Positions 1 through 64,000 of a stretch of DNA of 64,000 bases are shown here, one piece after another. The DNA lies in assembly GCF_964355755.1 (NCBI RefSeq), contig NC_092671.1:8071001-8135000 (forward strand). The letters are read 5' to 3'. The notes beneath the pieces were generated by a model that saw only the letters and a list, made by a program, of their open reading frames with translations, did not search any database and was not told the DNA's origin. Each line of letters begins with the position of its first letter. Position 1 is the first letter of the stretch. The translations under genes were made by a program, and so were the position numbers. The stretch is from Antedon mediterranea (lineage: Eukaryota; Echinodermata; Crinoidea; Comatulida; Antedonidae).

Positions 1-862
1 GTATCCATTGAAAACATACCGTATTTATGAGTAATGGTATGAATTGTCGTCATTATACATAATAGGAATATAGGAATAATATAAGAGTTGTTTCTTTAAT
101 ATAATGACAACTGGTACCTGTTTGAACGGTCAGTTGTTTCATCCTCCTATACTGTAACGAACGTTAACCTCCGTAAACACACGATCGCCAGCGCTTGTTT
201 TCTCGGCTTTCCGAATCTTTACATCGAATGCTGAAGCCTGACATTGCTTGTTTAGTTTCAGTCGGCAGGTGTTTGTGTCCGATCTCACTTGCCTCTCTAA
301 TCCTTAGCCATTGAACACAATGCTAAAGGGATGGTGGATGTTGAACGCTTCTTGCGTTATAAAGTCACCGCAAACCATAATAATCCATAAGAAGGCAGGA
401 GGCTGGTTCGGTAATCGCGTATTTTGTCCCTTTTTTAATAACAAGTCTACTGGCGTCTCGACGGCAAAAAGTCACTACCCTTTTTATTATTAATCTGAAA
501 TTAATCTAGAACGAGGCATTAGTTCATAAATTCACCTTTCAATGAAAATTATAGGATTTACTTAAGAATTTCAAGGATATTTTGAAACAATAAAGATGAA
601 ATACTATTATTAATCAATACTGTTTACTAATCGCATATAATTGGAACTGTTGTGTAACTATGGTTTGATTATTAAATGTCATGTTTGTTTTTAGAAAAAT
701 ATTGAAATTAAAAAGATCATTAACGAATATGTTACATGTTGTAAAAATATTAAGAAATTGTAATTACTTGCTATGACCTGTACAAGTGCTATTGTATCTT
801 ATTGTACACTTTTCGCTATATCGTATCGTACGCCATGCGACTAAAAAGCTATCGACGCAGTC
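1..862. other. Hox5 upstream flank, no gene seen
   Basis: Non-coding DNA upstream of Hox5. The stretch 160-430 is richer in G+C and CpG than its surroundings and could be distal promoter or 5' UTR. The 10-mer ATAAAGTCAC occurs at 359-368 and again at 870-879 in the proximal promoter. A 60-codon open frame at 311-493 has no recognisable similarity and is treated as chance. Confidence 0.6.
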
Positions 863-882
863 ATTGGTCATAAAGTCACGTG
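863..882 (+). promoter_or_regulatory. Hox5 proximal promoter: ATTGG box plus CACGTG E-box
   Basis: ATTGG (reverse CCAAT, the NF-Y target) is at 863-867 and a CACGTG E-box (USF/MYC-type bHLH) at 877-882, 149 bp upstream of the Hox5 ATG. Between them GTCATAAA (867-874) matches a Cdx/posterior-Hox type site. The same pair occurs upstream of Hox4 and Hox3 in this window. NF-Y and USF acting on the mammalian Hoxb4 promoter is established; function here is inferred. Confidence 0.6.
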
Positions 883-894
883 CTCTAACAATCA

Positions 895-915
895 TTCCTT
901 ATTTGGATTTCACAG
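895..915 (+). other. candidate 3' splice site in Hox5 leader
   Basis: A pyrimidine-rich stretch ends in TTTCACAG at 908-915, followed by GTGACC. It resembles a splice acceptor 110 bp before the ATG. If used, Hox5 would have an upstream non-coding exon. The downstream sequence also contains the palindromic AGGTGACCT. No transcript evidence is available. Confidence 0.3.
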
Positions 916-1025
916 GTGACCTATCTGAGGCAGTCATAAGCGCTTACTATACATAGATTCAACAGAGGTATCAGACAAACTGCAATAAAATTCAAGGCTT
1001 TAAATCACCCAGTGAAACAAGACAA

Positions 1026-1473
1026 ATGAGCTCGTATTTTGTACACTCTTTAGCGAACGGTGGCTACCACCATGGAACGGACTTACAGGGACAGGGCCGC
1101 TACCTCACGGAGGGGGCCCAACACTACCAAGCATCCACGCCACCAATTAGCGTATCTAACTATAGCTACAACTATAATTCACAAGTAGATGGTAGTTTCT
1201 ACGCTATGAATAGATCTTCAAACTTAAGCAATCCACCTAGGTTAAGTCATACCCCTCAGACTTTACCGGAAACAACGAATTCGGAGAGGTTTGTGCCGAG
1301 TCAAGGAGGTATGGCTAATTGTCATGGGGTAACCCCAACAAGAGGATGCCAAACAGCTACAGAAGTAAAGGGTAGTCAAAACTCACCGGGGATTCAACAA
1401 GTCAGTCCCGGTATCCAATCACCCCACAACGAGCATATTTATCCATGGATGAGGCGAGTCCACTCGAGTACTG
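1026..1473 (+). CDS. Hox5: Hox5, coding exon 1
   Basis: First coding exon of an Antennapedia-class Hox transcription factor (nuclear, anterior-posterior patterning). It encodes residues 1-149 plus one base of codon 150. The N-terminus MSSYFVHS matches the MSSYFVNS signature of Hox5-7 proteins, and a Tyr/Asn-rich NYSYNYN stretch lies at about residues 45-51. The PBC-interaction motif IYPWMRR has YPWM at residues 139-142. The exon ends at ACTG|GTAAGT, a consensus donor giving a phase-1 intron. The start is the first ATG after the promoter module, and no upstream ATG lies between E-box and start. The middle is low-complexity Ser/Pro/Gln, typical of the family. Hox5 rather than Hox6/7 is assigned from the tail encoded by exon 2. 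Confidence 0.93.
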
Positions 1474-4400
1474 GTAAGTTTCTCTATATTGTGTCTGTTT
1501 TTAACTCGTCTATCTGCAGGCAATGGTTATTGTTTACCGCCTCATTAGTTTTTACTGCATATAACTGAGAATGGATGTATTTTCATTGACAAATTAATTC
1601 TTTTCAAACTTTATGCTTAATCTTGACAAATGCTATGCAATTACTGGTTGTTGATAGCCTCATTAACAGCAATTAACTAGTGTTATCGAATGCAATTACA
1701 CCAAACCAACTATCTTCTAATTACTTGTATCTATATTGGTGTGTCTTTGAATAGTACCGATATAACCATTTTTTTTTTCAATATTTAAGAAAAAGTTGGC
1801 GCAATGTTTTTGAAAATGATTAATTCTGTCAAGTGATATAATATCGCAACATAAAATCCAATTTCTGTTGAGTTATCACCAATTTAGTCTAAGTTAAAAG
1901 ATATATATCTGGATATGTACAACTTTTGCCATTTCCTCACTTTAAACACTTGTAGTTAATACACTGCAATATATCTACTCTAGATCAACGTATCCAACTT
2001 ATTTGTAATCATTAACGCATTATTCTCTCAAATTGATGTATTGGTTAGCACGTGGTCTACGTATTATTAAAATACCTTAAATGTGGTCGTATACCGTATT
2101 GAACATTAAGCAATGTTGCACTATAAAACCAAAACGATCGTCAAAGGAAACTATATAACAATTGTTTGATTTTATTTTGGAGGTTTGTATAAAAGATTAG
2201 CAAACTCTAATAGTGAGGTAATATATAGGCCAGCATAGTTAACTATAATAACTAGGGCTCATTTTTTATATTGAACATAAAACGCTTTTAGATGTTTTAG
2301 TACCAGAGCGTCTGTTTGTTTTCTACTTAACGTTTCGCTATCTTTATTTTGTATATTGAGCCATCTAAATTATGCAAATGAGACAAATGGGCTCTCTGAA
2401 GCTATTACTACCGCATGTGCCGAGACGTCGTGTCATTGTAACAACAGTAGCTTAACCATAATGTATCGTGTGTATTTAAAAACAAACATTACCATCTTTC
2501 GAAATGTAATTATAAGTATTAAGAAAAAAATCTGCCCTTTATACGCGTACATAATTGCTGTCATTAGACAGGCCGTGTTGTGTAGCAGATTCGAAGAGAG
2601 TGAATCCGGTGCGAAATAGTTCCAATCTTTTCGCAATGATGTGGCCAATTATTAGTTGATCAAGCATGATAAATAAAAGGAAAAAAAACACCTATTTAAA
2701 TGATATTTAATTTTCTCGATATAATTACTAAATTTATTAATACTTTTAACCACTTACAATCGGCAAATCTTAGGCCTTCTAAGTTGCATACCGCAACCGT
2801 AAGAACGATACCTGTGCGAGACAGGTAGCCAGCGTACCGTGCTTCATACCGATACTTCCGTTTGGTATTTCTATTAAACGGTTAGGCCTACAACTTTACA
2901 CCGTTGCCGGACCATATACATTGTTGTTGTTGATAACGAATTTCAGATACAACATTAATTAATTTATAGATTCTATTTTTGTTTGTTTAGAAACATATTC
3001 AATTAAACTTGTTAAATTGTTATAAACTTTGTATAGTTCTTATGCTCTGTATGTAATACTGTATGTAAGTTCTTCTTAATTGCCAACATTTTATATTTAC
3101 TCTATCTTACTGTATGGTTGTATTTAAATAATTACTAAACAGTAAGAATTGAACCTTCGCTGTCGTTCATTCTAGTATATATTATATTTTATACATAGCC
3201 CTGAGCTGGGCTAAGCAACTGCAAAAAGTTAGTTTAGGCTGAGCCAATGCCACATTGTACTGAACCTTTGCGGGATAACGTGTCTCCATCACCAAAGACT
3301 TCATTCTCAACACTTTACTGTGTTTGTTTATTTAGAAATCTGACTAAAAAAACATGAATTTTACCCTTGGATGCCAGCATAGACAAGATACAGTGATAAT
3401 AAAATAACAATATCATTTATTTGATATAAAGATGTTTGAAAACAGGTATCCATTATTGTTTATTTTATTTAATTTGATTAAAACAATCGGGCAGCATAGT
3501 TAAGATTCTCGTGGGGTTTAATACCGACAAAGATGAGAACGGTGTAACGGCTCTGTAGGCCTAGACATTTTGATATAGTTACTGTACAATATATATAAGT
3601 ATATAACTAATCGCAAATAGTATTAATAACAGCATGGAGTGTAATTCTATCGGAATTGATAATCGTTATTAAACATAATTATCTTCAATAATTAACTACG
3701 GTAGACAATAGGTCTAAGAAAGCGAAAGTACTCACGTGCTGTAGGCCTAATTTAACGGATGTTTTATACAAATTATTTAACTAACTATTTAATACGAGGT
3801 ATTTTATATAATATATTAACCAAAATGTTGTTTTAAATAAAAAATACATTTATGATGATGACACACAGAACTTAAGGGGAACAATCCATCATCTTAATAT
3901 TATATTGCACGAAACAACGACTTAAGTATTTATAAAGCCATAACCTCTTGTAACTGAAATTTACTACTGTAATTAATATCTCCATTATGTGCATAATAAC
4001 AACGCCGTTATAGGTAATAAAACCGGAAAAGAAAATCTAGAGATAGTAAGGAAAATACGATTTTTCCAAATGAAAGATACTATACAAAGCAGACTTATAA
4101 TTCAGCACCTGGTATTGCTCATATCAATTATTTATTTCTTTTATACACTCATATTATAGGACATTTTATGGGTATCCGTGTATGTTTGTCAAATACGTTT
4201 TTAATGATTAAATTTGTAATTATTTAAAACATATCTATAACAATGACTTATTAATCATTTTGTCATTATTTTTATTTGAAAAAGTACATATGTTTTTTTT
4301 GTAAGTTCGTTAGGTACACTTGTAGTAAAGTTTATGAATAACATTTACAATCTTACCTAATGATGGAAATCAAGTCATTCACTAGGAGATATGTCATTAT

Positions 4401-5429
4401 AGTTACATGTACGAAGACATGTTAACCTAGTAAAGTGGTCGATTGGAAGTCACCGGCAATATCATTATCAGTTAAGGTTCTGTATCTTATTGTGTTGAAT
4501 AAATTATCAATTTCATTTCACATAACTATATAAAAGAAAGTGTGTAAATAGGCCTACATTCAACAATATTATTTTATGATTATTTTATTTTTGGGAGAAA
4601 ACTCCCCAAAGCATGAAAAATAAAGATGAAAACAATGAAACTGTGAATAGGGCGTAGTAATAATAACATTATTTAAGTTTGTGGGAAAAAAATAATAATG
4701 ACTCCCCTTAAGTTATAAAAATATAGACAAACGTTTAACATTTTAACCAGAAGCCTATTGACTTCCATAACTAAAATCTTGTTGAAAATATATTGTAGTG
4801 AAGCATATTTTAATAAACAGCCCATCAAATACTGTAGGCCTAAATATACTTTAATTATTAATGTGATAATACACGCAGTTCTGTGTATTGTTAGCCTATA
4901 ATATCCTGTACAAATGACCTATAACTATTATTAAAGCCATTAGTTACATGGCTACAATACACGTTTCCATTTTTCCTATAGACTAGTTCTAATAAAAATG
5001 AACTAAACATTAAGACTGTTTTCATTTCATAAGTATTAATTATGTGATAATTTCAAAACCACTTGAGTTATGATCGGAAAGTTCATTCTATAAGAAAATG
5101 TCAGTTATAATAATAGATTATAATCCTCGTCTTAAAACGTAATATCCTTTTAGGTATTATTACTTATGTGACTGTCTTTATGGCGAGTTCGCTTTTTTGT
5201 ATATTATATTATTTAAATTGCTATTTCCCATGGCATTATACAAAAACCATCATACATCCGCTTCAAATAGATTTGTTAACAGTACTGTTTTGAATATAAT
5301 ACCGGATCTTTTCTTGTTCGGTTATGTTCCTATTATTTTTATAATTGTTATCAAAGTTACATAATCATGTCTTCAGTGATTCAATCCTATCATCATAGTG
5401 CATTATCACAATCAAGGGTATCTTCGCGA

Positions 5430-5565
5430 TCGCTATCACCATCATCATCCATCATGATTATCAACGTCATATTCACAATTATCTTCATGTCATCATCATT
5501 TTCTTCATATAATCTTCACTATATAATCTCCGGACATCGTCACCATCACCATCATCATTATCATC
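5430..5565 (+). repeat. CAT/TCA-rich simple repeat
   Basis: Interrupted CAT, CAC and TCA triplets run through this stretch of the Hox5 intron, densest at 5434-5460 and 5540-5567. One frame reads as poly-His/Ser, which is a by-product of the triplets and not a protein. Confidence 0.75.
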
Positions 5566-5566
5566 A

Positions 5567-5820
5567 CAATCTTTTTTTCTTCTTCTTTTTTTAAATCCCC
5601 CTTCCTCGCAAATGGCTAATTAAAAACAGTGAATTTATATATGTTGATTTTGTTTTATTTTTTCGACATCATTGTTTTCACCATATTATTACCACAATCT
5701 TGTTTTTTTTTCTTCTTTTTGATCACCTTCATCGCAAATGGTTAATTAAAAACAGTGAATTATATATGTTATTTTGTATCTTTTTTTTCCACATCATTGT
5801 TTTCATCATTATTATCATCA
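5567..5820 (+). repeat. 128-bp imperfect tandem duplication
   Basis: Copy 1 spans 5567-5694 and copy 2 5695-5820. Each begins CAATCTT followed by T/C-rich DNA, then TCGCAAATGG, TAATTAAAAACAGTGAAT and ACATCATTGTTTTCA in the same order. Differences are scattered substitutions and small indels, so this is an old local duplication inside the Hox5 intron. Confidence 0.85.
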
Positions 5821-6652
5821 TTTTGATAATTAAATTATTCTTCTTTATCATCCTTAACCGTTTATCATCGTCAGCATTATCAATGAATACCAATTTCTGT
5901 TTAGCGCTTATTATTTTGCAATAACTGTATTATTCTACTTAAGGATAAATAGCATTAAGTCAAGTACAATAACTCTAATTCCATCCAACTTAGAAAATAC
6001 TCGTCTCCTCCTCTTATATTCAAGTTACTTTAGTTTATCTTAGCATTTCTTATTTTGTTAGCCACTGATTACGAATACAATTCTATCTTCAATTTCCAGT
6101 AGCGTGTAAAATAGTTAGAACAACACTAAAGTAGTTCGAGGCGGACGTAAATTGTGTTGCGACGGACTTAGTTCAGCGCTACTTACAATCCTATCAAGCA
6201 AAAATATTAATCTCCAAATTACTCTCCAAAAATTGTAAATCTAATATCGATTAAAATTAAACCAAGGATGGGACTGCCTTTGCTATTATGCTCATATTTA
6301 TGAGTGAAGGGCCATTAAAAAAGAAAACTACATATTTTTGTTTACGTTTTACGAACATTTTTGTTTTGTACGAAGTATTCTGTGTAGGCCTACATATCAT
6401 TTTTGCATTCAATTCATAACGGTTGAATATTAATACCAAAATCAATCTGTGGACCTATTATAGATAGATTATTTAAAATAAATGATGTAAAATGTAGTTA
6501 TTTTTACAAAAATTTGGAAATATTACAGTTGGGTCAATCGGAAACAAACATCTTTAAGAGTAGGCCTATACTGGTACTTCTTGTTTTTACCATGCATACT
6601 ATATAAATATTATTATTATGTTTAATATCTAATATGTTTTTGTTCAATTTAG

Positions 6653-6927
6653 GTATTAGCAGCATAGAGCCAGCCAAACGATCACGCACAGCTTACACTC
6701 GTTACCAAACACTAGAATTAGAGAAAGAATTCCATTTCAACCGGTATTTAACAAGAAGGCGGCGTATAGAGATCGCTCACTCTCTCGGCCTAACAGAACG
6801 ACAAATCAAAATATGGTTTCAAAACAGAAGAATGAAATGGAAGAAAGAACACAATGTTAAAAGTATCTCCCAACTAATGGCACAAGAATCCTCTACAACG
6901 GTGGAAACACCAACCGCATTACAATGA
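6653..6927 (+). CDS. Hox5: Hox5, coding exon 2 (homeobox)
   Basis: Second and last coding exon; with exon 1 it makes a 240-aa protein (241 codons including stop). The acceptor CAATTTAG|GT restores Gly150. The 60-residue homeodomain is residues 157-216, starting [20 protein letters not shown] and carrying the helix-3 core [13 protein letters not shown] with Gln50, Asn51 and Arg53. [15 protein letters not shown] and the following NVKSIS (compare vertebrate Hox5 KLKSMS) identify Hox5. Gly occupies homeodomain position 39, where vertebrate and fly Hox5 have Cys. The C-terminal tail is short (24 residues). The stop is TGA at 6925-6927. Confidence 0.95.
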
Positions 6928-7300
6928 ACTTAACATTTGTTTTAAAGAACTACTTAAAAGTAACCTTATTATAAAGTTATTGCAAGTTGAGATGAAACGA
7001 AGCCGTGGTACAAACGTGTTCCGATCCGTGTTCCGAACAAGGTGTTGGACGAAAGATGACAGGACTCACGATTATCATCTCTCACACTGCTGATTATGTT
7101 TATTTTGAAAGAAAGTAAGGCGGCATTTTATTTTTAAGCCACGTTTTGTTTACTGTATAATTACAGTATCCCCGTGAATATATTACCCCTGTGTATAAGT
7201 CTTTACAACGAATAACTGGTGTGTTTAAAATACTTATTTCACATTCATTTTAATTGTTGATTATATAAAACCAAACATTATGTACATTCAATTCAACTCA

Positions 7301-7306
7301 AATAAA
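7301..7306 (+). other. candidate Hox5 polyadenylation signal
   Basis: AATAAA lies 374 bp after the Hox5 stop and is followed within 25 bp by T-rich DNA, as expected for cleavage and polyadenylation. It implies a 3' UTR of about 0.4 kb. No miR-10 seed match was seen in it. Confidence 0.55.
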
Positions 7307-7319
7307 ACAATCCTCTTTT

Positions 7320-10300
7320 TCCTTTTAAAGGATTTGTTTTAATTTTTGTTAGAATAATTAAACAGAAGGATACGTATTTTAAATTGGTAAAAATTAAGTT
7401 TTTTATTCCTCACATTTTTTATATTTCCTAATGTAAAAACTTAAAAGACCGAACAATTGCTATTGTTAAATTTATTTTTACGTACTTAATTGTAATTAAT
7501 TACTTTGTTATTCAACTTACTGATTGTTAAGCTTGTTGGAGTAATTTTGTTTTTTTATATTTAACACCGTCCCAAGTGAAATAACAATCTTAGACAATTC
7601 GGTGCCTGTCACTTGTAAAACAGAGTCACGGATCGCTCAACATGCAACGAGCATCTGAAAATTATAGACAAGTTGTACAATTTAAATAATTGCAGTCCAA
7701 TCTGCGATTTAGATAATTTCTCCTATTTTCATAGAATTCGATTATTTCTGATTGAGCACGACACTGGTTATTCTCATGTATTGAGTTTGTAAACGCCTGG
7801 AGACTACAGCGTTTTCAGCCTATAAAGTTGATTTTGCCTGCGGTGAACACGTCCTCTACGTATAGAGTAATCATTATTGAAATCGTTGCCGCGGGAGATT
7901 TCTTATAAACAGTGATTGTCAGCAACGCGGCTTATTCCTAACGGGCCTAGCGTACTGAACATCGTTTTACTGTAACAACTTTCTTGAATCAAGCTTGGCT
8001 CAGATTACATTTGATTTCTAAATTGATAAATACATGATGAATTAATCGGCTCAACAGATGATATTCGATATGCCGTTTAACAACAACATTTTAGTATTAA
8101 GTGAAAACAATCAAATGGAAATCTAACTATACTTAAAGAGCACAACATGTCATAATAAGTAACATGATCTAATTGTTGGTAATAAATACATAATTATTTA
8201 TTTAAAACACAGAAATATATAGAAATGATTTGTATTTAATTTAGGCCTATTAACAGCACGATGCTGACTATTACCCAAAAGACAGGGAGCTGAGTACCAT
8301 TGTTTATTCAGAATCGATTGAAGCAAAAGAGTGTATCATTTCAACAAAAACAATGTCATCAGTTTCAATTTTCTAGATGTTTATATCTTAATGAGAAGGT
8401 GTGATAACTGGATTTCAATTTTACAACTCAATTTACATTACAAATTCTAGGCCATTCCATCCGATAACAATAGCGAATCCATTATCATTGTCCTCGACTC
8501 TCAAAGAAATGTGTTAAATTTTACGCTATTATTTCCATATATTTTGTTGTAATTAATGATATTTCAATTTTTCATTAAAAAAAAGATTTATAATTTTAAA
8601 AAGGTGAAACATTCCAACATAATATGACAAAATAATTATTCCATCATAAATGAAGAAATAAAAAGATGTGCATAAAAGGTTATCATTATCAACGCATGTG
8701 GCGTGTACGAGCGCGTACATAATAATTGGTTGTCATAATTACAAGCGCGTCAATAACAGTTCCTTCAATATAATTTACAATAATTTAATCATTATTTTTT
8801 TACAGTGTTATTTATTATTTTATAAGATTATTTAAATGTAGCAACTGATTTTAATGGTGCCAAATGTTATACAACCATAGTTTTCAAAAACATTGTAGTT
8901 AAGTATTTATAATTGTCATTTTTGTTGTAAATAATGAATTATTTTCAATGAAAACTAGAGTACTGTAAATTGGGACGAGATTGTGTTAACATTGGTGTTT
9001 ATACTTTATTGATAGTGTTATTTAATTTACTAATGCTGCAAATTGTAAAAGTTCTCCTTCTAATTTAATAGCCTTTTTAAAATGAGAAAAAATAGACCCT
9101 CTTTGATACTAACACCGCTTATTTCAAGAAGTCCTCCAGTTGGCGGAAGTTAACGAACACAACGTCTGCCCGAGAATAACAATGGTATATTTATCCTATT
9201 TGGAAAGGAGAGTGTGGGAGAGGAACCTTCTGTATTTTGTAAATGATCTTTCGAAGTATATTTTTTAATTAATGAATTATTTTATATCAGATGTACAGTT
9301 TTAACATTAAGTTAAGATAATTAATTACTTAAAAGGAATATAATGCTTATAAACTGTCCCCAGTTTTTAATACAATACTTAAATTGACTGCCACCCAGCG
9401 TCTTAATGCGTGCGCCTTTTCAACAAAGTGTTGATAACCAATGTCAGTTTTAGGTCAAATGATAATAAGTATAATGTAATGTTATTTATTTAAACATGTG
9501 AGTGTATACAGTTCTAACATTAGCAATATTTTGGACACAAACTACCCAGAACCACAGCCTAGTCACAGAATAACAGGTGTAACATTTCTATGAATATATA
9601 ATTAGTTAGAGGAGTCGTGTGAAAAGAAACTACGACTACGTGATGGAACGCGCTGGTGTGCGTACTACTAATTTCCATTGACGTGTTACTTTCTGGAGTT
9701 AACGACGTTTTTATTCAAATCGGAAGCGTTGCTCAACCGTTTTTGTTTCTATAAGCATTTACGATATGGATATTCCTAGCATGTATTAGCTGTTCTTGTT
9801 GATTAATGCTGATTCGTAGACAAATCAATTAAGAGATAATATAAATATATCTTCGCTCTATAAACTACTCCTTGTATTAATTTTTGTATGAATCAATTTA
9901 TATACGAGTTGGTGTATTTGATTGTATACGTCTAATGATACTAAATTGGCTCAAATGTCACCAACTAGACTTTAAATATCACTTATCTCACATTTTGTTT
10001 TGTCAAAACTTAATTAACCACATAATGTGAAAATTAGAGAATGTATTAACAACCTATAATATATAAAATTGGTGTTAAAAAACCTATAATTCGTTTGAAT
10101 AATGTTACGGTATAATATAATGTTGTCATGATAGACAAGAAATATTTTTTTATTTAAATAAAGTTTACAATTGTGAATTATGTTATAAGACCTGTTTCGA
10201 TTGTGTTGAATCAGAATTGGTAAAAGAAAACTATTGGCCTATGTTGAATCAATGAGAAAATATGTGTGTACATCAATACTCTTGTGTGACCTTTTTATGG

Positions 10301-11528
10301 ACAATCCAATGCTCAAATTGAATTTGAGATTTTTTACTCATGTCATGACTGATAGGTTTGCTGAATAAGATTATGGAATCATGTCTGTCAGTAAAAAGAT
10401 TTTTCTTTTAAAATAAAAAAAAAACAAGATGAGTATCTTTTAATAGTAGTAATTTGGTTGTAGCATTACAAATAATTATTCTTACAATTAATTTACAAAT
10501 AATGTTTCTATAATTATGTATAATCTAAAAAATAAAATGTAACAAGTTTATGTCAATAAAGACTATAATGAATGATCACATAAATTGAAAAACCCCCGTT
10601 TTTTTTCATTTTTAGATTCATTAAGTGTTAGGCCTATAGAAAATCTATACGTAATATGATGTATTGTTATAAAACAACTGAAATACACTTACAAACAACC
10701 ATTGAATTTATGATGTTTAATTAAATTATTTCTGTAATATAACAATCTTTAACCATGTAGACATTAGTACCTTTCTCGTACCGCCGAAAAAGCCATTCCC
10801 TATTTTTTTAGAATTCAAAATAAATCTTAAAAATAAATAAATGTTGATGTAAATAGTCAGAAGGGTATTTCTATTTGTGTGTAATTCAATTGTAAAAAAT
10901 GTATTATTAATTAATGGTGAGTGCTGCAAAAATGGTGAGTTCATTCATTCTGTCAACGTTAGGGTTTAGTGTTATCAGGTGATACAACGTCATTCTTTTT
11001 CATAGCAAATAAATTATTCGTACTTGTTTTGCAAATGTTGGTTATTATTATGTTATGTGTTTAAAGTTCTCATGAAAGGGGAACTATAGAATATTATCAC
11101 GTACATTTCTGTAGGTCATGATCATATTGAATAAATAATACAAGCTGCTATTAGAAGATGATACAGCATTTAAAAGCTATAAGTTCAACTGAAATTATTT
11201 AGGGGTCTGGGGCAGATGTAAGACAACAATGCAAATAGATTCTTTGCATTAAGATATATTAACATTAGAAGTACAGAAACGTCTAGTGTTTCATGATAAT
11301 AATACCGTGGTCACAAAAGTCGTATACAATAATAGTCAATCAACGGAATGTTCAGCTGAACTGTACCTCAAATGAATCGTATATCCATTTGACATAACTG
11401 TTTACAATGAAATAGGCCTATAATATAAATGTGTGCCACACTGACAATGGAGTTCTATGTATTGGAAAGTTCTCACGTGCCTATAACAAACAGCAACGAT
11501 GATATATACAATTCGCAACACACATGAC
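7320..11528. other. intergenic DNA downstream of Hox5
   Basis: AT-rich non-coding DNA. It holds TAGGCCTA at 8242, 10629 and 11413, and an ATTGG/CACGTG pair at 11461-11479. No gene, RNA or transposon with coding capacity was recognised. Confidence 0.6.
11461..11479 (+). promoter_or_regulatory. orphan ATTGG + CACGTG pair
   Basis: ATTGG at 11461 and CACGTG at 11474 are 13 bp apart, in the same orientation as in the three Hox promoters, but no gene starts nearby. It could be an enhancer, a cryptic promoter or chance. Confidence 0.3.
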
Positions 11529-11560
11529 AGGGGTGGAAGAGGGGGGAGGGGGGGGGGGGG
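11529..11560 (+). repeat. G-rich tract (possible G-quadruplex)
   Basis: Almost pure G, ending in a run of six G, one A and thirteen G. This is striking in AT-rich DNA. The opposite strand reads as a poly-Pro frame, which is an artefact of the tract. Confidence 0.85.
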
Positions 11561-11726
11561 TTGTTGAAGTGCAAAACAATTATTGCTAAAAAGTCTAATG
11601 GCCATAAAAATGAGCCAATTGACAGCGCGTGTAATAATAATGATGCTTTAATAAAAATAGTTTACGGAATATATACAAAATAAAAACCAAAACTCCAATT
11701 CTCATGCTGATGCTGCCGTTGATAAT

Positions 11727-11764
11727 GATGTATGATGATGATGATGATGATAATGATGATGATT
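11727..11764 (+). repeat. (ATG)n microsatellite
   Basis: Interrupted ATG/GAT triplets, about twelve units. Confidence 0.8.
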
Positions 11765-12659
11765 AGAAAATGCTTACGTGCACGTCATTTTTATTTGAAA
11801 AAATCCTAAATTTGTATTTGCATTCCAAAACTCATGAATGGATAATATATTCATCTGTTTGTAATGTTTAATTATTCATAAGGAGAGAGAAAAAAACATT
11901 CTCATTTATCATAGAATGACGTATTTTAATCAAATTAAAAGCATACTTATATAATGTCTAAATGCAAAGAAAAACGCTCAATAGATCAAAACAATATTTT
12001 TTTAAAACTTGGTATGTATTATAATGGGTAATAAATCACAGTGGATTAAAAGCAAGATTATCTGTTGATAGGGTTACAAGATGTAATGCATCCATAAACC
12101 ACTAAAGTAAAATACTACTAGTTCTCTATATGCTAATCCTGTTCTGTAGTTTTTCCCAAACATTTTGTTGTTGTTATATCATGGAGTAAATATACATCGC
12201 AGTAATGCACTAATCTTCTTATTTGGTTTCGATTAATTATCGTTGTACTTTTTGAAAACACAAATTTATCCGATTACTATTAATTTACAAAGTGTTCCGT
12301 TTGATTATATGATTTTTATAATAGGTCCTTAATCAAGTCCATTTGTTTAAACGACTATAGATGTTCCTGCGGCTATAACATACTTTACGCAATTATTATG
12401 ATTGCGGGCATTACAGCATTAATTAAGAATTGGAATCGTGGTAAACTCCGGATTACAAAGAGAATATAAATTAACCGTTTACTTATTGAAATATAAAGAG
12501 ATAAATTATAAACAAACTATAAATTGAGGTCCAAAATTAAGGTTTCGGATATACTTATTTATAATGTGTTATTGTAGGCCTATTTGTTTTCCAAACCGTT
12601 TACCGTTAACCTTATATTATCATTGATAATAATCCTATTATTGTCCAATATTATTTTTC

Positions 12660-12683
12660 GTCATCATCATCATCATAATCATC
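12660..12683 (+). repeat. (CAT)n microsatellite
   Basis: Short run of TCA triplets, about eight units with one interruption. Confidence 0.7.
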
Positions 12684-15600
12684 ACAATCCGCAAACTATA
12701 CGGTACGATTTGATTATGGTTTTATATTGATAGGCCTATACATAATCATTTATCACTATTATAAAAAGAAAAATAATCGCAATAAATGTATTTGTTTATA
12801 TTATTATCGATTAATGTATACGAATTTTTAAATTATAAATTAAGTTAATTTGTTAATACCAACATTAACACACCATATGACTTATCATTACCGTAATTCA
12901 CCACCACTGCGATTTATTAATAAATCTATTTTTCTCAAAATTGACATTAGGCCTAATTATCAAAATAGAATAGCGGCAATATATTATGTGATATTTACTA
13001 GTTTAATTATCAATCACCCAAAATAAAAAAAAATATTTCTAATTACTGAAAGACCTGATTGAATTTAAAAAGGGCAGATCAAAAGACAGAAATTAAACCT
13101 ATGAAAATCTATCGTCATGTTGTTTAGATAATTTCATGCTTGAAGCGCTTCGATAAGTTGAAGATTATATATTTTGATTTTAATCATAAATCAATCCATA
13201 GATTGAACGTTCTTAGAATGGCATTTCTCATTTATCATTTGTAATTCAGACGACCCTCACTTAATATTAAATAGTGCTACATAGTTGCACAATACATGCG
13301 TCATAAACTGTGTATCATATTTTTTTCAGGAAAGAAAGAGTGTAGGCCTATATTTATAAATGTAATTTCATAAAGCATTGCAGTGGGGAATATTGACCAA
13401 TTTGATTTTAATACTAGATACAAATCTTAAAATTGAGGTCAGGGGTTGAAGATGGATTTAGACAATATCAGTTTTTGTAACCAGCATGCTTCAAATATGC
13501 ATAAATAATGGGGTTTTTTGGCTTACGATTTGCACACGAAAACTATTCGATAAGCAATACAATAATAAAGAAACGATAATGGAAAGAAATGGAATGACAA
13601 CCAAATACTGGTCACACAAAAGAAATCATAAGTGATTGAAATGGAACGAATCAACCGATGAAAAAAGAATTTCAACGAAAAGAGATGATTTACTTATGTT
13701 TTGTAGGCTGTATGAATAGAGTTATAAGAGCTACTATAGCTAACAAAATATATATTGGAAGTACAAAATAATCAGTAAGCAGCAGCTCCAGGAAACAACC
13801 TAATCTCAATCTTTTCAAATTCAAATATCAGCGTATAATCTTATTCAAAAATTGACATTTATTTACGCGTATTATCAATTATATATTTCAGTTTATATTT
13901 TGTGCATTCATAGTTCATATACAGTACAGAATAACATAGAGAAAACAATTATTACATAAATGGGCCTACATTTTTATTATAATTATAAATGTTGTATTTT
14001 ATTATGCATTTTAAATGAATATTCATGTTAAGCAATACAGATATAGTTAATTATGCCTCTCAATCATGGGGATTCTTAGGCTTCCAACATCATACCAAAA
14101 TATCCACTTAGCTCATGATTTTTAGGCCTACAATCATTCAAATAAAAGTACATTATGATAAATTAATTGCTTAAAAAACTACGTTGTTTGTTGAAGCAAC
14201 AATAACTAATATTTCGTTGTTTTGCCACGAGTCAACAAGCGTCAACGCGCGAACTTCATTACGTTTCTCTGAAGTCGTTCTATTGTTAAATTTCCCTATT
14301 CAATTTGACCTTGGCAATTGACGCGTCCGCCAACAAATCAGAGCCCATTCATGTGACCTTATCCTTGTTTTTTATTAATAGTTTCTGAAATAGGCCTACG
14401 CATTCACGTTTATCTTCATGTCAATTTTTAGCCCACTGTTCCTTTTCACCGGTGTTTTGTGTCAAAACGCGTGGACACGCGTGCGTTTGACTGACACGAA
14501 CGGTTATTGCATGAGATCATGATTAAAAACTGGGTAAAATTAATGTTTTTTTGAGGAACAAGCAGAATGTCATTGGCTTCCGGCGGATCATGTTTGAAGT
14601 TGGCACTTAATGATGAATGATGGTGTCTTATTCAGTAGGTCTAAAACACAATAATGATATTTTTGCATAATAAATCAAATCTGCCTAAACCGCGTTCATT
14701 GGTTATTGTTACAGTTGATTAACGGGTAATTTTGCGATATGCTGCTTATAACAATGTTTCCATAACCTCAGCAGCGAAACAGTAACGAAAATAGTATATA
14801 TATAAATTCTAAGGTGTAGTGGTTGAATCAATGAAGATTACTAATTGAATTCGTACAGTTACAAAAGGGTATTACGGTAGATAATGATGTCTCAATTACG
14901 GAGGGTTGGTATATGCCTTAGGAGCTGTATCATTTCTTTTCGGCACGTCGGAAGTTCGTTTTGCAACTCATAAGTTTCTCTCTCAATCATACAGCGCAAT
15001 GATCCGTATCATCTACCCAAAGGGCTTTCGTAAAGTATGGCTAAGGGATACAGAAAAAAATGAATGCGTTATTTACGGTCCATTTGTTAAACAATTCTCT
15101 GCGGGAAAGATGTTGACGTCTTTATTCAAATATATAGCTTATAAAAAATATATACATCTTACTATATGAAACATAAATTTTATGAGAAATATATATATCA
15201 TTCTAATAATTTAACAACAAAAAACACAAAAAACCAATAATATGATAACATCTCATTTAGATAAGGGTGAGGTACATATTAATTAAATAACGTATGGTTT
15301 GTAGGGAGGCTTACAAAAAATGTACCTAAACACAATAAAATTTACGCAGGCAATACCATTTCAGATGTTAATAAATAATACAAATAACGATGATAATGAT
15401 GAATAAAGTACTTTTTGTAATGATGATAACGAAGATGATAACGATAACAAAAGCGATCGCTTCTTATAGTGATTTTTATTTTATTCTAAATAACATACAG
15501 TATGCCACTGTCTGTAACTTAATTCAAATAAAATGAAATTCTAGTATATATAAGTACAGTAAGTACTTAAGAACAATGATGCTGCCATTTCGGTAATACG

Positions 15601-16227
15601 GATTAAAATAAAATTACAATTACACTAAATCTGTACTTCGATTGCTCAGTCATTCAGCATCCGTGTCAGCTAATGTTCATTTTGTAAATTTCCATTTTCT
15701 TTTGTCGTTTTAATATTAACTTGATTGTTTCTGCAATTAAGTATGTCTTATTTCTATATCTACGTCGCATTATCATCTCCATGGTCACTGAGCGCGCGTA
15801 TGACTTTTTCACACCTTCACAGTTGACGCGCCGTACTCATGAATATGTATATAACCATCCAATGTCGATTAACAGACTACAATATTATTCAAGGAGAATT
15901 GATTAAGATACAAAATGAATTTCTGGACATCAATTGTAGTATTAATTTTAGTATTTTATGTGGAACTAAATCTAGTTTAAATTGACAGCGAACCATGTGA
16001 CAGGTGGAGAAGATCATAAAATATTTTAAGGAGCAATATTATTTTATTTAAGACATATATTAACGGATAACAATGCAAAAATAAAAGTTTTGATTCGGCG
16101 GTTAGAAAACCTGCGTTTATAAAAAATTAAAAAAAATATTTTTTCAATAGGCCTTTAATGAACTATCTATTAATATACTAAATAATCTACTAATATAGTT
16201 GAATAAGAATTGATAATTTTATCAGTT
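12684..16227. other. intergenic DNA with a CpG-rich patch
   Basis: No gene seen. TAGGCCTA occurs at 12731, 12948, 13343, 14123 and 14391. The interval 14220-14520 is unusually rich in CpG and contains three ACGCGT sites, making it a candidate regulatory element. Confidence 0.5.
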
Positions 16228-16229
16228 CA

Positions 16230-16335
16230 TTGGTGGTGGTTAACTTGCTTGCCTTCCAATCCCATGGTCCATAGTTCAATCCTGACCTAGTGCCAGGGTT
16301 GTAAACTCACGACTCTTTCAACTCCACTCCCTAAT
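16230..16335 (+). mobile_element. tRNA-derived SINE-like fragment
   Basis: TGGTTAACTTG at 16237-16247 resembles a polymerase III A box. GTTCAATCC at 16274-16282 matches the B-box core, with tRNA-like spacing of 37 bp. The following non-tRNA segment has a mixed composition unlike the flanks. This is the organisation of tRNA-derived SINE heads. No second copy was found in the window, so family status is inferred. It is not an intact tRNA gene because no acceptor stem closes. Confidence 0.5.
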
Positions 16336-17312
16336 CATAAAATGACTTTATAAGCATGATAAATCATAAAATATTTTAAACACACTGTAATTGGCGAGTT
16401 TGTGCTGGATGCGTAGGAAATAAAAAATGATAGTTAAAACGGCTTTTTTGTATTCGTTTAAGGTTGGGTTATGCCTTGCCTAACAATATTACATCCTAGC
16501 AGCCTTTCCCGAGATTTATTTAGTGACGTAAGTAATGGAAATCTAAAAAATGTTATAGACCCTTCGGAATAATAAGTTAGGGCTGGAGACAGTAAAATCG
16601 CAATCACTTCCCTGTACTTTGGATAGTCTTAACGATAAATGATAATTTAATATATCTAAAACTGTTTTAGCATTTTCTTGTTAAATCAAATCTATTTTGC
16701 TTATATTAATTTAATATCTTTCTTCCCTTGTCGTGGACGGATAGAGAACAATGCCATTCAACAAGGTCATTCTCATCCACTGTGTGGCGACAAAATACAA
16801 CAATAACCCAGTCTCAATAAAATACATACATAAATCGAGTAAGAATTATTAATAAACATTTATGACAAGATTAAAGAAAAATAAAATCACCTCCATTTAA
16901 AACCTTTGCATAATGGATATTAAATAGGTGCATTTTCATCATAAATAAGCTATAAAATCATAAATTGAACCGTATATGGAATTAAAACAAAAAATTACCA
17001 GAAATAAATATTATGTTCCAATTTTAGTACATCAACATAAAAAACAAGTGAACGTAAATTACAATAGGGTAATTAGCATCAACATTCGACGACTCTCGAA
17101 TGAAAAGAGAACCCCCCGAGGCTGATATCAATATACCCAATAGGACTATAAAACTACTGTGTCTTAAATACTAGTAAAATACTACATCAAAGAAATCGTT
17201 TGGTTGATAATAATCGTTAATTGTCGGTTGGAGAAAGACGGTAATTGATTGGCTACGGTTACACATTAATTATCATATTTATGATTATGAATTTTGGGTT
17301 GGTTTTATAGTG

Positions 17313-17332
17313 TCATGTTGTTGTTGTTGTTG
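17313..17332 (+). repeat. (GTT)n microsatellite
   Basis: About six GTT triplets. Confidence 0.7.
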
Positions 17333-17433
17333 TGATTTCTTGTTTGTTATTTTGTGTACGTCGAATAAACAATAATGTTTCATTAACAAATTAAATACCA
17401 CCTCATCATCAGTTTCATTAAATGTATATTATT

Positions 17434-17587
17434 AAGCCTTTGTCTACACTATCGAACTTTGTGTGACAAAAACACCTGATGTGCCCACATATGGACATAT
17501 CACGACCATAAAGCATAATCACTACCATATTTGGACACATCACACTTTTTCAAACTAGTTTGATAGTGTAGACAGAGCTTTAGGCTT
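17434..17587. mobile_element. MITE-like element with terminal inverted repeats
   Basis: The left end AAGCC..TTTGTCTACACTATC and the right end GATAGTGTAGACAGAGC..GGCTT are imperfect reverse complements (shared core GTCTACACTATC), enclosing about 100 bp without coding capacity. A 154-bp size with terminal inverted repeats fits a non-autonomous DNA transposon. AGTTTGATAGTGT, matching one end, recurs near 19458 as a possible fragment. Confidence 0.6.
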
Positions 17588-20190
17588 ATTATATGTTCTT
17601 CAATCAAAATATTTGATATAAAATAGATTAAGGATGGGGGAATATGTACGGACTGACCCTGTTTTGTTTTAGCTAGCAACCGAAGGGTGTCGCGCAAGCC
17701 GGACGCGCAACGCAAGCAATTTGACTAAATTAAAAGCGAAGAATCAGCCTAACTGTTGATTGTTGCAAATGACCGGGCGGCAAACATCACTGCTGTTTTC
17801 TTGAGTTATATGAATTTATCATTTTTACATGACTGTATACAATTTACATATCGTATTAAATCTTTTTGGCTTATAACATATATCGTGTTAATTCAATTTT
17901 GGAGCTGTGAAAACAGTACTAAGCCAGTCAATGAACTCGAATATAGCTGTCTGTCTTATACACGGCTACAGAAATTCATATTATCCAGAAATGAACCATT
18001 AAGGTAGTATACAGCCTAGTCTACAACGAAGCGCTAATCCTACCAGCTGTTTTGAAAGAACCTGAAATTACTAGTAATAATACAAGTGAAGCGATAGCCA
18101 CGAAGAAAACAAAAGGGCATGGCGCCTTGGTCAGTTTTATACGAACAAACGTCATTACAACTATTAAGAATGGCCGCCGTCATCAGTCTCCGGTTAAAAC
18201 ACACGGAAATGACCAGTCTGATAAGAAACGCCGAACTCATTAAATATATCTTTTATAAAAATTATTTTTATCCAAATTCATTATTTTTAATCACGATAAT
18301 AATTGAAGGTTTTACGTAATTATAAAAAAAGCGGTCAACAGAGAAGATTTTAATGTTTATTATCACGTGGTATAAAATCACCTGCAAAAACTATAATCTT
18401 TAGAACTCAACCCATGTGACTCAGTTTGGAAGAATACTAAATATGATTTGAGTCACACTAAATTATTATCACCTGTATATTTTCTAAAAATTCGTAACAT
18501 AACGCATTGACCATGAATAACTTTTTAAATAATAATTAGCACAAAATACATACTTTAAATGTTAAGATAATGTTTAATGAAATTTATCACTTTAATCGAT
18601 TTGAAAATGACTGACGTAAGACGTATCAACGAAAAAAAGGAAAACTAAAAATACTGATATAATTCTGTGATTATAAGTCCATTTGCATTACGACGTACCG
18701 CACCGTTTTAGCGGTTACGCCTTGTCTCATACCGGTAAGCAGTTAATAAAATCGTATAGGCCTATTTTATTAAAGGCATTTACAGCTAGACGCGTTTCTA
18801 TATGACTTGCGATAGTCGGTTAGAGTCTATTTCGTGACAGCTCCAAATTTTGCGGATGTGTCAATAAAATTGGGTGCAATTTGCGAACGAAGCATGTTTG
18901 GGTCACACAAAAATTACCTTCAAATTATTTTAATCTGGTCATAAACCCGAACTTTTATAACGGATTCTTTCATACTTCTAGAAATTATAATTTCGTTAAA
19001 TTTTCTTTATTAATTTTTAGCCAATCTATTGAAGACGACAATGAAGATAATGATACTCACAGTTTACACCGGTCTGCATACCGTAACAGGTGGAACTACG
19101 GTCAATATCGATCTAAATGTTAACATACTAAACTAACTCATATTTTTTTCAAACATACCATAGTCTATATTATACACTCTTAAACTCGAGGTTGCTTCGG
19201 TATGGTGAAACTCTTAACACTTTCGCTACCTCTATTCTTTGAAGATGTCAATCAATTTTGAAAATGTCAATCAGTAATTGATTTGATGTTATTTAACAAC
19301 CTGCTGAGATATTCATTTAGCACTGTCAAACGCACGTTGGTGGTTTTTGCTTAATTTTTCGAATGAAAATGACATTAAGAGTTTAAACACTAGTTTGATG
19401 CTGCCCCTAAGTAAGTTTTTTTAATTGATATGTACGGTATCTTACCAGAAAAGACATAGTTTGATAGTGTTATCGTAGGTGGTCATTGCTATATAAATAT
19501 TGACAATTGAAAAAACACAATCATTACCGACACATTCAGTTGAGGCCTAAATGCGTTTTGCCAATCGGTAACGTAGTTTTCAGTTGCACACATCACAAAG
19601 TTAGAATAGATATAATACAGTATAACATCAATAAGAAACAGGCTCAAATATTGTTATGCTTCTATTTGAAGTTACTTTTAATTAAAATTAAAATGTGTGT
19701 CTGTGTGTTGATACAAATCTAGTAATGGTTCTAAAATATCGAAACATATTTGTATTAAGCCTACTGTTGTTAGGCCTACAGTACACCTTTTTTACAGCTG
19801 GATTTCGAACAACAAAGTGCAGTATTAAATATACTGTTTGTAACAACATTATATCGATACACAGAGCAATAAATTAAAACAAAATGTATGTCAGAGATCA
19901 AACGATCCTAATCAATTTCTAAGGTTTAACACACGTGTTTTATACTATGCTTTTCTATCTACAGTACTCTTATGTCGATACGGATTTTAATTGAGTTTTT
20001 ACTTTAGACTCGGACTCATTTATCTTCTTTTAGATTTTTTTCTCTCCATCGAAAATAATCTGTTTATTGTGATTGTGGCAATATATCATAGCCTGTCTTG
20101 TTGAATATGATTGATGTGTTGCAGGACAAAGCAATGACTAACAAACTCTCTTTCCATTACTATATTGATTAGAAAGATACAATTTTTACT
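17588..20190. other. intergenic DNA, no gene seen
   Basis: Non-coding, with several overlapping open frames at 17756-18319 that lack family features. TAGGCCTA lies at 18757 and 19771. Isolated CACGTG sites are at 18364 and 19932. Confidence 0.5.
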
Positions 20191-20197
20191 AGAACCA

Positions 20198-20241
20198 AAC
20201 TCTCGCCAAATAATAGCATCTTAACTCCCGCCAAATAATAG
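20198..20241 (+). repeat. two-copy 25-bp tandem repeat
   Basis: AACTCTCGCCAAATAATAG at 20198 is repeated as AACTCCCGCCAAATAATAG at 20223, a 25-bp period. Confidence 0.7.
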
Positions 20242-20364
20242 ACATTTTTGCAATAACGGACCCGGTAACTGGCCAGTGGAGACACCGGAATGACAGATAG
20301 ATGTGATACGCGAACAGCATGTCAATTTACACTGAGATCGTTAAGTTGAATAGCTGAACAACTA

Positions 20365-20680
20365 AATATTTCCCCAGAAGGAAAAAAAACAACAATAATT
20401 GTCACTTGACGATTTCTCTTTCATTGAAACACGGGAAAAGGAATACCCCATCATTGAACTAGGAATGATCTTAAGGTCTTGAGCACTTTGTGGATATGTG
20501 TGCTTTATAAATCTTACTATTATCTTAACTTACCTAAGTTGTAAACAGTTTTCACACATTATTATGAATAATAGAACAAACTATTTTCCCAAAAGGAAAA
20601 AAGAATAATTTTCCCTTTACGTTCTCTCATGTCGTTGTAAACTTTATGATAGGGAAAGAGGGGTACATCAATGAACTAAT
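20365..20680 (+). repeat. pair of diverged ~100-bp direct repeats
   Basis: A segment near 20365-20465 and another near 20579-20680 share, in order, TTTTCCC-like plus AAGGAAAAAA, AATAATT, TTCTCTTT/TTCTCTC, GGGAAA, and ATCA(A)TGAACTA. They are diverged copies 214 bp apart, so an old duplication. Confidence 0.6.
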
Positions 20681-20689
20681 TCAAAATGT

Positions 20690-23600
20690 ATTCCTGATAA
20701 ACAGGAGCACTGACAGAGAAGAGTGGTATATAGTACCGGTATTAACATAATTCTGAGTAAGCATATAATTTTAACAACTATGGCTTTTTGGATACTTTAC
20801 TGAGCAGTAATATTGACTTATATTTCAAAGTGGCTAGGCCTATTTGATTGATTTTACTAAAATGTGACAATGTGGACATTACGACAATTTGTGATACAGA
20901 AACATTGACCATTGGTGTTGGCGCGCATAGTTGCCCTAAAGCAATCGCGGACAATACAATGAAGATAAATCTTTAAAAGAGTCGTTGGAAATTTAAATCA
21001 ATGTTCGTTTGAATTTAAACTATTCATAATCAAACACAATAGTTTAATATAAGGTCCTATTGACAATTGAAACAAACGGAATGTCCAGAAGCATCAAATA
21101 ACTAGGTAAATTAAATTAGGTGATTCATTTCATACTATTAACAGAAGTGTGCCGAGAAAAATGTATTTTACCAAGACAAATACAATCGTTTACGAACGGA
21201 GCAGTACCGAGCAATAGGACCAGATGTGTGTAATTTAAGTCTTTGTATAGACTAGATAGAATGATTCGAAAATGATACCGTGAAAATTGAAAGGCTTACT
21301 TTTTCAAAAGTTTTAAACTTGATTTGAAAAACTCGCTTTTCAAGAGTTTACAAGTAATTCCTCAATTAACAGGGTCCGGGCTCATAAACCTCACAACGAG
21401 AGTTGGGCTGCATTTTAAAACTAATTTAAAGAAACTTGTTTTAAATTAAACTGTAGACCTAAGTAAATATAAATATTAAAATGTAAAATTACAGGATCGT
21501 TTGTGTTACAACGTTTCGGCAGAAGTGTTGACAACTAGACAAAAGTATCGTATTCCAATGTAAACGCACACTTAAGTGGTACGGTAATTTGAATTTAAGA
21601 TGTGAATATGGAAAGGGAATCCCCTCTGGTTTCGTCATTTGTTTGCGATTTTGAGTTATTGTTAAATCGGTGCAATTAACGCAATAAATATCACACTTAA
21701 ACGATGACAAGCAATAAAAATGCAATCATTACAATTATAAGCCAGTTTCAAATGCAAACGTTGTGTTTAAGGCCATAAGTCAGAATCGTAAAATGAACAC
21801 AAGTATTAGTAAATATAGCAAGTATTTGGTTCAAGAATTGATCGTAAAATGGCGGTAAAGAGCGAATTAAACTACCAAGTTTTCAAATCGGTAGGTTGAA
21901 AAAGTTTTGATCTTTACGTGTATGAATTAAGAGGGGATGACACGATGGGTAAGGATGAGAGCTCGATAACTGTCATGCGGAAAGAATTATAACCCTCAGA
22001 TAATCAAAGCTAAGCTGTCAACAAATGACCTTTTAGACAAACTAATGTGTGGCGATCGGAAAACGGCGTCGCATCCGTGAGGTCGGCCGCTGGTTTCAGG
22101 CAAAATTACAGTAACTGTTATTCATTAACATTCTTCATAAAACTGTCAATTGTAAACTGTTCCGTAAATTCTCACCCAATTTGGTTGCTGGGGCCTACAA
22201 ATCAAACCAAGCGAATTCCAAGGCTATCCACACAATCATTACAAGGGGGTCTTGGTGATAAAGCTGCCAACAGCAATGATCCACGATCTAACCTGTCTTC
22301 CAATAGGACGCTGTTCAGATCGATGTATTCCAATGATTGTCATCACAAATACACATCAACATGGTACCGAACGCTAAAGAAACATGCTCTACATTGTTTA
22401 CGATGGTGGCATATGCGGAAACCTACTTGACGTTTTGCCTAGTTTTGCACTTTAGGGAATTCTGATTCGAATTTAATGACACTACAATGTATTGTTAAGT
22501 AAACAAAATCATCTTAAATCCAAAAAGTATACCGGTGCGGTTACACTATCTTCCTGAATAACATAATTTGTTTTTTCTATGTACCTGTACCTACAGAAAA
22601 GATTTTAGCCAAGGACAAGTGAGTACTCTTCCTTAATCAAACTCATAGTATAAAACAATACAAAAGTTAACTAATAATTAATACTATAAGTAAGAACTAA
22701 ATGCAATGGAAAAAACTCCCCAAATCCTATTTGAGTCTAGAGATTATAAATAACATAACATGTATTGAATCGTCGGTACGTCCACTACAAAATCAAAGAC
22801 TAGTTTTATGCTAAACTAAAAATCAAATTATTTTTTTAATAATAGGTGGCTATTAATTATTATTATAACATTAAGAAGTGTATATAAACCATAGAAAAGA
22901 TGATGACATACTTTTTTTTTTAAATTATGTGACAGGTTTTCATTAATTGGACATAAATTTATCAATAGCAAATAATAGCCAATGTGAAACAACACAGGAA
23001 ATTAACAAGAGTATAATTTACATCACAAATCACTATAGCAATGTATACAAAGTCTTGTCGGTAGATGAGGGCGTGACTGACAGACCACGACAGTTTCTTC
23101 TCTGTCTAACGATCTGGTAACCCAGTGGTTTTGTCTGCATGTCGTTATTTCTCTAAATCATTGTGATTTACAATCATATTTGTTTTTAGGGACTAAACTC
23201 AAGCTAATTAATGTCCGGTTGGTGGTGCTATTTTATCTCTGTATTTGTCATCTTCTTTCAAACTCAAACTCATCTGAAATGCTAAAAGTGAATATTAGTC
23301 AAGGAAAATTCACGTTTGCCCTTTACAGTAGAACAAGAATGTAAATACAAAAACGTTTAGCAACTACACGACCGCGTTTGCTTCAATTTATAACATATTT
23401 TAAGTAAAAATAACATTCTTATTTAATTTTAGTTATATATTTCATACGATGGGATGTCACATAAAAATTTAAAGTGTAAATTTAAAATGAAGTATCGAAG
23501 CGCAACGTCTCACAATAAAACTTGTAAGTTCAAGACCCGTTTTTAATTCGTAGACTATAGAAATGTTGTAGTCTCCAATCTAGGAATTAATTACATAGTA

Positions 23601-24884
23601 ATAAAGAAACAAAGCATTAATTTTCTTCGTAATGTGCTGTACATTGCTATGCGTCATTTAAGAACACATTTTGAAGTAGTGCAACTATTGGGATCAAACG
23701 TGTACAACGTGTTGAAAATAAGTAACATAGAGGGCGTTCTTCTTAACTTCTTAAACAATCGCTCCAACAACAACTTTAATAAAAAAAATTAAATGTTTTC
23801 TGTGTTTACACAAAATAACTAAGTACCTGTATATAAAAACTACTTTATTAAAAACATTTTAATGAATGACCTCCCAATTAAATTCGTCATGCGCGGGTTC
23901 AATAAAACTGGGCTTTGTTGGTAAAACAATTTTTAGTCTAGATGATCTTCTGGCGCCAATCTCTCGACTGTACAAGTTGCAGAAGACAAGTCGTATAGAA
24001 GCTTCACTGTGAACGATAAGTGAAATCAATAAAAGAAAAGTAATTGAATTTGACTTGGTCAAATGAGACGGATTTCCATTTCTCTCTTGCTAAAGTGCAT
24101 GCTTGAAATTGTACAATGTTAATCAATGCTAATTACTGGCTGGATTGACCACCCGTTCATAAACGGTCAACGAGAACAATTTACCAATTACCACAACTAA
24201 TCGTTTAAGTTTATGAAAAAAAAAGCAATTTGTTTGTAGGCTACTTATTGTTGAAACTCAGACATCTTCTACACCATCACTGCAGTCTAATATCACTACA
24301 ATCAACTTATACCAACATCAACTCAGCACTAATACCCTTCACATCGAAGAAAACCACAACAATCGTCACTATAGTAATCAAATAATAATGTTATTTAAAA
24401 ACTATAGATACACACAGAAAATGTATATTTTAGATAAATAATTGAATTAATAAGAACGATATATGCATGTAGATGATTTTAATATTTAAACGTAGTAATA
24501 AAAGCCAAAACTGCGATAATAGGAATGTCATTTATAAATCATCTCTGCTCAACAGATCGAATTTTGAATGGAATCGAACATAAATCTTCATTTACTATAC
24601 TTTTCTTTAAATTATTAATTCGAAATAGATGTCACAAATGGCGATTTAACTTTAAATAGTTTCACCTAAACACTACATCAGTGATACTATACAAAACGAC
24701 AACGTTAGCGCAATTGACGTGCATTTTGATACACATCTAAAGAGGACAACTTCGTACCCTCAAAACAGAGTGTTCTGCCGCTTAGTGTGTTTGTTTAGCT
24801 CTTTCCGCTAAAGGGTTTGATCATTCTTAATACTTGTGCTCCTAAATAGAATTTCTCGAAATGTTCTCCTGTAGAAAACTCCAT
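20690..24884. other. intergenic DNA, no supported gene
   Basis: AT-rich DNA with a moderately GC-richer block at about 22045-22430. That block is open for 127 codons but has no ATG at the frame start and no recognisable domain. One ATAGAGGGC motif is at 23727. TAGGCCTA at 20835 is the last copy until 29465. Confidence 0.5.
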
Positions 24885-25260
24885 ATTACAACGTACACGT
24901 ACGCGTACTCGTACAAACGATTTGATCACGCGCGTCAACTGTTTATTAGGAAGTCTAAATACTTCCTATACTAATCATTTTAGTTGAGTATCGCCCTCTA
25001 TAACGTTGAAAGTAACAGCAGCACACAATGGTGGCAGCACAACTAAATTTTGTTTGGGAGCAGAAATAAACCATAGAGGGCAATATATACAATTAAAAAC
25101 AGACAAACGAATTCAACTGGTTCGATGACTATTATTTTTCGTTAACTGCCAATCGTTCTCGTTGGCAACAGAGACCAGCGTACGTTATAAAGATAAGCAA
25201 TAGCGCCCGCGTGCTTCGAGGAACGACCGATTGAGTTAAGTCAATGTAGAAATGAAGTGC
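24885..25260. promoter_or_regulatory. CpG-rich patch, candidate regulatory region
   Basis: CGTAC-type pentamers cluster at 24895-24920 with ACGCGT. Two ATAGAGGGC motifs in opposite orientation (24993 as reverse complement, 25073 direct) flank an 80-bp core. Another CpG-rich stretch follows at 25175-25235. It lies 4 kb upstream of mir-10 and could be a promoter, a CTCF-like site pair or the ends of a small transposon. Confidence 0.3.
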
Positions 25261-28200
25261 GCACTCATAGTAAATCAGAGAGATAACTTTCAAAAGTTGC
25301 TGTAATTACAAAACACAGGACTGTTAGCTAAATATAGTACGAAAGTGAAACGCAATACTGTAGTACCGGCAACTAGACTATTTAAAAAAAAATTCCTTTT
25401 TTGTTGTTTTGTAGTGCGATGGATTTTTTTTAGATGAAAAGTGTACGCTTGGCTAAAACTTCAATTGTTGCTCGATGTATTTAATTCTGGAGGTCAAACT
25501 TACTATTTCTTCTATGTGCAAGTTCGCGTTTCACTTGTATTGTATTTGAATTTGTTTAAATAAAAATACATTTTGCATTAAGAAAGAATAATTATTATAA
25601 TAATGCAATTAATTTAGCTCACATCCATCTAATGTATTACTTATGGTTTCGATTATCGTTCTGTTGGTATATTGTGAATCGCTATTACAATCACAAAAGT
25701 TAATAATCGATCTGCAAAATAGTATTGTGTTTTTTTTTTATTTCTAATTTGCAAAATTGTTTCGGACTATTTTAAACGTCTAAAAATTGATAATTGCTAT
25801 TTTAAAACGCCTTTTTAACTTGCTAACAACTTCATTTTTTGTTGTAATTCGACTGTTAATAAAGAATGATAATCGTTTTAGGATCCTAAATTACTTTAAC
25901 GATCTACCCCCTTCTTTTAATCGAATCCACAACAATGTTGATCTAAAAAAGCGGTACCTTTTACACAGACAATTAGTATAATTATCAAAGGGCAACCAGT
26001 ATGTAACTACGACAAGAATTCCTGAGGAAACATCAGTAATTATAATCACCAAAAACTATTATTGAATAAAAGTGTTTATTGTTCTCCGAGTGGTGTATAT
26101 TGCAACTGTATTTTCGTGTTTTTTACGACCAATCCCATGCTAAATATTGATATGTGATTTCTATGAACTTATACTCATATTATGCTGATGTATAATATAG
26201 TTGTGTCTGGGATGACCGCCATCTCTACTATTCCCTTTACCATTTACCACCACAAGTTAGTTGTGACATAATGAACCCTGAACCATGACAACAAATAGTG
26301 ATAAAATATTCCCCTTATTTTTATAGCATGTCATAATTTGGCATTATTCTATTCAATAACGGGAAAAATAAATATAAAGTGCCGGTCATAAATAAACACG
26401 TGATACAATTTAACCTCGTTAAATGTCTGTTTCTAGAGTTCATTGACAACATGACCTAACTTTGGACAAATCTGGGGGACTAATGTTTTGTCGGTAAACA
26501 GTTTCAGAGATACGATAGAGAAAACGCTGAAGTTTACTGTTTAAATTAGATAACATAGGCATCAACTCAAACATTTCCGAGATACCGATACCGATTAATG
26601 TGTTTACTATAACGAAATAATTATGCGGCAGATACTAATGTATATAGAAATAATTTTAGACTTTATATTATTATCTGATATCACATTAGTAATTTAGATA
26701 TTTGATGTTATAACGATGACAACTCTCTTAAAATTACTATCGCAAAGTTACGCAGCTGTTATTTAATTCGAAAATATTATATTTCAGAAATATAATATAT
26801 GATAAATTCCTATGTCATTTATTATCTATACACCGGTAGTTCTGGACCAATTGCGTCACTCGGTTGTGTAATTCACCAGAAGAGAGTGACAGCTTTGCAT
26901 GGGCGTAAGAAAAAGATATGAAGCAATTTTCGGTCATCTTGTATTGTGTTACTTTATTGTATCATAACTATGCATGTATTTCGTAAACTATATTGTTTTA
27001 AGTAGTGAATTTGAATTGTTTGCAAATTTAAGATAAAACAGAACAATTGTCTCAAATAATATGTTACACTACACAGCCATAAATTATTATTCTCGGTCAT
27101 TACGTCACATTCCCCTCTTCTTCAAATTGTTCAATTTGTTGCTAATGTTGGAACATGATAAATTAAATTTGATTTGATTTTATTAGTTTACCGTGCGTAA
27201 TCAACATAAACTTTTCACACACAAAATATTTACATAGAAATATCATAAATGTTTCTTTTAATTCACCGACGTTTTTTATTTAATCGATATAGTTTGTTTG
27301 AAATCAATTTTTATCTGACACTTATCTTATAAATTGCATGTAGCAAAAAAACAAGGTGAATTCAAGTTAAATTGAACTAAAAATAGACCAACAATTTCCC
27401 AGGATATAATCTAATCAATCGTTTTCTTTATTTTAGTTGATAATTTTGGTTCCACACCTGTTTGAAAAATGGATTGCACAATAATCAATAATCAATAATC
27501 AATTCGGTTTGTGTGGGGATTTTAACAGTATTCTTAAGCATGGTTCAACAATAATTGTTGAACCATGCTATATAATCAACTACAACGTTAAAAACTCTGT
27601 ATTTGGAATCTTTTATACAATAAAGCCTACATAGATTATTTTCATTTTCTGTTACAAGTTGTTAATATTTAACCAATATTTGACGAATACGGCCTTACAA
27701 TCGTTGTGTTTGTTTTAAGAACGACGTCTAAATCGCCGAAAATTAACAAAAGTCAACAAACATGATTTTCGAAATATTAAATAAACACTAAATTATCAAA
27801 ACGAAACACATAATTATCAAATCATAATGATAATTATATTAGGCCTGTAGTATGTAACAGTAATTTTATTATACGGAACCTATCGTTTACATAGCGTTAA
27901 TATCGTTTACAATATCCGGAAATAATATCAAATGTCAAAAAGTTATTATTTCTGTTTTTGAAATACCACTTTCTCTTTGTGATCGATTAGTCTACTTTAA
28001 CGGCCACACATCAGTATGTTTAGACGAAGTATATCTACCTAGACCATGATTTACAATGAGTATGCAATACGGACAATGTAGCCAGTCGCTTAATGCAAAC
28101 AACGCTAGGCTATGTCAACTGAAAAGCTAAGGTCAGTTTCAAGTACACATTCTGTGGGTCAGAGGACATTCAGCCCGTTAAACACTATCATCTTCAAACA

Positions 28201-29190
28201 TCTATTTTCGTGTGTGAATCTACTTAGCCTAGAAGGCAATATATTCTATTTGTTACTGGATGTCCGACAACAGTGTGGTTATTTTGCATGGTTCCGGTTT
28301 CATATTTTCTACAAATTAGGCACTCTAATTATTTACTTGATTAAATATGTTAGTATCTGTGCAGTAGACTTGCCCCAGTTTCGAGTACAAGGGTCGCCGG
28401 GACGAAGTTTAATATTTAACAAGGATTGTCAATGTTTTCTTATCTTTACAACTGATGTTTGCGATAAGGTATGGCTTTTTATGTCTGATCGAACGAGTTG
28501 ATTTGACCATTTCTGCCAGGGCACAGAGACGACACACGCGACAAAGGATGTCTGTAGGGGAAATTGATTGTTCCATCATCAGGATGTCGGCAGAAATAAT
28601 TAGCTGTAGCTATCATGCCGGTTAGGATGTTGTAATAAGGTATGCATTTCATATTAGGTCATCATGTTCATGTGAGAACACAATATGGTATTTGTAATTT
28701 GTATTTTACTAAGGATTATGCATTTAAATAGTTGCAAGGATCGTCCATTTTAAAGTTAAACTAAAATCGACTTGTTCACACCTTTCCGTGACTCTGACAC
28801 GTGTACGGTTTCCTTATTACGACCTTCTTTCAGGTCACGACTTGTGATAGACCTAACAAACAAAGGAGCCAATCAGGAAAACAATTTATAATACAAATAT
28901 ATTTTATATTAATTTACCAAATTACTAAATTCAAATAGTAAGCCAATTTTGTTGTCCATTTTATATAAAACATAGCCAACTGTAATGTGTTTTGTAGCAA
29001 ACCGATATACAAACATATATAGCCTATTCCATTAATAATAATAATGCTGATTTTAAAGATGGATACCTAGCACTTGCTTTCAAGAATTAGAATAACATGT
29101 TATCCGAAATGTTATGGAAATGCCTGTGGGTCAGCACCGGTGGGGTCAGGAGGACGAGCATCGTCAGAATACATGGTTAAAACGTGACAA
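25261..29190. other. intergenic DNA upstream of mir-10
   Basis: No supported gene. It includes a perfect 33-bp palindrome (27537-27569) and a 129-codon ATG-initiated open frame (28112-28501) without recognisable domains. The 28.5-29.2 kb part is less AT-rich and may belong to the primary transcript of mir-10. Confidence 0.45.
27537..27569. repeat. perfect 33-bp palindrome
   Basis: Arms AGCATGGTTCAACAAT and ATTGTTGAACCATGCT are exact reverse complements (16 + 1 + 16). The arms do not extend further. Confidence 0.95.
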
Positions 29191-29194
29191 ATTC

Positions 29195-29275
29195 CTAGGT
29201 AAGATCTACCCTGTAGATCCGAATTTTGTGTAAAATGATATCACAGATTCGGGTCTCGAGGTACCTCTTGACTAG
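29195..29275 (+). ncRNA. mir-10: microRNA mir-10 precursor
   Basis: The 5' arm at 29207-29230 begins TACCCTGTAGATCCGAATTT, the bilaterian miR-10 mature sequence with intact seed ACCCUGU. The 3' arm (about 29242-29263) carries the complementary AGATTCGGG..CTC..AGGTA. Pairing continues below the mature region (CTAGGTAAGA at 29195-29204 with TCTTGACTAG at 29266-29275), giving a roughly 80-nt hairpin with a small AT-rich loop. Position between Hox5 and Hox4 on the Hox strand is the conserved bilaterian location. The mature has four T after CCGAA where the usual form has three, a one-base insertion outside the seed. Known role: post-transcriptional repression of Hox and other mRNAs. Confidence 0.96.
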
Positions 29276-32200
29276 TGGCCAACATCATTGATCATCCGTA
29301 TAATATTTGTGGCTGATCAAGATATTTCTGTCTATCGTTATCATCGACAAAAACAGGTTTGCGTACGAAGTTATAGTTGGTAATGGAATGTGATCTCAGT
29401 ATAAGTAATTGTACATGTCATTACTCAGGTATGCTTCTTTCACTCATTGATTCAATTTATAAGTTAGGCCTAGACAAAACCTCACAAATGAGAGGGGTTG
29501 TGGTGTTACTGTTAGACCATGGCAACACTCGAATGGAAAGTTATATATCGATATCAAACTTACGTAAAAATGCAGACGAAAAAAAGCATGAGGTGGGATT
29601 GTAGCCTATTATTTTAAATCCATTTTAATGTCTACCGATCAAGACAAAGGCATAGGTCTACAATATCATTAAAAATCCATTTTCAATATTTAAATAAAGC
29701 ATAAAGCGTTACTATTACTTAACACTTAATTGATTAAACAATACTTTATTTGGAAGCGATGAATTAATAAGTAACTCATTATAAAATGTTGTTTCATTTT
29801 GTGCCAATCTGCCAAATTTATGTTATTTACCATATTCCAATGGGTGCGCATAAGTTTTGAACTCATCTTACCAATAGCTACAGTTTGGCATACATCCTGA
29901 CTCTCAATCCGACTTATTCTGATATATTATAATAATATGCAAGATTGTCGAAGTAGACCTTTAAGAACACGTATTAACAACGAATAATCCTGCATCAATT
30001 AATCATTATTGACTTCAAATAGGTGAGTTACGAAATATGATCAATCGTCATTAATCAAATATTTTTTTTCTTCTAAGGTTAGTTGACACATTCTGCTGAA
30101 ATCACGTCTCTGTAAGTGTCAACAAATTTGCATATCAGTGGATGATGTTTTGTACCATGTATTAACTGTGGCCTACAAAATGTGCCTATACTGCAAAACG
30201 AAGCTAACTTGATTGTTTCAAAATGTCCGACAACCGAAACAATTGTACATTACATGCACATTAATTCCACGTCTTGTAAAAATGTATACATTATTTTTTT
30301 ACAGTACTTACCGGTACCATATTGCTTATGAATCTGAGGTCCAAAAATATTTCTTTTAAAATGTGTCTAATAATAAAGATAAATACATACACATTATTAG
30401 GTTTAATGATGAATTGTGTGGGCTATGATTTATAGATATAAGTGGACTCGGGTTTTCCCCCGAATTTGGTCAATTATTTTTTCTAATATTTCATTTGCCG
30501 GTCTTTATCCCAAACCACAATTTAATCATAATCATAATTATAACCCAGAGTGTGTAATAATAATATGATTAAGGTTTCACCAAAGGCCACAAACTAAGCA
30601 CAAATTGCTAATCAACAGCCAATAATCGATTTACATTATTTGAACTTCCCGTTAAGCATTTTGACCTATTCCCTTTTGACCCATAATTATTTAAAAGGAA
30701 ATGATGTATCCTTATACAACTTAACATTAAGGAAAATCGAGAACAAAATAAATAAATTAAGGTTCATTATTCGTTTTAAAATAAAAATTTGATACAGGAC
30801 AAATGTAACAACGACGAAATAATTTTGTGTAAAATAAATATTATTTATACAATTAAAAAAAACTTTTCAGCACAGGAAAAAACTATAGTTTCCAACAACC
30901 AATAAAGCAATAAAGGCTCTTTGTGGCGTGCCATATTTTTTTAGTTTCAATCTTGACCTACCATGTGATAAACATTGGTTCACATGAACGAACAAGAAGG
31001 TTAACCGACCTCATAAATAATCGTATACACTAGAACTATAGCTTGTTCAATCGCTTGTATTTTGACAACTTGTACTCGTAAGATTAACGACATGCAAATT
31101 TAGTCTATAAGGAAAAAAAGAACTGATTTCAAGTCAGAGGGGTACGTTTCCTCATTATGTATTCTCGCTTTGTAAAATCAACCTGATCACATTTCAACTA
31201 GTGACGTTAAAGTTATTGCAAAAAAAGAAGTGAACATATTCCAGGCCACACGTGTGATACATTCTTAATTTCCATATTGTAAATTTCTTCTGTTTTCTTT
31301 CAGAGCAAAAGAAGTAGGCGAATACACTTTCATAAGATTACACTGGGCAAAATATTTGATCTTTTACAATTTAAAATAGGATGAGTAAGAACAAATTTTA
31401 AATATTATTGCACACACAGCACATAAGCTTTATTGGATATCTTAATTTAATTGCAAACATTAAAAGCAAGTGTACTGTAATACTACACAATGTATTTTAG
31501 CCTGTTTTTAGCCATCAAGGAAGAGTGATTCCCTTATCATAGTTACGGTACCAACATCTGCAAATTAAACATTATAACATTGAAATAAGAAGATGATCCC
31601 ATTTACACCGAAACTATAAAACAGGTGCCTGGACAACAGCAACAACATGATATGATTGGATATGTATTGTAAATATGATACGGATGTTATTAGTATTGCC
31701 AATCATATATATTTTTTTCAAATGATTAGAATGATTAGCTTTTATATTAGCTTAGAAATGTGCTCTGAGTTTAGTACATATTAATATCTTAAAATAATAT
31801 GCACACTCCATGTACATGTAATATGGTGTATGGATTATTGAATTATCGCTGTTCGATATACTACAATTTAAATGCAAAAACGCAATATTCATTGTGTAAT
31901 GCCGTTTTTAAAAAGAATTTTTTAAACAATATTTCTAATATTAATTTTAACCAAAGTTACAAAATGAGTTGTCTACTTATAAATATTTTACATTGTACTT
32001 TAATGCAAGATGAGTAATCGGTGTTCTATGACCTGGCAATCCAAACAAACTCCATCCACTAATTCAATACCACAATCAAACGTGCTTGTTGCAAAGAACG
32101 AAAGCGATATTATGTGGTCCAGAGTTCAGTCTGGTGGTATTGAGTAAAGACTGTGCCTTTATTGATTGGCAGATTATTGATTTTCTGACTTGAATAATTT

Positions 32201-32354
32201 TGAGAAAAATAACATAATATTATATCGAAAAAGTTATTCAAATCGTTTCTTATAAATACATTTGATTAAAAAAAATTGTTTATCGTCGAAAGACACCATC
32301 GTTGCATTACGTCCAATATTTGCATTTTTCAAAGACTACATAGTTTTCTTATAT

Positions 32355-32401
32355 ATTCATTCATTCATTCATTCAATCTTTTATTTCGGAAAACTCTGGT
32401 C
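32355..32401 (-). mobile_element. non-LTR retrotransposon 3' tail-like fragment
   Basis: On the minus strand this reads AATAAAAGATTGAATGAATG followed by more TGAA units, the tail form seen at the 3' ends of CR1/L2-type elements. No upstream reverse-transcriptase coding sequence is visible, so it is a truncated remnant at most, or a plain (ATTC)n microsatellite. Confidence 0.35.
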
Positions 32402-34572
32402 CAATATTACGTCATCATATTCCGATATCGGAATCTACACATTATTCTCGTCGATCAAACATTCATTATACAGTACGTAAAATGGAAAACTCACTTGCTT
32501 AATTACTATGATGCTATCTACCAAGTTTTTTTAAAAAGATAACTTCTGAAACAGTATCATAGTACAGTGTTTATTGTTACTGCTGCACTTTTTCAATGGC
32601 ACACTTCAACTTGAAGATGTAGTAAAAATAGTATACATAAAAGCACAACAAAATAAAAGAAGAAGAATATATTTATAAAACTACTTAATGACATAACTAT
32701 TTGAGCCCTCTATATATAATTACAGTCATAGATTTTAAGAATCAATGTAATACTTAATACTTGTGAATAATATTAATTCTCGAACATAAACATAAGCATT
32801 TTATTCACGAACTTTCGGAGCGCGCGTTTTAAATAGCGGATAATATGGTATTACGGTATAATTTGGATGCGAGTGTCAACGTGATGTTTATTCATGGTGC
32901 TCGTACGAAAAAAAAGGACAACCGATTTGAAACGATCTCCAACCGTCAAAACAGAAAGGTGAATATTGAAGAATTTTGAACGACTTTACAAAATCATACA
33001 TAATACATAACATGTTCTGTTATGATTAATGGTTAACGCTGTTTTCACACTTCGTTTCGTTACAATTTGCTTGTACAACGACACTACCTTATAAGCACGG
33101 TTTTGGTATAAATTTTTACCGTAAATGTGAATAGGTTTTGTATGTTTTATAAGCCCATTTTAAAAAGACAATTAAAAAAATCAAATACAAATAATATCAA
33201 TGTTTTATTGTTCCTAAATTAATATTTTTTATGTTTAATATCTACATAGAAATAATCGTGCAGTAGTTGGTATTGTATTTCAATTGTTGTTCTTATCTTA
33301 AAATATAACTATTATTATGTACATAGTAACCAGACAGATCCAAGCTCATTTGAATATCAGCCCTCTATAACAATTCTTCTAATTATTGCTCTGCGTGTTA
33401 ACTATCTACAGGTCCATAATCAGCCGACAAGATTTTAAACCAATGTTTGCTAACCGTATAAAGTTGCGGCATTCGTTATATGTACTTTAATTGATAATCG
33501 AGCTATTTGTTCGGTTCAATTCAATACACGTTGACAGGTAGTATGATAAATATGCAATCATAAGGTCTACCGTTCACCGCTAAGTAGCTAGACTATGAAC
33601 CACATGCACTTTGTACAGTATCATCAACTGGACCAGCCACTCCCTTTTTGCCAAAAAATCACATGACAACAAACATTTCTTCTAATCGGTTTCAAATCTT
33701 CCCTGGTTTTAATGACTTGCGTTTTAATTTAACAAACGCGGAAGTTTCTATTTTAGTTGGCACTTCACGTTTTATGTTAATGTTCTATGTTTTATAAATA
33801 TGATGCCTTATTAAATGATAAGTGGCAGCTCTGACGCTAAATAATAATTATAGTCCATATCAAGTAGTCTACAAATTATGGAATTATTTTTACTATTTAA
33901 AAAAAAAATGAAAACTTCGTTAACTAATAATTAAATGCCCTTTATAATATAAAAATCAAACACATTTCTATTTATTTTACCTATAACAAGAAAGCATGAA
34001 ACAACCCCCCGAGTATAAACAACATACTTGGATTTTATATCGTCGCGCTTTCTCTGGAAAATTATTCGAGAAATTCAGTGCGGTTAAAGTAGTCTTTTTC
34101 GAGTGGGACTCTCGAGAGCTAACATCGGTTAGCCGGGCGTAGCCAGAATCTGGTCACCGATTTTATGGGGTTGGAAAGCAAAAAAACAAAAAATAATTAT
34201 TAAAGATTATAAAAAAAATTAGCAGTGGTAATTCAATATTGATAATGTAACGTAATATTGTTATGAGATAATTAGGCCTATATGTATAGAACCAATTTTT
34301 ATTCTAAAAAACCTCTAAATTATAATTATGTTTATTTCGCATAAATTGTAATACATTGAACGTGTAATTGTTGTTTTAAATAGGACGAAAGACGAATTAA
34401 TTAACAATGACTTGAAACTGAAATTTGTCATTAATCTTAAAGAGGCAATATATCATTCAGAAATGCTCACGTATAGAATCGTGTACCGTTTGCAGAGCTT
34501 TTCTTTATTAATTCCATACCATTGTTGAAAACTGTTCGTCATTCTCTTTGTAAGCGAAACCGGCAAAAGTCG

Positions 34573-34657
34573 GCGTGTTCGAATAATCTTCTTTTGAAGA
34601 TAATTGCTCGTTAGAAGTATAAACAAGTTGTGTTATATACTAAACATTCGAACACGC
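34573..34657. repeat. 12-bp perfect inverted repeats around a small hairpin
   Basis: GCGTGTTCGAAT (34573-34584) and ATTCGAACACGC (34646-34657) are exact reverse complements flanking 61 bp. The interior holds a second hairpin, ATCTTC-TTTT-GAAGAT. Could be a tiny foldback element. Confidence 0.6.
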
Positions 34658-35979
34658 AAGGAAACGAGTGATTAAAAATGTCTTACATCACGCAAATGTC
34701 GAGATGTGAAACCGATGTTTTTTTACGCACGAAATTGGTTCTCTGACTGATAAACAAGTTTGGAAGTGCAGTAAATAATATATTTGTTCCTGGCTTTATT
34801 TGGTGTTTCATTGTTATAATGTTTTAGATTCATCATTACAAGTAAAAATTTGCCAACAATATAAGTATTACTATTATTTTTCTCAATGAATTTCTTACAG
34901 ACATGCAAACTGTTAAAGTAGATTTAGCAACCAGAAATAAGTTTATTTGTCACTGAAGTAGATTTTACAATTCTATAAACATGCATATGTAGGCCTATTA
35001 TTAATTAGTTATTAATTGCCGGAACGCAATTATAACTTTTCATTTAAAAATAAAGATACCGATTTCAGAACAATATGAAAAAAAACCACATTAGGCCTAT
35101 GAGAAACAGTAATGACATCGATACTATTATCCTAGTTAGTATGCTTAGTATGCATAGTTTGACTCCACTTACACAAAGTTTAAAAAGAAAATTAGAACCT
35201 ATGGACTTGAATGGTGTAGGCTAAATATAGAAAAGTGATAGAAGAAACCATAAGAGATTAATTCAAATACTAAAATAAATCAAAGACAGTGCAACTTGAT
35301 TGTAGCAAAAACAACAAATGAATAAGTATACGGGAACATAATAAAACACATTTTGTAAACGGGAACGCTCTTACGGTACATACTATCTAGATTAATAGAC
35401 ACACGGTAGGCCAATATGCATAATTAATAACTTCGCTTGACAATGAATTATTGGTCTAGATTTACCAAGCAAAATCAGTACACCGACATTGATAATACAA
35501 GTCTCATATCATTTTGGAGATTCAACCGTATTCGATACACATTTACGCCTAGAAGATATTCACACCATGTACGTAGATTTCTAATTGTATAGCCTATTTC
35601 ATGACAAATCAACATGGGAACACTCGACTATTAAATTTATCAGGAAGTTATGTATTTATCATTTCACCCCTATTCCGACCTCCTCTATCAACCTAGACAA
35701 AAAAAATGCAAGTAATTGCTTTTAGTTTGTACCAATAGCCCCCAAATTGTTATTATTATTTAATCAATTAATTATTTTTCTTGGAAAGTGCTGTTTAAAA
35801 CGTTATACGTTATGGCGAGCCTAACTCTCCTTCAGCTACAAGGCCCCTCTTCTACAATGATCTTCCTCTATCTATCCGCTATTCCTTATCCTTTCCCTTT
35901 TCAAAACTAAACTTATGACTTTCTCAAAACTATGTAATCCTTTTCCAGATTTTAAATTGTAAAATATTAGATATAAATA

Positions 35980-36001
35980 TTTATATATATATATATATAT
36001 A
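35980..36001. repeat. (TA)n microsatellite
   Basis: About ten TA dinucleotides. Confidence 0.85.
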
Positions 36002-36168
36002 TTATATATTTTTGCCTAATTTAACATATCAGTTATTTTCTATATTTCAAATTTTCTTATTTCATTAATAAGATATCTTAGTTTTCAATGGGATCAGTAA
36101 CATTGTCAATGTTCAACATTTCAATCATGAACAACTCGTGTGATTAATAGGCCTAAACATAGTAAATT

Positions 36169-36232
36169 ATTGTTATAGTATTATATTATATTATAACAAC
36201 TATGTTACTATAATATAATACTTTATAACAAT
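36169..36232. repeat. AT-rich hairpin
   Basis: ATTGTTATAGTATTATATTA and the reverse complement of 36209-36232 match over about 22 bp, with only a two-base indel. The loop is about 18 nt. It is AT-rich, so the complementarity is less surprising than its length suggests. Confidence 0.65.
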
Positions 36233-36808
36233 GATTTTGAAACATAGTATCACCCAAAACATAAAGTTACTGTAGTTTATTCAACGAGGTCTTAACGCCA
36301 TCTCCTTAATAATGTATATCCAGTTTTGTTTATAATCCATAGGTCAGTGAGTGAAGGGTGGTTTTTCGAAGATACCATTTACACTGAAAGGGGAGCGTGC
36401 ATATAGATATTTCAATATTAATATTTTATTACACATTCTTTTATATTGAATATACATATCCAAATATTTAAATACAGAGAAATATTTATTTTATCGTGAA
36501 TATTAAAAATCGCTTTATACATAGAAATTGTTCAAGTATATATTGTTTATAATCGACGTTCAAACATAGAGGGCAGTATTGTTATGTCAATTACTTTTTG
36601 TATTGGCCCAATGTATTACGAATTTATAGAATTGCATTCATTTAAACCATTTAACTGCGTAAATAAATTAAATAAATTTGACTGATTAAAAGGAGCTTCA
36701 ACGTTATTTCTGCTTCTTCACAACAGACAGGCCTATCACTACTACTCGATGTGTAAGATGCAGTATTTAATTGTGTAACACGTCTAAAGCAACAGTCCTT
36801 GGAATGTG

Positions 36809-36831
36809 ATTGGTTTATTTCGTACCACGTG
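36809..36831 (+). promoter_or_regulatory. orphan ATTGG + CACGTG pair upstream of Hox4
   Basis: ATTGG at 36809 and CACGTG at 36826 are 17 bp apart, as in the Hox promoters, followed by TTTATAAAAT near 36871. This could be a distal Hox4 promoter or an enhancer 6.8 kb upstream. No first exon is visible. Confidence 0.35.
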
Positions 36832-38883
36832 ACGTTAGTTAGTTCATACCATTCAACGATTATTTTTTATTTTATAAAATGCCTCATTTCACAATAAAAA
36901 AATCAAATTAATTTTTTTTTTAAAGATGTGTTCTAATTATAATCTGAGTAAGGGCAGTAAAATCTAAACATTTCGTGTGCGCAATCCATCTGTGGCGTGT
37001 ACCATTCTTATTTTATTAATATTATTTTTGTATGTATTAATAAATAATGCGAATTATAAATGATACCAGACGTATATCAAACATTACCCATACGGCCGAC
37101 CAATTTAATGTACGGTAATACATGTCAATCAATCTACAGTGACGTCACTACTGATTTACCAATAGGCTGATAGCATAATAATTTAATTGAAACATTCAAC
37201 CATTTAGCTTCGAGTGATGTGGTTACGCGTAGGATCCTAGTCACGCGTCCAATCTCTTGATACGAAATACAAGAACCGGAACTGGATTAACCAACGTCCT
37301 ATTCATAACTTAAATTATACGCGATTTTATTTTAAAGATGTTGGATTTCATAACTAAGGCGACGTCAAAAAGTAAAATATTAACATATATGGGCCTAAAT
37401 TATTATAATTAATGCAATTTCTTTTTTATTGTTAGGCCTATTATTTCGATTAGTTATCCGCACAATTGAGAAGTATATGCTACACAAACCGTTAAAATAG
37501 CAATTCTTCTGAGATTTCTTGTTAATAAGGTCTACTGTTCAGAAATGACTACTGAATATTTGTTTGATACAGTATTCACCTTTTTGTTCGTTTTACTACT
37601 GTGCAATTATGAAGAAATGTACCGGTATAAGAGTTCACATTGACCCTACTGCAGAATAATATAATTGTTTTTAAATTTTACACCGTATGGAATAAATCTA
37701 AAATCAACAAAGCTATAATGATATTGTATAAATAGCGGTAGTAATTACACACAATAAAAATCACGATTTAGAAGAAGATTAATCATAATAGGCTGTTATT
37801 TTAAATCATAAATATTATTTTAATAATAATCTCAGTTTTCCAAGAAAAGTAAATTTCGTTTTGTATATGGTTTCATTTATTCTGACACGTTTGGATGGAG
37901 TATTCCATACAGCATGATACACAGTATGGAAGAATGCTAAATAGTAGAACACCATTGGGACCCAACAATTCACTTATGTATGGCCTATCTTTCAACATAT
38001 TTTACGAACATGTATTTCTTGCTTTGATAGTTCTTTTCAATATTGCCAATGAATATATGTTGGCGTTCCCGTTTCACCAAAGTATACCCAGGGAAAGGGG
38101 AGGGGGAGGTGGGTGTCTCGAAAGAGGGATTCTATACGGTAGTCAATTGAAGCTGTATGATCTGTGAAGACGCTGCGGAGAATTGGTTATTATGTACTGT
38201 ATATTAGACTTGAAAAATGTATATGCTGTTGAAATATTAGAGGCAGTTGACTATTACTTGATGTACTTTTATTTGTCAATAAGCTCAATTAAACAAAAGT
38301 GTAGCAATTCATATCAAAGTGTCAGATTATTTATGTTTATGATTAAACATTTACGAAAGATATCGTGAGAAAGGATTAATATTAATATAACATTAATGCA
38401 AAGATGGAATACCTTGAAATGTAATAATGATCGATATGTCTAAAAAGTGAAATAGCCAAATAAGTAATTGCAATTTCGGTGTGGATTAGAAAAGAAGAAA
38501 TATTGTTGGGGAAAAATGTGACTCGAGGGAGTAGAAAGTTAGCATAGCGAATCCTCGTCTTTCTTGATCTGTGGATGGATTGCATAGGAAGAGCTCGGCT
38601 CACTGGACGCATTAAGCTTAACTTCATAGGAGCTTGACAGCGTTAGTCAGCTGCATCGGTGGAGATGTATAAATGATCAAAGTAAATTTACTGGCAACCG
38701 CCGACGTATATCATAATTTTGGAATGTTATTGTCTAAAATTGGCAATATCGAAGTTTTTTAAGCATACATTATACGTATAAAATACGTGTTTTGAAAGAT
38801 AATTCATAGTTTTGTCACAGCATATATTTTTTTTCGATCGTAATTTTCTGATTTAATTGAAACTGAAAACAATAAAAAAATAA
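36832..38883. other. intergenic DNA, no gene seen
   Basis: Contains two ACGCGT sites flanking a GGATCC at 37225-37247 and one TAGGCCTA at 37433. Short open frames at 37895-38627 have no family features. Confidence 0.5.
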
Positions 38884-38986
38884 ACTTTTTTTGTCTATTG
38901 TGTCACGGTCACCACTGTAATACATTGCTAACGTTGTGTTAGCAATGTATTACAGTGGTGACCGTGACACAATAGACAAAAAAAGT
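38884..38986. repeat. perfect 49-bp inverted repeat with 5-nt spacer
   Basis: The left arm (38884-38932) begins ACTTTTTTTGTCTATTGTGT. The right arm (38938-38986) begins GTTAGCAATGTATTACAGTG and is its exact reverse complement over all 49 bp. The spacer is GTTGT. The DNA right of the arm is less AT-rich than that on the left. It may be a recent foldback transposon end, an inverted duplication, or a library/assembly artefact. Confidence 0.95.
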
Positions 38987-40380
38987 CCGGCCCTATACGT
39001 CATCTTAAAACACCAACGGCAGCACCGCTACAAATGGCACCACGCGCACATAACCCAGTCTCATCGCCAACTGTATCACCGTCGATCGATCGATCCATCA
39101 TCATCACCTATTATTATCACATAATTTTATTTTATTGCCATACTTAAGCTAATTTAATGTCATATATACTTAACCGATGCCATATATTATTCTTATTCAT
39201 TCATTCTTCTTATGAATGTCACTGTTCAAAAACTTTCTCTTCCCCACCCCCCTTTTTTAATTCATTCAATACTTTGACAAAAACTAAACTCTTTCGCTGG
39301 TTGTAAAAGCAAATGCCAGCATGGCTATGTCAATGCCCTCCCATTCGTAAAGCTTACCAATTTAAATCAAAGAAAGATTTAAAAAAAAAACAGTATGACT
39401 GACATACGGTAATTATTCGCACGAACACACTAATTATAAAATATTATTGAATATAAACTTAAAGGAGCAATATTTATACAATGCAATAATTACACAATTA
39501 ACAAGCTAATATTAACTGATTTTGTAAACGAAGACACTGTACACTGCATATTATTAATTTAATAATAATGATCATTATGATCTTAATTATAAAAGGGGTA
39601 TAAAAACACGCTTAAGACATGTATCGCGCACACACACACTGCACCTTTAATTATAACGTATTACTTGGAATTGAGTTTAGAGGTAACATTACGCCTCATT
39701 GCAAAAAAAACCCATATACATTTGAGAATGATAATGTAAATATAATATACGTTTTAATTAGGATCTCATCATTGATTTTAAAGGGACGACATGTAGATTT
39801 TTTATTTGAGTTGTATTGCTAGCTATTTCGAGACAATCAATTATGCCCGTATATTTATATAATGCATGTACGTGTACCGCAATGTATTATTAATTTACGG
39901 TCATTGGAAATTACTATATTACTATTTATTATTGTTATTAATATATTTTATTAATATTATTATTATCAAATTCTTAGATATTATTACCTCATCATTATGG
40001 ATATAAAAATGCATAGTTAATTTATTGTGATTGCTAACAGATTTTTTTTTAAGTATATGTTTGTTAAATTTGATTATTAAACTTCCACTGTCGGACCTTG
40101 TAAAGGAATCGTCGAGTAAATATTGTTTATCTATGTTAAATAAGAAGTTTGATTTAAGCCTAGTATGAATGTTAAACCTATACTCATCAGTTATCTGTTG
40201 ATGTGTATAGCATAGGACAGGCGGTAAGAACGCATCTTATTGTTAGCATGACCATACTTAGAAATCAAAACAAACAAACTGTATCCGCTAAGTTTAAACA
40301 AAATAGACGTTGTTATTTTGGCTAATATTTTGACTAACTTCTTCAATCATGGATACACTGTTCAAAGTAGGCCTACAGTG
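38987..40380. other. intergenic DNA, no gene seen
   Basis: GC-richer at 38987-39100, including a (CGAT)n run at about 39083-39095, then AT-rich DNA. One TAGGCCTA at 40368. Confidence 0.5.
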
Positions 40381-40384
40381 AAAA

Positions 40385-40565
40385 AGCTCAAAGGAAGAAG
40401 GCTCTTATGCGAATGATCGTCGTAAAATAAGGAGAACGGCGATCCATGAGAATGCTCCGCCCATAATCGTATGAAAACGCTCTTCGCATGAGAAGTGGTC
40501 ATCGTGCGAACGCTCATCGTATAAGAACGCCAAACGTATGAGCGCGCGTGAAAACGATTACGAAT
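40385..40565. repeat. GC-rich degenerate tandem repeat
   Basis: Related units such as CGTATGAAAACGCTC, CGCATGAGAAG, CGTGCGAACGCTCAT, CGTATAAGAACGCC and CGTATGAGCGC follow one another at roughly 15-20-bp spacing. The patch is CpG-rich within AT-rich DNA. Its low stop-codon density explains a 108-codon minus-strand open frame, which is not considered coding. Confidence 0.65.
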
Positions 40566-40689
40566 ATTTTTCTCATCATAATATTTGCTATCATAGAGAA
40601 AAATATTTGTTATCTGACCCTTTATTTTCATCACAGTGATTGAGGTACTTAAATCGCGTATTTGCGAAAAAAATCGTGAATCCCACAAT

Positions 40690-42230
40690 GGAGCGTTTTC
40701 CGCGTCCCAGTGGTATCGTTAATATTTCTTCGTGCAAGTCAATATAAAATCGTCTTCACTAGACTGAGTTGCAACACCTTGAGAAAAACAAAACTCTCTC
40801 GGGCAATCAGCGATCAAGTTTCTACAATCACTATGTTATTAATGTCTCATCAGTTTTATATCCCCGTTGGTATTTAGCAATGAGATGAATACTTATCAAT
40901 TGTTATTTCAATAATAACTACTCTAGCATATTTTCCTTCGTTTTTATTTTATCTTGTCAAGCCGATTGGGAACATTATTCTAAAATCTGCCCATCTTCGC
41001 TAATGTACCAAAACAGCCAATTTACTTAGCGTCAGATTGGGTAAAAGGTTAGTTTTAAGGCATTTCTTTGTTTGCAGATCTAAACAGAGCCGATATACTC
41101 TCTCATTACAAGCACAATCAATCAAAAAAACACAATTTATAAAAAAAAAAAAAGATTATGAATCAATAATTATTATTATTATTTTTATATAAACTGAAGT
41201 TATAATCGAACATGAGAATCAACCAGAAAACGACGAATTCACAACTGAACATAAGGTAGGATCGAATACACACGACTCACCTTTATGTAAATAAATACAG
41301 TAATTATGTTAGTGGGTGATTTTCTATAATAAAATAATAATTAATAATATATAGGTTGTATAACGTTGTCTAATTGGGTAGGCCTCATTAAAGAAATGCG
41401 CAGTGCTTATTTTTCGTTTAAAAAAACCCAAAATGATGCACGGAGAAGGAGAGGAGAAAGCGATGATAATATTACATAAATGTGTACTTTTATAACAAAC
41501 AATCAATTAACAAATGTTATAGAAAAGGGTGGGAAATGGCCGGTTAGCAACGGGCCATGTGAACAATTACCGTGTGGCAAATGGAGGGTGACAACGGCAC
41601 AAGTGGAAAACGACCATAGCAAAAGGTACGATGGCAACTGGCCGGGTACAAAAAGGCAAAGTGGCACCCGAAATAGACCCGAAGAAAAAATAACTGAAAT
41701 GTCAATGATTTATAGTTATAAGATTATAAAATTAATCAGAATTGTAATTCAAATCGTAAATTCAGTGTCAATTTTAAAATAAGGGTATTTAAATGGTAAT
41801 TGGTAGTCAGTAAAATGAATATTCGTAAACAGAAACGATAAATTTGGTATTATTGTCAAATTAATTTAAATAGAGACATTACGGCAAAGAACTTTCACCT
41901 TACCGTTCTTGCACGACATGCACTAGTACGCCGTCTAGGTGTCGAAGATTATGGTCGTATAGATTATCGTTCGAAAAATACTCTCATTAAACATCGATAA
42001 TGTGTGATAGAAGCGATAATGGTGATTCGCTCAGCGGAAAAGGGCTTATAGACGGGAGACCAGTTAACGTCTTAATACAGAATCTTTAGATTTGCTGTTA
42101 TACTTCAGTATAGTTTTTTTTTAACAATTGCGGTTCTGGGATTTGTCGCACGATATAACCACAATCATTAATAATACATAATTAACTAGAATGGTAATTT
42201 AATCAATGGCACGTCACCTAGTTAAACTTT
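40690..42230. other. intergenic DNA, no gene seen
   Basis: AT-rich. A GC-richer stretch at 41525-41690 has repeated GGCAA/GGCCGG-type words but no recognisable gene. Confidence 0.45.
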
Positions 42231-42241
42231 CAGTAAACAGA

Positions 42242-42524
42242 ATCAAACAAATACCATCTTTTCTAATAAATTAATTAGTTACGAAAAAAAACCAAATTTG
42301 TATTTTCAGGGAAGAGTAAGAACTCAATTTTGTTTCATTTAAATTTTAAATGGCATATTTAAAACATTCTTTACATTTTTAAATGTCCTATATCAAACAA
42401 ATATCATCTTTTCTAATGAATTGGTTAGACGAAAACAAAAATGTTTTTTTTAAGAGTGAGAATTCATTTTGTTTCATTTACATTTAAATGGGATATTTAA
42501 AACATTATTCGTAAAATGTCCTAT
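42242..42524 (+). repeat. 150-bp imperfect tandem duplication upstream of Hox4
   Basis: ATCAAACAAAT starts copy 1 at 42242 and copy 2 at 42392. Both continue with CATCTTTTCTAAT, TTTTGTTTCATTTA, ATATTTAAAACATT and AAATGTCCTA in order. Copy 2 is shorter by small deletions. AAATGTCCTATA recurs once more near 42845. Confidence 0.85.
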
Positions 42525-42529
42525 TTAGT

Positions 42530-43447
42530 ATTTAAAATACGTTTGTAATTGTGTTATTAAATATAAATTCATTTAGAAAAATAAAAGTTAGCCTAAACTT
42601 ACCCCAAGTATCTTACTGTTTCTTTATTTATTTTTTTCTATAAAGCTCATATAGTTATGACACGCCATGTATGCCAAAATGTTGTTCTAAGCAGCGGCTT
42701 ACAGCATTACTTATACATAATGTTCAAAAAGCCTTCCATAATAGAGGAGGGAATAATATCACTTTGCGATCATCACTGTCATAACCAAACTGCAAATCAA
42801 AAATACAATGTAACATGAATATACCTCAATGTAATTTAATTTAAAATGTCCTATATGCCACGCCTAACTTAGTGAACACACATATCAAGTATGACATCTT
42901 AAACTTATACTGAGAAAATACAAAAATCAATTGTTTAATGTTTATGTAATGGTGTTGATTCTTATATAAATCAAGCACGAAGACATATAATTATATAATT
43001 AAACAAAATTAATGTAAAAGGGGTTGGCTGACGATTGCCAAGGTCATCCTCCCAATATTCAACATGTAGAACACGTTATTCGCGCCAACATAATGTCTGT
43101 GATAATCAAAAAACGTATTATTTGACACCATATTTCGTTTTGAATTAAACACAAACTCCCAAGTTAGTAGAAGACTGTGTGCGTACGTTTTTATTCGATA
43201 ATTAAAAAAAATACACTCAAGGCCATTGCTTGTTTTGTTGCCCGTAGAAATAAAAATAGGAGGAGCATTTTCAACATCCCAAATAATAGTCTGTTTAAAA
43301 CACAAAAGAATATAAACGACAAGGATATTATGCATAATATAAATAGACTCGGTGGACCCGCAGGAATTATTCTCAAACTATGGCGCCGTATCTTAGCAAT
43401 GATAGGATGAAGTGATTCGTTGCCTGCGCTATCTTCACACCTTACCG
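42530..43447. other. Hox4 upstream flank
   Basis: No gene seen. Overlapping open frames on both strands at 43009-43472 are mutually incompatible and have no family features. Confidence 0.5.
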
Positions 43448-43469
43448 ATTGGCTACCGGTTGTCACGTG
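43448..43469 (+). promoter_or_regulatory. Hox4 proximal promoter: ATTGG box plus CACGTG E-box
   Basis: ATTGG at 43448-43452 and CACGTG at 43464-43469 (16 bp apart) lie 147 bp upstream of the Hox4 ATG, nearly the same distance as at Hox5. NF-Y and USF control of mammalian Hoxb4 through equivalent sites is established; homology of the sites here is inference. Confidence 0.65.
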
Positions 43470-43515
43470 CACTGACTAAAAAGGCAGACAACTTCTAAAG
43501 CAGAATTTATCTACC

Positions 43516-43530
43516 ATGACTATACAGTAG
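43516..43530 (+). promoter_or_regulatory. short uORF in Hox4 leader
   Basis: ACCATGA context, four codons (Met-Thr-Ile-Gln) then TAG, 80 bp before the main ATG. If the transcript starts near the E-box, this uORF would be in the leader. Confidence 0.35.
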
Positions 43531-43610
43531 ACCCAAAGAGTTGAATATATATATCTACAGGTAAAGAAGGATTTTCTCACAAATTGGGATCAAAGTTGCA
43601 GAGAGTAAAC

Positions 43611-44055
43611 ATGAATTCATTTTTAAGCTCAACATCGCATGGTATAGATCCAAAGTTTCCTCCGATCGAGGAGTACTCGCAGTCGAACTATATTCCAACT
43701 GGACAACTTTACGGAAGTCAATACTCCCCTTTTTCGTCGCAACATTCAAATCAGTCATGTAGTTATTCGCCTTACACATCGATGGCCACTCCATCGTATG
43801 AACAGTGGTATGCAGATTGTAACTATAATCAGTTAAACTCCAGTCAAACAGGGTTTGCGTTTAGTGGTACTGATGTAGCAACGGCAACGCAATGGAGCCA
43901 TAAGTCTCCATTTCAACCTACGGTACCAAGCGTCTCACAATCATGTGTTGATACGGCAGCTACATTTTTTAGGAGCACAAGTCAAAAGGCAACAAAGCTA
44001 GTCGATAGCCAACCCCGTCTTTACCCGTGGATGAAACGACTTCATGTGAATCCAG
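43611..44055 (+). CDS. Hox4: Hox4, coding exon 1
   Basis: Encodes residues 1-148 plus one base of codon 149. The N-terminus MNSFLSS..GIDPKFPPIEEYSQ matches the vertebrate Hox4 signature MNSYMVNS..YVDPKFPPCEEYLQ, which is diagnostic for this paralogue group. A Ser/Tyr/Gln-rich middle follows, then LYPWMKRLHVNP, with YPWM at residues 138-141 (PBC cofactor contact) and the Hox4-type tail KKVHVN/KRLHVN. The start has A at -3, and no earlier in-frame ATG exists. The donor AATCCAG|GTAAGG gives a phase-1 intron. Hox4 acts as a nuclear transcription factor in anterior-posterior patterning. Confidence 0.95.
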
Positions 44056-46071
44056 GTAAGGCTAAGATTAAGAATTAAGAAATTTAAAACAAAATGGATT
44101 CTTGGTAGGCCTACTAACATCCGCTATTCTATTCTGTAGAAAAACTGTAGAAAATCTGTATTTAAGAATCATCCTACAATCAAAATATCAATCCTAAAAT
44201 CAAAATATAAACTTTTTAAAATTGCTTGTATTGTTAACTGATTTAAAATGTTAAAAACCAATTATTTAAAATTATATTAAAAGATTATTTATTTTCAACT
44301 TAAATTAAAATTCTAACTGAGCACAATTGTTTAAATAGACAAAAAATGTGACCTCACTTAAAAGTACAACAAGCATTACGATTCCAGTGCTCTCCACACA
44401 ATTATAACAACATGTCCGTATCATAGGACAATTCTGTAATACAGCAGGGTTTAACATGTGATGGCTGTATCATGAACAGTTATATTAAGGGTTTAAGTTC
44501 TATAATAAGGCTTCACATAATAATATCATGGCATTTGCATATAATGCTAACACATTTAGATACCATGTCGAAAATCGGCTACAAAACAACGCACTTACTA
44601 AATCTAAATTTAGAGGAAACAATTATGTATTGTTTATTTCAAGTTATTTTCTTTTAATGAAAGTAAAAAAATAAGTGTCATGTACATAACGAACGTAATA
44701 CATGAACCAGGATCACTACATTGACAACGTGGTAAAATTGAACTGTATGTGTAAAGCTTAACGTGTCATCATGTAACGAGGAGTGAAATCGAGCAAGACT
44801 TCAAAAGATACCGCATGGTTACCGTACAATTCTCGGACATTTGTTATTCTATTGACAATAAATATTTAATTATTAATATATTAACATAACACTATAACAG
44901 TGATACAATAAATACAAACAAGCATTTGTGTTTTCAAACTTAATCCGCTAATAATGAATAATATATAATTTTTCTAATATATAAATTTAATTCTAGTTAA
45001 AATATCACTCATAAAAACATATACAAATATTGGAGGTCTAAAGCATTTTATGCTCTGTCAATAAATATTTAAATGTTATAGTTAAATGAATCTTGAAATG
45101 CATATTAGCACTAAAAATATTGACGACGATTTTAAAATATCGTATTAACCCAAGAAAATATAATAATTATAATAAACTAATTGATAAATGTATATTAAAA
45201 TCATTATCATCATCTTTGTTATACCATAATGCATTATATATAATATAATATAACAATTTATATACCGCACATATCCACTAAAAGTGCTCAAGGCGCTAAT
45301 CACAACACTGTTTATACTTAATTAATACCATATGCCTCAGCAAAAAGGTATGATTTTAAAATTATTTTAAAAGAATTAATTGTATGGCAATGCCTAATCC
45401 ATTCAGGAATATTATCCTATAATCATAGTTCTTCTTTTTGTAATTGTGATATTATTTGCATCACCACAACAAAAATGTAATACCATCATTGGAATATACA
45501 ACTGTAGTTATTGAAAATATACAAATGTTATTATAATAATGTGTAGGTAATGATGGACAACATAAAGCCTGTAAAAAAAATGTTTCCAACATTGTTGCTG
45601 TTTTACGAAGGTTCATGTTATTATACACTAACATATTACTTCACTATTTAATTTCATAAGAAATATTTGAGGTGATTATTCTTTAAGGTTCTATTAATTA
45701 TTAACTAATTAGTGCTAATTCCTCCATGATAATAATATTAATAATAACGATATTTGTCTATATTCTATTTCATTATTTGGCAATTTATTTGGGATGCATT
45801 GCTTATGCGGTTAACTTCTAAACATCATTGAAAAAAATAAAACTCGAACAAATTCATGATTAAAAAGCATAATTATTTTACTGCATAATGAATGTCTGTT
45901 TTATCCAACACAATAACCAACTTCTTTAACAATCGTATGCGTATGATGTCGTTATAACAAAAGACGTACTTTGTTTAGCAACAAAAGTGCACAATTGGTG
46001 TTAATTAAAACAGTCGTTCCAGATTTGAGATGCGTATTTCTCACTGAATCCCTAATTTTTATTCCCTATAG
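44056..46071 (+). other. Hox4 intron (2016 bp)
   Basis: GTAAGG to CCCTATAG, phase 1. AT-rich, with one TAGGCCTA at 44106. No nested gene seen. Confidence 0.88.
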
Positions 46072-46394
46072 GTCTGATGGCCGGTTTGGCGGGAATGGAG
46101 GCCAAGCGATCAAGAACATCATATACTCGACAACAAATCCTCGAATTAGAGAAAGAATTTCATTTTAACCGGTACCTTACAAGGAGACGACGCATTGAAA
46201 TCGCGCAAGCGCTCGGACTCTCAGAAAGGCAGATCAAGATTTGGTTCCAAAACAGAAGAATGAAATGGAAAAAGGACAACAATCTACCAAATACTAAAAA
46301 CACTAAATCGGTAAATATTAGTTCACGGACAGCTAATTCGTCTAACGTCCAAGATTCAACAATCGGTACAAAATTAATGGATGATAAAAAATAA
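46072..46394 (+). CDS. Hox4: Hox4, coding exon 2 (homeobox)
   Basis: Completes a 255-aa protein (256 codons with stop). The acceptor CCCTATAG|GT restores Gly149. The homeodomain is residues 159-218, starting [20 protein letters not shown] and ending [10 protein letters not shown], with helix-3 Gln50/Asn51 intact. [11 protein letters not shown] and the immediately following [10 protein letters not shown] match the Hox4 signature RQQVLELEKEF / KLPNTKGRS. Position 39 is Gly instead of the usual Cys, as in Hox5 of this window. The linker from YPWM to the homeodomain is 17 residues. The 37-residue tail is Ser/Asn/Thr-rich. The stop is TAA at 46392-46394. Confidence 0.96.
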
Positions 46395-46454
46395 TACATT
46401 TATGGGGGAAACAGAAGAAAATCCAATTTGAATATCTCAGGCATTTTCATTTAT

Positions 46455-46461
46455 CAGGGTA
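46455..46461 (+). promoter_or_regulatory. miR-10 seed match in Hox4 3' UTR
   Basis: CAGGGTA is complementary to miR-10 positions 2-7 with an A opposite position 1 (7mer-A1), 61 nt after the Hox4 stop. The only other CAGGGTA noticed in the window is at 59269, outside any transcript identified here. Confidence 0.5.
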
Positions 46462-46493
46462 AGGCGTTTGAGACTGAGATAAAGCAATATTAA

Positions 46494-46546
<53 letters not shown>
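46494..46546 (+). repeat. (TTA)n microsatellite in Hox4 3' UTR
   Basis: About 17 uninterrupted TTA triplets. Confidence 0.95.
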
Positions 46547-46548
<2 letters not shown>

Positions 46549-46675
46549 TAAGACTTTCAATATTTTATGTTATGTGTTGACGAGACTTGTTATGTATATA
46601 CTTGTTACAATTTAAGATCACGTGGGTTAATTATGTTGCATGGTTATCATAGATCATTTACTTTGTTTCTTTCAT

Positions 46676-46698
46676 CAACAACAACAACAACAACAAAC
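46676..46698 (+). repeat. (CAA)n microsatellite
   Basis: About seven CAA triplets, in the presumed Hox4 3' UTR. Confidence 0.85.
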
Positions 46699-47148
46699 AA
46701 TAACAAATTAAAGATTCATTAGAACATGTATTATTAATGTATGATTACTGCATTACATTTATTTTGGGAGAAAGAATCTTTATTAAAGAGTAAAAAAGAA
46801 ATTGAAATGGTGGAAAGTGTTTGCATTGTATTGAGAATTGCGGGATGAGAGAAAAAAAATGTCTCTGCAAGATAATATGAACGGGTAATAACTATTCTGA
46901 ATGGAATAGTAATTATATTAGCTTGTGTATCCAATTAACAGATTTGGTTAAATTTCAATATAGGCCTAATCAATGGAACGACAAGCAATTAAAAACTTAA
47001 AACTTTACACACAAAAATAGCACAGTTCTGTGAAAAAAATGTAATTTTTAAATTGTTCTCAAAAGAAAGTTGCGAATACAATATTTTGTATTTAAATAAT
47101 TGCAATTATTATTTATTATTATGTGAATATCCTGTAACAATAATGTTC

Positions 47149-47154
47149 AATAAA
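47149..47154 (+). other. candidate Hox4 polyadenylation signal
   Basis: AATAAA 755 bp after the stop. It implies a 3' UTR of about 0.8 kb containing the TTA and CAA repeats. Weaker ATTAAA variants near 46708 and 46783 are alternatives. Confidence 0.4.
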
Positions 47155-47159
47155 CCATT

Positions 47160-50100
47160 AAAAAAAACATTATTTCCGATCGAAATTTGTTGATTAGGAT
47201 TTAACTTACCAAGATGCATATTTTTTTTAAATTAAAATTCACTAATTAGTATTCTTTGATACCAACAATATATAAAAAAATGTTTGGTTTATTGAAAATA
47301 TTTTTCTGTATGTTCAACCTAATCATTGAAATATAATGTATACGTTTCAGAACCAGAAGAGCTGATTTATCATTGTGGATTTTACAGTCAGTTTTCTTTT
47401 TTCAATCAGCTAACTTCAAACGGAATTATTTGTCTTTCGTTAGGGTTATAAATCAACTATACTGACTTATTCATCACGTTTAGTATGAAAACAATCTATC
47501 AGGTGTAATTTTTTATACATTTTTATTACTTTTATTAGTTTTTAAAGAGATTTCCTAATGTGTGTAATAACAGAAGTAAAGTAGAAAAATATTGGTAAAC
47601 TAAAGGAATATTTTTTTGTGAATAAGGAAATGATACTGTGGTATTAAGTAAAGGTCAAGCGGCAATATATTGGAAATGATTCAAACGAAAATTTGGAAGA
47701 GAGATGCCTCAAACTATCATTATCTGTTTATTTTTTATTCAGATTTTTTTGTCAAACACATAGATAAAGATAAGGAAATACCAACAGGTTCAAAACAGCG
47801 CTTGTTTTGCCAACCCAAAACAGAAAAATAAAATCAAAGTAATCAAGAAAAATAAATTAACCAACTGAAACAATGTTCCACATTGAAACAATTCTTAAAT
47901 AGGTGTTGAATAAGTGTTGAAATAAGTAACAATAAGTATTCATTATTTTACATGTGCAATTTCATGAATCGAAAATATTGATTAATTTTAGGAAAGAAAT
48001 TGTGTTTTATCATAAACTATAGTAAATGTTAATAATCGAACTGTTTCAAAATAAATATGTATTTCTGAGGTATGAACTCAATGTTTCATTTAATTTTGAA
48101 AACATTAACATGGAATGTGTACATTGTTGTTAATATATGATTTAATTGATTTTGTATATAGATTAAATTTCAACTTTTTTTTGTTTTCTTCAATCTTCGA
48201 AGTTATTTTAATTATGCATAAATGTTATCAATGATTTATTAAATAAATTTTGATTAATTGATTTTGGTTTACGTTGTAATGTTTTAGCAAAATTGTGGAG
48301 CAACTCCATTCACTCACTCAATAACAATATTTCTATTATTTTGTAGTAAAATATTTTAAAAGAACAAAACACTATTATGGCATATTTAATATATTTCCAA
48401 AAGAAAAGTTTGAACTTCTTCAAATAAGAAGGAAGAAATATATTAGTGTATTTGTTTTCTTTGAATTTATTCTTCATTTATTCACTTCAAGTATTGTTTC
48501 ATAATTACAGGGGACCATTTGATTATTATTTAATTAAAATGTATGTGAAATCAAAAGAGTGATGCTTTTATGCATGGAAACTCTTGTACTTTTTCTATTA
48601 ACCAAATGTTTATCAGTCATACTTCCCTTTATTCAAACTATGCCTTATGTGTATTGCTAAAGAGCTCTATAATGAGCTACTAATCTTTTGATCACAGTGT
48701 CAGATTACCTAATAGGCTTATTCAAATGTTTATTAATAACTATTAGGTAACACCAATAAAATTAACACAACAAAGCATGCGTTTTGATTTTTAAAACAAT
48801 TAATTCAACTAATTCATATTTCATTACGTGATATAATACTTATAAATAACTATTAAGTTTAATTGTAAACAATTGAACAATTAACACTTGTTATTTGAAT
48901 AACTAACAAATCCAGCTCTTCTTCCTTCGGTAGAAATAAACAATACTATGATGATTGTAGAATGAAATGAATCTCGACTTTATTAATATAAACTATTTCA
49001 AATTCAATATATATTCAAAGTCTGTGTCTCGCGGGAGAAGAGATCATCCTTCACTTATGGTTCCCTGTGTCTCGTAACAGATCTATTTCGTTAAGCCTCA
49101 TTACACTCACAGCCTGCCGCACCATATGCGCGGACATGCGTGTCTGCTAACTTAATATATACGCCAATTCACTGCGTGCTTGCTGCCTGGAGAATCAACA
49201 TTATTGAGTGATTTTTCTTCCTAAAATACCTCCAATTTAGGATTCAATATACAGATACAGATATCATTACACTAAAAATAATAACGAATAAATTTAAAAC
49301 TAAATTCATAAACTCTCAAGATACATCGACAAATAGAAAATTCATAGCATAAACAAAAGCAATCAATGGAATATAACCAGTAATTAAATTGTAAAAAAAA
49401 TAAATAATAATTAAAATAATTGTTTCACATATTTGTATTGGGAATGATCTTTTATTATTGTTTAACCTAAAACATTTTAATTAGGAATTAACACAATCAT
49501 ATGTTTTCCCATATAATAACTAAAAAGTATCCACCCTCCCTAACATCCCACCTAATTCAATATGAATGACGACACACGCGTATTTTACGTGATTTACAAT
49601 TTAATTTACGTTACTTCTATATTACTTATTGCTGTAAATTACCGTAATGGTTCGTTATTTGTTTAAAATAATTTGTAATATTTAATTATGATAAATTGCA
49701 TATTATCATTGTTATTGACTTATTGTGTTGACGCCTACACATCTAAGATGAAAGTGAACGCGCATCATTACCATTGTGTATGACGATTATGTCTAAACGC
49801 TTGGTGTCTTCCAAAGTTCTAACTCGATCAAGGCCAGGCGTGATGACGGTAGAACGTTATCGATAATAATCCAAGGTATTAATAATAAATATTATATCTA
49901 AATCTTTCTCAGTCTTTCGATCAAGCGGAGGTATAACACTGTCTACCTTTGTATATAATACTTGTGTGTGCAGTGTTATTTTCTTGTTATTTATTCAAAA
50001 TCATTGTCATGTCATCAACTTTTCTTTTATACCTAAACAATAAAGACAATACAATTTACCTTATCTAGTTATTTTTATATAATTTATGACATTTTGAATT

Positions 50101-50390
50101 TAAAATTTTAAAATAATGTATATTTTTTAGTTTATCGTGAGAGATAGGCATACGGATTAATATAGTGGTATATGCCTACAAGTAGTAACGGTATTATCTT
50201 TGGTGACGTCATCATACTCATACCGTGCGCATAAGTTGTTATTTTTCAAAAACAAGGACTAATAATTAATCAATGACATTGATTCTAGAACGAACATTCA
50301 GAACACGTATTAATCCGACGTATATTTCGGTGTTGGATGAATATTGAAGAAATATACATTTAAAAAATAAACATATATTGATCATTGATG
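47160..50390. other. intergenic DNA between Hox4 and Hox3
   Basis: Very AT-rich and without TAGGCCTA copies. A less AT-rich block at 49020-49200 has no recognisable gene. No supported coding or RNA gene. Confidence 0.5.
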
Positions 50391-50394
50391 CAGA

Positions 50395-50430
50395 ACGCGT
50401 CTTACTACGCGTGCGGATTACACAACGCGT
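50395..50430. promoter_or_regulatory. triple ACGCGT cluster
   Basis: ACGCGT occurs at 50395, 50407 and 50425, three copies in 36 bp within AT-rich DNA. ACGCGT is the Mlu cell-cycle box core in fungi; its meaning in this animal is unknown. Candidate enhancer. Confidence 0.35.
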
Positions 50431-53400
50431 CATTATCTAACACTTAATACTCCCATGGAATACCAGGATTAATGAGCGTAACCAAACAGTAAACGCAATG
50501 TGTGCCAAGTCTGCGTCCCAAAAACGTAATTGATCGAGGTTGTAAAGAAAGGAGGCCGATTTTTAAAGAGTTTTCCCAAGTTGAAGAGGAAAGATGCTTG
50601 CCTAGAAAGACCCATATTTTCTCTTAATCATTTATATATTGTAGTAGGAATTGTTGAGAAGTATATATTAGTGTTAAACCAATTTTTAAATATTTGACTG
50701 CTAAAGTAGGTCTTTTGGATGAATCTCAGTTGCGTCTCAAACCACATAAAAAGCAACAATACAAGTGTAATGGTACATGACGTGCGAAATGTTTCCCAAT
50801 TTCCCGCCACTTGACACATTGGCTCTTCGTGTCACCCTGACTAAAACCCCTTGTTCAATCGTTTCTCTCGAAAGTTGTATTACGGAAACACATATTACTT
50901 TTGCTCAGCAAAACATAGAAGTTCACGTGCTGTCATCGACCTTTGATCTTACCGCGGTATGTTCTATAGGTAAGAATCGAAACAAGTTTACCGCTAGGAT
51001 AATATCGGTTGGAAGAAGCATATAACGTGCCATTTAATGTGATTGATTTCATTTTGATTGCGGTATGTTTGTAAGTGGTTATTTTCTATTGGTTACGGTT
51101 CAGTGAGTAAAAATTCAAAACAAAGAAGAGTACGTACCGGGTGGGCTGGTTCAATATGATACTAATTTATGAATTATTAAACATATCTTATGCAAAGTTG
51201 GACGGATATTTTACGTACTTATCTGCGACCTGAATATGACGAAATATGACCGAAAATTTCCGAACGTCTAAAAAGACAATTATTTCGTTTCTGCTGCCAA
51301 TCCCAAATATACCGTATAATATACCGTATATAGACAACAAATTATTTGTTACAACGGCTAATAGATAAAGTGCGTAGCGTTCTTTTCACACACAGCAAAC
51401 AAACGGTAGGAATGGCTGTTCAAATTACTGGTTGCAAAGTTTGTTCGACCCTTCTTATATTATGTATTGCTGCTTAGCTCAATATCATACACTATAAAAT
51501 ATGGAATTTGCAATTAATAAACAATTTTACTTGTTAGAAATTACAAAATAAACAATTGTAATATTTGTCAGTGTACCACTCGTTTATTCAAGAACATCCT
51601 AACTATTTCCATATGAACAGCATGTAAGCGAACTTTCTTTTATACGTATCTGTAGAATAATAATATTCACGTGCGTACACCAAGTTTTCGATAACCAGCT
51701 GCGCTTATGTGAATTGAACAAATATTAATTGGTCGTGTTTCTACGGTCAGACAGCGGAGTTTATGATGATTAAATTGTACGCGAAGTTCATGGGTAACAC
51801 ATGTGTATAATTTTTAATTAAACGTACATCGATTGTATGTCTGACTGGGGTTAATTAGGGACGTTTTGGGTATAGTTCAAATACAGTCTTCGGGTCTTCA
51901 TTAAAAAAACTGAATATATATTTTATAAATAAATTACTGTATTAACTGAATTTTTAAATCGTTACTCTCTGTTTAATTTTATTGATATGTTATCCATTTT
52001 AACTCATTAGTATAGATTGAAATCTTGTTCAATTATAATAGAATTTAATTTTGACCAAATAAATGACTGAATGAATGAATACAAAATTATTATAGTGAAG
52101 AAAATAATTATTTTGAAAACAAGGGAATGTGACAGTCTTTGATAATGTATATTGTTTGAAACAAACTATGAATGGGTTTACTGAAATAGCCATTACATAC
52201 GATTATAATGGATAATAATAGACATGGGTTTTGTGTGACATAACTTTGGCAACTATTTATAAATAATTAATAAGTCATATAACCATATTTTGCCATATTG
52301 GTAATGAGAGAATTATGGAAAATTATGGTATTTTAATCGTGTATTTATTAAAATACCAGCAACCTAAACAAATTCGGAATAAATTGTATAACCGTATTGA
52401 AGACTAGATCAAATAATTAAACCTGTTATCGGTATGTATTTAATTATCTGAAATATTAAATTATCAATTTATCTAATGTGAACAATGATGCAAAATCAAA
52501 TATTAAATTAAATTATTAATTAATCGTTTTAAATACAATCTTCGTTTCGTTAGATTAGCTGTGTAACGTTAACTAATATGATTCAACTATGGAATCATTA
52601 ATGTGTAAAATTAGGTAATGTGTAATGTACAATAGATGGTGGTGGGGGACGACAAAAACGACGACGATGACGACGAAGATGAGAAAAAAATCATAATCAA
52701 GCTACTCATACAGGAAATTGCTTATAAATTGCATATAAAAACTATTTGCAGTAACACCCACATCAAAATTCCGATTCTCATTTTAAGCAAAAAAAATAGT
52801 TTCAAGCAAAATATTTCTTAAAAAAAGTAAATTATTACTTGTCCGTATTTCAAGACTTTTTTACTTACCAAGAATGGCAAAAATTTTACCAAGAACCGCA
52901 GACATAAAAAAAATTCTTTATCTTTTGATTCGTTTTACTAGATACTAGAAACGGAGTTTTTAAACTTTATACTTAGAGTTAAAAGAAATGAAAAAAAAGC
53001 TGAACTTTCTCTGACAAAATGAGTGTTATATTCAAATACGATAGTATTTTAAGGCCATCACAATTAATAACGAAAGGATACCAACACAATTTGAAATACC
53101 TGAAATATAATGATAAGATATTTCCAATCTCCCATTTCTAATAATCGTCTTTCAATGACACTCTGACATATATATAAATTGTAAAAATACTCGATTATGA
53201 AGAAAATTATACCAATTTTTAATATTAAAAGTGACGATTAAGGAACCGATTAAGTGTATGTGGACTTCAATTGTACCCCGGAAAGTACTATTAACGGAAT
53301 GAAACTTATATAAGTAGCGATGCTTTTGTTTGCTAAATGAAGCCTACCAAGTATTAAGCGGAGAATGGGCATTCTGATGTGAAGATGACAATAATTACAG

Positions 53401-53835
53401 TTTTTATTCATATTGGAAAAAGTGGTATAAATTACTTCATTAATGTCCAGATAATTGTCTTCGTACTTATTTCCACCCATCAGTTACAATATTAAGTGGC
53501 GATGGAGTGATGGAATTTTTATTAATGACGTTTGTTTATACATTTATAATATTACTAATTAAAGTAGTTACGAAAATACGATCGTTCAACGCAAGTGAAT
53601 ATTCATGGTATTTTATGAATACGGCATATTATATGGAAATTTGTATAGGCTTACTAGGTCTTTATCATTTAGGGATTTTTTTTTCTATCAAAGAAATATA
53701 TAAAGAGTATTTTCTAAGACTCAATTGAACGTGAAAAAGAAAAAGTTATTTACTTTTTCTTTAGCATTGTCAAAAATTACAGGACATTAAAATATGTATC
53801 TAAAATAAATTACAATGACCACCATAACTATCACC
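50431..53835. other. intergenic DNA, no gene seen
   Basis: CACGTG at 50924 and 51668 without nearby ATTGG. Small open frames at 50777-51025 and 53250-53728 lack recognisable features. Confidence 0.5.
52020..52082 (+). mobile_element. non-LTR retrotransposon 3' tail-like fragment
   Basis: CAAATAAATGACTGAATGAA followed by further TGAA units resembles the microsatellite tail of CR1/L2-type elements. No coding remnant upstream. Confidence 0.35.
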
Positions 53836-53837
53836 AT

Positions 53838-55068
53838 ACATTCTCATCATTTATGATCATGAACATTCTCATCATTTATGATCATTAACATTCTCATCAT
53901 TTATGATCATGAACATTCTCATCATTTATGATCATGAACATTCTCATCATTTATGATCATGAACATTCTCATCATTTATGATCATTGACATTCTCATCAT
54001 TTATGATCATGAACATTCTCATCATTTATGATCATGAAAATTCTCATCATTTATGATCATGAACATTCTCATCATTTCTTGTTTTCCTATATGTATTCAG
54101 ATTTTGTAAATAAATGTCTATTGAATTGAATTGAATTGAATCCTTTATTTTATCATCAACATTCACATAATTTATTATTATCAAAATTCTCATCATTTAA
54201 TATCATCAACATTCTCATCATTTAATATCATCAACATTCTCATCATTTATTATTATCAACATTCTCATCATTTATGATCATAAACATTCTCATCATTTAT
54301 TATCATCATCATTTTCATCATTTATTCTCATCAACAATTTCATCATTTATGATCATCAACATTCTCATCATTTATCATCAGCAACATTCTCGTCATTTAT
54401 CATCATCATCATTCTCATCATTTATCATCATGAACAATCTCAACATTTATGATCATCAAAATTCTCATCGTTTATTATCATCAACATTCTCATCATTCAT
54501 TATCATTAACATTTTCATCATTTATAATCATCAACATTCTCATCATTTATAATCATCAACATTTTCATCAGTTATTATCATCAACAATTTCATCATTTAT
54601 GATCATCAACATTCTCATCATTTATCATCATGAACAATCTCATCATTTATGATCATCGACATTCTCATCATTTATTATCATCAACATTCTCATCATTCAT
54701 TATCATTAACATTTTTATCATTTATAATCATCAACATTCTCATCATTAATAATCATCAACAATCCCATCATTTATCATCATGAACATTCTTATCATTTAT
54801 CATCATGAACATTCTAATTATTTATTATCATCAACATTCTAATTATTTATTATCATCAACATTCTCATCATTTATTATCATCAACATTCACATAATTTAA
54901 TGTTATCAACTTTTTCATCATTTAATATCATCAACATTCTCATCATTTAATATCATCAACATTCTCATCATTTATTATTATCAACATTCTCATCATTTAT
55001 GATCATAAACATTCTCATCATTTATCATCATCAACGTTTTCATCATTTATTATTATCAACACTCATTT
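53838..55068 (+). repeat. 25-bp-period minisatellite array
   Basis: The unit ACATTCTCATCATTTATGATC plus four bases repeats with a 25-bp period, about 45 copies. Units at 53838-54077 are nearly identical; those at 54150-55068 are more diverged (TTTATTATCATCAACATTCT variants). The array is broken at about 54079-54145 by unrelated sequence. One reading frame encodes repetitive Ile/His-rich peptides, an artefact of the repeat. It is not a CRISPR array: there are no unique spacers. Confidence 0.95.
54080..54142 (+). mobile_element. retrotransposon-tail-like insertion within the minisatellite
   Basis: Unique sequence ending TTTTGTAAATAAATGTCTAT then four TTGAA units interrupts the 25-bp array. This is the form of a CR1/L2-like 3' end with its microsatellite tail. 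The fragment is too short for family assignment. Confidence 0.45.
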
Positions 55069-55069
55069 A

Positions 55070-58000
55070 TTTATTATCACCACTATGACTCTTATCCATT
55101 TTTCACATTTTATTAAATTAATATTTTAGAATTGTACCAATATTTTAGATGAAGAGTTCATTGAATTTACTAATTATTACATAGCTTGAACAAAAGTGTA
55201 AGAAATATTAAAAAGGACGTATAGCTATATGCATAATGTTTTACGGTCTGTTACTACAATATTTTAAATAGGGAACGTTATAGGCTTGAATAACAGAAGC
55301 TAGATTAACCTATAAAGCCGGGCTCCCGATCACATTATAATAATATAAACATTTAAATTAAAGGAAAAAATAGTCGACATCTCTAGGCCTACAGGTTACA
55401 ATTGAAAAATAATTAATTTCAATAATGTTATATCCAATCTAATCATTCTCGAGCACAAATACATATAAAACAACCACAGAATAGAATAAAATTCGTGCTA
55501 TACAAAGTTGAACGAAATATCAGAACTTCATCCTCCAAATTAAAAACATAAATTTACAAATTGGCTATACTAAAACTGATTGTTATTGAAAACCATGTAC
55601 TTATCATAACAATAAACTATCTCAGAGTATTAAGCCCATTGCTATCTAATTAAGAGTATTACTGTATTGTTATCAACATTTCTTTAGAATTGCTTTGTAA
55701 ATACTAAATTAGTAACTGGTTTCATTGATGTCATTAATAAACTTTAGTAGAATTTAGGTAATTAGATCGCTTTATATTGCACTATGAAATAGGCTTGAAT
55801 AAATCGCTTGTAACGAGTTCCACATATAATTTCATTTTATTATTTTTCCATTAATACAATGAAGTTATTAAAAATGAGCATCATGATCGTCTTACACGAA
55901 TTAGGAACTAAACGAAATAATAATAACAATTATCACTTTCTTTATATTTCACTATCTTAATGATGTTAAAAACACAAACAATAACAATAACCACAATTAT
56001 TGATACTAAATGCTGTCAGCCATTTTTAATTTGTTTATCTTTATAATGATTATGATGATAAATTACACGGTAATATGAAATAGGAAATCGTATAAAGACG
56101 ATTGTTAATAGTATTGTATGTATGTCTACATTATTTAGAAAAGCGATACATTAGCTGGAATAATATGAGCAAACCGATATTGTTCCAAATCATCATTATA
56201 GTTGATCCGTATTAGCCAATGGTAAATGAACATTGTGATCAATCATAAATTGTTTTTTTAAACAATTTCTAAGAGGTCAAATCATCCCGTCGAAATGTCT
56301 ACCAATTGAAGAAGTTTATTTCGATTATTAATCAAGTTTTGTTATGGTTTGGTTAATAACTTTTTACTCTTGTGTTTTTCTTTGATACCATTCAATAGAG
56401 GGCGGGCATTGGTTAACATTATCAGAGGCGTACGTGTAGTATTTTATGAAGACAAATATCTGGTAGTAGCGTGTAAAATAACATTTTGTAACGAATACAA
56501 ATGATGGATACATTTAGATGGATTTAACTATAACGTTTTACATTAAGTGCCTAGAATTCAATTAATATCAAGAAGTGATAAAATACACTTAATTCTATAA
56601 CAAATAGAAATGTGTTGTAATACAATATTGTGTACATGTATGTGGCGGGCGTTTATTCAAGGAAATAAAATAAACGCCCGGGGCATTTATTCGCGATGAC
56701 GTTCTATGGGGAGGCGGTGGTGGAGCGTTTATTCAAGGGGAGGCGTTTATTCGAATAAATACGGTAATTATACTAATAACAAGAGGTGGACCGACTAGTT
56801 TACCTCTGAAAGGTAGGCTAGGAAATGCATATCGATATCCTAATTAAAATATTAAACAGAAAAGTTATCTAAAATTGATAGGCTTGATCTAACCACCCCT
56901 TTATAACATGCATCTGTACAACAGTAATAGACACACACGATACACATCAAACATATTAGTTTGTCGCCCTCTTCAGGAAATAAACTTTTTTTCTCAACTG
57001 TAAACAATAAAAAGCGCCCTCTCTTTAGTGGAGTATGGAAACGTTTCAATTATATTGATAAGTTATCGTTAAATAATATTAATAGTTTAAAGGGTTGAAT
57101 GACGAATAAACATTTGATTTTTAAAAAAGGAAATAAAATAACGTTGAGAATGTCTCGAAAGGTTTCGGTGGTTATTGCTACAACCGTCTTCTGGGATAAA
57201 TTATTATAACACTCATGTAAATTAAATAGATATATAATACTATTTAACATGTGTATTTTCAGGATTATGTAACTAAGATCAATTCAATTTAGTTATTGCA
57301 ATTTAGTTTAGGTATGTCAGATTAAAAATTAGATGAAGATATTGTTTACGACAATAAAAAAAATATACAAGGCTACAAGAAACTAAAAAAAAAAAAAACA
57401 CAACAAAATATTTTCCCGTAAAGAAAAAGGAAACAACACAAAATGACGACAATAACATATTTAGTACGTAATCTTATTATTGATAAAATCGTATTGTTTT
57501 AGTTGATAAACGAGGCCAGACTATATAACCACAAGACCCCCAGACCGAAAGTAAAATCCAGATGAGAGTTATCTCAAATTCAATTGCGAACAGGCTAGAG
57601 ACAAAATCATAGCTCCAAGTCGTTTCATTGACCTTAATATTTACAAAATATAAAATTCATAGAGTTGTACATGTAGTTAAGTTGGTCTAAAGGTCATATA
57701 CTCTGCTTGTTCATTAATCATGCCATTCATTTGCTGCGTCAATCCTAATCCACTTAAGCCCCAGGTAACTGGTGAGATTTGAAAGGTTGTGGCCGTTACA
57801 GGCCCAGGCTCAACCGTTACCACATGGTGTCCGTACCACGCCAAGTACTCGATAAATCCATCGAAAACACCTTTAGAAAGGTGTATACAAAAATATTAGT
57901 CTATCGTGGCTCCGTTAAACAAGAACAACGAACAGCAGAAAAGCAACAAAATATATACTTCCTCGCCGTATAGAAAGTATAATGTCCAAAATCATCAAAA

Positions 58001-58235
58001 TATAGGCCTAGGTATTTTAAAACTGTATAAAAAATACTTGTAAGATTAAGTACTATCTATCACAGCTTGGAATAATAATACATGTAATAATTGTAAATAA
58101 TTATTTTAACTTAATGCTTCTTCTGTAGTCGTTCATCCAATGGAGTCTTCTGAAGTCTAGCGAAGTGCAGATACAAGATCGTTATTCCACAAAATGAACA
58201 ACGTATTTCTCATTCATTTAAGGCCTATGTTTACA
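55070..58235. other. intergenic DNA, no gene seen
   Basis: TAGGCCTA at 55384 and 58003; ATAGAGGGC at 56395; related AGAGGGCG words (reverse strand) at about 56966 and 57007. No supported gene. Confidence 0.5.
56645..56768. repeat. GC-rich repeat with GCGTTTATTC words
   Basis: GGGCGTTTATT at 56647 pairs as an inverted repeat with AATAAACGCCC at 56669. GGGCATTTATTCGCG, GAGCGTTTATTCAAGG and AGGCGTTTATTCG follow in direct order, ending in AATAAATACGGTAA. It looks like a transposon end or MITE remnant. Confidence 0.55.
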
Positions 58236-58240
58236 TTAAT

Positions 58241-58253
58241 TGATTGATTGACA
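58241..58253 (+). promoter_or_regulatory. candidate Hox-PBC site next to a Meis/Prep half-site
   Basis: TGATTGAT at 58241-58248 fits the Hox-PBC composite consensus TGATNNAT, and TGACA follows at 58249-58253 as a Meis/Prep half-site. It is 4.1 kb upstream of Hox3, where such sites serve as auto- and cross-regulatory elements in vertebrates. In AT-rich DNA this may be chance. Confidence 0.3.
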
Positions 58254-58259
58254 ACATTT

Positions 58260-61200
58260 TTGTGTATCCATTTTAAACAAACAATAAAATAATTCCGAAA
58301 ATCGATAGGACGATGATGTAATCGATACTATATAGATTGATTATTATCATTATGTTCCTGATTATGTATACACGCTACAAAGGCTAATAGCTGGAAATGT
58401 GACGAAAAGCCTACGAGACGGGACTAAAGTAAACGAGTTCCGTTGTCAATTAGTAGTTGCTTGTCTCCAGGTAGCCATTTTTACCGGTTTCTTTTACCCA
58501 TCATGGTTGTGAAGTGATATTCTCAAAAATAAAATAAAATTGCACTCAATGTTCAATTTAATAGTTTATATATTTCATTAAAATGTGACACAAAACAAAA
58601 AATGTTTTGAGGCCTTATCAATACATTCTGTTATCAAAACTTTAACATTACCAATACAACAGTACATATCAGGAACTAAACAATTTCATAATAACGATTT
58701 ACATTATCGGTAAAAAAATGGAAAGAATACAGGTCACTCTGGTAAGATAGGGCGATTATGCAACGGTGTATCGTTTTATAATAGACCGATCACTCTTTGC
58801 CTGATTGTGTAGAATTGTCACTAAAATGCCAAGTTTACGAAAGGTGATAAGGAAGAAGTTCCTATAAAATAGGTTGAATGTTTTGAAATGTCTAATATGT
58901 ATAAGGCCTGAATTAAACTTTATTAATCTTAACATATTCATACAAGTTTCTTAGTTTTGCCAGGAAAGAGGGAAGAGTGTAATTTCACTCTTCACTTCTC
59001 TTCACTCTTCACTACATTGTAGTACAATATTAACAATATAATTTGGCGTTTGAGTTAAAATGTTAATTAATGTTAACATTATTTCCCACTTCAAAAATAT
59101 AGCAGGTTTTTTTTTGCCTACAAATATCGACCGACAAAATTAGTAAACATTTCTTTAAAATAACCTAAACTTTTATGTGTTATTGTTGATGAAAAATTAC
59201 TATTAAGGCGAGAAAAAAATGACATATCCCGATTAACAAAAGAACCGCCGTTATCGAAATCCCACCGACAGGGTATTAAAACCTTTGTCTTTGAATAAAT
59301 TTACCTGGTGTGAGTCTCGCTTCGTGTTGATCACCATGTCGTATGAACTAGCATATCACACTGTAACGACAAATTGATGATGCGTCGTTTATTTCAGCTC
59401 AAACCAGGCCGATCATATCCGTGTTCTATACATATTTATTGCAAGTTTAAACATCAAGTTCTACAAAAACTGTCGGTGAATCAAAACTCGATAACGAATA
59501 CGATTATCGTAGACACGTTCATTAATACCCATTAATCGTTTAATTTGATGGTGACACTTTAGGTCGTTCTACTGCCGATTTATCACGTCCGATTTATTTT
59601 TCCTAAAAAACTTTTTAATACCAAAAGAAGAAAAACTAGGCTTATAAGATAAAAATACTATTTACAAAAAACAATATACATGCCTAATACTAAATGTGGT
59701 TTGGTAATATGTATTAAAACTGTGTTAACTAATTGTCAATAGCTTTTACGATGTGGTTACTTACTGTTATATAATCCGTTTAGAGGTAATGATCCCTAAT
59801 ATGGTAATTTATCGGACCATTAAAAACAATTCAAAGTCACTTTATCTTCCATAAAGCAAAAGTGCACATTTCTTCTTATCAGAACTACGGAAATAATGCC
59901 GATTTACCATTAAAAAAAACAAATCTGAAAAATTAACTGAGCTCGATATTGAGGATTATCTTTCTATGATGTACTAACTTTTGTTTTTATCGAAAGGTTT
60001 AACATATTGCTTCTATAGGATGGACAACCATGTATGCAGCATTATGTAAATTCCCCTTAGTAAAACTTTGGCTTGTTGAACATATGTTATTCTGGTTCCT
60101 CTAAGTTTGTCCCTGCCTTATTTATTTTTATTTGTTTTTGGACTTTTTAAACATTAATTATTGTTTTTTTTTTTGTTATTTGTAATTTTGCTTGCACTAG
60201 AAAGATGTTTAGGCCTATAACAATTATACTAATCAGAAAATTATTATTATTAAGATTTTCTTTTGAGTCTAGAAGTGAATTTATCCATTTTCTACAATCC
60301 GCCATGATACTGGTAATATCTGTTCAGTATAAATAATGTTATAAATGAATTATGAATAATAATAATAAAATTGCGAAGAAAAATTCCATGAATGTTTATT
60401 CTAAGAATGATTACACTTTAGGAATATATTTTAGTCCATTTGACCAGCTATGAGCATAGGTCTAATTAACACAGATGATAATGTTGCGACATAAAATAAA
60501 TCTAATTTACCAAATTTACTTAACTTTACTTTTGCATTCAAAGCACATTCTTTTTTCAAATAAAAAAGAAATGCCAATTACGCAAATCACATTGTGGTCA
60601 GTCATGATTTAAGCAAGAGTGAACTTAGCTTGACCGTCGTACAGTCTAAACAGATTGAGAGTGAGTACTCTGCAATCATATAAATAAAAATTCAGATAAT
60701 CATTCAGTAGCCATTTACTTTTGATTGGGGATTACAACAGTGTTCATTGTCTTTATACCAATATACAAATTACAGGAGTTTCTCTTGCTGTATTTTGAGA
60801 TTTTGATATAGAGTAAGTAGCACCTTTATTTTTATTTATTGATTTAAGACATTAGGACACTTTTTCAGTTTTACGTTAAGTAAAAATTGCAAAGGAAAAT
60901 TGAAACAAGTAGTATTGGTATCAAATTTAATTATGCTTTTTTTAAACATGAAGCTGTTTTAACACATCCTTATTTGAACAAGTTCACTGAATGAAATTAT
61001 TATTGTTGCTACCTTAAATACGAATACAGACATGTTAATGTTTTTTTAAGGAAAGATCTCACATATTTAACTAAGATTTTACAACTGATGTACCGTATAT
61101 AGCTATAAAAGTCGTGTGCAATATGGAATATGTTTTGGACCAAATCTGGCACCGTATCACAGCGAAGTGGCTTTGAAGTAGCATCTTATCTATAAACAAT

Positions 61201-62270
61201 ATGTTTATGTAGGCCTAGGTTGCGACTTATTGTTACCTACAACCCAAATAAACATGGATACCAATCTTCAGCAAGAAAGTAAACACTCATAATTGTCTTT
61301 TCTGATGAGCGAGTAGAGAATATGCAGAGGTTTGTTAGCCATGCTTTTTCTGACAGGCGACGACTGGTACCGTGAGAATTTGCCCGAGGTTCGTCTCCAT
61401 AAGGCATAACTAACTCCTGATTTTGTCTTATCACCTATTCTAGCCTGTTGGGAGTATTGCAACCAAAACAGTTGTTGTCGATCGGCGTCTAAGGTTTTTA
61501 AAAGTTTTCTTTAATAACAATAATGTTGGTCTAATGTTTCTCTCGTGTATCAAAGAATCATTTATTTGATAGTTAAAAAATAACAAGACATAAATAAAGC
61601 ACTACGGAAATTAAGGGTAGTAAGGCCTTTGAAGGGATACGGCATTAAAAAATATTGTATTGAACTTTTAAAATGATATTTCAAATTTTAGTTTACAGTG
61701 AATATGTGAATATTCTAATACCGTAATTCAAAAGATAAATAACAAGAATATCAAAAACTAATACTATTCTTTGAACCTAAATATTTATTGAATATTTTCA
61801 ATTGGCCTGCTATCTTAATTGCCTCAAACTACCACAAAATTAAGAATGGTCGTATTTGTAAAATATGGTCATAAAAGTGTTTTTATCGCGTTTTGTTTAT
61901 ATTCTGCAATAAGCTACATTGTGTTTTTCCAAATCACAAGGTTTATAATGGTACCTAAATACAATTATAATATGAAAAGTTAGATTTTAGATACACATAT
62001 ATGGTCTCATGACTTTCGTGCAAAATAGAGAGATTGACAATTCGTTGAAAATATGTTTGCATTGAAAGATCTGGACAAAAGAAAATTTTCATAAACAAAC
62101 TTTTCGGTTTCGTTTGATTCGACATTTGTATACGGCTATTTAACACGTCCTTATACATTACAATAATTCGTTTAATTAACAATTTTCTAAAATTAATTAC
62201 AAATAGCCTAATATGTACGGTGTTGTTGTGTATAGCCGATTTCGACAAATACAGAGATTTACTATACGCA
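58260..62270. other. intergenic DNA upstream of Hox3
   Basis: No supported gene. TAGGCCTA at 60210 and 61210; a small GAAGAGTG/CACTCTTC hairpin and CACTCTT repeats at 58972-59016. Overlapping minus-strand frames at 61237-61462 lack family features. Confidence 0.5.
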
Positions 62271-62276
62271 CATCTA

Positions 62277-62300
62277 ATTGGTCTACATATTGGTCACGTG
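62277..62300 (+). promoter_or_regulatory. Hox3 proximal promoter: ATTGG boxes plus CACGTG E-box
   Basis: ATTGG occurs at 62277-62281 and again at 62289-62293, with CACGTG at 62295-62300, 78 bp upstream of the first in-frame ATG. The first ATTGG is 18 bp from the E-box, close to the spacing at Hox4 (16) and Hox5 (14). Confidence 0.6.
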
Positions 62301-62305
62301 GTGTT

Positions 62306-62376
62306 ATGATTCCTAACTACATGAACGAGGGATGCCCAAGATTTGTCAGATGGAAATAAATTTTATCGAGAAATGA
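62306..62376 (+). promoter_or_regulatory. uORFs overlapping the Hox3 start
   Basis: Two upstream frames precede the main ATG. 62306-62359 has 17 codons ending TAA. 62332-62376 has 14 codons and its stop TGA overlaps the Hox3 ATG (ATGA at 62373-62376). If the transcript starts near the E-box, both would be in the leader and could tune initiation. Confidence 0.35.
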
Positions 62377-62694
62377 CGATGCAAAGAGGTATTTTTGACA
62401 GTTCGCAGATTTACAGTGAATACTACAGTAATGGTGGTTTTGGTTTTAGTAATTCGCAATTTTATTATGATCAAATCAACTCAAACAGTTATCAAAACGT
62501 GCAAGCAGACGACTCACCGGTTGGCGCCTCCGCCTTTAATGGCCAAGAATCGCAGCATCCAACTCCAACGACATGTGGAAGCGACCAGGCTTTGACATCT
62601 AAAAACTTATCAATCTTGCCAAAAACTATTTATCCATGGATGGTAGAATCCCGCCAAAATTCAAAACAAAAACCGACAGAACCCGAACCCCTTG
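62373..62694 (+). CDS. Hox3: Hox3, coding exon 1 (homeobox exon outside window)
   Basis: Encodes 107 residues plus one base of the next codon. MTMQRGIFDSSQIYSEYYSN followed by GGFGF resembles the vertebrate Hox3 opening (MQKATYY..GYS..NGFGF). The hexapeptide region TIYPWMVESRQNSKQK matches the Hox3-specific QIFPWMKESRQTSKQK, with YPWM at residues 87-90. The donor CCCCTTG|GTAAGT leaves a phase-1 intron, as in the two upstream genes. The first ATG is 62373; the second (62379) aligns with the vertebrate start and may be the one used. The homeodomain lies beyond the right edge. The exon is short compared with vertebrate Hox3, which carries a long Pro/Gly-rich region after YPWM. Confidence 0.93.
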
Positions 62695-64000
62695 GTAAGT
62701 ATATGATTAGCAACTAAGTTTTATATTCATTGTTTTCTTCAGTGAAGAAATATTTAACATACCTTGTAGGCCTAAGCAGAACCAAACTTTCGACGCGATG
62801 AAAGGACCTGCCAGTACGCGGTTTGCCTTTTAATATCAGTTTGTGTGGCAATTAGCACGACGATGATAAGATATAGCGTCAGTTATGATTATATGCAAGT
62901 ACAAGATTGTCGTACACCAGAAACTTTTTTTTCAAATTGAGACGTACTAATTAAGAAATATTTCATTGTTTTCTTTATCAAATGATAGGCTAGTTTTAAT
63001 AACTATTCTAAATTAGTAGGCTATACGTACTTATTTGTAACTGAATAATATAATCTTGATAAACAATTGCCTAAAAAAGCACAACGGTTTGCACTGTAGC
63101 CTATCTTTAAATAATGTTTTCTGTCGTGTTTTTCTACAGTTAAATCAGGGTCTAGTAGTACAGTAGTACTATTAGAGCAGGGAGTTCCTGATTAGAGTAT
63201 GCTACTCATCGTACTTACCTTTAGGCACAATGCGTCAACCATTTGTAAAATGCGGTTAAAATAAATAACTTCTTCAGCTCAAGACAGTTCTTTTTACAGA
63301 CAAATCGTTTATATTATGGCATACAAATAAAACAAAAATGTTTAATATTATTTACCATAAGAAATCCTAAAGAAAAGTCTGTTAATGTTACCATTGTCTC
63401 TTTGGAATAATGATTTCTCTGATCAGATTTAGTTTACTCAGATGCAGTTTTGATCGTATTGCCATATCGCTTGTATACGCACTTTCGTTATACTATATAG
63501 AAACCTATAGATACTATATTCAAAGCATCTATGTCTTGTATATCCAATACATGTGCAATGTTTGTGTAACTATATTGGCCTAGGCACACGGTAAATATAT
63601 ACCATGTAATGAGCGAGTCGTTGATAGGTAGTTTTGATCCTACAGATCCATTCAGAAATGATTTTGTACAATTAGATTATGTAGTTTCTAACCACTTTAA
63701 TAATATACTTTATTTAAAACTTTATTTTACTTTACTAAGGCACTTCGATATAAATTATGGGTTATTGCAACTATCCCAAAGGAGGCCTCCATGGCGCTAC
63801 AAATATCATTGTTTTATTGGAGTGAATCTTTTATGGAACATTTTAGACAGTTTCAATTCAGTAAATTGTATGTGGTTTAAGCACGTTGACAGACTTTAAA
63901 AATTACTGTTTCAACACACCTTGATCGCATCTTATCAACGTAGCATGGTATTAGGCCATAAAGCCTAGGTAGCAGCCTTGGATGAGCCAGATCAGCTAAT
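62695..64000 (+). other. Hox3 intron, partial
   Basis: Starts GTAAGT and runs off the window. TAGGCCTA at 62767. A 96-codon open frame at 63609-63899 has no recognisable domain and is treated as chance. Confidence 0.8.

What the first reader, a model, noticed from the sequence alone, without database searches (positions are those of the whole stretch)
863..882. Shared ATTGG + CACGTG promoter module upstream of all three Hox genes
Seen directly: ATTGG then CACGTG in the same orientation upstream of Hox5 (863/877), Hox4 (43448/43464) and Hox3 (62277 and 62289/62295). Start-to-start spacing is 14, 16 and 18 bp (6 for the second Hox3 ATTGG). The E-box is 149 and 147 bp before the ATG of Hox5 and Hox4, and 78 bp for Hox3. 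Established: NF-Y (CCAAT) and USF (E-box) act on mammalian Hoxb4 promoters. Inference: this may be an ancestral core promoter of anterior/central Hox genes, kept across paralogues and possibly synchronising the cluster.
Basis: partly seen in the sequence, partly recalled or inferred. Interest (0 to 1): 0.8.

Follow-up and report, generated by a model that had tools for sequence, protein, structure and literature searches.

The report
Shared promoter switch across Hox genes
A short two-part control sequence, at three genes spaced as in human DNA, sits in the same orientation just before five neighbouring Hox body-plan genes of this animal, which suggests that they share one kind of start switch; binding has not been tested.

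Summary
Outside the window, Hox1 and Hox2 carry it too, both with spacer 11. So 5 of 11 located Hox promoters have ATTGG-N8-13-CACGTG in gene orientation (spacers 11, 11, 13, 11, 9 for Hox1-5), against 0 of 37 usable forkhead/bHLH control promoters. Hox6 and Hox11/13a have the same layout at spacer 11 with one mismatch in ATTGG. Eight of 11 have RTCACGTG within 370 bp of the ATG; 3 of 37 controls have TCACGTG. Genome-wide, ATTGG-N9-RTCACGTG occurs 73 times in 354 Mb, and 3 of the 73 are the Hox1, Hox2 and Hox4 promoters. Orientation and spacing match human NF-Y/USF-MITF sites (PMC7793273, PMC7046753), and HOXB4 is a known NF-Y/USF target. Best reading: an NF-Y + USF/MITF-class composite promoter element, strict at Hox1/2/4, looser at Hox3/5. 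It is not Hox-specific (415 N11-12 copies, repeats included). Ancestry and 'synchronising' are untested; no related animal genome was available.

The parts
863..867 (+). ATTGG (inverted CCAAT box), Hox5 proximal promoter
   Evidence: Read; pair with 877; spacer 9
876..882 (+). TCACGTG E-box (GTCACGTG), 149 bp before the Hox5 ATG at 1026
1026..1473 (+). Hox5 exon 1 coding part (hexapeptide IYPWMRR); 3' end read by eye from the GTAAG donor
   Evidence: ORF; homeobox at window 6676-6846 (C2:8077676)
43448..43452 (+). ATTGG (inverted CCAAT box), Hox4 proximal promoter, -163 from ATG
   Evidence: spacer 11
43463..43469 (+). TCACGTG E-box (GTCACGTG), 147 bp before the Hox4 ATG at 43611
   Evidence: among the 73 genome-wide matches
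43611..44055 (+). Hox4 exon 1 coding part (LYPWMKRLH); 3' end read by eye
   Evidence: ORF; homeobox C2:8117104
62277..62281 (+). ATTGG, first CCAAT box of the Hox3 promoter (spacer 13)
62289..62293 (+). ATTGG, second CCAAT box of the Hox3 promoter (spacer 1)
62294..62300 (+). TCACGTG E-box (GTCACGTG), 78 bp before the Hox3 ATG at 62373
62373..62694 (+). Hox3 exon 1 coding part (IYPWMVESR); 3' end read by eye
   Evidence: ORF; homeobox C2:8139362 outside the window
36809..36831 (+). Further pair ATTGGTTTATTTCGTACCACGTG, spacer 12, between mir-10 and Hox4; candidate distal Hox4 promoter or enhancer (inference)
   Evidence: one base from the N12 class pattern (CCACGTG instead of TCACGTG)
29200..29271 (+). 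mir-10 precursor (landmark between Hox5 and Hox4)
   Evidence: Rfam RF00104, 54.4 bits

Best explanation
The pairs are composite proximal-promoter elements: an inverted CCAAT box bound by the NF-Y trimer and, about one and a half helical turns downstream, an RTCACGTG E-box bound by a USF- or MITF/TFE-type bHLH-zipper protein. At Hox1, Hox2 and Hox4 the spacing (11 bp) falls in the range preferred by human NF-Y/USF and NF-Y/MITF sites. At Hox5 (9) and Hox3 (13, with a second CCAAT box at 1) the parts are the same but the spacing is relaxed. NF-Y would open the promoter nucleosome, and the E-box factor would hold it open and recruit H3K4 methylation, giving these genes a common competent promoter on which cluster-wide regulation acts. 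Shown here: sequence, position, orientation, spacing, enrichment over control promoters and over the genome, and an NF-YA gene in this genome. Inferred: which proteins bind, that the element lies upstream of the true TSS, and the chromatin step.
For: Held-out Hox2 (N11, E-box 202 bp before ATG) and Hox1 (N11, 97 bp). 5 of 11 Hox promoters against 0 of 37 usable controls, Fisher P 2.7e-4; TCACGTG 8 of 11 against 3 of 37, P 5.8e-5; mean GC of the two sets is similar, 0.344 and 0.356. In 2,000 dinucleotide shuffles of the 11 promoters the most with an N8-13 pair was 1. Of 5 held-out RTCACGTG promoter E-boxes, 4 have ATTGG with at most 1 mismatch at exactly N11, P about 5e-7 (N11 was chosen after seeing part of the data). 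These 8 promoter E-boxes read RTCACGTG in gene sense against 2 of 28 other E-boxes of the Hox loci, 8 of 28 on either strand. Genome-wide: N11-12 415 against 61 backwards control; ATTGGN9RTCACGTG 73 against 3, with 3 of the 73 at Hox1/2/4; N1-31 2906 against 1973; opposite order not enriched, 2323 against 2401. Human USF1/2 and MITF sit 10-12 bp 5' of CCAAT (PMC7793273 passages); CCAAT downstream of the E-box by 17-18 bp (PMC7046753 passages). HOXB4 needs the NF-Y/USF complex (PMC3675019 passages) and its -263 to -116 region from the start codon (PMC3454409 passages); the Hox4 module here is at -163 to -142. NF-YA present.
Against: No binding, TSS or cross-species data. Hox3 and Hox5 miss the preferred spacing; in a sample of 68 distinct spacers N9 and N13 had none, though one search lists copies of both. 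In that sample N12 leads with 9, but N20 has 6 and N17 and N27 have 5 each, so the spacing peak is modest there. Hox7, Hox8 and Hox11/13c lack the pair and TCACGTG within 500 bp; Hox11/13b lacks the CCAAT half; Hox9/10 exon 1 was not located in 20 kb. With exact pairs only, the held-out test (2 of 8 against 0 of 37) gives P 0.028, and under the most generous genome-wide rate 2 of 9 gives P 0.042. Control starts are the most upstream in-frame ATG and some may be wrong. A USF gene was not looked for.
Confidence: 0.7

Rival explanations
1. General promoter furniture: NF-Y/E-box pairs occur at many promoters of this genome and the Hox genes happen to be among them; nothing Hox-specific is involved.
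For: 415 N11-12 copies genome-wide; a 73-copy N12 class ATTGGNTNATTNNNNATCACGTG exists. I did not establish whether these lie at promoters.
Against: 0 of 37 usable control promoters carry a pair. Four N11-12 pairs, all in the orientation of the flanking Hox genes, lie in the 398 kb Hox span against 0.47 expected, P 0.0014, or 1e-4 for one strand. Even if all 928 N8-13 copies sat at promoters of 25,000 genes (gene number assumed), 5 of 12 has P 4.5e-5; for the held-out genes alone, 2 of 9, it is only 0.042.
Confidence: 0.25
2. The E-box partner is not USF but another bHLH-zipper factor (MITF/TFE, SREBP, MAX/MYC); the module then reports nutrient or growth state rather than developmental competence.
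For: MITF shows the same distance to CCAAT as USF in human data (PMC7793273); that SREBP also binds E-boxes beside CCAAT is recalled, not from a call.
Against: RTCACGTG does not separate USF from MITF/TFE (recalled); for MYC the same paper says CCAAT is missing in the peaks, with no fixed distance. USF is the factor reported at mammalian HOXB4.
Confidence: 0.25
3. Chance co-occurrence of two common motifs, noticed after the fact.
Against: Held-out Hox1 and Hox2; shuffles, controls and genome-wide counts.
Confidence: 0.03
4. A dispersed repeat carries the pair into Hox promoters.
For: Several repeat-like families in the genome contain the pair (recurring identical spacers).
Against: The Hox1, Hox2 and Hox4 spacers differ from each other and each occurs once among the 73; blastn between the eleven 500 bp promoters (plus strand, E up to 1) lists no match at the modules. 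Flanks of the Hox modules were not searched against the whole genome.
Confidence: 0.02

Closest known systems
Human/mouse HOXB4 (Hoxb4) proximal promoter with NF-Y and USF1/2
   Same: Hox4-class gene, NF-Y and USF factors; the needed region -263 to -116 from the start codon (PMC3454409 passage) covers the position found here (-163 to -142)
   Different: Here the module is shared by Hox1-5; in the passages seen, mammalian work treats single genes. The HOXB4 sequence itself was not available to align
Genome-wide human NF-Y/USF (and NF-Y/MITF) composite sites
   Same: Orientation (E-box 5' of CCAAT on the CCAAT strand) and 10-12 bp spacing at Hox1, Hox2, Hox4 (PMC7793273; PMC7046753)
   Different: One group of the human sites lies in HERV repeats; here three canonical copies fall in 75 kb of one Hox cluster. 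Hox3 and Hox5 deviate in spacing
HOXB7 promoter (NF-Y, YY1, Sp1, USF-1; Meccia 2003)
   Same: A second mammalian Hox promoter with NF-Y and USF-1 named in the paper's title
   Different: Seen only as a reference in PMC3976385; its layout was not read
C. elegans egl-5 regulated by NFY (Deng 2007)
   Same: NF-Y acts on a Hox gene in an invertebrate
   Different: Repression of a posterior Hox gene; no E-box partner in the passage seen (PMC11802806 text and reference)

Membership tests
NF-Y/USF-MITF composite promoter element | CCAAT box and CACGTG E-box within one element | tested here: met
   Hox1-5, 5 of 11 located Hox promoters
NF-Y/USF-MITF composite promoter element | E-box lies 5' of CCAAT read on the CCAAT strand (ATTGG then CACGTG) | tested here: met
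   All five; no CACGTG-N1-31-ATTGG on the gene strand of the 11 promoters
NF-Y/USF-MITF composite promoter element | Spacing 10-12 bp between CCAAT and E-box | tested here: inconclusive
   Met at Hox1, Hox2, Hox4 (N11) and at 36809 (N12); not met at Hox5 (N9) and Hox3 (N13, N1)
NF-Y/USF-MITF composite promoter element | E-box flank of the USF/MITF type, RTCACGTG (consensus recalled) | tested here: met
   8 promoters have one in gene sense; 2 of 28 other E-boxes of the Hox loci do, 8 of 28 on either strand (the Hox11/13b E-box, printed among the others, is counted as promoter; a second Hox11/13a E-box at -141 lacks it and is among the 28)
NF-Y/USF-MITF composite promoter element | Trans factors encoded in the genome | tested here: inconclusive
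   NF-YA domain present in two neighbouring pieces on C7; NF-YB, NF-YC and USF not searched for
NF-Y/USF-MITF composite promoter element | Occupancy by NF-Y and USF, promoter activity | not testable with these tools
   Needs ChIP, ATAC/CAGE, reporters
Ancestral Hox promoter module | Present at orthologous promoters in related species | not testable with these tools
   No related animal genome is held; one search states that G000 has no relatives here
Ancestral Hox promoter module | Present across paralogues of one cluster | tested here: inconclusive
   Hox1-5 yes, Hox6 and Hox11/13a with one mismatch, Hox7, Hox8, Hox11/13c no, Hox11/13b E-box only, Hox9/10 not located

The most novel reading that the evidence does not exclude
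The NF-Y plus USF/MITF-class element at 11 bp spacing is an ancestral proximal-promoter code of bilaterian Hox genes, inherited through tandem duplication by Hox1-6 and some posterior genes, with mammalian HOXB4 as a living example. It would give the whole cluster one shared, chromatin-opening entry point (NF-Y plus USF recruiting SET1-type H3K4 methylation) on which collinear control acts.
Probability: 0.2. Interest if true: 0.8.

Novelty: new variant of a known kind. Interest (0 to 1): 0.58.

Why it matters
Hox promoters are usually thought of as individual, with cluster-wide control residing in enhancers and chromatin domains (recalled). A common two-factor promoter element at Hox1-5 of one cluster, at three of them with the geometry measured for human NF-Y/USF sites and with the factor pair known from HOXB4, would give a concrete, mutable target for asking whether a shared promoter code underlies coordinated Hox opening, and whether it predates the split between this animal's lineage and vertebrates.

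Tried and rejected
1) Structured RNA genes behind the N11-12 pairs: Rfam over 19 C3 loci (85.5 kb) gave 0 matches at gathering score; rejected for those loci. 2) Repeat origin: among 650 bp slices of the 19 loci, matches at the element are 23-35 bp long; exceptions are L020/L021 (107 bp across the element) and L016/L023 and L025/L027 (stretches outside it). Only 3 of the 73 N12-class copies (L016, L017, L022) were in that comparison. One tandem array of 20 N12-class copies at C7:2.284-2.322 Mb is a duplicated region. 3) Gene association of the 19 loci by downstream ORFs: inconclusive; no protein-family search was run on them. The 19 are the 22 C3 entries of the listing less 3 dropped before fetching as repeat-like (6114900, 13793374, 13915923). 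4) A shared CTAAAAAG 8-mer (4 of 11 Hox; 0 of 37 controls) is at varying positions; left as a note. 5) Hox9/10 exon 1 not found in 20 kb upstream of its homeobox. 6) Paper searches: one search held 0 papers; others (10 of 21 listed; 15 of 17; 6; 9; 1; 1) listed none whose title or abstract start is about an NF-Y/USF module shared across a Hox cluster. Passages were seen of PMC3675019, PMC3454409, PMC3976385, PMC7046753, PMC7793273, PMC11802806, PMC3308324 and PMC6307216, no whole text. Most subscription papers are not held.

Full report
Observation. The three pairs are in the sequence exactly as written: ATTGG at 863 and CACGTG at 877 before Hox5, 43448 and 43464 before Hox4, 62277 and 62289 with 62295 before Hox3. 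The distances to the start codons (149, 147, 78) and the spacings are right. The window holds 6 pairs at spacer 4-20, all on the + strand; shuffles give 0.40 on average and 2 at most in 100. CACGTG alone is in excess, 15 against 6.07.

Setting. The window is C2:8071001-8135000 of a 354 Mb genome in 18 contigs. A homeodomain search shows twelve Hox-type homeoboxes on C2 between 7.83 and 8.21 Mb, eleven on + and one on -. The numbering Hox1 to Hox11/13c follows order, hexapeptides and homeodomains read by eye; no tree was built. The animal was not identified; a Hox4 gene and 11/13-type genes in an ordered cluster would fit an ambulacrarian other than a sea urchin, which lacks Hox4 (PMC3308324 passage). 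mir-10 lies between Hox5 and Hox4.

Held-out test. I fetched 10 kb upstream of the nine other homeoboxes, then more for four of them. A likely exon 1 was found for eight of the nine, all but Hox9/10. Hox2 has ATTGGCTTACCGCGGTCACGTG, spacer 11, E-box 202 bp before the ATG. Hox1, whose first exon is 16 kb from its homeobox, has ATTGGTCACACGTCATCACGTG, spacer 11, 97 bp before the first in-frame ATG (a later ATG is possible). Hox6 has ATAGGTTCAATCGCATCACGTG and Hox11/13a GTTGGTTGATCGCAATCACGTG, both spacer 11 with one mismatch. Hox11/13b has a GTCACGTG 205 bp before its ATG without a CCAAT partner. Hox7, Hox8 and Hox11/13c have neither pair nor TCACGTG within 500 bp.

Controls. Upstream DNA of 39 forkhead and bHLH genes was fetched; 37 had an in-frame ATG with enough DNA upstream. 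None has a pair; 3 have TCACGTG within 500 bp. Against these, 5 of 11 Hox promoters have the pair (P 2.7e-4) and 8 of 11 have TCACGTG (P 5.8e-5); held-out genes alone give 2 of 8 (P 0.028) and 5 of 8 (P 0.002). Mean GC is 0.344 for Hox and 0.356 for controls. In an open k-mer count on the first nine promoters TCACGTG was the most shared 7-mer, 7 of 9, and it stays first with 8 of 11. In 2,000 shuffles of the eleven promoters the most with an N8-13 pair was 1 and the most with TCACGTG was 3. Seven of 500 shuffles did produce some 7-mer shared by 8, so the k-mer count alone is not decisive without the controls.

Genome. ATTGG-N8-13-CACGTG occurs 928 times, 277 in the backwards control; N11-12 415 against 61; N1-31 2906 against 1973; the opposite order is not enriched, 2323 against 2401 over N1-31. 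Many listed copies are repeats. Among the 100 N1-31 matches that were listed, collapsed to 68 distinct spacers, N12 has 9, N20 6, N17 and N27 5 each, N8, N10 and N11 4 each, and N9 and N13 none. The form ATTGG-N9-RTCACGTG occurs 73 times, 3 in the control; three of the 73 are the Hox4, Hox2 and Hox1 promoters within 75 kb, all in gene orientation, while about 18 of the 73 look like one repeat family by eye. The form was fixed after seeing Hox data, so this is description more than test. A separate N12 class, ATTGGNTNATTNNNNATCACGTG, has 73 copies, 20 of them in one tandem array, and 0 in the control. For the 3 copies compared, homology is confined to the element, about 30 bp. Its role is unknown.

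Mechanism. Orientation, and at Hox1, Hox2 and Hox4 spacing, are those of human co-bound sites: USF1/2 and MITF 10-12 bp 5' of CCAAT (PMC7793273, passages), CCAAT downstream of the E-box by 17-18 bp (PMC7046753, passages). HOXB4 depends on an NF-Y/USF complex, and USF1 recruits hSET1A to it (PMC3675019, passages); the needed region is -263 to -116 from the start codon (PMC3454409, passages), and the Hox4 module here is at -163 to -142. NF-YA is present in this genome. I infer NF-Y plus a USF/MITF-type factor, acting as a promoter-opening element. Binding, start sites and function are not shown.

Limits. No other animal genome could be searched, so ancestry is open. Hox3 and Hox5 deviate from the preferred spacing. 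Control ATGs are mechanical (the most upstream in-frame ATG), and the controls are two gene families only.

Noticed in passing
window 36809-36831: A pair at N12 (ATTGGTTTATTTCGTACCACGTG) between mir-10 and Hox4, 6.6 kb before the Hox4 promoter pair, same orientation; one base off the N12 class.
   Followed up: partly
G000 C7:2284281-2321810 (L072 covers part): 20 identical N12-class elements in a tandem array with a unit near 7.4 kb (by eye); open frames nearby look like a GPS-domain (adhesion receptor-like) gene, by eye only.
   Followed up: partly
L010:744, L007:5550, window 43476 and 841: CTAAAAAG occurs within 400 bp upstream of Hox1, Hox6, Hox4 and Hox5 (4 of 11 Hox promoters) and in 0 of 37 controls; positions vary, and it also occurs at four other places on + in the window.
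   Followed up: no
Hox4 and Hox11/13b upstream regions: A 17-base identical stretch TCGTTTTGAATTAAACA shared by the 500 bp upstream regions of Hox4 and Hox11/13b (blastn E 6e-4).
   Followed up: no
genome-wide: ATTGGNTNATTNNNNATCACGTG, 73 copies (20 in one array) against 0 in the backwards control; a constrained element of roughly 23-30 bp of unknown role.
   Followed up: partly
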